NCBI GenBank assembly: GCA_918797485.1
Contig: CAKKNE010000002.1
Span: forward strand, 896,501 to 960,500
Origin: Pelagomonas calceolata
Lineage: Eukaryota; Sar; Pelagophyceae; Pelagomonadales; Pelagomonadaceae
Length of the DNA: 64,000 nucleotides
Direction: 5' to 3'
In this document: positions 1-64,000 of the stretch, one piece after another
Numbering within the stretch: the first letter of the stretch is position 1
Layout of the letters: each line of letters starts with the position of its first letter
Notes under the pieces: model-generated
Told to the model about the DNA's origin: nothing
Seen by the model: the letters and a program-made list of their open reading frames with translations, nothing else
Databases searched by the model: none
Program-made: the position numbers and the translations under genes

Positions 1-3000
1 TTTGTTCGGCCGATCTTTTCGCCGCCGCAGTAGATTTCGACGAAGGGATCGGACTTGCCGAGTAGATCCGCCTGCGGCAGGTCGTCGGCCCGGGAGACCT
101 CTACTTCCACCGTGCATCTTGGGAGATTATTAGCTGAGGGCATCTGTAAGTTACTATGCGCAAAGTTGGCATATTCTTGCAACGTGCCTGGTGGTGCGAC
201 ACATCTGACAATAAGTAGATCGCCGTGGCCCCGATCTATCTCTAACGATCGTCTCGCTAGTGTCCTCTTGGAGAAACTCTTGGATAGCATGGGCGGCTTC
301 TCGAACGTCTTCTTTTGAGTAACAGGCCACTTCAGGAGCTTCGCGACGAAGCCCCACGGCTTCTGCGGGTCCTTGGCCGACGCTTTCGTGCTGAACAGGC
401 CGTCCCATAAAGCTTTGCGAGACGGGAACATCGAATGAGCCGCAAAGAGCTCCTCCGGTTCACTTTCAAAGGATCGCAGCGATTGCGCTAGAGATTCGTC
501 CATGTGCGACTGCTCCGCATACGACTCTTCGTCCTGTGGATATGTATATGTTATATGTATGTATACATACGAGGAGCGCATCGATGGCGTAAGGCGGCGT
601 AGTAGACCTCGGTCGCCGCGCCACGTTGAAATATATATGTATATGATATATGTGTGTGTGTGTGAATATATAGATATGGACGCCGACATACGCACCGGCT
701 CTTCTTTGACCTCGTCGTACGTGACCCTGGAGAGGTGGTTCGCTATGGGCGACGCCGGGTCTCCGAGGTCGTCCTCTTCCGCGTACCTTTCTAGCTCAAG
801 TTGCTCGTCAAAACTGCGAGACGACGACGGCCTTTTCCTCTTACTCTCGATCTCGGCCTGCTCCCAGCTTGGTCGTCGGAAGTTCTTGCCGCGCTTCACC
901 AAGCCTTTCCGGTTCAGGTCGCGCTTCTTGACCGGTACCGATAGATCATTACTGAATGATAGGGGGAAGCGTAGGATGGGTGCCTCGGGCGGCTTTTCCC
1001 CTTCTTTGAAACTGATAGGCAACAACGTCGAAGCATCGACTCGCACGGAACCGAGTAACGCATCTTCACCTTCGGTCCTGTGTTCTCGCACCGTCAAAAC
1101 TAGAACGTCGAGGGGCCACCGCACCGGTATGGCAATCGCAAACCTATGGCCCCAGAGCGCTAGCCCATCTTCAGGATTTGTTGTAGGTGTCCTGCCACAT
1201 TCGCCGCACTCGCGACCCTCCCAGGACGCGGAACAATAGACGTCTCGCGCCTCTTGCGTCCGTAGCGAGTTGATCTCAAATACACATTTCAATTTGCACT
1301 CAAAATGGACCTCGATCGACCCCTGGGCCGCGGGCTGGCCCGGTTTGGCCGCTAATTGTAATGTGGCGACCTTGTCGGCGTTCGCATATAATTGCGCTGA
1401 GGTTAATCGCGCCTCGCCTAACAAATCATCCCTACCTCCGCCACCGTCGTCGTCCCAGACCTCTATTACGACCTCAGTAGCTTCATCACCAAGAGGCAAG
1501 ACGCCCCTGATACCCTCGAACCACTCGGGGTCGAGACAGTCTTTTACTGTTGCTGTTCTTCCTATAACTTCGGAACCAAATCTAATGGTAGCATAAGGGT
1601 CCGACTTGCCCGAGAGCATGCCACCATCCGTGTTCCTCAGATTATGAGCCCGTATGAGTATCATCCCCAGCACCATCTGCGGCTCGAGGCTATTGGCGGT
1701 CAGCCGGTCCAAGCCGTGCAACAGCGCCTCACTATCACCTCTCAAGTCAGATTCTTGCTTCGAAGCGAACCAGGACTTCTTCTTACGTTTGGCCTGGAGT
1801 TCTTGGATGCGTAACTGCGACTTCTTGTTGCGCGCCAGCGTCTCCCGTTCTCGTTTCAGCACCTCCCCAGGATGCACCCAGAACGTCTCCCGCGTCCACA
1901 CATCAAACCAGAAATTCCTTCCCGTGACGGGGTCCGTGAGCTCTCTGTAATGCCCGAGAGACCCGAACTGGCGGCGGGGCGCCGGGTCGAGCGTGCCCGG
2001 CACGCGCGAACTTCGGACATCTAGTTCAATGAAGCCTTGCGCGCGTTCCGTGTGATCATCGACTCTCATGAGCGGCCAGTGCGTGCCGCACTGCGGTCGC
2101 AGCAAAAACTCGGGCCTTATGATGATCTGGCCCATGGCGTCGTCGCCACTGAACGTGTCGTGGTCCCAGACCGTGATTTTCAAGGCGCTTTCGTCGGCTC
2201 GGATCAGGGCTCGCGCCGGGTGCTCCCAGGGCAATTCCGGGGCTCCCGCTAAGGCCGGGGCTTCGCCGTCACTCCCGACGGCGCCTCGCGCCGGTACTTC
2301 TATTTCTAATGTCAAAGATTCGTACCATTTCGGGTCAAGGGTCTTGGAGCGGTACTTTGTTTTTAGGACTCGTTTCCCTCGGTACTCCACGACGCAATAT
2401 GGATCAGAAGACGCCTTGCCATATAACAAAGCTTCGTCGACGCCTTGCAATGAGTAGCCTTCGAGTATGCGCAACTGGACCTCGGCGAAGTGTCTGATGC
2501 GTACTAACAACCTACCCCTAACAGGCTGCGTCCGCGGCAAGTCGCAGGGGCAGCACGTGCAACAGTAGTCCTCGACGCAGTAGGCCGCGGCCCAGGACGC
2601 GTGCCAGGCTTCTTGAGAAGCAAAGCATATACCTCTCCCAACGGCCGCTCCGGCCCAGAGGGGCGCGCACGTCACGCACAGGCAGGCGCCCCAGCCCCAG
2701 CCCGGTATTGTACCGCACCGTCCGACCTCCTCCGTAAAACATTTGTAGGGCGTCCTGCGTTTTCTTTCAGGTAACTCAGATCTCCTACCGTGCTTACAAA
2801 CAAAGGCCTCGGCCCCCATGCCGTTGTCGCCATCGAGCGGGTCTAGTAACTCGAACTCCCGTTCTCCTGGCGTGAGTAGATCTTTCAAGGTCAAAACACA
2901 GTGGCCCATAAATTCGGTAGGCCTACCAGGCCCGTCGTCGTCGCGCACCTCGAGGCACACGCCGTAATCTATAGGGTCAAATTCCGCGAAGCCGCCCGCA

Positions 3001-6000
3001 TTTTCACTCCATATATCGGGACACGTCCTGAGCTTCTCCAGCCTGAACGTCGAGGAAGCATCGCGGGGCCAGATGGGCGATAAGGTATCGTTTATGATAC
3101 TAGTAGTACCGATCTTCTCGCCGCCGTGATACCCCACCACAAACGGGTCCGACAGTGAGAAGGTGTCGCACTGCTTCAGGTTCTGGGCTCGTACGATATC
3201 AATTTCTATCGCGGATAATCTCGGTAACGTGTTATTGGAAGGTGCTACTGTCCTGGCGCCTCGGACACAAGCTATCAATTCAGCTAGATCCTTGGGCACT
3301 TCGCTTCTACATCGTAAATGCGCTCCTTTTAGCCACTTGCCCTTCCGATTGGGCACTTTGTTCATAGGTATATCTCGCGTGACACCATACAGGAGATCCT
3401 CGGTGGTCATCCTAGCCATGCCCAGCAGTCTTCTGGAGCCTACTTGTTCACAGTGTAACTCTAAAGATCCTTCTATCCTCGTGATAGGTACGTCCACATA
3501 TAAAGCGCCCTTGTCCCGCACGACGGGCAGGTCGTGCGCCTGCCAGCCGACCCATTTTGAGCGGACCTGCACCTTCTTGCGCTTGATCTTCTTCTTCGTT
3601 ATGTTTTTCAAGCTGGACTTCGCCGCATTCATGCCTCCCTGGGCGGTCGTGAGCGCTCCTTGGGCGCCCGACTGCGCGAGAGCCGCGAGCTGCGAAGGGT
3701 CCATCGCGGCGTCCTGGATGGCGAGAGCACCGAGTGCGACGTTCTTCTGGGCGGCCGCGGCCGTATCTTGTGCTAAAGCGAGAGCTGAAGAGCCCAGCGC
3801 GAGAGCGGAAGAGCCTGCACCTAGTATGCCCGCGGTCAGAGCGCCAGTTATCCCATCGTCGGCCTCGCCCTCTTCGTCGGCGCCATATTGAATACCTTCT
3901 AAATGTAAACGTACTCTAGCTAGTAATTGCGTCCGGATCTCCACAAAACCCGTCACCGGAGACTCGCCGGGCTGCGGTCGTAGCTCCCGTTGCAGAGGTC
4001 CCGTCGAATTCAGATACTCACTCACCGGAAAGATGGCCATACCTAAAGCATCATCCCCGTCCCCGAAGATTTTGCCCGCCGTCCCGTCGCTATCATAGAG
4101 CTCAACGACAATTTGATGGTCGCGGCACGTCGCATCCACTCGAACCGGAAATCTGAATGATTGCTGGCCCCACACAGGATCACAATTATTGTTCACCACG
4201 GATGTTCTCCCTATCGTTTTTAAACAGTGCTGGGGGCCGTACCTAATCGTCGCGTAGGGATCCGACGAGCCGCCGAGTAGCGAGATGTCGGCGTTTCTGA
4301 GTTTTCCGGCTCGCAAGACACAGACCTCGACGATGGCCGTCGGTCGCACGAAAAATCCCAAATCCTGGGGCTCCAGCTCATTCAGCAAAGTGTATTTTCG
4401 CTTCGTAGGTGACGGTCGCGGCGGCAAATCCATGGGAGTGAACATACTAGGGGGATGAATGGGCGGCGGCCGCGGGTCGCGCCACCAGCGTGGCACGGGT
4501 CTGAGCGTGCCGTCTTCCTTCGTCCGCTCTTTTTTACTAAGTCGCTCCCACCAGTATTTTCGGCCCGACTTCTTGTCGCGAGCTTGTCTTACGTCGCGGC
4601 CGGCCCACAACTCCAGGTCCGCGCGAGCCTTCTCCTTGTTGAGCTTTCTTATCTTGCGCTCCATCTCCTGGGCGGCCCTTGCTTTGTCTAGGGGGTCCTT
4701 TTGTCCATCAAGCGGCGCGCGCGGCCAAGCTACGGGCTCCATGCTCCCCGGGATGTAGGACGTCTCCACCTGCACGTCTAAAAAGCCGGACGCAACCGGA
4801 CCATTTACTGATGCGTTGAAGGCCGGCCCGAGCTCATACACATCCCCAGGGTGCGGCCTGAGTAGGTGCTCGTGCGGGATGACCGCACAACCAAGGAAGT
4901 CATCACTACCAACGAGGTCGTGGTCGAAGACTTCAATCAGCAAATCGGCGGCCTCGCCCTCGGTCGGCGCGTGCGTCGGCACCGTGAACTCGAAAACGGC
5001 GTTCCAGCACGGGTCGAGCGTCGAGTTACAAATTTTCGTCTTGGCCACTCGTTTGCCCTGATATTTCACAACACAGTAGGGGTCGGCGCGACCGCCCAAG
5101 ACACCTGAAACACCCCAATCTGCGGGTCTGATATCATGGGCCCCAGTCACGCGAAGTCGCACGCGCGCGACGTGCCACACCCTCACAAACATCAGCGCGC
5201 CGCCCGCCACAATGTGCTCCTCCAGCGTCTCCGGCTCGACCTTCTTCTTCATGGACTTGCCCTTGACCGCTCTACTCACATGTTTCTCCATGCGCGACCT
5301 GCGTCGAACGACGGCGTCGCGACACTGCGTAGACTCTCTGACGGCCCCATCGATTGTGTAGAGGTGGCATGACCTCGTGGCGACGCCATCTTCCCAAAGT
5401 TGAAGTTGAGAAATTGAAGGAAACCACGCTGAGTCACCGACTTGTGGAATTTCAGAAAGTGCATTTCCCGCTTGTGATACGCGTCGTTCCGCTGCCCGTG
5501 CATTTTTAAGCAATGTTCTCCTTCACACATGAGCTCCTCCCAGTGCATCGTCGCGCTGCCCATGGGCCGGTCGCGGCCGACGTCGTCGTCAAAAACGTTC
5601 AGCGTGACCACGTACTCGCTGGCCGACGTGCCTTGGGTCTCCTTGGCGTAGGTCGGCACGTTCTTGAGCGTGAAGGTCTCCTTGTCATTTTTATTGGTCC
5701 ATACCGGGTTGAGGGTGTTGGGCCTTGTCGAGGTTCGGCCTAATCTCTTCTTCTGCAGTCTCACAGACACGTACGGATCGGGTAGCATGAAATTGACCTT
5801 GCGATTGAGGAAACCCTTCTTGTTCTTCAAATTCGTACACTTCGTCACACAAAACTTGACCCAGCACCCATCTAAACGATTGGCCGTTTGCGCTTGCATC
5901 ACTCTCTTGCAGAGCCGTCTCCGCAGGTTGCAGATGGCCACGCTTTGTTCGACCTTGAAACTGAGCGTCCCGTGGGCCTGGCGCTTCTTCCTTCCATTAG

Positions 6001-9000
6001 CATCCTTGTCTAGGAGTCGTCGAGTGACGAGACCCCCCGTTTCCGCGGCTGTTACTAGTTCTGCAGGGTCAATAGCTACCAACCCCAAAAAATCATCGCC
6101 CAAAAAGTCGTGGTCCCAGACCTCCACGAGCACGGCCGCGAAAAGACTATCAGGTTGCGTCAGAGGTACGCTCAGGTTGAGCGTGAAGTTCCACCGCGGA
6201 TTCAGCGTTCGTTTCTCCGGGGCGCACCTTCCTACTGTTCTACAGCCAACGGCGGCCCACTTCACTTTCACATAGGGATCGCTCGTGCCCGACGGGTCCG
6301 CGGCCCGGATCTCGTCGGCCTGATTCACGCAGAGCTGCAGGCAGCCACAGACAGCACATCTCACTTCCAACCATCCTAACTTGGGATTGACATTTTTGGG
6401 GTCCCGCAGGAAGCGTTGGGACGGGCACTCCGGCTGCAACGCGTATCTTCTTATCACCGCGTCCGTGCACAGATCATCCGCGCCGAGCCGCACGAGGCCC
6501 ATCAACGTTTTACTGAAAAGATCCTGGTCCCAGACCTCGAGTCTTAACTCAACTCGTTCGCAAGGTAACCCTTTGTGGTTCAAGGGTACTTGGACCAAGA
6601 ACGATTCGTCTTTCCAGTGAGGTGACAAAGTGTCGAACTTCGTTTTTGTCTGGCCGATGACTTTGCCGTTACGACGTACGATCACGAACGGATCGGCGCC
6701 ACCGATCAGATCGGTTCTTAGTAGATTACCAGCTCTCAGTATATGTACCGTGACCTCCGCCTCCGGCGGCTGCTGGCCGCCATGCTCGACCAACGGCATA
6801 TACTGGATGCGCTGCGCCTTCTTCGGCTCGGCCACACCAAAGGGGATGTAGAAAGCCCTCAAGTTGAGTTCCGCGTAGCCCTGCGGCGCCGGGTCCTCGG
6901 ACATGCCCGGCCGCCGCGTGAGGTAGTGCGGCACGCCCGGCGACGGGAAGGCCGCGTCCAGGCGTGATACGGATACTAACCCGAGGAAATCATCTTGGGA
7001 AAGTAAATCCTCCTCCCAGATCTCCACATGTAAAAAATCGAAGAGAATCTCGTCCTCCTCGGGGTCTAATGGGACAGAGAATGAAGCGGGTTTTTCAGGA
7101 CCGTACCAGAGCGGATCGAGTTGATTTGAGGCCGTCGACGACTTCCCTAACACCTCGCGGCCCCACTTGAACAAGCAATACGCATCGGGCACGTCAAACA
7201 CATCTCTCTGAGGTAAATGACTGGCCTCATAGGCCCTAGCATGCACAATGACCTCATGCGTAATCTTGATCACAACGACGCCTTGCGCAGCATAGCGCTG
7301 CGACTTGTTACCTCTGTAGCCCGGTCGCTCCTTCAGCTTCAACTTCTTAACCCCAGGCGTCATGAGCTCTCGCCACGACACGCGCGCGAAGCCCAGAAAG
7401 TCTTTCGACACCGCGTCGTCGTCGAAGACCTCGATGTGCACGTCGACCGCCGGCTCGCCCTTACCAGCCGCTTCGGCTGCTAATTTATCAGCTTGTAATT
7501 TCAACGCGCGACTCGCCTCGGGGTCCGTTTCTCCCGCCGCTACTTGTGGAGCATCGTCGTCACTCTCAGAATCTTCCTGCTTCTTCGGCCTTCGTCGTTT
7601 GAACCACGAACTCCTTTTGGGTTCGAAATAGTCGGGATCAGACTTCTCGACGACTCGCGTCGGGATATCAGTTAATACAAATAAGTTTTTTGAATCCCAG
7701 ACGGGGTGCGTCGTCGAATCGCAAGATGGAGTTCTTCCTAATTTATGACCATCTCGGAAGACGACCGCATACGGATCACCGGCGCACGTCGCGAAGCAGT
7801 CCGCCTTCCTGAGCCCGTCGGCCCGTAAAACCTTCAGGCGCACGTGGCACCGCGGTAGGTCATTGCGTGTGAGTGTTTTGGAGGTCACATACGCCGTGTT
7901 CTTCTGGCACAGGTCCATGATGCCCGGTGGAGTAAAGATACGTAACTGAATCGTCCCCTGCACGGCCTCGCCCTTTTTCCGCGGCTGCAGGGGTTTTACT
8001 ACTTTCGCCATCGTTCGTTGTCTCACAATAAACGAACCGTCCAAATTAACTTGTCCGAGGAAATCATCACTGCCAAAATAGTCGTCGTCCCACACAGAAA
8101 TTTGTATAAACCCGCCGTGCACCGGTCGGATGAGTGGAATCGCTACCAAAAAGGCGTGGTTCCAGTCCGGGGAGAGACTATCGGAGATCGTTCGTGTTTG
8201 AGATAATTTGCGAGAGTTGTGGCCGACCCACCTGGCAATGGCATAAGGGTCGCTCGCGCCGCCGAGCGCGCCGTCTGCGGCCAGCAGGTGCTTCGCGCAG
8301 TCCACGAAGATGGCCACGACGCCGCTCACATGGATGCGCACCGTCAAGTGGCCCGTCGTCAACGCTCGTTTTTCTGGCGGCGAGTCGGGGTGGGGCACCA
8401 GTGCTTTCTCGAGCGGCTGGAGTCGCGGCTCCAGCAATTCTTCCCTGGACAATTGAACCATGCCTAAAGCATCATCCCCGCCCACATCATAGTCCCAGAC
8501 GCCTAGTCGCACGCCCTGGAAGGCGTCACTCATCAAATCGAACGTCACGCGCAGCACCTCGTTCCATCGTGGTGACAATGTTTGGCTCTTCCAGGCCGTC
8601 TTTCCTATCTCTTCAGGTGTCTTTGTAGATGATAATGCATGCCCTTTCACGTAGGGGTCGCTCTTCGACGAAAATACGCCTATATCGGCGCCTCGTAGAC
8701 CTCGGGCCGATAGAATACAAATCTCGACCTCTACTAGTTCCCGTTTTTCTTGCTCGTACCTGAGAGCGTCCTGGGCCTTGATGGCGGCCGTCTCGGCCTC
8801 CTTGGCCTTCTCTTGCGCCTCTTTTTCGATGCGCTCTGAGACTTTAGGCTCATCTTCAGCGACTGTGCGCGGCGTCGCCGTCTCGTCGGACTCCTCGCCG
8901 TCGAGTTCCTTTTCCTTGGTCTCTTCCTTCGGTTCCGTTAGTACCGAAACGGTGTCTAGAGACTTTCGTTCCAGCGAGCCGGACTCGTCGACCGTGGTCA

Positions 9001-10247
9001 AAGAATCTTCGCGCAGAGTTGGCGTGGTATTGGTATAACTCTCCCACTCCGACGACTCCGCATCCGCAGGTGCCGGGGCTTCCGCTTCCGCGTCTGGAGA
9101 AGCGATAGAGAAAGCTAGCGACGAGTCATCCATGGGAGAAGCTCCGGGAAACGTGTCGCCGTCGTGAAGCAGCACCTCGCCCTCGCCCCCCAATTCTTCG
9201 GCGAGAGATGTGGTCTGCAGGGACGTATCCTCGGGCAATGACGTCTGGACGCTTGACTGGTGGAAGAACGGCTCCTCGAGCGGCGACGCGTCGGAGCCCA
9301 ACGGCGAGCCCAACGAACTGCGCGACCCGGGCTTGTACGGCGACGTGTTCGGTCGCGACGAGGCCGGCGACGACCAGCCGGACTCACTCCCTTCCGCCAC
9401 GGGCGTCATCGGCCGAAAACCCAATCGGCGGTGCCACAGGTCCTCGTCGTCGTAGTCGCCGTCGTCGCTATACGGCGACTCCGGCCGGTCGTCGTCGTAG
9501 TCGTAGGAGTCGTCGTCGTAGTAGGTCGGAGACATGGGCCTTTCCTCAAAAGGTAACTCGTCTTCTATCGTACCGGACGCGGTCGACGCGTGGGAGTCGA
9601 AGAAGCCGCCGGCGTCGTCGTCCTGGTCGTCCTCCTCGGGCGTCATGGACCTCTCGCTATAGTCGGAGCCTCCACTGCTGGGTCTGGAGTCGTAGGTGCC
9701 CGCGCTCGACGGTCGGAACGAATCACTGCTACCGGGCCGGTCGTAGGAACCGCCTGACGACGGCCGCATATCAGGGCCGACGACGCGCACAGTAAGCTGC
9801 GGTTTTTTGGGCGGGATCGGCGGCGCCGCCTTCGACTCTGGAACAGGTGGCATCGGCTTCTTGGCAGGGGCCTGTGTGGAAATCAAAATTTTACGGCGCG
9901 TTCGTGCTGAATTTTCGCGTCGTCCTCCACGCCATCGACGCGACGCCTGCTCGATGGCTTGGCGATGCCGATTCCTCGCCGCTCGACGGAACCAGCGCGG
10001 CCACGCCATCGCCGAGACATGACTTAGTGAAGAATTATCGGGTGCACCCGACGCGCTGGTTGATTTCCACACAGGCTGGGGCCTTCCTCCCACCTTTCGG
10101 ATTGAACTTGGCCTTGGTCTTGGCCTGGGGCTTGGGCCGGCCCCTGTCCTTCGTGGGCTTGGGCGGCCGGCGCCCGCGCTTGAGGGGGCTCGAGCCGCCA
10201 CTGGAGACGCTCGCATAGGACGCGTCGTCCTTCGACTCGTCGGCCAT
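1..10247 (-). CDS. Giant multi-C2-domain protein (partial, continues past left edge)
   Basis: A very long minus-strand gene read as exons 10247-10083, 9871-5385, 5298-696 and 533-<1. The last reading frame is open to the left edge, so the C-terminus is missing. The start is the ATG at 10247 (MADESKDD). About 480 N-terminal residues are acidic, Ser/Pro-rich and low complexity. At least 13 C2 domains follow, recognised by repeated SDPY/SDPF/ADPY cores, LxPxW and DxDxxxxDDFLG motifs. Seven lie before 5385 and at least six after, with a partial one at the edge. Near 1,970-1,880 a WW-like segment (GRNFWFDVW) separates C2 units, and near 2,750-2,540 there is a Cys-rich insert (CCTCCPC). C2 domains usually bind Ca2+ and phospholipid or proteins. 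The arrangement resembles ferlin/MCTP-type membrane proteins, but no transmembrane segment is seen in the part present. Family assignment is secure; function is not. Confidence 0.85.
534..695 (-). other. Candidate AT-rich intron in the multi-C2 gene
   Basis: In sense orientation the segment begins GTGCGTATG and ends ATATCCACAG before GACGAAGAG. It is 162 bp, a multiple of three with no stop, so it also reads as protein. Its (TA)n/(CA)n dinucleotide runs would encode an odd Tyr/Ile/His stretch between two acidic, hydrophilic segments. Composition is sharply more AT-rich than the flanks. Removal is phase 0. Intron versus low-complexity coding insert cannot be decided from sequence alone. Confidence 0.5.
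5299..5384 (-). other. Inferred intron in the multi-C2 gene
   Basis: The frame of the seventh C2 block stops at 5276-5278, whereas the next C2 block is open in another frame from about 5297 leftwards. A GT (5384) to CAG (5299) intron of 86 bp joins the two in frame (phase 2), giving KMA followed by SRMEKHVS. GTCGC lies at both the donor and just after the acceptor. Other splice pairs are possible. Confidence 0.5.
9872..10074 (-). mobile_element. Introner element inside the multi-C2 gene
   Basis: A 203-bp element with terminal inverted repeats CTGTGTGGAAATC and GATTTCCACACAG. It is flanked by an 8-bp near-duplication (GCAGGGGC at 9864-9871, GCTGGGGC at 10075-10082; one mismatch). It is clearly homologous to the element in ureG at 52393-52570, in the same orientation relative to gene sense. 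The reading frame changes across it, so it must be removed. Taking the duplicated 8 bp as part of the intron gives a GC-AG intron, 10082 to 9872, joining GGRK to APAKK. A GT-AG alternative starting inside the terminal repeat (GTGGAAAT) is also in frame and would add APAC to the protein. Confidence 0.85.
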
Positions 10248-10539
10248 CGTAGGGCTTGCCGATTGGCAGGGTTTCAGGTGGCTGGCGCCATCGGGGCTGC
10301 CCAATATCCCCGGCGGCAGCAGAGCTGTCCTCCGTTTTACGCTGGGTTTGCTAGAGTGTTACATGTCGCTAGCGGCATCAGTTGCTCGACGTTTTTGGGA
10401 GCTCCGATAGGCGTGCGTGCCGACGCGAGGCAGCTCCGAGAGCGCGTGCGGGCTGCCGGATAGACAAGCGGAGCATGGCTGCGCCGGCGTAGATACCTGA
10501 TAAGTGGTATTTATAGCTCGTGAGGCTGCCCCAGTAGCA
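10248..10539. promoter_or_regulatory. Shared upstream region of the multi-C2 and cullin genes
   Basis: A 292-bp gap between two divergently transcribed genes, so both promoters should lie here. It contains a pair of CTAG motifs (GCTAGAG... and CGCTAGCGG near 10349-10375) that recur in other upstream gaps of this window. No TATA box was recognised. Confidence 0.4.
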
Positions 10540-12618
10540 ATGAATACCTGGCAGCTCACGAGCTACGACGAGACCTGGGCCTTCCTGCGCACCGGCATCG
10601 AGCATACCTTCTCTGACGAGAAAGCGGACCCGCAGCGGCCCTGCGCCCGGGAACTATCGAGAGTCGTCCGCGAGGTCGTCCAGGTCCGCCGCTGGGAGAA
10701 AGAGTTATATAACGCTTTATGTGAGGAGCTCCAATCGCAAGCCGACGCTTGTGTCTCACGATGTACTGACGTAACGACGGTCGCGGCGGCGTGGCGCTCC
10801 TTTTCATCATCTCTGGGGACGGTCGTGACGGTCTTCCGATGCCTGGACGCGGCGCTACGCGTGGGCCTGGATCCCGTGTATCGCGTGGGCACGACATGTC
10901 TGAGGCGGTCGCTTGAACAGAGAGGCCTCTACGAGCCACTAGTGAGGGAACTCGTGCAAATGACGCGGGCGCGCCTCGACGAAGGAACGATAAATGACTG
11001 CCGGGCCTGCGTCGAGTGTCTACGGAAGTTGGACTGGTACTCTTCAACAGATTCAGAGGGCCCCTACCTCGAGGAGCTCGTGCTGCGAGACGCGCGCGAC
11101 CGTTTTACCAGAGAGGCGTGCGCGCCGGCGCAATGTTGTCGAGAGTACGTCCGACGTGTCGGTGCCGCGCTCGACGCCTGCGCCGCGACGTTCCTCTCAT
11201 CTACAACGGTGCCGCTCCTGGAATCTGTGGTTGTTGAGCATTTGGTAGCGCCCGCTATTGCGCACGTCGTGGCGAGCGGCGCCGGCGCTCTGTTGGACGA
11301 GGCGCTTGGTGGGGACGCGTCGGCCGTGCATGTACTGACGCGGCTCGGCGGCCTTTGTAGACGCGGCGACGCTTTGTGTGATCTGCAGCGGGCCGTGTCG
11401 ACGCACGCGGCGAAGCTGGCTCGTCAAACGCTGTCGGCGCCGGACGAGCGCGTCGGTTTCGAAGTACTAAAGCTCCTGGACGCTCTGACGACTATCGTCG
11501 AGGCGGCCTTCACGATAGAATCTGTGGAGGCGGTCCCGACGGACGTCTGGGACGCCTTTAATCGCAAAGAAGAGACACCTGCGACCTGGGGCGCGAAGTG
11601 CGTCGAGGACGCCATGGAAGCGGCGCTCAATGAGGAGGATGAACGCTTCGCCGTCTGCGCGGCGCGCTGCTTCGACGCGACGCTGCGCACTGATAAAACA
11701 CCGAGCCTGCGCCTCTTCCGGCTGTGTCGGGCCAAGGACGTCTTCGAAGCGACTTATCGAGCGGACCTGGGGTTGCGGCTGCTGGGGCACCTCACCACGA
11801 AAACGTCACATGGCGCATTGGGCCGCGAGCACGACGCCATCAAATCTCTTGAAAACGAGTGCGGCGCGTCCTATGTCGCAAAACTCGAAGGCATGTGCGT
11901 TGATGCGTTACGGAGCCGCGCCATGGTCAAGGGCTTTGCCCATGCCATCGCGAACCCGACGTTGCTAACAAGGGGGCCCTGGCCGGCCTATCCCGAGTGT
12001 ACGCTGGTGCTCCCGCCTCTCCTGGCCCGGGCCAAGGTCGAATTTGAACAATGGTACGCGTCGCACCACCAGGGCCGGAAGCTGCACTGGCACTGTGACC
12101 TAGGGTCCTGTGCCGTCCAGGCGAAGTACGCAACCGATACGCTGGTGTTGGACGTCGTGCCGGCGCAGGCCTGCTTCCTCTTAGTTCTTGATGATGGTGT
12201 TTGTTTATCGCGAGAGGCGCTCTCCACAAAAGTCGGGCTCGACGGCGCCTCTTTTGACACCGTCGCTGCTTCATTAATCGAGGCGCGGCTGATCGTGTGC
12301 GAGGATGATGTGTATGAGGCGACCCGGAAAAGGCCTGTGAACGGCACCGTCGCGCCGCCGCGCCACGACGCCGCGGCGCCGCTCCGGGCGCGCGTCGCCG
12401 ACGCGGTGCGCAAGGACCGCGCGTACGCTGTGGATGCGGCGATTGTGCGCGTCATGAAGGCGCGGCGGACGCTGCCGCAGAAGCGGCTGGTCGCCGACGT
12501 GCTGCGCGCGCTCGTGCACCCCGCGGCGGAAGGCGATGTCATGGCGCGCGTGGAGTCGCTCGTCGAGCGGGAGTACCTGGAGTCTTCTTCTCCGGGGGTG
12601 TTTAATTATTTACCGTAA
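10540..12618 (+). CDS. Cullin-family ubiquitin-ligase scaffold
   Basis: A 692-residue cullin, the scaffold of cullin-RING E3 ubiquitin ligases, acting in cytosol and nucleus. The N-terminus (MNTWQLTSYDETWAFLRTG) resembles the first cullin repeat. The middle is the helical cullin-repeat/homology region. The C-terminus is diagnostic: a winged-helix segment with AAIVRVMKARRTL, whose Lys at about residue 640 is the NEDD8 acceptor, then a REYLE...FNYLP tail. Length is slightly below the usual 740-780. The start is the ATG at 10540; the 36 bases upstream are open but lack an ATG. No intron is needed. Which cullin (1/3/4-type) is unclear because the family is divergent in algae. The gene is tail-to-tail with the next gene, with only 8 bp between the stops. 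Confidence 0.88.
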   Translation: MNTWQLTSYDETWAFLRTGIEHTFSDEKADPQRPCARELSRVVREVVQVRRWEKELYNALCEELQSQADACVSRCTDVTTVAAAWRSFSSSLGTVVTVFRCLDAALRVGLDPVYRVGTTCLRRSLEQRGLYEPLVRELVQMTRARLDEGTINDCRACVECLRKLDWYSSTDSEGPYLEELVLRDARDRFTREACAPAQCCREYVRRVGAALDACAATFLSSTTVPLLESVVVEHLVAPAIAHVVASGAGALLDEALGGDASAVHVLTRLGGLCRRGDALCDLQRAVSTHAAKLARQTLSAPDERVGFEVLKLLDALTTIVEAAFTIESVEAVPTDVWDAFNRKEETPATWGAKCVEDAMEAALNEEDERFAVCAARCFDATLRTDKTPSLRLFRLCRAKDVFEATYRADLGLRLLGHLTTKTSHGALGREHDAIKSLENECGASYVAKLEGMCVDALRSRAMVKGFAHAIANPTLLTRGPWPAYPECTLVLPPLLARAKVEFEQWYASHHQGRKLHWHCDLGSCAVQAKYATDTLVLDVVPAQACFLLVLDDGVCLSREALSTKVGLDGASFDTVAASLIEARLIVCEDDVYEATRKRPVNGTVAPPRHDAAAPLRARVADAVRKDRAYAVDAAIVRVMKARRTLPQKRLVADVLRALVHPAAEGDVMARVESLVEREYLESSSPGVFNYLP

Positions 12619-12626
12619 TGTCCTTG

Positions 12627-13835
12627 TTAGTCACCAACGCCATCCCGCCGCCGCAGCTCCGCCAGCCGCACGTCGTCCCCGCTCACGAACTCCGCCTCCG
12701 CGAAGCGCGCCACCGCGGCGGCGGCGCGCGCGAGGGCCGCCTCGGGGTCGGCCTCGGCGGCGCACGGCCGCGACGCGAAGGTCTTCATGGCCTTCGGGTC
12801 GCCGGCTAGATCATTGCGCGCCGCCGCCTGCGCGTCACTAGACAAAAACGCGTCGTACGCGCCGCGGTCCAGATCCAGCAGCGTCGCCAGCGCGGCGTCG
12901 TCGCCGGCAGGCACAATGGCAAAAGTAGCGTCGCGCCGGTACCACTTGAGCTGCTCGGCGGCGTAGTTCCTAGATGCCGTGCGAAACTGGCGGCAGAAGG
13001 CGACGTAGCTTTCGAGCGACGCGTCCGCTTCCCCAGAAACGCGCGCCTCCAGATAATCCAGGGCCTGGCGGTAGCCGATGGCGCGCGCCGCCGTCGACGA
13101 CGAAGGCAGCCGCCCCGCCGCTCTTAGATTAGCCGTCTCCTCCAAGAGGCCGCGCGCGAGCATAATGTCGCACCTTTCATCAATAGCGTGGTACAACGCG
13201 GTCCGGTCCGCCGGCGCCAGGAACGCGCAGCGCACGTCAAAATCACTTCCCAGGACCGGCCGGCGCGCTTCGACACTCCCGCCGCCGGCCTCCCGATCGA
13301 GCTCGATCTCCAGCGCGCGCGACAGGCGGTAGAAGTCGTTCTGCGAGAGCTTCGCGACGCGCGCCGCGCACGCTTCCGAACGCGCAGCAACCGCGCTCAG
13401 AGCACTTTCCCAGTCGTCGCCGTACGGTGCTAGGAATTCTTGAGCCGAGGCCGCCGCTGTAGCGGACGCCTTGGGCGCGTCCGGCGCGCCCCGCACGAGC
13501 CATTGCGCGTACATCATCGTGCCGCCGACGACGACTGGCAGTTTTCCTCGTTTCACTACATCACCGACCGCCTCGGCCGCGGCGGCGCACCACGCGCCGG
13601 CGGACCAGGGTTCTGATGCGTCCGCGACGTCGACCAAGTGGTGGCGCACCCTTTGTAGTTCCGCCGGCGACGGCTTGTTGGAGCCGACGTCGAGGCCGCG
13701 GTAGAGCTGCACGCTGTCCGCGCTGACCAACTCGCCGTCCCTGGCTTCGCACAGTCTTAAGGCAGCGCTGGACTTGCCGACGGCGGTCGGGCCCGCGACG
13801 ACCAGCACGCGCGCCGGCGGGGCCATGGCACTCAT
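12627..13835 (-). CDS. tRNA dimethylallyltransferase (tRNA isopentenyltransferase)
   Basis: About 402 residues of the MiaA/IPT family, which transfers a dimethylallyl group from DMAPP to N6 of A37 in tRNAs reading UNN codons. Visible motifs are the P-loop GPTAVGKS (residues 15-22), DSVQLYRGLDVGSNKP, GGTMMYAQWLVRG, a RALEIELDRE segment and a C-terminal substrate-binding region ending near RTASRNYAAEQLKWYRR. There is no C2H2 zinc finger of the kind found in animal and yeast cytosolic enzymes, so it resembles the bacterial/plastid type. The start is the ATG at 13835; another in-frame ATG is at 13826. An Ala/Arg-rich in-frame stretch lies further upstream without an ATG, so an organelle-targeting extension could exist on a different exon. 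Confidence 0.9.
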   Translation of the reverse strand: MSAMAPPARVLVVAGPTAVGKSSAALRLCEARDGELVSADSVQLYRGLDVGSNKPSPAELQRVRHHLVDVADASEPWSAGAWCAAAAEAVGDVVKRGKLPVVVGGTMMYAQWLVRGAPDAPKASATAAASAQEFLAPYGDDWESALSAVAARSEACAARVAKLSQNDFYRLSRALEIELDREAGGGSVEARRPVLGSDFDVRCAFLAPADRTALYHAIDERCDIMLARGLLEETANLRAAGRLPSSSTAARAIGYRQALDYLEARVSGEADASLESYVAFCRQFRTASRNYAAEQLKWYRRDATFAIVPAGDDAALATLLDLDRGAYDAFLSSDAQAAARNDLAGDPKAMKTFASRPCAAEADPEAALARAAAAVARFAEAEFVSGDDVRLAELRRRDGVGD

Positions 13836-14166
13836 GGCGCCGGCCAGCGCGCGTGCTGCGGCAGCCGTGATTAAGACTCGCGCCGTCGTGCAAGGTGATG
13901 CATGCACGACTCCTAGGACGCCGTGCACAGTACACTCGTGCAGGTTATGCGGTCATGCGGCTGCTGCTGCGAGCAACAATCGGCTAGCGGCGTAAGACAC
14001 TAGCAAACTTGCGCGCACGCGTCTAGCGCACGCGAATACGCGAGGCGTCGGATGCGCGTCTGGTCGGTTCCTATTTTTTACACAAGGTTTTACTGCGGCT
14101 CCGGCCCGTCGGCTACCTCTAGCCACCCGCGCCCGGCGCCGCCGCGCGACCCGTCACGTGTCCGCT
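13836..14166. other. Intergenic gap between tRNA-modification gene and centrin 1
   Basis: This 331-bp gap holds the promoter of the transferase and the 3' end of centrin 1. At 13983-14004 it contains a motif, GCTAGCGG, three bases, then AAGACACTAGC, that recurs with two changes at 51906-51927, also upstream of a minus-strand gene. At 14107-14130 there is CGGCTACCTCTAGCCACCCG, repeated downstream of the second centrin. Confidence 0.45.
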
Positions 14167-14652
14167 TTACGTGAAGGTCTTCTTCGTCATGATGCCGTAG
14201 AACTCGTCCGGCGAGATCTCGCCGTCCTGGTCCGTGTCGGCGCGCTCGATCATCTCCATGAGCTCCGCGTCGGACATGGTCTCGCCGAGCTCCTTGGCGA
14301 CGCGCTTGAGGTTGCGCAGCGTGATGCGGCCCGTCTGGTCGTCGTCGAAGAGGTTGAACACCTTCTGGATGTCCTCGCGCGTGTCCTTGTCGGACATCTT
14401 CGCCGTCATCATGTCGAGGAACTCCTCGAAGTCGATGGAGCCGTCGTTGTCCTTGTCGATGTCGCCGATCATCTGGTAGATGGTCTGGTTCTTGGCCTCG
14501 AAGCCGAGCGACTGCATGGCCGCCTTGAGCTCCTTGGGGTCGATCGTGCCGGAGCCATCCGTGTCGAAGAGGTTGAAGGCCTCGCGGATCTCCTCGATCT
14601 CCTCCTCGGAGAGGCCGGGGCGCTCGTAGGTTTTCGTGGGACGCTTGGGCAT
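14167..14652 (-). CDS. CETN: Centrin (caltractin), copy 1
   Basis: A 161-residue centrin, a Ca2+-binding protein of basal bodies and centrosomes. Four EF-hands are visible: loops at 30-41 ([12 protein letters not shown]), 66-77 ([12 protein letters not shown]), 103-114 ([12 protein letters not shown]) and 139-150 ([12 protein letters not shown]). The third lacks the terminal acidic residue and is probably weak or inactive. The N-terminus ([18 protein letters not shown]) is the usual short basic lead. The start ATG is preceded by an A-run on the sense strand. The encoded protein is identical to copy 2 at 17408-17893. It is divergent from the amidase gene. Confidence 0.95.
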
Positions 14653-15321
14653 GTTTTTTTACCTGCGAGGCGGAAAGCGGTGAGCGCCGCGGAAGGCTAT
14701 GCGGTCGGGGGCGCCGCGGCCCCAATAAGGTGGGAGGCGTGTTGGATATACTCTCGACATGGGTGTGAGGGCGGCCCGGGGCGCCGACGGCGGCGCCGCG
14801 GCCGCCCTGGGCGCCGCGGCGCCAAGACTGTTTGGCTGCCCCAGTTCCGCCGCGGGCGCGCGGCGGCGCGCGGGCAGCCCCGGCGGGCTTTGGAAGATCA
14901 TAAGAAAGCTTTTGGCGGGCGGCGCGGCGCCGGGCGGGCGCTTCTCGACGCGGGGGCGCGCGAATTAGCTGTCTCGTGCTGGGGCCGGCCGCTATCTCCT
15001 AAAGCTGTATCCCTAGTTAGGGCGGACGCGGGATGACCCTTTATGATCCCTTTATGATACCGTAGTTGTGAGCTAGTCCCTCCTACTCTTCAATATGAGA
15101 GAAGAAGGCTATTCACGCCTCCGCGAGCTAGAGAGTCTTTGCATGCTCTCGTTGGCGCTGGTCTCAAAACGCGCCGCACGCCGCCGCCGCGGCACGGTCG
15201 CACCACTATTGAAGGCGCACGGACCCTCCGCCTGCATTGGGAACAGGGGGCAGCCTTAGCTCGCACCAATTTGCGTGCCGGGAGCCGCCCAGTGGGTGCC
15301 TCCCCGTAGCATTGGGCAGCC
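14653..15321. promoter_or_regulatory. Divergent upstream region of centrin 1 and amidase
   Basis: These 669 bp lie between two outward-facing start codons. The sequence is GC-rich with runs of GGCGCCG. Near 15033-15060 the motif CCTTTATGAT occurs twice in tandem. No extra gene is convincing: short open frames here have no recognisable domain and the composition follows the surrounding GC bias. Confidence 0.4.
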
Positions 15322-17115
15322 ATGGGCGCCGGCGCCAGCACGAACCTGGCCTGGGAGCCGTCGGTCCTCGGAGACAGTGCAGCAGAAATAATAAGACAAA
15401 TTCGTAGTGGCGAGAGGACTTGTGTGGAAATCGTCCAGGCTAGCTTGGACCGCATCACACTACTGGAGACGAGCGAGCGGCCCCTGAACGCCTGCGTCGA
15501 GACCCTGGCCGAGAGTGCGCTGGAAGCGGCCCGCACCGTCGACGATAAGGTCAAGAATAAACGACCGCTGGGACCGCTCGAAGGGCTGCCCATCGTCGTC
15601 AAGATTAACGTTGACGTCAAAGGAGCGCTGACCACGGCGTCGACGGCGGCTCTGAAGGAGTGGCGGCCGCCATCGAACGCGCCGTGCGTCTCCCGACTAA
15701 TAGAGGCGGGGGCAATAATCGTGGCTCGAGCGAACATGTGCGAGCTCGCTGTGGGCTTTAGCGGCGCTTCGCCGGTGCACGGCTTGTGTTTGAACCCGCG
15801 GAACCCGGCGATCAACGTGGGCGGGTCGTCGTCGGGCACGGCAGCAAGCGTCGCTGCGGGTATCGTGCCCTGCGGGCTTGGTAGCGACACGGGCGGTTCG
15901 TTGCGGGGGCCGGCGGCTTTATGTGGTGTTGTTGGGTTTCGTCCTTCCACAGGCCGCTGGCCTTCGAAGGGTGTGGTGCCCGTGTCCGCATTACGAGATA
16001 CGCCGGGGCCCATCGGCCAATCGGTGGAGGACGTGTGTTTGTTGGACGCGGCGGCCACGTCTTCACCGTTGGTGGAGGCAAAGGACGTGACAGACCTCAA
16101 GATAGGCATACCGAGGGACTGGCTCGCCACGGCTCCGAATGGTTGCGATGAGAACGCCCTGGCCGCATTAGATGCGGCTTCTGCAGCTCTACGCAAGAGC
16201 GGCGCGCTCGTGGAAGACGTGGACGGCTTCTGCGCCGTGACGGAGACCAGTAGGGATACGTGGCCCGTCCAGGTGCTCCCCGTGCCCTTCGAGAACAACC
16301 ATAACGACCTACAAACATACATCGAGGCCCACCAGGACGCTCTAGGCTTAGATATAGAAGCTTTACGTCCATTGGATCGCATGGAGCGCAAGCTGTACTT
16401 TGCGTCGTTAGATGATGAATCACTGAAACAGATCGCGAGACGAGCGCACTGCGAGAAAGATTGTGTAATGGATCTACTCGACAGTATCGGCACGTTGACG
16501 GTATCAAGTATCCAGGACAAGGTCGCTTCTCCACATATCCGCGCGCTGTTTGATTCACCAAAAATACCGCAGGATATTATTGATGAGCGCCTCGGCTTCG
16601 CAAAAGACCCGGACCGGCCGATGGCCAAAAACTTAACGGAGCTCAAGAGGTGGGAGTCCGAGGAGCGCGGGCGCCGCTTAGCGGTCAAGGACGAGGAGAT
16701 CCAACGGGTGATACAGGAGGTCATCGACGAGAAGACGCAGGCTTCACAAAAGGGTGTTGAGGCGCTGGAAAAGGCCTACCGTGCTTTCTTCGCCGAGAAG
16801 AACATACGATGCTTACTACTACCTACGATGCCCCAGCCGCCGGGTACCATCAATGACAAGGGCTACGCCGCGAAGGCGTTTACGAACGAGTACCACTGGC
16901 TCTTCCATCTGAACGAGATCCCCGTGCCCTCCATAACCCTACCGACGTCCGTCGTCTTCCCGGGGTCCATGATTCCATGCAGCGTGCTGCTTTATGGATT
17001 GGATGATGCCGAATTGCTCGGCGTCGCGCGGACGCTCGAGGACGCATTAGGGGGTGTGTCGGACTGGGCGGTGGCGGCGTTCGGCGGGCGGCGGACGCTC
17101 GGCGGGGCGCCCTGA
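15322..17115 (+). CDS. Amidase-signature family hydrolase
   Basis: A 597-residue amidase-signature enzyme hydrolysing a C-N amide bond; the substrate is not predictable. The Ser-cisSer-Lys triad is clear: Lys94 in IVVKIN, cis-Ser169 in NVGGSSSG and nucleophile Ser193 in DTGGSLRG. The 99- and 24-residue spacings match GatA-type enzymes. The signature block runs from about 165 to 210. A roughly 100-residue helical, charged segment in the middle (near SLDDESLKQIARRAHCEKD) enlarges the protein relative to bacterial amidases. The N-terminus MGAGAST fits an N-myristoylation signal, suggesting membrane attachment (inference). The start is the ATG at 15322. The gene sits between the two centrin copies. 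Confidence 0.9.
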   Translation: MGAGASTNLAWEPSVLGDSAAEIIRQIRSGERTCVEIVQASLDRITLLETSERPLNACVETLAESALEAARTVDDKVKNKRPLGPLEGLPIVVKINVDVKGALTTASTAALKEWRPPSNAPCVSRLIEAGAIIVARANMCELAVGFSGASPVHGLCLNPRNPAINVGGSSSGTAASVAAGIVPCGLGSDTGGSLRGPAALCGVVGFRPSTGRWPSKGVVPVSALRDTPGPIGQSVEDVCLLDAAATSSPLVEAKDVTDLKIGIPRDWLATAPNGCDENALAALDAASAALRKSGALVEDVDGFCAVTETSRDTWPVQVLPVPFENNHNDLQTYIEAHQDALGLDIEALRPLDRMERKLYFASLDDESLKQIARRAHCEKDCVMDLLDSIGTLTVSSIQDKVASPHIRALFDSPKIPQDIIDERLGFAKDPDRPMAKNLTELKRWESEERGRRLAVKDEEIQRVIQEVIDEKTQASQKGVEALEKAYRAFFAEKNIRCLLLPTMPQPPGTINDKGYAAKAFTNEYHWLFHLNEIPVPSITLPTSVVFPGSMIPCSVLLYGLDDAELLGVARTLEDALGGVSDWAVAAFGGRRTLGGAP

Positions 17116-17407
17116 CGACGCCGTCGACGCGCCCCGCGCCTGAGACGGCGCCGCCGACACGCCCTCCCGAAGTGAACGCCGTCGACGCGCGCCAGTGTTC
17201 TGTCGCCCCTGACGAGGCGTCGCGGGCGCGTAGCCCGTGTTCTGTGTACATACTATAAATTTCCGCACCGTTATCTACCTCTAGAAGCCCGATGCCCGCC
17301 GCGCGGCGCCAGCGAATCGCGGCGCGAACGAACGCGGCGGCTTTGGCGCCGCGGCCCCGTCGGCTACCTCTAGCCACCCGGCGCCGCGGCGCTCTTTTTC
17401 ACGCGGC
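17116..17407. other. 3' intergenic gap between amidase and centrin 2
   Basis: A tail-to-tail gap. It includes a second copy of CGGCTACCTCTAGCCACCCG (near 17358), the same sequence found just downstream of centrin 1. The duplicated unit therefore extends into the 3' untranslated region. Nothing else was recognised. Confidence 0.4.
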
Positions 17408-17893
17408 TTACGTGAAGGTCTTCTTCGTCATGATGCCGTAGAACTCGTCCGGCGAGATCTCGCCGTCCTGGTCCGTGTCGGCGCGCTCGATCATCTCCAT
17501 GAGCTCCGCGTCGGACATGGTCTCGCCGAGCTCCTTGGCGACGCGCTTGAGGTTGCGCAGCGTGATGCGGCCCGTCTGGTCGTCGTCGAAGAGGTTGAAC
17601 ACCTTCTGGATGTCCTCGCGCGTGTCCTTGTCGGACATCTTCGCCGTCATCATGTCGAGGAACTCCTCGAAGTCGATGGAGCCGTCGTTGTCCTTGTCGA
17701 TGTCGCCGATCATCTGGTAGATGGTCTGGTTCTTGGCCTCGAAGCCGAGCGACTGCATGGCCGCCTTGAGCTCCTTGGGGTCGATCGTGCCGGAGCCGTC
17801 CGTGTCGAAGAGGTTGAAGGCCTCGCGGATCTCCTCGATCTCCTCCTCGGAGAGGCCGGGGCGCTCGTAGGTTTTCGTGGGGCGCTTGGGCAT
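17408..17893 (-). CDS. CETN: Centrin (caltractin), copy 2
   Basis: A 161-residue protein identical to centrin copy 1, with the same four EF-hand loops and the same degenerate third loop. By eye the two coding regions differ at only two of 486 positions, both silent (one Asp and one Arg codon). The similarity falls away abruptly upstream of the ATG: copy 1 has an A-run, copy 2 has AACAACC. A short similar stretch persists after the stop. The gene is divergent from the alpha/beta hydrolase at 18442. Confidence 0.95.
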
Positions 17894-18441
17894 GGTTGTT
17901 TGTGTCTGCGAGGGTGCGGCGTGAGGGCGGTGTGGCGCCGAGGTGTTTGCTGGGCGTCGGTGGGTGGGTGGCGGGCGTTGGCAGGGTTCCCGGGCCCCTC
18001 GCGCGGCTAGGCTAGCCAGGAAGCAGGGTGCTCTCTGGATGGCTGTGCTTTCGCGGCGCGGCTGCTTTTCAGTCGGAGAAGTTGTGGAGCCCTCGTGGAG
18101 GTGTAGCTCGAGCTAATGAGGGCTGTGGGCGTGATCGGACGCAGGCGTGTACAGTGCTACAGTCTCCGCGGGCTGTGGGCTGGGAGAGGGCGTTGCAAAA
18201 CAGGTTTCGGAAAAAGTCCCTCCGTTTGAGACCTCTACGGAGCTCGAACTACTCCATGGACGACGTAGGCACACTTAAGGCCGGATAAAGTTGGCTAAAA
18301 CTTTTCTAGAGCCCCTGTAACTCTAGCTCGACCTCCTCCCAACCACACGACCCACGCCGTAAAATACATGAATAGTTGTACTGATACATTTTCTGAGGTC
18401 CATTTTGCAGTCGCGCACGCGTGAACTGATCGCTGCAATCG
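17894..18441. promoter_or_regulatory. Divergent upstream region of centrin 2 and hydrolase
   Basis: A 548-bp gap between outward-facing genes, less GC-biased than the genes. It contains GGCTAGGCTAGCC near 18006-18020 and a CTAGAGCCCCTGTAACTCTAG-like inverted pair near 18305. No coding feature can be supported. Confidence 0.35.
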
Positions 18442-19557
18442 ATGGCAGTCGTCCGCAGCGCCCTAGTCCACACGACTGCAGCGGCTGCATTCTTGCTGCG
18501 GCGTCCTCCGCGGCCATGCGTGCGAATGCTGGCCAGTACGAGTTCGGTAGAGGTAGCAGTGCCAGGAGGCCTGACGCTGCGAGGCACGCGTTACGCCAGC
18601 GATGCGAGCGAAGGCGGCCGCTGGCTCCTACTCCACGGCTGGTTAGATAATAGCGACAGCTTCGCAGCGCTAGCGCCGAAGCTCTGCGACGCCGACGGTG
18701 CCGCGTTCGCGGACGTCGTGGCTCTCGACCTCGCAGGCCACGGCCTCTCGGACCATAGGAACGGTCCGTATCACGCCGTGGATTTCGCTGCCGACGCCAT
18801 CTACGCGGCAAACGAACTCTGGGGCGAGGGCTGCCATTTTAACGTAGCGGGACACTCGCTGGGCGGCGGCGTCGCCCTGATGGTCGCGGGCGCGTGGCCG
18901 GACCGTATACGACGCGTGGCAGCGATCGAAAGCGCGGGAGCGCTCGCCGGGCCCGCCGCCGATGCGCCGTCGTCGCTGCGGAAGAGCTGCCGACGACCTC
19001 CCGTCGGCGGCTCGCGGCGCGTCTTCAGGGACGCCGCCGACGCCGCGCAGCGCCGCGCCGCGAAGAACGTCATGGCCGACGCGCGGTTCACGGAACGCGA
19101 AGCGCTCGTGCTGACGGCGCGAGGATTAGAGGAGGTCGACGGCGGCGTCCGCTGGCGCACGGACCCCTGGCTGCTGCGACCGTCCCGGCTCCGCCTCGAC
19201 CCGAGCCAGGGCCTCGCCTTCGCGCGAGCGACGACGGCCCCGGCACTGCTCGTCCTCGCGAAGGACGGCGGCTTCGCGCGGACTGGGCGATTCGTGGACC
19301 CGTCGTCGTGGTGGGTGCGCGTCGGCGCCGCGCTCGCCGCCCGCGTCCGCCCCGGCGCCGCGTCGTTCCGAGGCCTCGGCGGCGCCGCGACGTTGGCGGA
19401 CCTGTCCGCGCGGATACGGGCGCTGCGACGGCGTACGGTTGTTACTCTGCCCGCGGGCGGGCACCACGTCCACTTGAGCGAACCCGACGCTGTGGCGGAC
19501 GCGTTCGTCGCGTGGGCGAACGGCGGCACCGATGTGTACGGTGCGCTCGGCGCGTAG
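18442..19557 (+). CDS. Alpha/beta hydrolase (serine-hydrolase-like)
   Basis: A 371-residue alpha/beta-hydrolase-fold protein. The oxyanion HG is in LLLHGWLDN (about 65-66), the nucleophile is Ser139 in GHSLGGG, and the probable catalytic His is in GGHHVHL near the C-terminus. LDLAGHGLSDHR and the spacing recall the SERHL/epoxide-hydrolase-like branch; the substrate is unknown. The first 30 residues (Ala/Arg-rich with a hydrophobic run) could be an organelle-targeting leader, in which case MLASTSSVEV would be the mature or alternative start. The middle cap region is unusually Arg/Ala-rich. The gene is convergent with meckelin, with 40 bp between stops. Confidence 0.82.
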   Translation: MAVVRSALVHTTAAAAFLLRRPPRPCVRMLASTSSVEVAVPGGLTLRGTRYASDASEGGRWLLLHGWLDNSDSFAALAPKLCDADGAAFADVVALDLAGHGLSDHRNGPYHAVDFAADAIYAANELWGEGCHFNVAGHSLGGGVALMVAGAWPDRIRRVAAIESAGALAGPAADAPSSLRKSCRRPPVGGSRRVFRDAADAAQRRAAKNVMADARFTEREALVLTARGLEEVDGGVRWRTDPWLLRPSRLRLDPSQGLAFARATTAPALLVLAKDGGFARTGRFVDPSSWWVRVGAALAARVRPGAASFRGLGGAATLADLSARIRALRRRTVVTLPAGGHHVHLSEPDAVADAFVAWANGGTDVYGALGA

Positions 19558-19597
19558 TTAATTGTTTTCCAAGTCTTACCCAAGGAGACCCCTAGGA

Positions 19598-22500
19598 CTA
19601 GATGAGGAACCGCTCGTCGACCATGGACGACTCCGCGATGTTCCGCGCCGAGTACGCCTCGCAGACCAATCTAATGAAGTGGTGCAGCAGGAACACCAAG
19701 AATATCGACAGCGTCGTGTTCCGGAACCAGATGTCCGCGACCGCAAACGTCAATATTTCTTGGACCAGCAGCTCCCAGTCGTGGCCCAGAAATAAACATT
19801 GCGTGAATTGCAAATCTCCTTCCCCAAAAAACCAGCCCTTGTCCGGTTGCAAGATGACGCTTCCGTCCGCCGTCGGGGGCGGCCCCTTGCCCATGATGCG
19901 GTCGAAGGTGTCCGGTCTAGCTGCCTGCCAATCGAGACCATGGGACTCCGCGAAGCCGTGCTGGAAGAACGTTCTCACGAAGGCTCCCACGCGAGAGGCG
20001 CCCTGGATCCGCCGAGCCTTCTCCTGTAAATCAGTTCCACCGAACAACACGTTCCGCCTTCCCAATCTCGCTTGCCCGAGCGGCGGAGGCGCCGCGTTCT
20101 CCCGGGATACCTTCGCCGCATGTAACGCCTCAGCTCTTTGTCTTCGACGCTCATCAGCCTCCGTAGCAGGCCCTCTTCTACGAGAGTCGCGGGAAGCGAT
20201 CCTACGAGTAGCTTCCCTCGCGGCTACGTCGGCCTCCGGGTCAGGTAATTCTAAAGTTTTGTCCATCACCCTATCCTGGACGTTCCGCCAGGCCCTCCTA
20301 AAAGCCGGCGACAGCCAGAGCTGGAAGACGTGGGCCTCGGGCATGTCCGGCACGAGTCGCGCTTGTCCACCGGGATCCTCCAATAAGTGATTACTGAGTT
20401 GCGCCATCGTGTCGTCGGCGTGCTCGTAGGCCGCATCCCCATGGACGTACCAGCCGTGGTACTCCGCGTCTAGTACCAAGACTGATACCTTGGCTACGGT
20501 ACATACATCTATGAAGGATTGAGCCTCCGGCTCCGACACAAAGCGCTGGTAGATGAGGTAGTTCCAGAGCCACTGTATAAAAGCTAACGCGAGCCAAAAA
20601 AACGTCGTATTGACAAATCTAAGAGCGATGTTGTGGTGGCCCGGCGTGAAATCGTTGCGATCTATTCTAGGTCTCGCAGTGGCATTGTGTTCTAATCCTA
20701 AACCAACCAGGAAGAACCCGAGCCAGAAGAGGATGAAGTGGACCGACGTTCTACGAGTCGTCTGGAGCTCGGCCCACTCGTTGGCGACGAAGATCGACCG
20801 CCAGGCACTGATAGGAAACGGGCTCTGCGGGTCCGGCGCGCGCGCGGGCTCCCAGTCCACGAAGAGCACCTCCATGGTGCACTGCTTGTAGACTAACTGG
20901 AAGACCACTAAAGTTTGCGTGACCCACAGACTTATTATGAGTGTACGCACGCCTGTGTGGGAACGATGTGAAGTTCGGAAACGTTTTGATAAAGGACGCC
21001 GCGTCCGCACCCCAGTACTCGAAATCTTTACCATCGTGTCTATTTTCCGTCGGGAGTAATGCGTAGGCCGTCGACTGCATCTTGAAGAAGACGAACCAAT
21101 AAGAGCAGAGGCAGAAGCACAGCGGGAAGAAGACGTGCACGAAGAGCCTTCCTAGTAGCAATAAAATGTTGAATAAATATCCTAAGGTGAGTCCACCGGA
21201 CGGCATATTCGCCGAATCGACGGCGTGGTTCCGTCGCTGGTACTGGCCCACGGACCAGAGCCACCAACAACCAACCACCGCTACAAAAAAGTAAATGAAG
21301 CCTTTGCCGACGCGCCAGAACCTGGACGAGCTCATAGAGTACTCGACCTCGAACTCAACCTTCGTCTGGGCCATCTTGTAGCCCTCCTCTATTGCTTCTC
21401 TTGTGCGTTCTCTGTACTTTAACTCTAAGATAGGTGTGTAGATCGAGGAGGCGTATCGGCCACTCGCGACAATCCTCAAAGTGATCTCCACCGCAAACCG
21501 CAGCAACTTCGGCTTATGAGCATCTTCATAGTACTTCGCGTCTCTGCCAGATAACGAATCGAATAAGGTAAATCTACGAACGAATATATCGTCGTCGCCG
21601 TCTTCTGTTCTGCCATTTTTGTTCACGGATTGCGCGTCCCTGCTTCTCAAGGCTTTGTTGAGGACCGGGACGGGTATGAGGCACTCCTGCTTTTCTTCTC
21701 CGTCAAACGTCGAACAGCCGTCTCTAGCCATATCGACCAGATACAATTCGTAGAAGACCGGATCTTTTGATTGCAACAACTTGAGGTCGCACTTGAAGTT
21801 GTGCCGCACGCTGTAGCCGTATCTCAGCCAGGACGTATCTGAGGCGGAACCACCTCCGGAACCCGTCCGCGGCGCGTCCATGCCACAATAAAAAAATTGC
21901 GTCGATAGAGCCTCAAAACTGACGAGTGTACCATTCATGGCGTAGGAAGCCAACCTCCACCTCAACTTGTGCTCCCCGGTCTCTTGTCCTCGAAACGACA
22001 GGGCCATCTGTACAGATGGGTCCTTCCTTAATGTCAAACCATCTCTCACTTGCACGCCCCCATCCCGCGTGTACGCCAGCCAGGGCATCTGCTTGTGCAT
22101 GCCCAGGTTGTTGATCGACGCGCGGTCCCGCATGGTGTCGTGGAACGCTTCGCAAGCGACTGACGAAAGGTCGTACTGCGTGAGCACACACAGGTTCGCG
22201 AGCGCCTGGCAGGCCTCGTCTGAGACAGGGGTGTTGTCGTGGTATCGACACTTCGTCGCGGCTCGAGCAAAGTGGTGCTGGACGAGCATGCTCTCCACAT
22301 GATCGACATCAGAAGCATCTCCATTATGCTTCGCCTGGACGTTGCTATATCTTATATTCGACGCGGCACTTTCCGGGTAGACGGCAATCGTGTCGTCGTG
22401 CTGTAGAGCGTCTATACAGCTTTGGGGACCCACGGCCGCGACTCCAACCCTAGCACCAGTAGTGCACGTACAGGCCTTCTCCGCTTGACTATAAGCCATG

Positions 22501-23039
22501 TCACCATCGGGGCACGTCTGGCATTCGTAGGGCGACGCTCTATAGAACTGGCCCGAGACGTGTGTATCTGATAAGGTGATAAATTGGCCGGCCGGGCAGG
22601 CCTCGCACGTGTTTTTTATTACATTTCCGGACGCGTCTCTCTCCACGAGTCTCTGATTGGCAGCACAAGACGTCACACCTTTCGTGCAGTTCGACGAGTC
22701 GGACAGGGACGTGACGGCGCACGCCTCGCACCGCAACGACCGGCACGTGCCGTCCGTGCCCGCCTCGTCCGCGCACTCTTCGGTGGTTTGCGTGAAGCCC
22801 ACGGGGCAGCGGCAGTTGAGCGCGTTGCCGTGTGCATCGACGTGGCGCGCGTCTCCGATGAGGTGCACGCCGGTGACGTCGTCGCCCATGACACTACAAG
22901 GCATGCAAGCGAGCTCGATCGTGTCGAGGAACTCATTCGCGGCGCAGCGGATCGTCGCGGGGTCGCGGATGACCCAGTCGTGGGCCTCGTTCGCTCCGGT
23001 TAATGCCGCGAGGGCGAGCAAGATGGTGGGGGCCAGCAT
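19598..23039 (-). CDS. TMEM67: Meckelin (TMEM67/MKS3), ciliary transition-zone protein
   Basis: Read as exons 23039-21032 and 20952-19598, giving 1,120 residues (human about 995). A signal peptide (MLAPTILLALAALTG) is followed by a long Cys-rich ectodomain with CxxC-type repeats (residues about 30-190), a beta-rich extracellular part, then several membrane spans beginning near the RVGKGFIYFFVAVVG segment. The region after the intron carries the family-typical EVLFVDWEPAR, FVANEWAELQTTRR and HHNIALRFVNTTFFW blocks. Meckelin sits at the ciliary transition zone and gates membrane protein entry. Open frame upstream of 23039 has no supporting similarity and is taken as 5' flanking. Presence of this gene implies that the organism makes, or until recently made, a flagellum. 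Confidence 0.88.
20953..21031 (-). other. Inferred intron in meckelin
   Basis: A 79-bp GT-AG intron with a good donor (GATG/GTAAAG) and acceptor (TTCCCACACAG/GC). Removal joins two frames that each match meckelin, phase 1, and makes the total coding length a multiple of three. The acceptor resembles the terminal repeat of the introner elements (TTTCCACACAG), but the donor side does not. Confidence 0.75.
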
Positions 23040-23495
23040 TTTGCGATGCCCGAGGCGCGGCGGCTGGCGTTTTGGGCTGCCTGGTTCCAACCTCCCAACT
23101 TGTCGCAACGATCGCGCGACGAGGCGGCTGCCGTTTCGCTTTGACGGTGAGCAGTGGCAGCGCGTTTCCTTGAACCACAGGTTCGAGCGTCCGGAGCCGC
23201 GCGCACCGCCGGCAAGCGCGCGATGGCAGGTGCGGGCCGGCACAAATTGGAAAAAAGGGGGGGTCCCGGTGGGGCGCGGTGGGATCGGCGAGGCGTCCCG
23301 CCAGGCCTTGCAGGCTGCCCAGTCGATGATCGGGAGAAATATGGCGCGACACAGGAGCGTACGGGGTCTGGAGCGCCGGCCACACTGCCGGCCACACAGC
23401 TCCACATTGGGCAGCCTTGTGCTGCGCTTTCTCGCGTCCGCGTGGCCGCAGGATACTCCTTTGCATCCCTGCTCCACCCCTGCGACAGATCCTAG
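23040..23495. promoter_or_regulatory. Divergent upstream region of meckelin and PPPDE gene
   Basis: 456 bp between outward-facing start codons. Open frames run through it on both strands because of GC bias, but none has an ATG-initiated product with a recognisable domain. No clear motif was found. Confidence 0.35.
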
Positions 23496-24077
23496 ATGGG
23501 CGGCGCCTGCACGACACCGCAAGAGGTCGAGTACGAGGTCGTGCTGCACACGTACAATGCATGTACAGGCCCGGCCCAGGCTTTCCTCGGCTTGCTGGGC
23601 GGCGGCGGCGCCTACGTCTCGGGCATTGAGGTCGGCGGCGCCGAGTACTCGTTCGATGATCGGGGATGTCATCAGACGGAGCCCGGCAAGCCTGCCTCGA
23701 GCGCCGCGGCGAGCGAGAAGGAGCGACGGGTCCTGGGCAGTGCAACGATGACGCCGGCGCGGCTGCGAAAGATCATTCGCAGCGTCCAGCGCGAGTTCAA
23801 GCCGGCGAAGGAGCAACGGACGCCGTACACGTACGACCTCGTGTCGCGCAACGGCAATCATTTTTCTACGGCGCTGGCCCTGGCGCTGGGTGTGGACCCG
23901 CCGCCGCCGTCCCTCAACGCGCTCGCGAACACAGCGAATATGGCCGCGAACCTGCTGGGCTCCCTCGCGGGCCAATTCGGCGGCGCGATGGGCCAGGCGT
24001 CCGCGAACGCGCAGACGCCCAACGCCGTCGCCGTGCCGATGCACGCGCCGGTACCCGTGGCGCAGGGGATCTCATAA
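23496..24077 (+). CDS. PPPDE-family (DeSI-like) protein lacking both catalytic residues
   Basis: A 193-residue PPPDE-fold protein; family members are deubiquitinating or deSUMOylating cysteine peptidases with a His-Cys dyad. Family landmarks are VVLHTYN, GIEVGGAEYSFDD, VLGSATMTPARL and YTYDLVSRNGNHF, followed by LALALG and PPPPSLN. In active members the first motif reads (F/Y)HSG and the last NCNHF. Here the His is Val41 (AYVSGIEV) and the Cys is Gly120 (RNGNHF). The fold is therefore predicted, but catalysis is not. The N-terminus MGGACTT fits myristoylation plus palmitoylation, so membrane attachment is likely. The C-terminal 50 residues are Ala/Gly/Asn-rich. The gene is convergent with the next one, 2 bp between stops. 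Confidence 0.8.
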   Translation: MGGACTTPQEVEYEVVLHTYNACTGPAQAFLGLLGGGGAYVSGIEVGGAEYSFDDRGCHQTEPGKPASSAAASEKERRVLGSATMTPARLRKIIRSVQREFKPAKEQRTPYTYDLVSRNGNHFSTALALALGVDPPPPSLNALANTANMAANLLGSLAGQFGGAMGQASANAQTPNAVAVPMHAPVPVAQGIS

Positions 24078-24079
24078 CA

Positions 24080-24883
24080 CTAACTTATACAACATCGAAA
24101 CAACGGGCCGGGCGGGAGCTGCCCGAAACCGGCTGCGTAGGCGCCGTCGAACGAGAATTGCTCGTCGCTCGCGTCGCCGTCGAAGCGGACCGCACCGGCG
24201 TCGATTGGTAAAGGGCGGAACGCGACGTCGGCGCCGCCGTCCCAGCTCGCGGCCTCCAGGCGCTTGAGCTGATCCACGAATTGCGAGCGCGTCGGGCGGC
24301 ACGGGTCGAGCACGAGTCGCGCCGTTGCGCGGCTCGCGGCTACCGCACCCGCCGTCGCCTTGGCCAGCGGCGTCGAATAGAACGTGTCGCACGCGACGAC
24401 GAGGTCGAACGGGCCGCGCGCGCGCACGAGCGCTTCGACGGCGGCGGCGTCGGAAAAATCTAACTTTTCGACCGCGAAGCTAAGATCCGGATTCGCGTCG
24501 CGGGCCGCCCGCAACAACCGGAGGCACAGCTCCGAGGCGTCCGTGGCGATGACACGCGCGCCGAACTTCGCCGCGGCGAGGGCCGTGAGACCCGTTCCCG
24601 CGCCGAGCTCGAGGATGGACAGCCCGCGGAGGCCGCCGCGCCGGGCGTTCGAAAGCCGCTCAAGCGCAGAGATCGCGGCGACGCCTGCAGGCCAGACGAC
24701 GGAGCCCACGGGCTCAACGTCGCCGTCCAACGCGCACGCAACCATTGCCTTCTCGTCGTCCGCGTTGAACCAAGTAAGTTGCGCCCCGTTGCGCAGCGTA
24801 GCAGTGAGCCTCCGCAGCGGTACTGCATTTGTAGCGGTCCATTGCTGCATGTCAGTGCACAGCCAAGGCGTTGGCCAGATCAT
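24080..24883 (-). CDS. METTL21-type (family 16) protein methyltransferase
   Basis: A 267-residue class I SAM-dependent methyltransferase. Motif I is LELGAGTG (92-98), motif II VIATDAS, and the post-II motif CDTFY (D166-Y169) matches the DxxY signature of the lysine methyltransferase family 16 (METTL21/22/18). VVWPAG ahead of motif I is also typical. The substrate, probably a protein lysine, is unknown. The start is the ATG at 24883; Met12 (MQQWTATN) is an alternative start that would remove a Trp/Pro-rich lead. The length is normal for the family. Confidence 0.82.
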   Translation of the reverse strand: MIWPTPWLCTDMQQWTATNAVPLRRLTATLRNGAQLTWFNADDEKAMVACALDGDVEPVGSVVWPAGVAAISALERLSNARRGGLRGLSILELGAGTGLTALAAAKFGARVIATDASELCLRLLRAARDANPDLSFAVEKLDFSDAAAVEALVRARGPFDLVVACDTFYSTPLAKATAGAVAASRATARLVLDPCRPTRSQFVDQLKRLEAASWDGGADVAFRPLPIDAGAVRFDGDASDEQFSFDGAYAAGFGQLPPGPLFRCCIS

Positions 24884-25128
24884 ACGCGTCGCCAGCGCAC
24901 GCGCACCGACTCCTGCGTCCCCCAGGCCACTGCTTGGCAGCTATGCCGATCACTGCAGCCAGAGCCACGCCTAATACTGCCCAGAGCCTGCTTGCTAGTA
25001 TCTACGCCGCTAGCCACGCGGGATTACGAACGCGCGGGAGCCCTGGAAGCCGCGGCCTGGGACTCTGGGCTAGGCTAATAGACGCACTAGAAACGAAAAC
25101 ACAGTCCCCCTCCTTACACGAGAGCGTC

Positions 25129-28100
25129 TCAGATCGAGGGGATTTGCGGCGCCGGCACGGGAGTGTTGTAGGAGTCCGTCTCCGCGTTGGCTTCGGCGGC
25201 CGCCGCCTCCCTTAACTTGCCCTGGCGGACCCATTCCGCCGGGGCCACGTCCTCACGTAATAAGAACAGCAAATACGGCGCCCGCGACGCCTGGGACACC
25301 TCGTCGTCGTCCCTGACACCAACGGTGGCATCGTTAAACAACCGCCAGCACCCATCATCCCTAGAACGCGCGTACGCGGTATAATGCCCAAATTCGATGG
25401 TCCCGAAGTGGTTCACGACGGCACATAAGTAGTACCTCGTCGACGGCAGTTCATCACTCTCATTCTCAGCCGCTCCAACATACTTCCCAATGTCTATCGG
25501 GATATTGCTAGGTACGGCCACGGGCGTTTCGAGTTTCGCCGAGTGGTACCCCAGCATCTCAAACCGCTTCAAGTGCAACACGAGCACGGGCGGGTTCGGC
25601 GCCGCCAGTCGCAACCGTTTGACCGCTCTCACGCGCTTCTCGCACCCCGGGCACTTCCACGCGTCGGCCGTATCTAACCGCTCCTTCGACGCGAACAACT
25701 TCAGTAATTTGTCGACAGTTAACGGCGTCTCGGACGGCTCCGACGGCCGCGCCGCGTCCTTGGCCAACGCCTCGACGCGATCGCGACTCCCGTCGGGGTT
25801 GCCCGCGATATAATCACATGATCTAGCGTCTCTCCATTCACATCTGAGATACTCGACGGAGGGCTGGCAGGGGTTGTTCCTATCGTTCGAATAGAGCAGC
25901 GGGAGGTCGCCCCACCGCCTCCGGCGCGACGGCCACCCCGAGTAGTAATTCAAGTTGTCCTGCAAATCATCCTCCTCCTCTTCCGACGACTCGTCGTCGA
26001 TCTGCGTATTCGTCAGGCACCGCATGCGGTCGTCGGACAGGTACCGCCCGTCCTTGTCCGTGCGGAAAAACAACACCGGGGCGCGCGGCGGCGGCTGGTC
26101 GTAATAATTGTCCCGCTGCCAGTGTCTTGAGGAAGAATTACGTTGCGGGCTCGGCGATCTGGAGGACGAGGCGTCGTCGTCGGCGTCGTCGTCGTTCCCG
26201 TAGCGATACCTTTTGGTAAGACCCGCTACTTCATCATCGTACGAATTAGATACGCCGGCCGTGTTCAACCCCGCGCGCTTCTTCTGCCTTCTGTTCCGCT
26301 CCGGCGAGTCGTCCGCGTAGTAGTCGGCCGTGCCTGCGCGGGGCTCAAAATCGAAAAAGAAACCACCCACCGCCATGATTCTAGGAAACGAGTCCCAGCA
26401 ACAAAGTGAAGGCACCGCAACACCTCAAAACGCCGAGACCGTGCCCCCCTTCAACCCCGAGTCGAACTCCCCATACCGGCCGTCGTCCCAGCTCCGTTCC
26501 CGTTCGTCATCATAATCATTATCTCTATAGTCCGAGCGGTAGGACTGGGTCCGACTCCCGTAGGTCTGCGTGTCCTGCTGCGGGCTCCACTCGGGGGCGT
26601 CCTGGCCCCACGACTCTCGCGCGGGCGTCGGGGACCGGTTCACGTAGTAACTCGTGTTCGGGTCGTAGCCGTTCGACCCGTCGAGACTATCGTCGACGTC
26701 GGCCGCATCGGATCGTTGCGACTCCTCGTCGTCGTCCGTCTCGTTGGCGATCCTTCTCCTCCTAGATCTTTGGACGGGCCGCGGTTGGCCGCGCTGCTGC
26801 CAGGGAGCCACGTCCTGGCGACGCGCCGGGATTTGGTACGTCGCTGGTTGAAAATGAGAAGATCTCTGCGCATAGGGCTGCCGCCCGTAGTTGTAGCGCG
26901 GCGGCTCCTGGTGCGCCTCGGCGTGGTATTCTTCCCGCGTCAGCATCGTGTAGAGCAATTTGTAGGTCTGGCGCTCATTCGGTCCCGGGTTGCCGTCCCG
27001 GAAAGATCGAGGCATCGTTACTAGGGTCGGCGTGCCTCGTAAAGGGTGCCGATGTCTATGATAGCCGTCGTCAGGCTCGTCCGACAGCTTGTGGTAGAGC
27101 ACGATGCCTATGGAAGCTGCGGGTCGAGCCGTTTCTCTTCGCGGCGGATCCGCATCTGAGTCATCCTCCTCCTCCGGAGGCAGCTGCTGGTTCCAAGGAG
27201 AAGGCTCCAAGGGGTCCTCTCGATTCCCAGCCGCCCAGGCCACGACCGTCCCGCACTGGTCCACACAGCCCACCAAGCGCGTGGGCGTACCGTCATCCCC
27301 GCCACACACCCGCAACGTCATGGGCACCATGGTCACGGCGTTCCGGTCCGGCCGCTGGATCCACCGGATAGGCGACACGCGAGCTTCTCTTGTTGTACTA
27401 TCGTAGGTCCCTTCACACGAATAAGCGCCTTGCTGGCCGTTTCCGGTAATAAAGTCGAAGATGATCTTCACGTCCGCGTTCGGTAGGGTACTTTTCGGAG
27501 GAGGTTCGGGCCGCTTCTCGTCCTCGTCTTCACTGTCAGTATGGTGCTTCTCCTCCTGGACGGGCTCTTCCTGCTGTGTTGGTGGTAGTAGACTAACACC
27601 AGTAACTTCAAATCTGCAAGCTCGAGCCTCCTTCGAGCAATTGTACTCGCCGTAGTACGTCCCCCCGACGTTAAATACCGCAGTAGCTAGCAATGGAGAT
27701 TCTTTTCTTGCATCTTCCCTGTTGTGGTAACCCTGCACCCTATCGTCATAAGGGACGCATAGTTGTCTCCTCCATAAAGGTTGCCGCGCCGTCCACGGGT
27801 AGTACGCCTGCGGGTCGCTCACTTCGTACGCGACGACGTCGTCTTGTTGCGTCACCTCGTCGACGGGGTCCGTCGCGCAGAAGAAGCGGTGGACCTTGTT
27901 CTGCCAGACATCTGCCAAGATCAATTTGTTCCACGGGACGCCACTACTTGCTGAGGTAGCGTGTAGCAATTCGGAGATGGGCGCGTCCCTTCTTACCAAG
28001 ACAGATTCAAAGGACGTCCGCGAACCTTGATGGGCGAGCGAGCGCTCGACGCGCACCGAAACTCTTCTCGGTGGCGGCTCCCCCTGGGATCTTCGTAAAG

Positions 28101-29277
28101 GTAAAGACACACAAACGAACTGCTCGTGCGTCACGGACTGGTGCCGGCACTCGTCGCAGACTAGTTCGGACGCGAACTTGCCTCCTAGTAACTCTTCTAT
28201 CCTTGAATCGGGAGGGGGCGGTTGCTCATCATCGTCGTCGTCTTGCGGACGTGGCGAGGCGGTCTCCGTCGCCGGTGTTACTGGTGCTTGAACGTCATTC
28301 AACAGTTCTGTGGTAGGCGACATGGGTTGGAGTGCCCGCATCGCGGCTTGCGCCGCGGCGGCCGCCTCGTCGTCGAGCCGCCGCTTCTCGCGCTCCTTCC
28401 GCCGTCGCTCGACCATCCGCCGGCGCTCCCTGACCAAATTCTGGTCCTCGTGCAACCCATCTAGGAGAGCCGCGAGAAACTCATGAGCGTCGTGTTGAGC
28501 ATAGCCCTGGAAGTCCGGCCGCCAGCGCGCCATGACCTTCTTCATGTGCGAGGGCTTCACGGCGTATGGTGACGTTCCTGTGGTCAACTCTGTGGCGAGT
28601 TGGGAAAAAGCTTCGGAAACTTTCCCTTTTGAACCCATCGAATTGTACCGCGCGAGGCGGTCCATGTAGGGTGCGGGCGGCGGGGGCGGCGGCCCGTAGA
28701 CCGTGCCCGCGGCTTGGGCTGCTTCCACAATTCGACCAGCGTTGACGAGCGAGACGACGTCGGTGTTTTGCACTTGCTCCGACGCGGTCATGAGCGCGGC
28801 CATGCCCCCCACGCCCGTCGGCGAGTTGACGCGTGCTAGCGGCCTTCGCGACGGCGGCGTCGCCGGGACCTCTTGCGTCAATGGTTGGCTTCTTGGTGGC
28901 GTCCCGGGAATGACATTGTCAACAGAAGACCCGCGCGGTCTCGCTGTTAAACCTGGTGGCGTCCTCGGACTTATAGTAGCGTGGTGCTCCGGGCCGTCGC
29001 CCAAGGATCCGAGGCTCCCCATCGAGTCCGCGCGCTCTCGTTGCGTGTCGGGGGCCACGTAAAAGTCCCGGAGAGGCGGGACATGCACTAAAGCTTGGAG
29101 GACCGAGTTCATGTAGCACGTGTTGCCCAAATTGCACAGTCCCGTGGCGTCGCGCGCGGGCCGCTGGCCTCGTCTCCTCTTGCGCCGGGGCGGGCTCCCG
29201 CCGTAGGGGCTCCGCGGCGCGCCGGGGCTCCGCGGCGGCGCCGGGGACCGCGGCGCGTTCGGCGAGGCGGGGTACAT
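25129..29277 (-). CDS. Ubiquitin-specific protease (USP/UCH peptidase C19)
   Basis: Two exons, 29277-26477 and 26380-25129, give about 1,350 residues. The Cys box GLCNLGNTCYMNS places the nucleophile at Cys54. The His box is HFGTIEFGHYTAYAR near the C-terminus, with the downstream WRLFNDATVGVRDDDEV. Zinc-coordinating pairs VCDECRH and WKCPGCEKR mark the fingers subdomain. Between the Cys and His boxes there is a long, acidic, Arg/Tyr/Asp-rich low-complexity insertion (about residues 650-1130). USPs remove ubiquitin from proteins in cytosol or nucleus. The N-terminus is Pro/Arg-rich with repeated PRSP. The start is the ATG at 29277. Confidence 0.88.
26381..26476 (-). other. Inferred intron in the USP gene
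   Basis: A GT (GTATGG) to AG (TTTCCTAG) intron of 96 bp spanning an in-frame stop at 26425-26427. Both flanking frames belong to the same protease (the Cys box lies upstream, the His box downstream), and removal is phase 2 with a total coding length divisible by three. Another splice pair in the same segment cannot be excluded. Confidence 0.55.
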
Positions 29278-29573
29278 GTCAACAGTGTCGCCCGCGCCGC
29301 CGCGCTGGGCCTAATTCTCTGTGGCGCTCTCCGCAGTGATTGCGGCTTCTGCTGCGACGCGGCGTGCCCCGTTTTCGCAGCACAGCTACCAGCCGACAGC
29401 ACAGGCCTCTACCAGCCACTTTTTGGCTATTTTGCTGCAGCAAAAGCCGCGCGCCGGCGATTTTGACCCCAGGAAAACCCGTGAATTTTTTTATTTGAAA
29501 TTGAGTTCTCCCCCACGCCCGGTTTTGGCCCTCGGAAGCCGTTCACCACACCTCCACAAGAATCCAAGTTAAC

Positions 29574-30536
29574 TCACAGCTCCCCGCCGCCGCCCCCGAC
29601 GGCCTCCGAGTGCGCCGCGACCTCCGCCGCGACCAGCTCCCGCAGCCTCTCCGCGAGCGACCCCGGCGCGGTGTCGAAGGCGCGGACCAAGTCGCCGCGC
29701 GTCGTCGCCGCGCCCTCGGCGGGCCGGTAGAGCTCGTCGACCGGCAACAACAGGCGCGACGTACTCGATATCAGGCAACCCTCCCACCGGTCCACATCTT
29801 TCAGGTCCGGCGCCTCCAACACCACAGGAATGCGCTCCCGCTCGCACACCTCGAGCGCGAGGCGCCGCACCGTGCCCATCAGAATACCTTCGCCCGCCGT
29901 CACCACCTTACCATCGACGATAGCATAAAAGTTCGTCTGCGACCCCTCCAATATTTTTCCCTCATCGGAAAGGAGTAACTCATTGATCGGCGCGTGCGCC
30001 TCCGCCTGCAGTTTTTCTAGAGGCGCCCGCGCCGAGACCCAGGCCGAGTCCTTCGCCGCGGCGTTCGCGCGCGGCGCGCCGCGCGTCTCGACGCGCACGG
30101 GCTTCGACGGTATAGGTGGTAACGGGGACGCGTGCGCCGCGACCGTCGTCTCACCATCATCATCCCACGACACCAAAAACGTGAGCTTGAGCTCTTCGCC
30201 CCCATGGGTCGCACGGTAGGCGTCGACGACGGCCCCGGCGGCGCCGTCGAGCCTACGTCGTAGTCTCGCCGGGTCCACTAAATCTACTGCGTCGCCGACG
30301 GGCGCCATCTGCCGGATGCTGTCGGCGGTGCGCTGGACGTGCGCCGACCACTCGAAGACCTTGCCCGCATGCGTTCTTGCGGTCGTATAAGCGCCCGACG
30401 GCGACGCCTGCAGCCAGGCTTTCGCCGTCTGGGCCGTCGGTTTTGCAATGCTCTCGATGGCACTGACAAAGGGCTGTGCGGTCGTAGTCATGGCTCTCGC
30501 ACGTGTCGTGAGGAGTGATAACATGAGCACACGCAT
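29574..30536 (-). CDS. Class IV PLP aminotransferase-like enzyme
   Basis: About 320 residues of the fold-type IV PLP family (branched-chain aminotransferase, D-amino-acid transaminase, aminodeoxychorismate lyase). The probable PLP lysine is in AAAKDSAW. The C-terminal half carries the family core INELLLSDEGKILEGSQTNFY, then GEGILMGTVRRLALEVC and ISSTSRLLLPVDEL. The E-x-SxTN-type motif supports a PLP enzyme, but substrate specificity is not evident; similarity looks nearest to plant/algal 4-amino-4-deoxychorismate lyase-like or BCAT-like proteins. The first ATG is at 30536 (MRVLMLSLLTTRARAM), followed by a Ser/Arg-rich lead that could target plastid or mitochondrion. Confidence 0.78.
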   Translation of the reverse strand: MRVLMLSLLTTRARAMTTTAQPFVSAIESIAKPTAQTAKAWLQASPSGAYTTARTHAGKVFEWSAHVQRTADSIRQMAPVGDAVDLVDPARLRRRLDGAAGAVVDAYRATHGGEELKLTFLVSWDDDGETTVAAHASPLPPIPSKPVRVETRGAPRANAAAKDSAWVSARAPLEKLQAEAHAPINELLLSDEGKILEGSQTNFYAIVDGKVVTAGEGILMGTVRRLALEVCERERIPVVLEAPDLKDVDRWEGCLISSTSRLLLPVDELYRPAEGAATTRGDLVRAFDTAPGSLAERLRELVAAEVAAHSEAVGGGGGEL

Positions 30537-30746
30537 CGACAACGCTGCCGATTGACAGCTTTAATGCTGTGTAAGGCCAGCACAACCGGCCCAAGCACCA
30601 GCTCAGGCTAGCGTCCTGTAACATACTAGCGAAGCACGGTTATTGCTGGCTGCTTGGGCTTGCGTAGGGCGCAAGGGGCCCTAAGGAACGTAACAGGCAT
30701 ACGCAGTAGCCACATCGATACGGCGCCACGGCGTAGCGGGACCGAC
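30537..30746. promoter_or_regulatory. Divergent promoter region
   Basis: 210 bp between outward-facing ATGs. It contains GGCTAGCG (30607-30614) and ACTAGCGAAGCACGGTTATT (30624-30643). This CTAG-plus-GCACSGT combination resembles motifs seen at 13983, 51092-51105, 51906 and 58716-58843. Confidence 0.35.
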
Positions 30747-31766
30747 ATGGCCCAATGCGTCGTCTGCTCGGAAGACATCGACTTAGCCGCAGCCAAGTCT
30801 TTTCCGTGCTGCGACGCGCTCTACTGCGACGCGTGCCACGAGGAGACGGCGGAGGGCGGCACCTGCGGCGAGTGCTTCGCGGACCTCACTGCGGCGGCCG
30901 CGCCACCGCCGCCGCCCGCCGACAGCACGCCGCAGCTCGCGCCAGCGATGCGTCCGGTGACGCCGACGGTATTCGCCGTCGCCCCGAAGCCAACACTGGT
31001 AGCTCTCGGCACGCCGTCCGATTGTGGTACGCCGAACCCACGCGTATCAGGCACGCCCGCGCACGAGCGCCTCGCGGGCGACCTGCGCCGCGTCGTGCTC
31101 CGGAAAGTGGACGGCAACTCGCCGCGGTCCTCGCCGCCACCCGTACCGTCGCCCAAGATCGTCACCGCGTTGCAGTCGGGGGCGCTAAGGCCGACGGGCA
31201 GCGACGCGACGCCGCGGACTGCGACGGTGAAACGCTTCAACGACGCGGAGAAGGCGCTTCAACGAGCGCGCGAGACGGCCGCGGCCGCCCAGGCGGTGCA
31301 GGAGGCTGCTGTTAAGGAGACCGCGGCGCGGCGACAGGCGGCGGAACGGGCGGCGGCCGCGCGCTCGAGAAATGAAGCGCGCATGCCGCCCCGCCGCTCG
31401 ACGTCGCCGCGCGCCCGGGCCCCGAGCGCCAAATCGCCGCGGCGCCGCTCGAAGTCGCCGCGGCGGTCGTCGGTAGACCTCGAGGCGGGCCCGACCGTGG
31501 TGAAGCTGAAGACGGCCGTGGCCGAACTGTCCGAGGCGAACCGCAAGCGGACCACGGGCCCGAGGCCGCGGCGGTCGCTCTCGCGGCGCCTCGCCGTACT
31601 GCTCGCGGGGTTGTTGTTCTTCGGCGCCGCGTCGTTCTACACCGCCGCGAGCGTCCTCGAGGCGCCCTCGAATCGGAGCGCCGTGCCGCCGCCGCGCAAG
31701 CGCACGTCGCGGCGCTACTTGGGGACGAACTCCTCAAAAAAGAAGCGGCTGCGGGGCGCCGCTTAA
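30747..31766 (+). CDS. Cys-rich (RING-like) tail-anchored protein
   Basis: A 339-residue protein not assigned to a named family. Residues 4-43 hold eight cysteines in pairs (CVVC, FPCCDALYCDACHE, CGEC) consistent with a small zinc-binding, RING/FYVE-like domain lacking the usual His. A Pro/Ala-rich linker with repeated SGTP/PSP-like sites follows, then a coiled-coil or highly charged Ala/Arg segment (about 175-215), an RS-rich stretch (RRSKSPRR), and one hydrophobic span (RLAVLLAGLLFFGAASFYTA) about 35 residues from the end with a basic tail. This predicts a tail-anchored membrane protein with a cytosolic zinc domain. The start is the ATG at 30747. Confidence 0.6.
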   Translation: MAQCVVCSEDIDLAAAKSFPCCDALYCDACHEETAEGGTCGECFADLTAAAAPPPPPADSTPQLAPAMRPVTPTVFAVAPKPTLVALGTPSDCGTPNPRVSGTPAHERLAGDLRRVVLRKVDGNSPRSSPPPVPSPKIVTALQSGALRPTGSDATPRTATVKRFNDAEKALQRARETAAAAQAVQEAAVKETAARRQAAERAAAARSRNEARMPPRRSTSPRARAPSAKSPRRRSKSPRRSSVDLEAGPTVVKLKTAVAELSEANRKRTTGPRPRRSLSRRLAVLLAGLLFFGAASFYTAASVLEAPSNRSAVPPPRKRTSRRYLGTNSSKKKRLRGAA

Positions 31767-31775
31767 TGTCACACA

Positions 31776-33698
31776 TTACGTAAACACGTGCCCCTGGTCG
31801 TCGCGCTCGCCCCGCCGCAGCTCGTCCACGAGCGTCCCGTCGCGCGCCGCGGCGAGGACCTGGCCCGCGCGCTTCACCACGTTCTTGTCGAGCGTCGCGT
31901 CGTCGTTCGCCGCCGCGAGCGCGCCGCGCGCGGCGTGGTAGAAGGCCGCCTCGAGGCCGCTGCCCACTAAAGCTCGCGCCTGGCGGTAGGTGTGCAGGTC
32001 CGGCTCGACCAGCAAATCCACGAGGGCTTCTTTGCGCGTGCGCGGCGTCTTCGGCGTCTTCGCGCGAGAAAGCCGCGTCGCCACGAAGGAGCGGACGTCG
32101 TCCTCTGGTGCTCTCAACTCGTCGTCCCGGCCTTGTGGCAGGGTCGAGGACGGTGTCTTCTTCGGCCGCGCTCCATCATTCTGGATGGAGCTCTCCTGCG
32201 CCGCGAGCCACGAGTCGGCGATGTCCGCCGCGGCCCGTGCGTCCGTGCGCCGCATCGGCGTCGCCGTCGTGCGCGCCTCCAGCTCGTCGAGGGCCGCGCC
32301 CGGCGGCCGGGGGGGCTTGCGCGCGGTCCGCGGGCCGCCGAGCAGGTCGTCGTCGTCGGACGAGTCCTCGCCCCGGCGCTGGATCACGGGCGCCCGGGCC
32401 GCGGCGGCCGCCGACGCGGCGCGGAGGGCGCCGGCCGTGCTGCGCGCCGCCGCGGCCGTCGGGTGCGCGCGCCGCGCGTCCGTCACCAAACCATCTATAT
32501 ACATCGCGTCGGCGGCGTCGGCCGCGCGCTGGCGCCGCTCCTCGCCCGTCAGGGGCGGGCCGCGCGGCTCGCGGCGCTGGCGCTCGCGCGTCACGCTCGC
32601 GTCCTCGAAGGCGACAGGCGCGGTAGCGCCCGCGGCGGCCTCGGCCCGCGACGCCGCGTCGGCCGCGGCCGCCCAGAAGGCGTCGTCGTCGTCGTCCGTC
32701 GGTGGTGGCGGTTGCGCCCGGCGCGGCGGCTTTGGCGCGGGCGGCTTTGGCACGGGCGCCCGCGGCAGGGGCGGCATCGGCTTTCGCCGCGGCGGCGCCG
32801 GCGGCGCCGGCTTCGGAGGTGACAGGGCGGCCGGCGGCGGCGACAACGCGGGCGGCGCGGGCGGCGCCACGCGCGCGGGCGCGGCGAAGTTCCGCGGCGC
32901 CGCCGGCTGGTCCGCCGCGCCGTCGAGCATGGCGTCGATGAGGGCCGCCTGCTCGGCGTCGTCCGCGACGGGCGCCGCGGCCGGCGGCAGCGCGTCTTGC
33001 GCGGCCCAGGCGTCCTGACGCGGCGGCGCCTCGTAGCCGCCGCCGTCGTAGCGCGTCCCGGCCGGCGGCGGCGCCTCGTCGTCCGACGCGTCCGAGTCCG
33101 ACCCGAGCCAGGAGTCGTCGAAGCCGCCGTCGCAGCGCTCGACGACGCGCGACGTCCGCACGGGCGCGTCGGGCGGCGCCGCGGCCCAGCCGCCCGGCCG
33201 CGGCGGCGGCGGCGCGTCGCGCGGGCGCACGCCGTAGTTCCGGCCCGCGAGGAAGGCGAACGGCTTCTTTTCTTCCGAGGGTTCGTCGTCCTCCGCCTCC
33301 GCCTGAACGGGCGCCTGAGCAACGGGCGCGGCGGGCCGCCGGAACTGCTTGAAGCGCTTCGCCGGCTTTGGAGCCAAAGGCGCGGCCTTGCGCCGGGCCC
33401 GCGGCGGCGGCGGCGGCATGGGCTCGTCGCGCTCCTGGACGCAGCACGTGACGGTGCCCGGGAACTTGAGCTTGAGCTCGTCGTCGCAAGTCCGATCGCC
33501 GCCGCACCAGCCCAGGGCCTCCAGGGCTGCTTTTTGGGCGGCGGTGAGCACGAGCGACTCGCCTATTTTACTTCCGTTCTCGTCCCTCAGGATCGCGAGG
33601 CGGTTCTTGACGTGGAGCGCGCCGTCCTCGTAGGACCAGTTTGACTCTTTCTTGGTATCTTTCAGCGTGTAGGTGCAGGGAATCTGGGCCTCGGCCAT
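31776..33698 (-). CDS. Uncharacterised Pro/Ala-rich protein, possibly DUF2439-like N-terminus
   Basis: A 640-residue protein starting at the ATG at 33698 (MAEAQIPCTYTLKDTKKE). Residues 1-85 look folded (WSYEDGALHVKNRLAILRDENGSKIGES) and resemble the N-terminal domain shared by ZGRF1 and related DNA-repair factors; this is a weak, pattern-level match. The rest is mostly disordered, rich in Pro, Ala, Arg and Asp, with repeated PPAPP blocks. A helical C-terminal segment of about 110 residues follows (FVATRLSRAKTPKTPRTRKEA..., then AALAAANDDATLDKNVVKRAG). It is tail-to-tail with the preceding gene, 9 bp between stops. No function is proposed. Confidence 0.6.
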   Translation of the reverse strand: MAEAQIPCTYTLKDTKKESNWSYEDGALHVKNRLAILRDENGSKIGESLVLTAAQKAALEALGWCGGDRTCDDELKLKFPGTVTCCVQERDEPMPPPPPRARRKAAPLAPKPAKRFKQFRRPAAPVAQAPVQAEAEDDEPSEEKKPFAFLAGRNYGVRPRDAPPPPRPGGWAAAPPDAPVRTSRVVERCDGGFDDSWLGSDSDASDDEAPPPAGTRYDGGGYEAPPRQDAWAAQDALPPAAAPVADDAEQAALIDAMLDGAADQPAAPRNFAAPARVAPPAPPALSPPPAALSPPKPAPPAPPRRKPMPPLPRAPVPKPPAPKPPRRAQPPPPTDDDDDAFWAAAADAASRAEAAAGATAPVAFEDASVTRERQRREPRGPPLTGEERRQRAADAADAMYIDGLVTDARRAHPTAAAARSTAGALRAASAAAAARAPVIQRRGEDSSDDDDLLGGPRTARKPPRPPGAALDELEARTTATPMRRTDARAAADIADSWLAAQESSIQNDGARPKKTPSSTLPQGRDDELRAPEDDVRSFVATRLSRAKTPKTPRTRKEALVDLLVEPDLHTYRQARALVGSGLEAAFYHAARGALAAANDDATLDKNVVKRAGQVLAAARDGTLVDELRRGERDDQGHVFT

Positions 33699-33983
33699 CG
33701 CGGCGTCGGCGTCGCTTTTGAGCTCAAATAAAGGCAGCGCAAAATCGATCAAGCGCGAGCGGAGACTCGCTATAGATGGCGGAACTGGTCGGACGGTGAC
33801 CTGGCGCAGCGCAAGGTACTGTAGAAAACCCCGTGGCACTGCTGGGGCCGTACTCTGCCATGCGCGCCGCGCGCGGGGACCGATTTTTTTGCTGGAAAAC
33901 GGGTTTTACTCGAAAAATCGACGAGTACTCGCGGGTTTCTACGTCGACAGCGTAGACGAGTAGATACACACAACAAACGCCAC

Positions 33984-35630
33984 TTAACCCCGCGCCCCCG
34001 TGATCGGGTTCATCGCGCGCGGCCCGACGAGGCGCGCGACGGCGTCGCGGGCGGCGCCCGTCCTTGCCACGCCGAGCGACCGCATGGCGAGGCCGACCTT
34101 GAAGGCCGGGTCCCGGAAGACGCGCTCGTCCGTCAATCCTGTCGTGTAGCCGGTCTTGTCGGCGGCCGTGCGCTGGTCCGCGCGCTGGGCCTCGACCGCG
34201 GCGGTCGTCTTGGTCACGTCGCTCTCGATGGTCGAGATGGCCTCGAAGTAGGGCACGGTCCGCGCGAGGGCCTCGAGCGCAATCGCTCTAGCTTCGTCGG
34301 CCTTCGCGAGGCGCTCGAGGGCCTGCTCCTTCTCCGAGCGTTGCGCCTCGCGCACGCCCTCGCGGTATCGAGCCCGTTCCGCGCCTTTCTTGGCCTGCTC
34401 TCGTTGGACGCGCTCGCGCTCCTTGCGCGCCGCCGCTTCGACGAGCTTGCGCTCCGCCTCGGCGCGGAACTGCTCCGCGCGGTATTGTAAAATAGCGTCC
34501 TTCGCCCGGCGCTGCGCCTCCCTTTCGATAGCCTGCCGCTCGGCCTCCTGCTCCGCTTGTAGAGCGTCGCGCAGCTCGCGTGCCACCGCCAACTTCTGAT
34601 CCCGGACCTCGCGCTCCGCCCGCAGCTTGTCGACGCAGGCGTGGAGCGCGCGCTGGCGCCGGCCCATCTCGTCGTACAAGCGGTCCTTCGCCACTTTGTC
34701 GACGTGGTCGCGCCGCGCCGCCTCCAACCGCTCGGCGCACTTGACAACAGAGTCCGCGCGCCAGGCCTTCTGCTCCCGCTTCCATACAGCTTTCTCCCGC
34801 GAATGGGAGGCCACGGCGTCACCACGCGCCACGTGCTTGCGCAGCGCGTCCTCGGAAAACTGGGGCAGCACGAGCCTCAGTGCGTCGATCTTCTTCGACG
34901 TTTGCGTCTCGAAGAGGGCGTGGGCCGCGTCGTCCCAGGGCCCTCGGCTATCGAGCGCGTCCGACCCGTCGCCGATGCTCGCGAGGGCGTCCCGCAATTT
35001 ATCGTCGATGCGCCGCCGCTTCTCGCGATCGTCGTCGCGCCGCGCCGCCCACGTCTCACGCAGCTCCTCGGCGACCGGCGCGAGGAACGCCTCGTCGTCG
35101 CCGACGCGGAGCACTTCCACCAGCTCGTCGTCGCCCCCATCATCCTCGCGGAGCGTTGAATTCATCGTCGCTACCGCTTCCTCGACATCGCGCCTGGCTT
35201 CAACCTCCTCCTCCGCCAACGACGCCCCTTTTGACGCGTGCGCCTGGCGCGCGTCGACCATCATTCGAGCCACGATCGCCGCCGCGCGCCGTTTAGCTTC
35301 AGCCTGGTCGTCGTCCGAGGCTTGCGCGAGGCACGCGACCATGGTCCGGAGCTCGTCGATCTGCGAGAGGTCGTCGCGCGGGACCATGGCTTTTTCATCA
35401 TCGTCAAACCGCCGCGCCGCCTGGGCGAGCGCCGCGTGCTGCTGCATCCACGCCGCGCGGCCGGCGTCGAGGCGCGCCGCGCGCTTGTGCCGGCGGCGCG
35501 CCGCGTCGAGCCTCCCGAAGGCGCTCGCGAAGCGGTCCTCGCCCTCGCCGCCGGCCGCCGCCGCGGCCTCGATCAGGGCGCTCGTCGAGCCGCGCGCGCG
35601 CAGGATGCGCCGCCGGCCGAGGCTGCCCAT
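33984..35630 (-). CDS. Coiled-coil protein, CCDC148-like
   Basis: A 548-residue protein, almost wholly alpha-helical and coiled-coil, rich in Ala, Arg, Glu and Asp. The last 60 residues, with TDERVFRDPAFKVGLAMRSLG followed by a Pro-containing tail, resemble the conserved end of CCDC148, a poorly studied protein of ciliated organisms. This match is by pattern only. The heptad region spans about 240-460. The start is the ATG at 35630 (MGSLGRRRILRARG). No intron is required. Its presence beside meckelin and centrin genes fits a flagellar role, but that is inference. Confidence 0.6.
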   Translation of the reverse strand: MGSLGRRRILRARGSTSALIEAAAAAGGEGEDRFASAFGRLDAARRRHKRAARLDAGRAAWMQQHAALAQAARRFDDDEKAMVPRDDLSQIDELRTMVACLAQASDDDQAEAKRRAAAIVARMMVDARQAHASKGASLAEEEVEARRDVEEAVATMNSTLREDDGGDDELVEVLRVGDDEAFLAPVAEELRETWAARRDDDREKRRRIDDKLRDALASIGDGSDALDSRGPWDDAAHALFETQTSKKIDALRLVLPQFSEDALRKHVARGDAVASHSREKAVWKREQKAWRADSVVKCAERLEAARRDHVDKVAKDRLYDEMGRRQRALHACVDKLRAEREVRDQKLAVARELRDALQAEQEAERQAIEREAQRRAKDAILQYRAEQFRAEAERKLVEAAARKERERVQREQAKKGAERARYREGVREAQRSEKEQALERLAKADEARAIALEALARTVPYFEAISTIESDVTKTTAAVEAQRADQRTAADKTGYTTGLTDERVFRDPAFKVGLAMRSLGVARTGAARDAVARLVGPRAMNPITGARG

Positions 35631-36055
35631 TATTGCTGCCTTCCTGTGGTGTTGTTTTGGCGCCTCGCGCGCACGATGCTCCGCTGTGCCTCCGGCAGCC
35701 TGCTGAGATGCGGGGCAGCCCGTTAATTACTGGCTTCGCGCGCCCTACGCTGCGCGCGCGATGGCCTGGTACTGGGCGTTGATGTTTTGCCTCCGACAGC
35801 CACTGATTTGCGGCGCGTAGCCCGTTAATAGCTTCGTCGGACGCCCTGCACAACGACCCCCGACGGCGCGCCGAGTTCATTCGTGAGGACGGCTCCCGGG
35901 GCAGCCCGGAGCGCTGCGGCGACGCGTCGGCCGCGGCGCGATGTCGGGAGAGCCGTCAGGAGCCGCCCACCCACCGCGCCGGCCGCCGCGGCGCGGCTTT
36001 GCTCTAGAATCAGACTAGATGACTAAAACGAATTAAAGATAGACTAGGAGGTAAG
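35631..36055. other. Intergenic region with a diverged tandem duplication
   Basis: A 425-bp gap upstream of the coiled-coil gene. Two similar segments (about 35688-35745 and 35790-35850) share GCCTCCGRCAGCC, a GCGG...AGCCCGTTAAT block and a CTTCG...CGCCCT block, an imperfect tandem duplication of about 105 bp. No gene is seen. Confidence 0.4.
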
Positions 36056-36712
36056 CTAGGAGACGGCGCAGGCGCAGCTCTTCTGCTGCTCCACATGAAT
36101 ATTCGCGAGGCTGTCCCACCGCGCCAACGCCGGCAGCGCCTCCGCGCGATCGATCCCGCCGTCGCCGCTCTCATCACACAACTCCATGATGTAGTCCACG
36201 TCCTCGTCCGTGACCCGCACCCGCGTCTCCATGCCGAAGACGACGCGCGCATTAGTGCCAGAATGCTCGCGATCTTCAATGGCCTGCATCGCTTTTTTAA
36301 GTTCGGCCTTCTCGAGGATGTTGTTGTGGTTCTTGTCGAACTCCGCGAACAGCCGCTCGATCTTGTCGGCGTGCGTCAAGAAGTACCGATACTTGCCGAT
36401 CGCCTCCACCACGTCGTCCTTCGGCAGCTGCAAGTTCTCGTGCGGCGGTTCGGACCCCTGCTTCTTCCCGAGGTGATTCAGGACCATATTCTTCCCATCG
36501 TCGTTGACGGTGTGGTCGTCGCCGATCGCCCTCTGTAATAAGTCCGCGAGCTTATCACTCGGAATCGTCTTCCCGTCATCCGTACTAATCTCATTGAAAA
36601 AACCCTCGGCCTCCCTCTTGTCGTTCTCGAGCTGCTTGCGCAGGGCGTCGCGCTTCGCCTTCGCCTTGGCCTGGCGCTTCTTGTTGGCCGCGATGGCGGC
36701 AGCCGCGACCAT
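36056..36712 (-). CDS. EF-hand protein with a CaaX prenylation box
   Basis: About 218 residues from the ATG at 36712 (MVAAAAIAANKKRQAKAK). A basic helical N-terminus leads into a helical middle, then two EF-hand loops: DKNHNNILEKAE (canonical-like) and DESGDGGIDRAE near the C-terminus. The last four residues are CAVS, in the context KSCACAVS, a good CaaX box for farnesylation. A Ca2+-responsive, membrane-attached protein is inferred. The frame is open to an earlier ATG at 36862, which would add 50 Arg/Ala-rich residues; the later start is preferred because the extension looks like GC-rich 5' flank. No close named family was recognised. Confidence 0.7.
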   Translation of the reverse strand: MVAAAAIAANKKRQAKAKAKRDALRKQLENDKREAEGFFNEISTDDGKTIPSDKLADLLQRAIGDDHTVNDDGKNMVLNHLGKKQGSEPPHENLQLPKDDVVEAIGKYRYFLTHADKIERLFAEFDKNHNNILEKAELKKAMQAIEDREHSGTNARVVFGMETRVRVTDEDVDYIMELCDESGDGGIDRAEALPALARWDSLANIHVEQQKSCACAVS

Positions 36713-37237
36713 GTTTGTGCAGCGCCTCCCGGTCGCACCGGTCGCGCGCGCGCGGCACCGGCGCGAGGAGGTGGCTGCGCGCGCGGCGGACGGGCAGCTT
36801 TTGCGGGCAGTCGCCGCGCGGAGGCGACGCTCTCCGTGTCGGTCGGCGCTATGGAGTTTCATCTTTTGCCGGCCCCATGTGTCGGGTCAAGAAGAGTGTT
36901 CCGTGGGGTAAGAGCCGTCGCGGGGCTGCCCCGCGACGCTTGCGTGCGAAACCCAACGCGGCCGCACCCGCGCGCCTCGCGCGACGCCGGTGGTCGTCGG
37001 GGCCAGCCGGTGCGCATCGCTCCACAAAATGGACCCAATGGCAGCTATTTGCTATGGAAACGAGGCTGCCCCGATGCTGCCCCAACCTTCAACTTCAAAG
37101 TACACTTGCAAAGGAAGTCCCCTCAGTTGGCAAAAATACGGCTCGTGGACGCACGCGCAGCGCGCGCCGCCCCGCGACACACGCCCACAGCGCGGGCGAC
37201 CTCGCGCACACGCGACGCCGCCTCCCCGAAAGCGGCT
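36713..37237. promoter_or_regulatory. Divergent region between EF-hand gene and glycosyltransferase 1
   Basis: 525 bp with open but featureless frames on both strands. An in-frame ATG at 36851 could extend glycosyltransferase 1 by 129 residues, but that extension is Arg/Pro/Ala-rich without domain features and overlaps the possible long form of the EF-hand gene on the other strand. Confidence 0.35.
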
Positions 37238-38191
37238 ATGGCTCTCCGCTATGCTCTCATGTATGAGCGGACGTTTTACTCAATTTTCGGTCGCGACTGG
37301 CGCAGACCTGGGGCGAATTGGACGGCTCTCCAGTGGGCCGGCGACTCATTTCTCGACGGCGGCTTCGTTCAGAACGGCGACCTTGTACAAGCAATAAACG
37401 CTGCGATCGCCGCAGAGCGGATCCCCGTGTTTACGTTCTGGGAGATCCCCCCCTACCACTTCCGTGTGCCACCCATAGTGGAGACGTGCATCGAGAGGTA
37501 CCGAGCTTTTGCCGGCAACCGATTTGCAGTCTTTGTGGTCGACAGAAGCGCTGCCCCCGTGCCGCCTGGCGGCTGGGACCGCTTCTGGGGCAGCGAAAAT
37601 TCTATTGCTCACATCAAGGACTACGTGTCGTTTTATCTTATTTCAACTTTTGGAGGAATTTGGCTCGACGCAAGTATAATACTACTCAGGCCCTTTGAAG
37701 AGATATTCAATGTTAATTTGGCCAAGTTCCAGGGCTGGTATCAACCGGGCACCGATGGCGGGGTAGCCGAGAACTGGGCGTTTTTTGCGCCTCCTGGATG
37801 CCCCATCATGAAATCCTGGTACCTATTGACTGTGCTCTGGCTCGCGACCGACCACCAGCCTGAGGGAGCCCAGCCCTGGTTCCCGTATTTATGGCAGCAC
37901 GACATCTGGAGAGAGGAAATGGTACCTATGATTAAGGATTACGGTTGGCAGGATCTCTATATCCTTCGTGATCCTGCTGGAATTTTTATGTCGTACGAAG
38001 GATATAGAGATCTATCAATAGTTTCGTTGTTGATCACAGGGCTCAGCCTGAGGACGGTGCGATTCCATACGCCTATGGTTAAGCTAACGAGATTCGAACG
38101 CGACCGACTAGCAAGCAGTTTGCGCCATGGTAGATTTCCTGAGGGTTCGCTGGCGAACCAGCTCGAGTACCGCTGGGTCATCCCAGCTTAG
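37238..38191 (+). CDS. Capsular-polysaccharide-synthesis-like glycosyltransferase, copy 1
   Basis: About 317 residues from the ATG at 37238. The core HIKDYVSFYLISTFGGIWLDASIILLRP matches the (S/K)D-x-R-x-L-x-x-GGIW(L)D block of the Caps_synth/Gly_transf_sug glycosyltransferases, in which the Asp-containing motif binds nucleotide-sugar and metal. Other landmarks are PVFTFWE, CIERYRAFAGNRFAVFVVD, PPGGWDRFW, ENWAFFAPPGCPIMKSWY and LWQHDIW. No signal peptide is obvious with this start. The base composition is less GC-rich than its neighbours, with many A/T third positions, which may indicate foreign origin. A paralog with strong DNA similarity lies 10 kb away at 47,5xx. The acceptor is unknown. 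Confidence 0.78.
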   Translation: MALRYALMYERTFYSIFGRDWRRPGANWTALQWAGDSFLDGGFVQNGDLVQAINAAIAAERIPVFTFWEIPPYHFRVPPIVETCIERYRAFAGNRFAVFVVDRSAAPVPPGGWDRFWGSENSIAHIKDYVSFYLISTFGGIWLDASIILLRPFEEIFNVNLAKFQGWYQPGTDGGVAENWAFFAPPGCPIMKSWYLLTVLWLATDHQPEGAQPWFPYLWQHDIWREEMVPMIKDYGWQDLYILRDPAGIFMSYEGYRDLSIVSLLITGLSLRTVRFHTPMVKLTRFERDRLASSLRHGRFPEGSLANQLEYRWVIPA

Positions 38192-38384
38192 AACTATCCC
38201 GCGGTATCCCCTTGACCAATAAGAGTTTCACGTCTTACGAGGTTGATAGAGTTTTCGGCTGCCCGCCTCCCCTCCCCCAAGTCGATCGCATTCGTAAAAA
38301 AAAAAGAAACTTCGGTTACAACGGGATGCCGTCGCGCGACTCCGTACCGAGGCGTCACGCCGTCCGAGGCCTCGGGCTCGTAGG

Positions 38385-38489
38385 CGGGCGCGCCGGGCGC
38401 GCCGGGCGCGCCGGGCGCGCCGACTCCTCGCCGACTCCTCGCCGACTCCTCGCCGACTCCTCGCCGGCTCCTCGCCGGCTCCTCGCCGG
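38385..38489. repeat. Two adjoining minisatellites (9 bp and 11 bp)
   Basis: Four copies of GGGCGCGCC (9 bp) run directly into six copies of an 11-bp unit, CGACTCCTCGC, the last two with A to G (CGGCTCCTCGC). Confidence 0.9.
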
Positions 38490-39500
38490 ACGCAGAGCCT
38501 CCGGCTCGTGTTCACTGGTATATAAACCGAGCTGATCGGGGGCTCGGCGAGGCAGTCTACACTTCACGAGCACTTGCAGGCACCCCGCGCGGTGTGAATG
38601 CGTCTGGTATACCGAGGAGTCGTCCGAGCCCACAACCGCAATAACCCGCCCGAAATGCTGAGAGTTGCCACTGGGCCGGGACCCCGTTCCGACTCGAAGC
38701 GGAGTCCCAGGGCCTCGTCTGGTTCGTTACCCCTTTGTACATGAGCCGTACCGTCGATTGAGGGGCCTCTGTAAAGGGTCGGATGCCGTCGTGCCACGGC
38801 GAAGAATCTATCTACACCGAAAGGCCGCCCGAGGCTCCCAGTACCAGTAGCCATCGACCAGGTCTAAGCCCCACGCCCTCGACGCCGCCCGTCACGACGT
38901 TGCGGCTGCCTCACAAGGTCCAGACCGGCGGCACGACGTCGCCGCGTCCGCCTCGAGGGCCTGCGCATGTCGATCACAAATGCACATGAGCATCTCGACG
39001 GCGGCCAGCGGTTGCCGATCGCCGCGCCCGTCGGCGGTGGGCTCGCAAGTACTGCAAGCCATCTTAGACGAACTCTAACATGCGTCGGGTCGCACACCGC
39101 CCGGCGCGAGCAGCGGTCCTCGCCGCATTGATTTTTGTGGACCTTCAATGCAGGCGCGCTCTTTCGTGGCGCAGCGTGACGTCACGGCGCGCGCGCCGAC
39201 GGCGTTCAGGCCTCCCCTCGCGTACGGATTCGCAGTCTTGAACCGGTCTGCCAGCTGAGCAAGGCGTGCTGCTCAACAACCAAAGCAGTGCTGGCTTCGA
39301 AACTTCGCCAGGCGTTTCCCGGCATTTCGAGCGACCAACAGACCGAGCGCTTGTATTTTAACTCTTCTTTTAGAAGCAGCACGCAGCCCGGCCCTGTGGC
39401 ACATGCATCTGCAGGCTGGCTGATGCCTTCACTATTCCTGCAAAGTCGCACCGGACAACCCTTCTATGAGTGAAGAGGGATGCCACTCCGCCCCGTAAGC

Positions 39501-39724
39501 ATCTGTGTCGCGCGCAACCCCGCACCAAAACCGAAATGCAGCGCAAAAAGTGGACTACATTAAAGCAGCACACCTAGCCCACCCCGAAAAAGAGAACGTC
39601 GGCACTACCCCTATCTGTGTCGCGCGCAACCCCGCACCAAAACCGAAATGCAGCGCAAAAAGTGGACTACATTAAAGCAGCACACCTAGCCCACCCCGAA
39701 AAAGAGAACGTCGGCACTGCCCCC
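39501..39724. repeat. 112-bp tandem duplication
   Basis: Two almost identical copies, 39501-39612 and 39613-39724, each starting ATCTGTGTCGCGCGCAACC and ending near GTCGGCACTRCCCC. The near-identity suggests a recent event. Confidence 0.92.
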
Positions 39725-39734
39725 CTGGCCTACG

Positions 39735-40046
39735 ATGGAGCCAGAGGCCGCACAGGACAGCGACGCGCCCGTCGCGCGCTGCCCGCCCGCGCCCATCGAA
39801 TCGACGGCGCCGCTGTAGTTGCCCTTACGCTGGCCGCTCGGCCAGCTCCCGCTGGAATGTCAAGTAATTCCAGCGGGCCTCCAAGACTACGCGCAAGCGT
39901 TACAAGGTGATGATGTTCGGGTGTGCATCGGGTTCTATACGCTCGACCAGTTCCCGCCGGGACGTCAAATAGTTCCGGCGCCCTTTGAATTTGAAGGCGA
40001 CGTCAAAGCCTTACAGTTAATTATTGATGGGTACAAAGATGCCTAA
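39735..40046 (+). pseudogene. Short coding remnant with one in-frame stop
   Basis: From ATG 39735 the frame reads MEPEAAQDSDAPVARCPPAP, then a TAG at 39816, then continues open in the same frame for 75 codons to TAA. The second part looks protein-like and contains an internal repeat (QLPLECQVIPAGL and QFPPGRQIVPAPF, 33 residues apart). The TAG also forms an acceptable 3' splice site (GCTGTAG), so it could be an exon start instead. No family was recognised. Confidence 0.3.
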
Positions 40047-40409
40047 AATCCTGACTCCGAAGACGGACTGTGCGCGATCGAAAGTATCGGCGCGATCGAA
40101 AGTATCGCAAAGAAGTTTATATTTCACGCGCGAAATTCCAGTCGATTCCTGTCGCAAATAAATGATAGGGATTTCGTCGAATTTTCGGAGCTTCTCTGGT
40201 AGTGGGAAATATTGGAGCCGAGCTCTGCGGACAAGCTCATTCGAAGTGTTTTTTGGGGCCCTCCGCGCGTCAGCAAATTGGCGTCTGCGCCGCCGAACGA
40301 GTCGTTTTATCAAGGCCTTGTAACACCTCTCATATAGCAAGGCGCCCTTCTCGAAGCCGTTGGCTGGGATATTGGCCCACCGCTACATGAGACTAGAATT
40401 ACCCGCTCA

Positions 40410-43078
40410 ATGCCTTGCAGCAACTTCGGCACGGCTCAGACAGCATGGACTCACGATACTGATCTTGGATTGTTGAGCAGAAGGTCGTGGTCCTTCGCGA
40501 ACTACACTGGTGGCTCCGAGGCTCGTGGAGACGCATGGGCAGGGCCCTCGCGGTTGGTCGCCGCGCGCCCATGCGATTCGCTCCCGTTCAAATACGAGCT
40601 CCTCGGCGTGCCTTGGACGGCAAACGACGTTTCATCTGTTAGCTCTGGATTAGTCAGCTTCGAGGCTCGTGGAGACGCATGGGCAGGGCCCTCGCGGTTG
40701 GTCGCCGCGCGCCCATGCGATTCGCTCCCGTTCAAATACGAGCTCCTCGGCGTGCCTTGGACGGCAAACGACGTTTCATCTGTTAGCTCTGGATTAGTCA
40801 GCTCCGAGGCTCGTGGGAGCGCATGGGCAGGGCCCTCGCGGTTGGTCGCCGCGCGCCCATGCGATTCGCTCCCGTTCAAATACGAGCTCCTCGGCGTGCC
40901 TTGGACGGCAAACGACGTTTTATGTGATGCTCTGGATTAGTCAGCTTCGAGGCTCGTGGAGACGCATGGGCAGGGCCCTCGCGGTTGGTCGCCGCGCGCC
41001 CATGCGATTCGCTCCCGTTCAAATACGAGCTCCTCGGCGTGCCTTGGACGGCAAACGACGTTTCATCTGTTAGCTCTGGATTAGTCAGCTCCGAGGCTCG
41101 TGGAGACGCATGGGCAGGGCCCTCGCGGTTGGTCGCCGCGCGCCCATGCGATTCGCTCCCGTTCAAATACGAGCTCCTCGGCGTGCCTTGGACGGCAAAC
41201 GACGTTTTATGTGATAGCTCTGGATTAGTCAGCTTCGAGGCTCGTGGAGACGCATGGGCAGGGCCCTCGCGGTTGGTCGCCCGCGCGCCCATGCGATTCG
41301 CTCCCGTTCAAATACGAGCTCCTCGGCGTGCCTTGGACGGCAAACGACGTTTTATGTGATAGCTCTGGATTAGTCAGCTTCGAGGCTCGTGGAGCGCATG
41401 GGCAGGGCCCTCGCGGTTGGTCGCCGCGCGCCCATGCGATTCGCTCCCGTTCAAATACGAGCTCCTCGGCGTGCCTTGGACGGCAAACGACGTTTCATCT
41501 GTTAGCTCTGGATTAGTCAGCTTCGAGGCTCGTGGAGGCGCATGGGCAGGGCCCTCGCGGTTGGTCGCCGCGCGCCCATGCGATTCGCTCCCGTTCAAAT
41601 ACGAGCTCCTCGGCGTGCCTTGGACGGCAAACGACGTTTCATCTGTTAGCTCTGGATTAGTCAGCTCCGAGGCTCGTGGAGGCGCGGGCAGGGCCCTCGC
41701 GGTTGGTCGCCGCGCGCCCATGCGATTCGCTCCCGTTCAAATACGAGCTCCTCGGCGTGCCTTGGACGGCAAACGACGTTTTATGTGATGCCTGGATTAG
41801 TCAGCTTCGAGGCTCGTGGAGCGCATGGGCAGGGCCCTCGCGGTTGGTCGCCGCGCGCCCATGCGATTCGCTCCCGTTCAAATACGAGCTCCTCGGCGTG
41901 CCTTGGACGGCAAACGACGTTTCATCTGTTAGCTCTGGATTAGTCAGCTCCGAGGCTCGTGGAGACGCATGGGCAGGGCCCTCGCGGTTGGTCGCCGCGC
42001 GCCCATGCGATTCGCTCCCGTTCAAATACGAGCTCCTCGGCGTGCCTTGGACGGCAAACGACGTTTCATCTGTTAGCTCTGGATTAGTCAGCTCCGAGGC
42101 TCGTGGAGACGCATGGGCAGGGCCCTCGCGGTTGGTCGCCGCGCGCCCATGCGATTCGCTCCCGTTCAAATACGAGCTCCTCGGCGTGCCTTGGACGGCA
42201 AACGACGTTTTATGTGATAGCTCTGGATTAGTCAGCTTCGAGGCTCGTGGAGACGCATGGGCAGGGCCCTCGCGGTTGGTCGCCGCGCGCCCATGCGATT
42301 CGCTCCCGTTCAAATACGAGCTCCTCGGCGTGCCTTGGACGGCAAACGACGTTTTATGTGATAGCTCTGGATTAGTCAGCTTCGAGGCTCGTGGAGACGC
42401 ATGGGCAGGGCCCTCGCGGTTGGTCGCCGCGCGCCCATGCGATTCGCTCCCGTTCAAATACGAGCTCCTCGGCGTGCCTTGGACGGCAAACGACGTTTCA
42501 TCTGTTAGCTCTGGATTAGTCAGCTTCGAGGCTCGTGGAGACGCATGGGCAGGGCCCTCGCGGTTGGTCGCCGCGCGCCCATGCGATTCGCTCCCGTTCA
42601 AATACGAGCTCCTCGGCGTGCCTTGGACGGCAAACGACGTTTCATCTGTTAGCTCTGGATTAGTCAGCTCCGAGGCTCGTGGAGACGCATGGGCAGGGCC
42701 CTCGCGGTTGGTCGCCGCGCGCCCATGCGATTCGCTCCCGTTCAAATACGAGCTCCTCGGCGTGCCTTGGACGGCAAACGACGTTTTATGTGATAGCTCT
42801 GGATTAGTCAGCTTCGAGGCTCGTGGAGGCGGGCAGGGCCCTCGCGGTTGGTCGCCGCGCGCCCATGCGATTCGCTCCCGTTCAAATACGAGCTCCTCGG
42901 CGTGCCTTGGACGGCAAACGACGTTTCATCTGTTAGCTCTGGATTAGTCAGCTCCGAGGCTCGTGGAGACGCATGGGCAGGGCCCTCGCGGTTGGTCGCC
43001 GCGCGCCCATGCGATTCGCTCCCGTTCAAATACGAGCTCCTCGGCGTGCCTTGGACGGCAAACGACGTTTTATGTGAT
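40410..43078 (+). repeat. Tandem array A: 18 copies of a 144-bp repeat
   Basis: After a short unique lead beginning at ATG 40410, units start near 40517 and recur every 143-145 bp. Each full unit has 48 codons in the frame SSGLVSFEARGDAWAG..., then RLVAARPCDSLPFKYELL and GVPWTANDVSSV. Units are almost identical except for indels clustered at the GDAWAG codons and occasional changes at the unit end. The frame is kept across several multi-unit stretches (for example 41,8xx-42,8xx) but shifts at the indels. The opposite strand is also open in places. The chosen frame is favoured because array B differs from it largely at silent positions. The function is unknown. Confidence 0.9.
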
Positions 43079-46000
43079 AGCTCTGGATTGCTCGCCGTCG
43101 AGGCTACTGGAGAGTTATGGGCCGGGCTCCCGCGACTGGTCACCGCTTGCCCGGACCACGTGCTCCCGTCGAAGCGCCAGTTCTTCCACGCTCAATCGAT
43201 ACCGTACGACGTTTTATGTGATAGCTCTGGATTGCTCGCCGTCGAGGCTACTGGAGAGTTATGGGCCGGGCTCCCGCGACTGGTCACCGCTTGCCCGGAC
43301 CACGTGCTCCCGTCGAAGCGCCAGTTCTTCCACGCTCAATCGATACCGCATGACGTTTTTGTGTTCGCGCTCTGGATTGCTCGCCGTCGAGGCTACTGGA
43401 GAGTTATGGGCGGGCTCCGCGACTGGTCACCGCTTGCCCGGACCACGTGCTCCCGTCGAAGCGCCAGTTCTTCCACGCTCAATCGATACCGCGCCACGTT
43501 TTATGTGATAGCTCTGGATTGCTCGCCGTCGAGGCTACTGGGAGTTGCGGGCGGGCTCCGCGACTGGTCACCGCTTGCCCGGACCACGTGCTCCCGTCGA
43601 AGCGCCAGTTCTTCCACGCTCAATCGATACCGTACGACGTTTTATGTGTTAGCTCTGGATTGCTCGCCGTCGAGGCTACTGGAGAGTTATGGGCCGGGCT
43701 CCCGCGACTGGTCACCGCTTGCCCGGACCACGTGCTCCCGTCGAAGCGCCAGTTCTTCCACGCTCAATCGATACCGTACGACGTTTTATGTGTTAGCTCT
43801 GGATTGCTGCCGTCGAGGCTACTGGAGAGTTGCGGGCCGGGCTCCCGCGACTGGTCACCGCTTGCCCGGACCACGTGCTCCCGTCGAAGCGCCAGTTCTT
43901 CCACGCTCAATCGATACCGCACGACGTTTTATGTGATAGCTCTGGATTGCGCCGTCGAGGCTACTGGAGTTGCGGGCGGGCTCCGCGACTGGTCACCGCT
44001 TGCCCGGACCACGTGCTCCCGTCGAAGCGCCAGTTCTTCCACGCTCAATCGATACCGCACGACGTTTTATGTGTTAACCTGTATTGCTCGCCGTCGAGGC
44101 TACTGGAGAGTTATGGGCCGGGCTCCCGCGACTGGTCACCGCTAGCCCGGACCACGTGCTCCCGTCGAAGCGCCAGTTCTTCCACGCTCAATCGATACCG
44201 TACGACGTTTTATGTGATAGCTCTGGATTGCTCGCCGTCGAGGCTACTGGAGAGTTATGGGCCGGGCTCCCGCGACTGGTCACCGCGCGCCCGGACCACG
44301 TGCTCCCGTCGAAGCGCCAGTTCTTCCACGCTCAATCGATACCGTACGACGTTTTATGTGTTAGCTCTGGATTGCCGTCGAGGCTACTGGAGGGTTGGCG
44401 GGCCGGGCTCCCGCGACTGGTCACCGCGCGCCCGGACCACGTGCTCCCGTCGAAGCGCCAGTTCTTCCACGCTCAATCGATACCGCACGACGTTTTATGT
44501 TAGCTCTGGATTGCTCGCCGTCGAGGCTACTGGAGAGTTGCGGGCGGGCTCCCGCGACTGGTCACCGCTTGCCCGGACCACGTGCTCCCGTCGAAGCGCC
44601 AGTTCTTCCACGCTCAATCGATACCGTACGACGTTTTATGTGTTAGCTCTGGATTGCTCGCCGTCGAGGCTACTGGAGAGTTATGGGCCGGGCTCCCGCG
44701 ACTGGTCACCGCTTGCCCGGACCACGTGCTCCCGTCGAAGCGCCAGTTCTTCCACGCTCAACTGATACCGTACGACGTTTTATGTGATAGCTCTGGATTG
44801 CTCGCCGTCGAGGCTACTGGAGAGTTATGGGCCGGGCTCCCGCGACTGGTCACCGCTTGCCCGGACCACGTGCTCCCGTCGAAGCGCCAGTTCTTCCACG
44901 CTCAATCGATACCGTACGACGTTTTATGTGTTAGCTCTGGATTGCTCGCCGTCGAGGCTACTGGAGGTTTGGGGGCCGGGCTCCCGCGACTGGTCACCGC
45001 TTGCCCGGACCACGTGCTCCCGTCGAAGCGCCAGTTCTTCCACGCTCAATCGATACCGTACGACGTTTTATGTGTTAGCTCTGGATTGCTCGCCGTCGAG
45101 GCTACTGGAGAGTTATGGGCCGGGCTCCCGCGACTGGTCACCGCTTGCCCGGACCACGTGCTCCCGTCGAAGCGCCAGTTCTTCCACGCTCAATCGATAC
45201 CGTACGACGTTTTATGTGTTAGCTCTGGATTGCTCGCCGTCGAGGCTACTGGAGGTTGGCGGGCCGGGCTCCGCGACTGGTCACCGCTTGCCCGGACCAC
45301 GTGCTCCCGTCGAAGCGCCAGTTCTTCCACGCTCAATCGATACCGTCACGACGTTTTATGTGTTAGCTCTGGATTGCTCGCCGTCGAGGCTACTGGAGGT
45401 TGGCGGGCCGGGCTCCCGCGACTGGTCACCGCGCGCCCGGACCACGTGCTCCCGTCGAAGCGCCAGTTCTTCCACGCTCAATCGATACCGTACGACGTTT
45501 TATGTGTTAGCTCTGGATTGCTCGCCGTCGAGGCTACTGGAGAGTTATGGGCCGGGCTCCCGCGACTGGTCACCGCTTGCCCGGACCACGTGCTCCCGTC
45601 GAAGCGCCAGTTCTTCCACGCTCAATCGATACCGTACGACGTTTTATGTGTTAGCTCTGGATTGCTCGCCGTCGAGGCTACTGGAGAGTTATGGGCCGGG
45701 CTCCCGCGACTGGTCACCGCTTGCCCGGACCACGTGCTCCCGTCGAAGCGCCAGTTCTTCCACGCTCAATCGATACCGTACGACGTTTTATGTGTTAGCT
45801 CTGGATTGCTCGCCGTCGAGGCTACTGGGAGTTGGCGGGCCGGGCTCCCGCGACTGGTCACCGCTTGCCCGGACCACGTGCTCCCGTCGAAGCGCCAGTT
45901 CTTCCACGCTCAATCGATACCGTCACGACGTTTTATGTGTTAGCTCTGGATTGCTCGCCGTCGAGGCTACTGGAGTTTGCGGGCGGGCTCCCGCGACTGG

Positions 46001-47090
46001 TCACCGCTTGCCCGGACCACGTGCTCCCGTCGAAGCGCCAGTTCTTCCACGCTCAATCGATACCGTCACGACGTTTTATGTGTTAGCTCTGGATTGCTCG
46101 CCGTCGAGGCTACTGGAGAGTTGGCGGGCCGGGCTCCCGCGACTGGTCACCGCTTGCCCGGACCACGTGCTCCCGTCGAAGCGCCAGTTCTTCCACGCTC
46201 AATCGATACCGTACGACGTTTTATGTGTTAGCTCTGGATTGCTCGCCGTCGAGGCTACTGGAGAGTTATGGGCCGGGCTCCCGCGACTGGTCACCGCGCG
46301 CCCGGACCACGTGCTCCCGTCGAAGCGCCAGTTCTTCCACGCTCAATCGATACCGTACGACGTTTTATGTGTTAGCTCTGGATTGCTCGCCGTCGAGGCT
46401 ACTGGAGAGTTATGGGCCGGGCTCCCGCGACTGGTCACCGCTTGCCCGGACCACGTGCTCCCGTCGAAGCGCCAGTTCTTCCACGCTCAACTGATACCGT
46501 ACGACGTTTTATGTGTTAGCTCTGGATTGCTCGCCGTCGAGGCTACTGGAGAGTTATGGGCCGGGCTCCCGCGACTGGTCACCGCTTGCCCGGACCACGT
46601 GCTCCCGTCGAAGCGCCAGTTCTTCCACGCTCAATCGATACCGTACGACGTTTTATGTGTTAGCTCTGGATTGCTCGCCGTCGAGGCTACTGGAGAGTTA
46701 TGGGCCGGGCTCCCGCGACTGGTCACCGCTTGCCCGGACCACGTGCTCCCGTCGAAGCGCCAGTTCTTCCACGCTCAATCGATACCGTACGACGTTTTAT
46801 GTGTTAGCTCTGGATTGCTCGCCGTCGAGGCTACTGGAGAGTTATGGGCCGGGCTCCCGCGACTGGTCACCGCGCGCCCGGACCACGTGCTCCCGTCGAA
46901 GCGCCAGTTCTTCCACGCTCAATCGATACCGTACGACGTTTTATGTGTTAGCTCTGGATTGCTCGCCGTCGAGGCTACTGGAGAGTTATGGGCCGGGCTC
47001 CCGCGACTGGTCACCGCTTGCCCGGACCACGTGCTCCCGTCGAAGCGCCAGTTCTTCCACGCTCAACTGATACCGTACGACGTTTCATCT
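43079..47090 (+). repeat. Tandem array B: 28 copies of a related 144-bp repeat
   Basis: This array abuts array A exactly at an AGCTCTGGATT unit boundary. The unit encodes SSGLLAVEATGELWAG, LPRLVTACPDHVLPSKRQ and FFHAQSIPYDVLCV (48 residues) and aligns end to end with the array A unit, sharing SSGL, EA-G, WAG, PRLV and the final DV. Units are near-identical apart from indels centred on GAGTTATGGGCCGGGCTCC. Minor variants are GCTTGC/GCGCGC and TCGATACC/CTGATACC. The last unit ends GACGTTTCATCTG, the array A type of ending. Two forward frames are open over long stretches (up to 853 codons), so coding status is uncertain. Confidence 0.9.
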
Positions 47091-47475
47091 GATAGAGGAT
47101 CTGCGGGCGTCGAGCTCACACGACACGCATATCACCATCGCAGCAGCGCTGCTACGTGTGTCCAGGCCTCCCAGAAATCTCGCATTACGAGTCTTTGCTT
47201 GGGCCCTAGATCATGTGTTAGCCGCCGTCCATGCTCGAGAACTGCTCCATTATCTGTCTGCACGATTTCGAGGGCGACGCCTCGGTGCAATCGCCATGGC
47301 ACTCTGTCGCGCACCCCGGCACGATTGACTTGCCGTCCGAAATAGACTTTTACAAAGGCGAGCCAAAATCTTTGGCCGCCGACGCTTGACGCTGAAGCGG
47401 AGGCACACGTCTCGCTGGATGCATCGTCGTAGCGTGTGCCGCAGGAAGATGGCCTGTGTGGCGATGGGCCGCGTC
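47091..47475. other. Unique segment between array B and glycosyltransferase 2
   Basis: No named feature. One forward frame is open from within the last repeat unit to a TGA near 47328 and has a protein-like, Leu/Ala/Arg-rich sequence (LALRVFAWALDHVLAAVHAREL). It may be the C-terminal part of a repeat protein, but frame shifts in the array prevent a firm link. Confidence 0.3.
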
Positions 47476-48470
47476 GGGCTTCCCGCCGTCGTATTGCTCG
47501 CATTCCGCCACCGAATGCGGAGCTCATCGAAATCGCCTTAGTTCAGCAGGCGGTAATAGAACCAGACAACTCAGACGACGATGCCTTCCTACAAGAAGCA
47601 AACCTTGCTATGGCACAACGAAAAAGATTAATCTTCATGTTCTGGGAGTGCGAAGAGGGCAAGCCTGTGCCTGACATTGTTAAGGCATGCAAACAGAGGT
47701 TCTACGACTTCGCCGGCGACCGATTTAAGGTCTTCGTGGTCAACAGACACGCTGCCCCCGCGCCGCCTGGCGGCTGGGACCGAAACTGGGGTGAAAAGCC
47801 TCTCGCTCACATCAAGGACTACGTGTCGTTTTATCTTGTCAAAACTTTTGGAGGAATCTGGTTCGACGCGAGTATCATACTGCTCAAGCCCATTGATGAA
47901 ATATTCGACCTTAAGTTGAAAAAGTTCCAGGGCTGGTATGCGCCGGGCTCCGATGGCAGGAGGGCCGAGAACTGGGCGTTTTTTGCACCTCCCGAGTGCC
48001 CGATCATGCAGTCGTGGTACGACAAGGTCTACCATTATCTCGAAACCCACGATCGCATAGAAGAGTATTTATGGCAGCACGACATCTTTGAACAATAAAT
48101 GGTGCCAGAAATTGCGCAGAATGAAGATTTGCAAAAACGCATCATCCTTCGTAGTCCGTTTGGAATTCTCGCATGCCCGGCATACGCTCCTTATAATGAT
48201 GTAGAAGACAAGTCCGAGTCGCTGCTCAATTTACCGGAATCAAGCTTTCAACAGCCTATGATTAAACTCACTGGTACCGAGCGCAATTTCGCCGAATCGG
48301 CTTTGCACCAGGGCAATTTCGTAAACGATTCACTGCTGCACAAGCTCGTGAGAGTCGTGCGTCCTGAGCTCGAAGGCCGCTTAGATCCGCCGCGTGAATT
48401 ATGGTACTGGCTGCGCCACGAGAATAATGACGTTAAGATTTTTGGAAATGGAAATGCAGGCATGGTTTCC
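47476..48470 (+). pseudogene. Glycosyltransferase copy 2, interrupted
   Basis: A paralog of the gene at 37238-38191 with the same landmarks: LIFMFWE, CKQRFYDFAGDRFKVFVV, PPGGWDRNW, HIKDYVSFYLVKTFGGIWFDASIILLKP, ENWAFFAPPECPIMQSWY and LWQHDIF. An in-frame TAA at 48096-48098 lies just after LWQHDIF, where copy 1 continues, and similarity resumes in the same frame afterwards (MVPEIAQ, then PMIKLTGTERNFAESALHQG). Upstream the frame is blocked by a TAG at 47430 and there is no clear ATG before the conserved part. It is either a recently disabled copy or uses read-through or splicing. Base composition is AT-leaning, as in copy 1. Confidence 0.65.
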
Positions 48471-48539
48471 AGCGAATATCGTTACAAGTTCTGCCAAGGT
48501 ACCACAAAAACCGCCATGGTCTCAAATCGCTCGGCTAAT

Positions 48540-49238
48540 CAAACTGAGGTGAAGGGACCCACCGTACGCCAATTCTGCCTCGCAGTCCGCGGCCCGCCAC
48601 CACGCAGTAAAAAAGTGAAGAGATGGGCTGCGTGTTACACGGGAGACCGAGATGGTGATTTGAGCACGCACCATCTGTACTGGCGGCCGTGGGGCTACTG
48701 GACTAAAGGTAGGCAATAGCAACTGCGCGACAACCTGTGGAACGATTCCGTGGGGCCCGACGAGACGTGGGTGCCAGTCATCTCGCCGGTCGACGGGACT
48801 CTGGTCAAGGGCTGGTTCGCGAGCTCCTGCGGCGCCATCATGAAAAATGACGGCACGATTGATCGGGGGACTCCTCGTACTGGTAAAGACAAGGGCATGT
48901 TCCAAATGACCTTCCCGTTTGGTCGGGGACATTTGGTCCATCGCGTCACCTGCACGTCGTTCCACGGCCATAGGGATACGGATTTGTGGTGTGTCGATCA
49001 TATTTTAACCCGCAGTCATCACCCGGACGAGCAGTTTCCCGGCCGCTCAAGCAACCTGCGATGGCTCCCGAAACACAAAGAGCTAGCCGCTCGAGTCGGC
49101 CTGCCGACGAACGCGGCGAGAAAAGATGGGGAGCCGTGGCGGTTTGATCAATATAAACTAGTAGCGGCCGAGAAGAATGGCATTCCCTACTGGATTCGCC
49201 AGGTCGGGACTAAAGGCTGGACCTTTGTCCGGTCGTAA
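48540..49238 (+). CDS. HNH-nuclease-like protein segment
   Basis: An in-frame coding segment with a candidate HNH/NUMOD-type domain. DETWVPVISPVDG resembles the W-x-P-I start of NUMOD4. HLVHRVTCTSFHGH, then WCVDHILTRS and SSNLRWLPKHKEL match the H...VDH...N..NLRW core of HNH_3 endonucleases found in homing and regulatory proteins. A TAG at 48717 interrupts the frame upstream of the domain, so the true start could be the ATG at 48840 or lie on another exon. It follows the glycosyltransferase remnant in the same reading frame with almost no gap. A DNA-binding or cutting role is inferred from the family only. Confidence 0.5.
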
Positions 49239-50150
49239 GATGCGCTGTACTTCCTCTTCACCGGACTAAGTCCGAGGAACTTTAAACTTACGAAGTACTG
49301 GTTTAAATATCAACTTTACGAGGCCATTGCGCACCGCAAATTTGGCAGCGGGTGTCTACCAGCGTCGGAGAACGAGCTTCGCGGAACCCTCGTTCGGGAA
49401 AGCGACGGTCTGCGATACGAGGTCACGAACACGAAGCCTAAGCCCCCCAACGTCGTCATCGGCGAGTATGAACCCGACCACGCCGCGTACCAGCGCGCCC
49501 TCGCCCCGCGGCCGCGACCGACGCGGATGACGGAGGAATTACCTACAGCTGTCGCTGGATTGGCGAACTGCATGGTCGCATCGGATCCGGAAACTGCGCC
49601 GACTGGCGTAGCAGCGCCACGGCCCACGCCGCCGACCGTCTTCCAACGCGCCGCCACCGCGCGGCCCGCGCCGCGGCCGCGGCCGACGTTGCAGACCGTC
49701 GTACCGCTTCCGGGCCAGTCCATCGAAGAGGCCCTCGAGGAGGCCGAGCTCCGCTACGTCGAGGACTTTCCTGAGGAGTTCATCGGGTCCGACGAGGAGG
49801 AGGCGCCATCACTCTATGCTATTTTTAGAGATGTGGCACCCGAGCTTTTGGCGGACAACGTCGAATCCGATATTTTGAGAGAGGCTGCACCCGAGCTCTT
49901 GCCGGACGAGGCACCCGGCGACGACGCAAGCGCGGACGGCTTGCCCGAGGCCGGCGCTGCGGCGGACGTCGCTCTCCCAAGATGGGACGCCGACGCGGGC
50001 GAGTGGATTCACCCGTCACTGGTGAAGGCGCCGTGTCGCAAGCCAGCGGGTTCGCGGTCACGACCGAGAACCTCCAGCAAACAGGCCGGGCCAAAGCTTC
50101 CGTTACTATCCGATCTCAAGGCAAGGTGTAAGGCGCAAGGTCTCAAATAA
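49239..50150 (+). CDS. Uncharacterised acidic, Pro-rich coding segment
   Basis: The frame is open from just after the stop that ends the HNH segment to TAA at 50148. The first ATG is at 49527 (MTEELPTAVAGL), but codons from 49239 already look coding (FKLTKYWFKYQLYEAIAHRKFG). The segment then has a Pro/Arg-rich stretch and two diverged copies of a short acidic motif (VAPELLADNVESD, AAPELLPDEAPGD), and ends in a basic tail with SDLKARCKAQGLK, which hints at a SAP-like helix. The stop overlaps an AATAAA. Whether it is its own gene or the middle of an HNH-Myb protein is undecided. Confidence 0.4.
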   Translation, partial: DALYFLFTGLSPRNFKLTKYWFKYQLYEAIAHRKFGSGCLPASENELRGTLVRESDGLRYEVTNTKPKPPNVVIGEYEPDHAAYQRALAPRPRPTRMTEELPTAVAGLANCMVASDPETAPTGVAAPRPTPPTVFQRAATARPAPRPRPTLQTVVPLPGQSIEEALEEAELRYVEDFPEEFIGSDEEEAPSLYAIFRDVAPELLADNVESDILREAAPELLPDEAPGDDASADGLPEAGAAADVALPRWDADAGEWIHPSLVKAPCRKPAGSRSRPRTSSKQAGPKLPLLSDLKARCKAQGLK

Positions 50151-50224
50151 AGCGGCTCGCGGCTGGACTTGCTCGCGCGGTTCACAAACCCATCGGAACA
50201 GGACTATGTACACAGCACACGTAG

Positions 50225-50714
50225 CGCCTGGTAGCGCGAGGAGGACGCCGCCCTCGTCAAGCTGGTCGAGCAGCACGGCACGAAGCGCTGGGCGTTAATT
50301 AGTCGAGAACTGAACACGCAGATTTCAGGGATACGAACGTGCAAACAATGTAGGGAAAGGTGGGTATACAAACTGGACCCTACGATAAAGAGCGACCCCT
50401 GGTCGCCGCAGGAGGAGCGCACGATTCGTGATGCGCAGCGGCAGCTGGGCAACAAGTGGGCGGAGATCGCCAAATTACTACCGGGTCGATCGGACCTCGC
50501 CGTCAAGAACTACTGGTACGCGTCCGTCCGTAAAAATCAACGGCGGTTGAAGAAGAAGGAGAAGAAGAAGAAGAAGAAGAAGAAGAAGAAGGACTGCCAG
50601 GACGGCCGGCCGCCGCCGGGAGCCTTGGTCGCCCAGACGCCCACGCGGCCCATCGTCGCGGCGCCGCCACCAAGTGCCGCGCCCGACCCGGCCGCAGCGC
50701 TGGGCCAACACTGA
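50225..50714 (+). CDS. R2R3-type Myb DNA-binding protein segment
   Basis: Two Myb repeats are clear. The first is REEDAALVKLVEQHGTKRWA with CKQCRERW; the second is PWSPQEERTIRDAQRQLGNKW, followed by IAKLLPGRSDLAVKNYWY. Spacing and tryptophans fit R2R3 Myb proteins, which bind DNA and regulate transcription. A TAG lies directly after the first Trp of repeat 1 (TGG TAG CGC GAG), so the start is unclear. It could be a splice acceptor or a nonsense codon. A Lys run encoded by a GAA/GAG microsatellite (50549-50592) and a Pro/Ala tail follow, ending at TGA 50712-50714, which overlaps AATAAA. The frame is the same as the preceding segments. Confidence 0.6.
50549..50592 (+). repeat. GAA/GAG trinucleotide microsatellite
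   Basis: A pure purine run made of AAG/GAG triplets, coding for a Lys-rich stretch directly after the second Myb repeat. Confidence 0.9.
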
Positions 50715-51158
50715 ATAAATACTTTGCATTCGTAACGGCTCCTCGCCCCGCCATACTTCGCGTCGCCCGCCCTGCGGTCCGTTGCTATTTCCCCCGGGCG
50801 GTCCGTTGGGACAGCTGCCCGTGCGAGGCCGGATGCTTCGGGAAAATGCGGAGGGAGGACTCAACGCACGAAGCCGGTGGTCGTCCTTCGGCAAAAGATG
50901 AAACTCCCTAGCGTTTGCTCGGGCTTGGGGGTTTCGCGAGGCCGGGGGCGGGCGCGATATATATGCCTGCGTGTGTTGGAAGCGTGCGCGGCGGAGGAGT
51001 GCCTACTCCCGGACAGAAAGCAACCCGCCTGGAAAAACGCCCGCCGCGGCCCGCGGGGCTCCGCCCACTAGTCCTACGGCCGGGGTATGGATAGCACCGT
51101 AACAATCACGGCGGCCTGAGGCTACAAAAATCTTACACACAAGAACTACTCTAAAGAA
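50715..51158. other. Intergenic 444-bp gap
   Basis: A tail-to-tail gap. It contains one copy of a dispersed motif, GGGGCTCCGCCCACTAGTCC (51055-51074) and AGCACCGTAACAAT (51092-51105), found three more times at 58.7-58.85 kb. No gene was recognised. Confidence 0.45.
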
Positions 51159-51722
51159 CTACCCGAACATCGCGGCCCGCGCCGCGCCGACGAGGCCGAA
51201 GCGCACGCTCTCGAAGCGCTCGGAGCCCAGGTCCCAGGGCCGCGCGTAGACGTGGAGCCGCGTCGCCGGCCGCCCCTCCTCGTCGACGAGCGCGTGCGGG
51301 CCGGCGCCGCGGGCCAGGTGGTGGTGCGAGTAGGCCACGATGCCCTGGCTGTTGAACACGTTCTCGCAGCTCCGCATGACCAGCTGCCGCGCGTAGTGGC
51401 CGGACCGCCGGCCCACGGTGCAGATCACGACGATCTTCACGCCGCGCAGCGAGGCCGCGTCGGCGTTCAGCCGGAGCGCCTTCTCGAAATAACACCGCGA
51501 CACGCTCCGCGGCAACCGCGCGACGCGCCGCTCCGCCTCCGTGCGCACGTCGACGACGATCACCTTGGCGTCGTCCTTTTCGCGCAGCGCGATGAGCTCG
51601 TGCGCCGTGAGGACGGGCACGTCGAAGGCGCCGCAGTGGTACTCTGCCTTCCGGATGATGGCGCGGTGGCGCTCCGTCATGCGGTCGTCATCGTCGTCGT
51701 CGCCGTCATTACTGCACAGCAT
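51159..51722 (-). CDS. Rhodanese-domain protein
   Basis: A 187-residue single-domain rhodanese homology protein. VIVVDVRTEAER is the CH2-type motif, and the active-site loop is VVICTVGRRSG with Cys101. A six-residue loop (C-T-V-G-R-R) is typical of sulfurtransferases rather than of Cdc25-type phosphatases. The family moves sulfane sulfur between thiol carriers; the substrate here is unknown. A short acidic Asp run follows the start (SNDGDDDDDD). The C-terminus (HVYARPWDLGSERFESVRFG) is an extension beyond the usual domain. The start is the ATG at 51722. It is divergent from ureG. Confidence 0.82.
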   Translation of the reverse strand: MLCSNDGDDDDDDRMTERHRAIIRKAEYHCGAFDVPVLTAHELIALREKDDAKVIVVDVRTEAERRVARLPRSVSRCYFEKALRLNADAASLRGVKIVVICTVGRRSGHYARQLVMRSCENVFNSQGIVAYSHHHLARGAGPHALVDEEGRPATRLHVYARPWDLGSERFESVRFGLVGAARAAMFG

Positions 51723-52132
51723 GGCGCCGCGACAAGCTGCAAAAGGAGGCGCTGGCAGGCACTGAGGGGGGGGATTGCCAGCTGTGTACTCGTTGAATGT
51801 TCCGAGAGTCGAAGGCTACATGGAAGCGACGATGCCTGGAATAATGTTTTTTTGTACAACGGCGCGTGCGCAGTCTAAACAAAGTGTGGTGCACGTGAAA
51901 GCCGAGCTAGCGGTGCAAGACACTAGCCTGGGCTAGTGTGTCGTTGCGCTAGATATTCAGACCCGCTCGTAAGAGCTGGGAGCTAAAAGTAGCAGCCGCA
52001 GCTGACAGTGGGACGCAGAGAGAGCTGCCGCGAGCCTCCGTAGTTACCTCGAACCGCAGACCGCTCTCGGGTACAGGAAAGGCTGCCATCTGCCATTTGC
52101 CCATAAAAAAACACCCGCATAGCTCAAAAGAA
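51723..52132. promoter_or_regulatory. Divergent upstream region of rhodanese gene and ureG
   Basis: 410 bp. It contains GCTAGCGG, three bases, then AAGACACTAGC at 51906-51927, followed by an inverted copy of its end (GACACTAGCC TGG GCTAGTGTGTC), giving a potential hairpin at 51919-51942. The same 22-bp motif occurs at 13983-14004 with two changes. Confidence 0.5.
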
Positions 52133-53089
52133 ATGCTCGCGCGGTGCCGCCGCGTGGCCAGCACACAACTGCGGGCCCGGCGCCAGGCGCACAGCCACAC
52201 TCATGAGCACCTCGACTCGCCGGGCGAGTTCAGCCGGCGCGAGACGGGCCTGCCGGCGCACTGGCGGGGAAGGGACTGGCGGCGGCGCGCGTTCACGGTG
52301 GGCATCGGCGGCCCCGTCGGCAGCGGCAAGACGGCGCTGACGCTGCAGCTCTGCCGGGCGCTGCGCGAGAAGCACTCGCTGGCCGTCGTGACCTGTGTGG
52401 AAATCAACCAGTGCGTCGGGTGCACCCGAAAATTCTTCACTAAGTCATTTCTCGACGATGACGCGGCCGTCCTGGCTCGGTCGAGCGGCGAGGAACCGGC
52501 ATCGCCACGCCATCGAGCAGACGTCGCGTCGATGGCGTGAACGCGCCGTAAAATTTTAATTTCCACACAGGTCGTGACGAACGACATCTTCACGCGCGAG
52601 GACGCCGAGTTCCTGACGCGGAACGCGGCGCTGCCGGCGGACCGCATCGCTGCGGTCGAGACGGGGGGCTGCCCGCACGCGGCGATCCGCGAGGACGTGA
52701 GCGCGAACCTCGAGGCCCTCGAGGCGCTGACGCGGGCCCACCCGGACGCCGAGCTCCTGCTGTGCGAGTCGGGCGGCGACAACCTCGCGGCGCACTTCTC
52801 GAACGAGCTCGCGGACTTCTCGGTCTACGTCATCGACGTCGCGGGCGGCGACAAGGTGCCGCGCAAGGGCGGGCCGGGCATCACGCAGGCGGACGTCCTC
52901 GTCGTCAACAAGGTCGACCTCGCGCCGGCCGTCGGCGCGGACCTGGACGTGATGCGCCGCGACGCGCTCAAGATGCGCGGCGCCGGGCCGACCGTCTTCG
53001 CCGCCGTGAAGCACGGCGACGGCCTCGACGCGATCATCGGCGAGATCTTCGCCGCGCAGCGGCGCGCGCTGGCGGCGGCGGCGGAGTAG
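52133..53089 (+). CDS. ureG: Urease accessory GTPase UreG
   Basis: Exons 52133-52384 and 52571-53089 give 256 residues. UreG is the SIMIBI-class GTPase that uses GTP to deliver nickel to urease with UreF and UreD/H. Visible are a His-containing N-terminus ([14 protein letters not shown]), the P-loop GGPVGSGKT (59-67), [15 protein letters not shown] (85-99), the metal-binding CPH triad (118-120), ESGGDN and the G4 motif NKVD (197-200). Splicing out the introner restores the universally conserved LAVVTNDI exactly. The start is the ATG at 52133; upstream open frame lacks an ATG. The gene implies that the organism uses urea as a nitrogen source; no other urease gene is in the window. Confidence 0.95.
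52385..52570 (+). other. Introner-derived intron in ureG
   Basis: A 186-bp intron. The 5' GT is the first two bases of the 8-bp target duplication GTCGTGAC; the 3' AG is the last two bases of the element. It splits Ala84 from Val85 in phase 0. An alternative GT inside the terminal repeat would also be in frame but would insert VVTC into an invariant motif, so the duplication-derived site is preferred. Confidence 0.88.
52393..52570 (+). mobile_element. Introner element in ureG (178 bp)
   Basis: The element has termini CTGTGTGGAAATC and AATTTCCACACAG. Perfect 8-bp direct repeats GTCGTGAC flank it at 52385-52392 and 52571-52578. The interior is homologous to the element at 9872-10074, including CGGGTGCACCCG, TTCTTCACTAAGTCAT, CGAGCGGCGAGGAA and CGGCATCGCCA, with a few indels. 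No coding capacity: a non-autonomous element. Confidence 0.93.
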
Positions 53090-53139
53090 GCACACGCGAT
53101 TACTTTTGTACATAGTCAAAAAGGGGGGGGGAGGTGATA

Positions 53140-56100
53140 TCAGGAAGAAACGGAACGGCCGCACGCCATGCAGAAGTTCGCGCCGTCCGCGAGCCGGTTG
53201 CCGCAAGATGGGCAGAAGTTTCGGGGCGGTGCGGCCGCGCGCGACACCGACGACGCGACGACCGATGCCGTGACGGGGACTGCCGTCGGCGGCGTGACCA
53301 GGACACCTTCGAGCGGCTGCGACGGAGAAGCGGGGTCGCCGCCCGCGCCCCAGCCGAACCAGCCGCGCGCCTCCGGCGCAGGAGGCGCCGAGGGCGCCGT
53401 CACGGGCGCCGCGGCCGGCGGCGCCGCGGCCGGGGGCTCCGCGGCCGACGCTGCGGGCGCGCCTGTCGACGCGACGCCCTGATCGTCGAGGAAGGCCGTC
53501 GTCACAGCGCCGAACGACTTCCAATTTGCGAGCGCCTCCGGCGTCGCCGGGTACTGTCCGTACTTTTCCCGCAGCGCGCTGCGCGCAGGATCGTGGTACC
53601 AGGCGGCCATCGGCGCGAAGACCATGCGGATCTTGCTGTCCGCCTTTGCTGTCGCCCCCTTAACCGGTCCGCGCTTCTTCTTGCCGCGAACGGTAGTGGT
53701 GGGCGCGGCCGCCGGCGCGGGCGGCGGCGCGGCCGCGGCAGCGTCGCTCCCGCGGCGACTCAGGGCCCGGGCAAGCAGCCCCGGCGCGGGCGGCGGCGGC
53801 GGCTCGTCGACCTTGGAGGTGATGACGGCTGTTTGAGGCGGCGGCGGCGCCTCCAATCCGCCGGCCTCGTCGCATACCCCGTTCGCGTTGGCCTCAACGT
53901 CCTGCGACTTCTTAGCAGCAGTGTTTCGACGGTAGAAGAAGAAGGCTCCGGCGGCGGCCAGGAGCAGCACGAGCGCGCCGGCGGCCGCGCCGCCCGCCGT
54001 CGCCGCGTCCGGGCCCGCTGCGCCAGATCCGGAGCCAGAGCCGCCGCCTGAGACCAGAGGTACGGGCGACATCGTGAGGGACGGCCGCGGCGTCGGTGCT
54101 GGGGTCGGTTTTGGCGTCGGAGGAGACAATGGCCTTGGCGTCGGCGCCGCTGTCGGCTCCGGTGTCGTGACGACAAACACGTGCCTTGCTCGCCCGATGT
54201 GAGCTCGCGTCGCCGTCTCGTTGAGGGTGATGGCGTTGAACGCGGCGGCGGCTTCGGGCGAGCGTTGCGCGGCGTTGGTCCGAAGTTTCGTCAGAAAGCT
54301 CCCGTCGTCGACCGCGGTCGTCAGGGCGGCCGCGGCCTTCTCCAATAAATCCGTCGAGACCGCCTCGGCGTCCTCGGTGCCGTCGACGCGCGCGACGCCC
54401 GTGTAAGAGACGTCCGCGAGGCCCGCGGCCGCCCGCGTCGGCGCCAGCGTACGATCTGCCTCCCGCGTCGGCGCCGGGCTCGGCGGATACTCCGCCTGCA
54501 AGCGCCGCGTACGATCTGCGTCCCGCGTCAGCGCCGGAGAAGGCGGATACTCCGCTTGCAAGCGCCTCCGGCGGACGACGGCCTCCACATCGACTACTTC
54601 GTCGAAGACACCGTCTGAACTGTCGATGATGGACTGCGCGAACGCATCCTTCATGTCCTCGTCCGCATTAAATTCGTCGGCCACCACGCCTTCGAGACTG
54701 ACCGACGAGGCGACCTCGACCACCGTCTGGGCCGGCGACGGCGCCGGCGTGGGGGCCGGCGTCGGCGCGGGCGACGGCCTCGGGGTCGGCGGGTGCGATG
54801 GCCTGGGAGTCGGGCGTGGCGTCGGCCGCTGAGTCGGGCGCGGCGTCGGCCTGGGAGTCGGTTGTGGGGTAGGCCGTTGGGTAGGATTTCCCGGCAGCGG
54901 CGTCGGTCCGGGCGTGGGACGCAACGTCGGGCGCGACGTCGGTAGTGGCGAGGGAATAGGCGTCGGTCGCGGCGTGGGCCTCGCCGTCGGTCTCGCGCTA
55001 GGCCGCGGCGTAGGTCGGGGGCTTGGCGCTGGCGTGGGGCGCAGCGTCGGTCTGGCCGACGGCCGCGGGGTCGGGCGCGCGGTCGGACGCGATCTGTGTA
55101 GGAATCAAGCGGTGAGTTGGCGTGCCAATAACAAACTACGATTTCCGCACAGGCACCGGCGTCGGGCGCCATGAGGGCCGTTGCGTCGGCCGAGGGACCG
55201 TCGGCCGCGGCGTCGGCCGAGGGACCGTCGGCCGCGGCGTCGGCCGAGGGACCGTCGGCTGCGGCGTCGGCCTCCGTGTTGGTTGAGGCGTCGGCTTCGG
55301 TGTCGGCTGCCACGAGGGCTTTGGCGTCGGTCTGGGCGTCGGCCTGTTTTCATAAGCCCCATATAGTTGCTGTGCGTTCAGTGCCGCGCCAAAGATCTGC
55401 ACGGACTCGATGGTGCCTGTCATTTTAAACTCCTCGTTATCATCCAAATAACACCCGAATGCAAGCGTCGCGGTGTCCGGATACATTATCGCCCCGGATA
55501 GAACGTGCGAAGTAGCCACCAATTCTCCATCAACGTAGAGATTTTGTGTCGCGGAGTCATAGGTGCCGGCGACGTGGTGCCAGACGCCAGTCTCGGCAGC
55601 TGTCGGGGCCATTTGGTAGTTCAAGTTTGCGCCTCCCTTGCTCAAGTCCCCAGTGGAAGTTGGTTCCGCAGCCACGCCCCAATAGTATTTTCCGCGCGAA
55701 TAGCCCAAAATGAAGCCCTTTTCGTCACTGCCGTTGTCCTGAATAAAACTGACGATGCCACCCCACTCATGTTCGTTCGGGTCGTCCAATTTCACCCACG
55801 CCGCGACCGTAATCGAGGCACACGGTGCCATGTCAACTCCAAAATCAGGCACGACTAGGTACGAACTATCCGCCTCGTAGTCCAGGGCCGCCTGCTGCAT
55901 GTTGCCGACGTTCGCCGGATTATCAAGCATGTGCCACTCGTAAGAAGCGCCCGACCCGTCGTAGTAGGGGTCGGTGGTCATGCATTCCTCGCCGCAGCAC
56001 TCGCCCCACGTACTACAGCACCACCCATGGCATTCCGCCGCCGCCGCGCAGTTGTGCTCGTCGCCGCATTCCGGGCAGAGCTCTTCCCAGTAATCGTAAT

Positions 56101-58612
56101 CCCCGCTCGTGCAGGTGCAAAACGTGTGCCCAGTGTGACTGGTGCTCGAGGCCTGTATCGCCGCATAGTCGTCATCGCACGAGTACGACTGCACGAGCGC
56201 AGCGCCGCACAGGTTGTCAGAGTACTCCTCTGCGCGCACACAGTCTTGACCGAAAGTCGCGCACATCTCCCGACAGCTCCCTGCATTGAAGTAATCGTAC
56301 CCATCATACCCTGGGTCTATAACATTGAACATACACTCGCCGTCCGGGGCGCCGCATTCGTAACCTCTGAACGGGCAGCTCTCTACCGTGCAGTGGTCGT
56401 CTCCGCACGTACCGCAGGGAGAGAACATCGTCGCGCAGGTCCCGCTCTCTGTGGTTGCGCCGCCGCTGCGCTCGCAAAGCGGGTACGTGTCCTCGCAGTC
56501 GCAGCCGGAAACGTCGTGCCACTTATCGCCGTGCCACGCAGTCTTGAAGAAGGCGCGGTCCTCGCCGCAGAAGCATGTCCCCTCGGACCCGTCCCAATTG
56601 GTCCACGAGAGCGCCTCACCGGTATGCCAGTACCACTCGCTACCGTACGCCTCGAGGCCGAGCCAGCAGTTTCGCATACCACCGGCGATGCACGCGCTGT
56701 AAGCTGCCTCGTTCTCGGCTTGGGAGTGAATCGTCACGAGGGACGCGTCGCGCTCCGCGCAATAGGTCTTCGCGTCGTCGTACGACGTCGAGTAGTCGCC
56801 GACAAAGTACTCGCTAGGAAGGCAGCGGTACCCCTTCTTGCCCGGCCAGCAGTCGTGCTCGCCTTCGTTGCCGCGCACGAGCGTGTACCCGTCCGCGCAC
56901 CACGTTTCGTAGTCGTAGCCGCAGCAATCACCATCATGCGACGCGCAGTCATATTCCCGACACTTGCTCGCGTCGTGGCTCGAGAGGTCCTGCGACCCGT
57001 CGTAGTAGAGCGCGGTGGTCGTGCAGGTCTCTTCGTCCTCGTCCTCGTAGCCCGAGCTGCCCGTGCAGCACTGTCCGTCGCCGTAGTAATCGCAGTCGCA
57101 ATCGCCGCACGCCGGGTAGCCACAATCCCCACAATTGCAGTTGTCCGGGAGCGAGGCGTCGTTCGTGCAGAAGTCCCTCGTTATGGGGCACGACGTGATG
57201 TCCGCTGAGCCGCACCCGCCGCCGCCGCCGTCGAGGCGAATGTTGTCCACGAAGACCTTTCCCCAAGAGGAAGATTGAGTGTCGACGATCCGCACGTAGA
57301 CTCGCTCGCCGGCGGCGCTGGAGACGTCGCAGGAATCCCAGAAGAACGAATCCGTGTCTTCGCCGCGACTGCTTGAGCAGACCACGCTGCCGCTCTCGCG
57401 GTGCACCGAAACGCCGGAGGGGGAATCCGCGCCTCCGCACCGCAGGAATTCAAGGCTTTGGGCGTCGGACGGGAGTTCGAACGTCGGCGACTGCGCCGTG
57501 CCCGTGTCGTGGTCCCCGCCAATCGAAAAGTACTGCTCGCCCTGGGCGTTGGGCAGCGGCGTCCCGCAACCGGACACGCACGTGTATCGGGAGACGACGC
57601 GCGCGTCGCCCGTGCAGGTCCACCCGCTGGGGCAGCTGTCGATGGCGGTGTCTTCGAAGTCGAAGAGGCAGGCCTGGCTTCCCGCGACGAATGTGAAGGA
57701 GTCGTCGTCTGAACCCGTCGACGAACCGGGGATGCTGCAGACGGCGCCCACGGGCTCGGCTCCCTCCCACTCGTCGCAGCCGCCGTCCGCCCAGCCGCTG
57801 GTGTGGCCCTTGTAGTAGCCGCCGCAGTCCTCGTTGCCGCCCCAATTATTGGGTTCGCCGCCCGCCCAGTTGATATAGTCGAGCGCGCTGCCGTCGACCC
57901 ACGCGTACGAGCCCTCTGTGGTCGTGTCGGACAGGCCGAACCACGCGCTCGAGCCGGAGGGAACGACTGCCTTCGCCGCCGCATCCTCGGCGGCGCTGTG
58001 GATGGTGGCCAGATCGCCGCCGCGGCTCTGGCACTGCGCGCGGCCGTTCGACCACGAGCCCACGTTGGCGACGAATGAAAATTCTGCAACAACGTCCTCG
58101 CATGACACTGTCACCGTGCCGTCATTATCGCACCAGTAGTAGTCACGCCCGTCGCCGCGCGGAGACTTCCAGCAACTATCGGCGGGATCGCCGGTATCGT
58201 GGCCGCAGTAGATCTGTGCGTCGTGGAAGACGCCGTCGGGGGAATCGCCGTACGCTTGGCCGTAAAATCGGAATGGATTATTGTCTCCGACCCAGGGATC
58301 CGCAGCGGAAAGATCAGGCGCGGTGGCCGTCAGGAACCACCCGCCCGCACGCGTCGAATAGTACAAGTATTTCACCCCGTTGCTGACATCGTCGTTCTCG
58401 TACCAAGAACGGCCGTCGCTCGTTGTGCCGGACCAGATCCACTTATTATTGGAGCTGTCGATGTGCGTGTAGTCCGTGTCCGTGTCCGTGTGCTCATTAG
58501 GGCAGGCGAGGCCGCTGATCGTGCAGCTGCCGCCCGCCCGGGCCGGCGCGGCGAGGCAGAGGAGCGCCAGCGCGAGGCCGGCGCGGCTGCCCGCGGGGGC
58601 TGCTGGTTTCAT
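53140..58612 (-). CDS. Lectin/LamG-type single-pass surface protein with C-terminal zinc ribbon
   Basis: Exons 58612-55140 and 55093-53140 (splice inferred) give about 1,808 residues. Order: signal peptide (residues 1-26, [15 protein letters not shown]); a Cys-containing module starting [16 protein letters not shown]; a C-type lectin domain with GGEPNNW; a MAM-like beta region ([15 protein letters not shown]); Cys-rich segments; a second C-type lectin domain ([14 protein letters not shown]...NWDGSEGTC); another Cys-rich block; a laminin-G/concanavalin-like domain ([14 protein letters not shown]...[11 protein letters not shown]); a long PT-rich linker; a region with [14 protein letters not shown] repeated; one membrane span ([18 protein letters not shown]); and a cytosolic tail ending in a zinc ribbon ([19 protein letters not shown]). 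It is a predicted carbohydrate-binding cell-surface protein. It is the tandem paralog of the next gene. Confidence 0.8.
55094..55139 (-). other. Inferred short intron inside a degenerate introner-like element
   Basis: The PT-rich frame stops at 55136 and continues in another frame. A GTAGTT...CCTACACAG intron of 46 bp joins them (phase 2) within a 59-bp segment (55094-55152). In sense this segment begins CTGTGCGGAAATC and ends GATTCCTACACAG, close to both introner termini. No target duplication is recognisable. The exact donor is uncertain. Confidence 0.4.
55187..55267 (-). repeat. 27-bp coding minisatellite (three copies)
   Basis: Three nearly perfect copies of a 27-bp unit encoding PRPTVPRPT in the PT-rich linker. 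The surrounding 54,750-55,370 region is built from degenerate RPTP codon blocks. Confidence 0.85.
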
Positions 58613-58938
58613 GGCGATCGGCCCCCTAGCGCTGCCCCAAACCACAAAATCCTCTCTGCTTGGCCGCTAAATCTTGCTGCCGCTAAATGAGAGGCTCTAG
58701 GAGGCGGATAGCCGAGCCGCCCACTCGTCCCTAGCACCGTAACAACATCCCCCCCAGGGGCTCCGCCCACTAGTCCTAGCACCGTAGCAATAGACCCCAG
58801 CCCTGGGCAGGGGCTCCGCCCACTAGTCCTAGCACCGTAACAATAAATGAGTTGGGACTCAGATCCTCAGGCTCGGGTCTTGTTGTAAACCTCTGGGGAC
58901 TTATTCAGGCAAGGGGGTATGAACACGCGCCGGATGAA
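58613..58938. other. Intergenic gap with a threefold repeated motif
   Basis: 326 bp between two same-strand paralogs, so it holds the 3' end of one and the promoter of the other. Three tandem copies of GCCCACTMGTCC...TAGCACCGTARCAA occur at about 58716-58744, 58757-58790 and 58810-58843; a fourth is at 51055-51105. Confidence 0.6.
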
Positions 58939-61900
58939 TTACGCGCGGGCGCCGCACTGCGAGCAGAACGAGCCCTGTAGCGGGGCGCCGCAGTTGCTGC
59001 AGAAGTTTCGCCCGGTCGGCGGCGGCGGCGGCATCAGGGGCGGGACTGCCGTCATTTCCGCTGCGCCCCCGGCCGCGGCCTTAGGGGTGACGGCCACTGC
59101 CTCGAACTCGGGCACCTCCTCGCCGCCCTCCTTGAGGGCCTGGACCTCCTCTGCGATCTCGCCCTGCACCAGCGCGTAGAGGGCGCCCCCTTCCGCGGAA
59201 GTGGAGACCTCGCCGACGCCGTTCTCCTTGTCGATCGCGATGCACACAAAGGCCGCGTTCGACGCGACGAGGAGCGCGTTCACCGTCTGCCAGAAGAAGA
59301 AGGCCGTGACGGCGCCGCAGAAGACGCCGCAGCACCACGGGATCCAGCACCGCGTGATGCTGTCCCCCACGGCCATGGCCACAATGATGATGATGGCCAT
59401 CGCGGCCGCGGGGGCGATCAGCATAAGAGCCATGACGATGATCATGAACTTGGGCCAGCCGGGGCCGTAGGTATCCGTGTCGCCCCACATGTCGTTGTTC
59501 CCGAGGACGTCCTTGCCGTACTCGACGCCCATCCACCACCACGTGAAGATGCCCACGCATAACGACAACCCGTAGCCGATGATCACGAAACTGTTCTGCG
59601 CGGACGTCTCCATGACGAGCGCGCCGAGGCCCCGCTTCTTCATGAGCTTGTAGCAGCGTTTGGCACTCAACCAGAACTCGTCCGCCGTGATGACGTGGAA
59701 GACGAGGACGTACTTGTTGAGCATCTCGAGCCACGTGAAGCAGCAGCACCGGACGATGCACGCGAGCAGGACGATCGGCCAGCGGACGATGAGCGTGAGG
59801 CAGTTCCGGCAGCTGCACTTGCTGTTCTTCTTGATGTAGTTGATGACCTGCAGGACCCAGGCCGTCTTGGAGACCGTGCCGCCGCTCCGCGTGAAGGCGA
59901 GCTTGAGGAGCGTCAGGGGCATCGAGGCCTTGACGAGAGACGGGTCCCAGACGTACTGCGCCGTGCACCCCGCCACGTAGTAGACCTGGGTCATGGTCAC
60001 GTAGTTGCCCATCCACACCCAAATGATGTACATGACGAAGAAGAGGCCGCCGGCGGTCGAGTCGTCTTTCCAGTCGCAACTTGTGTATTCAATTTGGACT
60101 CCCGCTTGGACTCCCGCTGCTTTTTCGGTATTCTCCTTGACGGCGGCATGGCGGCCGGCGGCCGAGGCCACGAGGATCAACACGATAACTAAGGAGGCCG
60201 ACGCGAGCATCCACGTATATACGAGGCACATCAAGGACGGCATCGACAGCAGCGCGTTGCTCGCCACCGAGATGATATTGCCCGCCTTGCGGATCTGGGC
60301 GCGCACGCAGTACACGTAGACCCCGATGAGCGCCGCGATGACGAACATGATCGGCTCGACCTGCTCCCCGCCGACCCCGAGGTAGATGCAGAACGCCGCC
60401 TCGGCCAAAAACGTGCCGAACAGCACGTGCGTGGCCACCTTCTCCATGAGCTTGAGGAACCCGCCGCAGAGGAACATGATGATGGCGACGACGCCGATCG
60501 GGATACCGGGGTGCATGGAGAAGCCCTCCCAGACGTTCTGGGGCACCGGCGTGTTCTTTTTGGACGCGAGGCGGCGGCGGCGGGCCGACGGCGCGTCCCA
60601 CTGGTTGTTGTCCTCCATCTCCCGGCACATCTCGGACATCTCCCAGAACCCGGTCGGGTATAAACTCTCGGCCCCAGGCGGCGGCACCGCGGCCTTGTCG
60701 CAGCACTTCTTGGCGTCGGCCAGGTACTTGTCGTTCACGCCCTCGATCTCGTTGTCCGAGTTCGTGTCGTACCTGGGCGCGCCCGTGGCGCCGAGCCCGA
60801 TCGCCGAGCAAATGAAGAACAACACGCAGAGGACGCTAAAGTAGCCGCAGCGGCGGTCCGTCCAGGGGCGGTCCTCGAGGAGCACCTTGCGCTCGATGTT
60901 GCCGAAGTCGGCGTCGCTCATCTCCACCTCCTTGCCCCCCATGGTGCTGGGGCTGCCGCTGGAATCCGAGGTGTTGGGCAGGGCCGCCTCGTCGGCGGAT
61001 CCTACCAATTGCACTTCGGCCAGCGGTGGCGAATCCGCGCCGCTAGCCTTGGAACGCATGTACACGTACGCCCCAACTCCAATCGCGGCGAGCGCGGCGA
61101 CGCCCACGACGACGCCCGCGATGAGTCCCGCCGACGCTGCGTCGGCGCCGCCGTTGCCGTCGGAGGACCCGTCGTCGCCGGACGCCGTGGTGGTGGGCGT
61201 ACCCACGTTGGTCGTCGTGACGCCGTCGAAATCTTCGTCGACGCCCGCGTCCGTCGCGGCTTTGCTGATTGCGGCGTCGACGTCTGCTGTCGAGCTGCTC
61301 GAAATCGCGCTCGTGACCGCTTGAGCCTCGTTCGCGGTCGCGACGCCCACGGTGTACGTCACCACGATTCCCTCCGCGAGGCGACGGCGACGGGCCTCGG
61401 AGATTTCCACGGTCACGGCGGACGCGGCCACGCCGCAGAGATCGGCGACGGCGGCGACGAAGACGTCGGTGTTGTCCCGCGCCGCTTCGTACGTCATGCC
61501 TTCGAAGGTGAGGTCGCCGGTGACGAGGAAGGGTGATTCGAGGAAGGGCGATTCGAGGGGCGTCGGGTGATCAACCTCTCTTCGGAAGTAGAAATCGCCC
61601 TCGACGCAAATCGTGTCGCCGCCCCCGACGAGTTCGGACCCGTACTGCGGTTCGCCACCCACGGAGGGAGTCTGCCAGGCACTGTCGTCGAAGCCGAGTT
61701 GCGTCCAACTGCTCCCAGAGACCCAGTTGCTCGCGCGCCAGTTCTGCGTGTCGGCCGTCAGGCCGTGCCACGGCCCGGTTCCGTCCGCCGTGGAGCAGCG
61801 CATCGCGAATCCGCCGTACTGGCATCCGCCCTGATTGTCGTAGCCGCTGATTGCGAAGAGACTCGCCGCGCTGGAGAATCTGAGCGTCGCCGGCCACTCG

Positions 61901-64000
61901 CCGCAGAGAGAGCCCGTGACGTCCTGCCCGTCGACGTACACGGCGGTAATTTCGTCGTTGATTACCAAGGAGCACGTCACGTCTGCGTCCGAGCCACTGG
62001 TTGCGTCGGAGCCGCAGTCCTCGTCCTCGTCGTGGTCGCACACCTCCGGCGGCGGGAAGCCCTTGACAGCCACCGGCCCAAAGACGTCGCACTGCCACTC
62101 ACCCCCGACCGACGCGCAATTTTCTTTTTCCCCACATTCGCACCAGTGGTGAGGGCTGCCATAATAGTGACATCCCGCCGCGGCGCACTCGCTCTCGGAC
62201 ACGGCTCCGGGGTCGAACCCGTCGTCGGTCTCGCCGCACCAGCAGTCGTCCTCCGCGTCGAACTCGCTGATGCAGTCGCAGCAATCGAAGCAGAAGCACT
62301 CCGTTTCGCTTGGCATCCACGTCATGGCTTCGTATCCCGCCTCGTCGCAGGCGTCGATGCACTCCTCGCGCGAGGCCATCTCCCCGTTCCACTTGTCATC
62401 GCAGCCCCCGCTGCACCAGCCAGCTGGGCCGTCGGTCCAATCGTCCTCGTCGCCGTCCTCGTCGCCGCCCTCGTCCTCGTCGCCGTCGTCGTCCACCTCG
62501 AACTCGCATCCTGGCGGCTTGAACGAGATGGCGTCGTACGTGCCGTGGCCCTGAAAAGTCCGCAAGCCGATACCGCCGCTACTATAACTAGAGTCGCTGA
62601 AGCTGCCGATCTCGGCACCGTCAAGGAAGACAGTGAAGTCTGATCCGTCCATGTTAATACCGAGGTCATAAAACTGTCCGTGTGTGATCGTGGTATAGTA
62701 TGTGAAGAGGGATAACCAGGCATTGTTCATACGCCCACATGAAACCCAAGAATGCCGTACTATGCCGCAGTAGTACATCTGCCCACCGTTATTCAAGTAA
62801 TCGGCGGCAGACGGCATGTCGGTGATGCGAAAGAGAAGACCAGTTTGAGCACCATCAGATAAACTGACCGATGCCTCAAGGTAGCCATCGGCGTAGTCGG
62901 CGTCCCTGTACAGTACATTACCTTCGCCAGAGTTGCCAACATTGTTGTCGACCGTGCCGCCCGACCACGACCAGTCGCCATCCACGGAGACCCAGTTGCT
63001 GTCGATGCTACTGAAGTCGTCGGAGAAGCAAGTCCCCGCGGTCGCCGAGCCGCATGACACTGTCACCGTGCCGTCATTGTCGCACCAGTAGAAGTCTTGA
63101 CCGTCGCCGCGCGGGGTCTTCGAGCAACCATCGGCGGGATCGCCGGTATCGTGGCCGCAGTAGAGATCTGCGTCGTGGAAGACCCCGTCGGGGGAATCGC
63201 CGTGCGCCTGGCCGTAAAATCGGACTTGATTGTTGCCTCCGACCCAAGGATCCGCTGCGGAAAGATCAGGTGCGGTGGCCGTCAGGAACCACCCGTGCGC
63301 ACGCGTCGAATAGTACAAGTATTTCACCATAACGCTGACATCGTCGTTCTCGTACCAAGATCGGCCGTCGCTCGTTGTGCCGGACCAGATCCACTTATTA
63401 TTGGAGCTGTCGATGTGCGTGTAGTCCATGTCCGTGTCCGTGTGCTCGTCAGGGCAGGCGATGCCGCTGATCGTGCACGCCCCGCGCTCGGCCGAAGAAC
63501 CGCCGCTACCATCGGTACGGCAGAGGGGCTTCGGGGCCCAGTAGTCGTCGGGCGCGTCGTACCACATGCCCGACGCGTCGACGCCGTCTGTGCCGCAGCA
63601 GTTCATCATGGCGTTCCTCTCGTCTCTGCCATTGTGATTCTGCGGCTCGCTCGACAGCCAGTTCGTGTAACTGGCTGTCGATCCATCCATCCACCGCCAC
63701 GTCTGGCTCTCCTTGGGCGTCGACGCGCTGCCGCCGACTTCTTCGAGGCCGATCCAGCACGACGAGCCGCCGCACGCTTGGCGCGCCAGCTCGTTCTCGG
63801 TCGCGCTATAGATGGTGGCGATCGATGCGCCTATGCTTGAGCAGTAGGCCGTCGCGTCGTAGTAATTGCCCCCCGAGGGCCCAGCGACGAAGAGATCCTC
63901 GGAGGAGCCCCCGCTCGTGCAGGTGCAAAACGTGTGACCGAGGCTGTGCCCGCTGCGCAGCTGTATCGCCGCATAGTCGTCGTCGCACGAGTACGACTGC
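58939..64000 (-). CDS. Lectin ectodomain fused to SLC44 (choline-transporter-like) membrane domain (partial)
   Basis: One uninterrupted frame from the right edge to the stop at 58939; the N-terminus is missing. Order from the edge: Cys-rich end (TFCTCTSG); C-type lectin domain (63,900-63,490; CWIGLEEVGG, GMWYDAPDDYW); the CTISGIACPDEHTDTD module also present in the neighbour; a concanavalin-like domain (DDFSSIDSNWVS..., 63,030-62,520); a WSC-like Cys-rich block; a beta-rich carbohydrate-binding-like region (62,000-61,560); a SEA-like region with RRRRLAEG; a first membrane span (GLIAGVVVGVAALAAIGVGAYVY split by a few residues; 61,130-61,050); then an SLC44 domain of about 10 spans (60,900-59,250; DRRCGYFSVLCVLFF, IRCWIPW-like end); and a zinc ribbon (CSNCGAPLQGSFCSQCG). 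SLC44 proteins carry choline or related cations. Confidence 0.85.
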   Translation of the reverse strand, partial: QSYSCDDDYAAIQLRSGHSLGHTFCTCTSGGSSEDLFVAGPSGGNYYDATAYCSSIGASIATIYSATENELARQACGGSSCWIGLEEVGGSASTPKESQTWRWMDGSTASYTNWLSSEPQNHNGRDERNAMMNCCGTDGVDASGMWYDAPDDYWAPKPLCRTDGSGGSSAERGACTISGIACPDEHTDTDMDYTHIDSSNNKWIWSGTTSDGRSWYENDDVSVMVKYLYYSTRAHGWFLTATAPDLSAADPWVGGNNQVRFYGQAHGDSPDGVFHDADLYCGHDTGDPADGCSKTPRGDGQDFYWCDNDGTVTVSCGSATAGTCFSDDFSSIDSNWVSVDGDWSWSGGTVDNNVGNSGEGNVLYRDADYADGYLEASVSLSDGAQTGLLFRITDMPSAADYLNNGGQMYYCGIVRHSWVSCGRMNNAWLSLFTYYTTITHGQFYDLGINMDGSDFTVFLDGAEIGSFSDSSYSSGGIGLRTFQGHGTYDAISFKPPGCEFEVDDDGDEDEGGDEDGDEDDWTDGPAGWCSGGCDDKWNGEMASREECIDACDEAGYEAMTWMPSETECFCFDCCDCISEFDAEDDCWCGETDDGFDPGAVSESECAAAGCHYYGSPHHWCECGEKENCASVGGEWQCDVFGPVAVKGFPPPEVCDHDEDEDCGSDATSGSDADVTCSLVINDEITAVYVDGQDVTGSLCGEWPATLRFSSAASLFAISGYDNQGGCQYGGFAMRCSTADGTGPWHGLTADTQNWRASNWVSGSSWTQLGFDDSAWQTPSVGGEPQYGSELVGGGDTICVEGDFYFRREVDHPTPLESPFLESPFLVTGDLTFEGMTYEAARDNTDVFVAAVADLCGVAASAVTVEISEARRRRLAEGIVVTYTVGVATANEAQAVTSAISSSSTADVDAAISKAATDAGVDEDFDGVTTTNVGTPTTTASGDDGSSDGNGGADAASAGLIAGVVVGVAALAAIGVGAYVYMRSKASGADSPPLAEVQLVGSADEAALPNTSDSSGSPSTMGGKEVEMSDADFGNIERKVLLEDRPWTDRRCGYFSVLCVLFFICSAIGLGATGAPRYDTNSDNEIEGVNDKYLADAKKCCDKAAVPPPGAESLYPTGFWEMSEMCREMEDNNQWDAPSARRRRLASKKNTPVPQNVWEGFSMHPGIPIGVVAIIMFLCGGFLKLMEKVATHVLFGTFLAEAAFCIYLGVGGEQVEPIMFVIAALIGVYVYCVRAQIRKAGNIISVASNALLSMPSLMCLVYTWMLASASLVIVLILVASAAGRHAAVKENTEKAAGVQAGVQIEYTSCDWKDDSTAGGLFFVMYIIWVWMGNYVTMTQVYYVAGCTAQYVWDPSLVKASMPLTLLKLAFTRSGGTVSKTAWVLQVINYIKKNSKCSCRNCLTLIVRWPIVLLACIVRCCCFTWLEMLNKYVLVFHVITADEFWLSAKRCYKLMKKRGLGALVMETSAQNSFVIIGYGLSLCVGIFTWWWMGVEYGKDVLGNNDMWGDTDTYGPGWPKFMIIVMALMLIAPAAAMAIIIIVAMAVGDSITRCWIPWCCGVFCGAVTAFFFWQTVNALLVASNAAFVCIAIDKENGVGEVSTSAEGGALYALVQGEIAEEVQALKEGGEEVPEFEAVAVTPKAAAGGAAEMTAVPPLMPPPPPTGRNFCSNCGAPLQGSFCSQCGARA

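Follow-up and report, generated by a model that had tools for sequence, protein, structure and literature searches.

An introner in ureG of Pelagomonas calceolata and the target-site duplication as probable source of 5′ splice sites in its family

Introner elements of Aureococcus anophagefferens were reportedly described by Huff, Zilberman and Roy in 2016. According to PMC7789003 they have inverted ends as well as direct repeats whose length is constant, and their characteristic length is given as about 210 bp (PMC9481584). For Aureococcus, 39.6% GC-AG introns were reported together with a canonical 5′ end of the U1 RNA, and the cause was called an enigma (PMC3033335, 2011). The genome of P. 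calceolata RCC100 consists of six nuclear contigs (32.4 Mb), a plastid and a mitochondrion, and its peak of intron lengths at ~210 bp was ascribed to introner elements as in Aureococcus (Commun Biol 2022, PMC9481584). In an analysis of introner families in 175 genomes, a 5′ splice site supplied by the duplication and a 3′ splice site carried by the element were described, with 0–50% GC donors and 0–40% GA donors depending on the family (PNAS 2022, PMC9860276). The introner mechanism is thus already published, as the preliminary description of the present locus had said, and introners in P. calceolata are already inferred in outline.

In the main text of PMC9481584, neither the sequence of the ends nor a duplication or a donor rule is given, and no locus is named. 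Pelagomonas is absent from the main text of PMC9860276, and a comparison of the coding strand with the other end was not found there. A paper on mirusviruses that mentions introners (PMC12768974) holds, in the sections covered, nothing on the Pelagomonas family. In the literature listings searched, no anatomical account of the family was encountered, and we make no claim that none has been published. What the present analysis contributes is a donor rule resolved by strand, which is relevant to the abundant GC-AG introns of Aureococcus, as well as the findings that donors beyond GY match U1 no better than random sites and that pairing of the terminal repeats is predicted for 71 of 72 folded introns. 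The family resembles the Aureococcus introners in its pelagophyte host, its inverted ends, its direct repeats and its length of ~210 bp; the likeness is one of host and architecture and is no claim of homology.

The window analyzed is a stretch of 64,000 nucleotides, in which ureG is located on the plus strand. Exon 1 (52133–52384), to which homologues were aligned, comprises 84 codons from the presumed start ATG and ends with the residues SLA. It is followed by the left target-site duplication GTCGTGAC (52385–52392), whose GT (52385–52386) is the putative 5′ splice site according to the family-level rule described below. The non-autonomous element, an introner of 178 bp (52393–52570), starts with CTGTGTGG and ends with CCACACAG. 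Its left terminal inverted repeat CTGTGTGGAAAT (52393–52404) is paired in the predicted fold with the right one, ATTTCCACACAG (52559–52570), which contributes the AG (52569–52570) of the putative 3′ splice site. The right duplication, again GTCGTGAC (52571–52578), forms the first eight bases of exon 2 (52571–53089), which closes with the stop codon TAG (53087–53089). The position of the element between perfect GTCGTGAC repeats is confirmed, and the coordinates previously assigned to both were correct on re-reading of the window. By alignment, the ureG element is 25 bp shorter than a copy of 203 bp in the same window. A TTAAT at 52556–52560 resembles a branch-site motif.

Excision of positions 52385–52570 (186 nt, a multiple of three) joins the codons GCC and GTC GTG ACG AAC GAC ATC, which encode A and VVTNDI. 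The joined codons read SLA followed by VVTNDIF, so that removal of one repeat and the element restores the UreG motif LAVVTNDI. The claim that this restoration is exact holds, since the joined codons and the UreG homologues agree. The joined protein scored 124 bits with Pfam PF02492 and matched the UreG structures 4hi0 and 5xkt in the PDB; the alignment with 4hi0 is gap-free across the junction.

For the identification of further copies, the 13-mer element end CTGTGTGGAAATC was searched in the genome (32,445,274 bases in 8 contigs). In total 1721 matches were found (878 forward and 843 reverse), compared to 1+0 matches for the reversed pattern in the same 32.4 Mb; the ureG element is therefore not a chance sequence, and the absence of other genome copies is excluded. 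Sampling was not random: copies were taken for their position on contig 1, for their similarity to that in ureG, or because one end had GC. The end sample comprised 100 of the 1721 ends, all on contig 1, with 97 located within the stretches analyzed. Of 806 places in an initial survey, 40 were scored for the similarity sample and every one of these was used, and the GC-end sample took 20 from 100 of the 371 GC ends.

Among 116 paired copies, the flanking 8-mers were identical in 66, agreed in seven positions in 26, in six positions in 7 and in fewer in 17. A duplication of at least 7/8 is thus present in 92 of the 116, whereas among mispaired control flanks 0.09% were identical at all eight positions and 4.7% at six or more. 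The 17 paired copies below 6/8 and 22 left ends without a partner were kept outside further analysis. The length of the remaining 99 copies ranges from 60 to 206 bp and is most often 203 bp, and terminal inverted repeats are present in the family, the element end reading TTTCCACACAG at both ends. Of the 72 copies used for the strand analysis below, 44 have the orientation of the gene and 28 the opposite one, an assignment that is uncertain where copies are very short. The number of copies, their inverted ends, the duplications of 8 bp and the occurrence of both orientations fit a non-autonomous DNA transposon, as had been proposed. Many similar copies at unrelated sites appear to behave as introns, judged by their coding flanks. 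The locus had been presented as a clean single-locus example of intron birth; the example is supported, but "single-locus" does not apply, since the ureG copy is one of hundreds.

The common form of 203 bp plus the 8-bp duplication gives 211 nt, which fits the published peak at ~210 bp, and the P. calceolata introns reported there (PMC9481584) are very probably the same elements. Apart from itself, a copy of 70 bp used as query retrieved only one other, identical to it, on contig 5. The viral contigs contained no exact match to the first 30 bases of the element with three positions left free.

The second copy in the window (203 bp, 9872–10074) lies on the minus strand inside a minus-strand coding region. 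Its duplications are GCCCCAGC and GCCCCTGC (7 of 8 positions), and its putative donor on the coding strand is GC. A minus-strand open frame of 1646 aa (5276–10216) spans this copy and is therefore probably a wrong gene model.

Next, the beginning of the duplication was compared between the coding strand and the other strand. Coding strand and frame were called from the flanks with a codon-usage model built on long open frames, and 72 of the 99 copies combined a duplication of 7/8 or better with a clear coding signal in both flanks. For the other 27 the duplication was below 7/8 or the coding signal weak or contradictory. Of the 72 copies, 46 have GT as the first two bases of the duplication on the coding strand, 25 have GC and 1 has GA, which makes 71 with GY. 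For the opposite end and strand, GY was counted in 23 of 72 (32%), and 18% of exon 8-mers start with GY on either strand. The discordant pairs were distributed 49 to 1 in favor of the coding strand. The same counts were obtained when strands were called without the duplication, stricter thresholds gave 61/62 and 37/37, and separation by element orientation gave 43/44 and 28/28, the shortest copies again being of uncertain orientation. The single GA copy (L072) has GT at its other end, and its strand call may be wrong. All 27 copies outside the strand table have GY at one end or both.

In the main set, 19 copies pair a GC end with a non-GY end, and in all 19 the GC lies on the coding strand. 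In the second set, selected by a GC end (20 loci with 20 paired copies), GY was found on the coding strand in 20/20, of which 13 have GY at both ends and are uninformative; in this set 2 ends were unpaired, 8/20 duplications were below 7/8 and 11/20 strand calls were not confident. The seven second-set copies with GC at one end and non-GY at the other all have GC on the coding strand (7/7, 3 of them confident). Genome-wide, position −8 of the 13-mer ends carries GT in 703 and GC in 371 cases (1074/1721, 62%), which is approximately the mean of the 99% and 32% found for the coding strand and the other end.

Support for the reading in which the 5′ splice site comes from the duplication is given by GY on the coding strand in 71/72 copies versus 23/72 at the other end, with a background of 18%; GC would serve as donor in 25 of the 72. 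The preliminary description had assigned one splice site to the insertion and the other to the element. This stands at the level of the family, given the 71/72 against 23/72 and the invariant 3′ end, as a conclusion from sequence.

On the coding strand, the last six bases of the element (ACACAG) are invariant in 72/72 copies, whereas the matching six bases at the 5′ end contain 9 mismatches in 8 copies (Fisher p 0.004). The inner repeat positions lean in the opposite direction (10 mismatches at the 5′ end versus 18 at the 3′ end). The invariance fits a 3′ splice site that would be working at one end only. Because the repeat is the same at both ends, either orientation offers a 3′ splice site.

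The occupation of the ureG site was further analyzed with environmental proteins. With the spliced UreG as query, P0001 (97% identical, 132 member sequences), P0002, P0003, P0005 and P0006 read SLAVVTNDIF without an added residue, and the 12 UreG sequences aligned among the best 120 of thousands of matches contained no extra junction residues (+4 form). P0003 departs from normal UreG after AAVK and continues with VVGRDADAQ; here another population may have an intron, left unspliced, at a second site of ureG. In P0153 the junction is SLAATNDIF, after which the protein departs from the UreG family; it is not of the exact form. When the frame through the element (window 52133–52537) was used, at least 16 clusters among the best 120 matches showed SLAVVT followed by element sequence, which represents the same site filled. 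Filled and continuous forms of the ureG site thus both occur among environmental proteins, and the filled site is seen in several exon-1 haplotypes (16 clusters).

The exon-1 peptides are the same in the filled and continuous forms P0141/P0001 and P0148/P0002, a comparison of peptides and not of DNA, which fits genomic and spliced forms of one allele. For the remaining continuous UreG proteins no filled partner with an identical exon-1 peptide was present, and continuous environmental UreG proteins could represent empty-site alleles. The tail of P0152, encoded by a single contig of 582 bp, matched best among the 99 copies to the reverse complement of the ureG element (124 versus 118 for the next). 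P0152 is apparently the ureG element inverted at the same site; this may reflect inversion in place or a second insertion, or the contig may be chimeric.

For read-through at other genes, 18 of 120 proteins without forward element read-through were dropped, and 87 non-ureG rows were reduced to 69 contexts. The codon at bases 1–3 of the duplication encodes valine in 54 and alanine in 8 of the contexts (62/69) and neither in 7. At five neighboring positions these residues were found in 11–20 of 69. The alanine share (8/62) is below the GC share in the genome (25/71), with the contexts covering one frame and orientation only. The filled junction of the second copy in the window (9872–10074) is also among these read-through proteins, in the context KGGRKAPA. 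The GC-donor copy L090 in a ClpS-like gene showed continuous forms as well as unspliced ones at the same site (P0133 runs into the element, whereas P0135 and P0136 run out of it). In the 16 sequences aligned of 17 listed ClpS matches, the +4 form was absent.

The ureG feature is very probably an introner with a donor supplied by the duplication and an acceptor carried by the element. A MITE-like non-autonomous DNA transposon, moved by a postulated and unseen transposase, would have inserted into ureG and generated the 8-bp target-site duplication. The element would be removed as a GT-AG spliceosomal intron at a deduced exact cut site. The upstream copy of the duplication would provide the 5′ splice site, GT in ureG and GC at other copies, and the terminal inverted repeat, identical at both ends, would provide the 3′ splice site in either orientation. 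Excision of one duplication together with the element would restore the original frame in any phase.

An element that carries both splice sites would use a GT inside its own end (CTGT^GTGG) and add 12 bases, the four residues VVTC, to UreG. The ureG copy does have this internal GT in the right frame, and such an internal donor was reported for a family of Aureococcus sp. (legend of Fig. 2F, PMC9860276). With an internal donor, the start of the duplication should be of no consequence; it is nevertheless GY on the coding strand in 71/72 copies, and the +4 form is absent from the 12 UreG and 16 ClpS sequences aligned. Pfam scores were higher for exact removal than for the form with 12 additional nucleotides in 7/7 genes, a test biased by construction toward the uninterrupted gene and weak because exact removal equals the pre-insertion gene. 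Donor usage within the element is therefore regarded as very unlikely in ureG.

The GT or GC of the duplication could also reflect a target preference of the transposase that is unrelated to splicing. The consensus is near-palindromic (about GYCGCGRC) and the unused end is enriched in GY compared to exon 8-mers (32% versus 18%), as such a preference would predict, but a transposase should be blind to the coding strand and its preference alone cannot give 71/72 versus 23/72. The strand-resolved comparison of the ends rules out target preference as the sole origin of the duplication pattern, and we consider it an even more improbable account than an internal donor. Spread by reverse splicing of RNA copies has been proposed for fungal introner-like elements, and most sampled copies do lie between coding flanks and behave like introns. 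Reverse splicing would predict one orientation and no duplication, whereas 8-bp duplications, inverted ends and both orientations (44 same, 28 opposite) fit DNA transposition; of the explanations weighed, reverse splicing has the least to be said for it, and its probability is close to negligible.

With the duplication as donor, the family separates two steps. The duplication matrix on the coding strand is near-palindromic at about GYCGCGRC; its first position is G in 100% of the copies on the coding strand, and the matching base at the opposite end is G in 42%. The transposase seems to have a target preference, since the duplication is near-palindromic and GY is found at 32% of the unused ends compared to 18% of the background. 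Given the coding-strand bias, selection has presumably removed insertions that lacked GY on that strand. Target preference (23/72 at the unused end versus 18%) and later selection (71/72) can thus be told apart in such a family, which bears on the old question of the origin of new introns.

The U1-complementary donor consensus was used for scoring the donors beyond their first two bases. GT donors matched it in a mean of 1.33 of 7 positions compared to 1.47 for random exon GT (p 0.32), and GC donors in 1.56 compared to 1.55 for random exon GC (p 0.97). The GY dinucleotides at the opposite end scored below the donors (0.80, n = 10 and 1.08, n = 13). Two U1 candidates, both under the Rfam gathering score, carry the canonical 5′ end ATACTTACCTG, which is the consensus U1 sequence (PMC3033335).

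In the minimum-energy folds, at least 9 of 12 pairs were formed between the terminal repeats in 71/72 introns. These predicted folds place the donor 8 nt upstream of the stem, which is closed by the AG; the fold of the ureG intron has a z of −4.1. A tentative and rather doubtful proposal from these models is that the RNA hairpin of the terminal repeats, and not pairing with U1, picks the donor, which could then be any GY 8 nt before the hairpin. The inverted repeats would pair whether or not splicing requires it, and the role of the hairpin is put forward as a hypothesis. If the proposal is true, the abundance of GC-AG introns in pelagophytes despite a canonical U1 would be explained, with GC donors following the target sites met. 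For the hairpin introners of Amoebophrya, inverted repeats were likewise proposed to fold the intron ends together, in hairpins that join the ends of the exons, but their splice sites are described as varying widely and a U1 component was not detected (PMC7789003), whereas GY was found here in 71/72 copies along with two canonical U1 candidates. The duplication mechanism would explain where GC donors come from, and it provides an account of the GC-AG abundance in Aureococcus that can be tested.

For the mobilizing element, profile searches of the genome gave no match for MULE (PF10551). The profiles of KDZ (PF18758) and of a P-type transposase (PF21787) gave no match either, but the controls for both were also silent and the searches are uninformative. 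The profile of the hAT C-terminal dimerization domain (PF05699) matched once in the genome, in a long open frame (G000:C4:4499982-4500185, L104/L105). Within L105, the 9.5 kb around the hAT-domain gene, no family ends were found (12-mer, up to 2 mismatches), and the hAT trait of a transposase between the family ends was thus not observed at the single PF05699 locus. The family does show the 8-bp target-site duplication of hAT elements, which also occurs in superfamilies other than hAT. The hAT-domain gene may supply transposase in trans, or it may have been domesticated.

Two further repeats were observed in the window. Dozens of copies of a unit of ~144 bp extend over some 6 kb (40498–46570) and overlap plus-strand open frames. 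In addition, two identical direct repeats of 300 bp (14167–14466 and 17408–17707) lie 3.2 kb apart, which suggests a recent local duplication.
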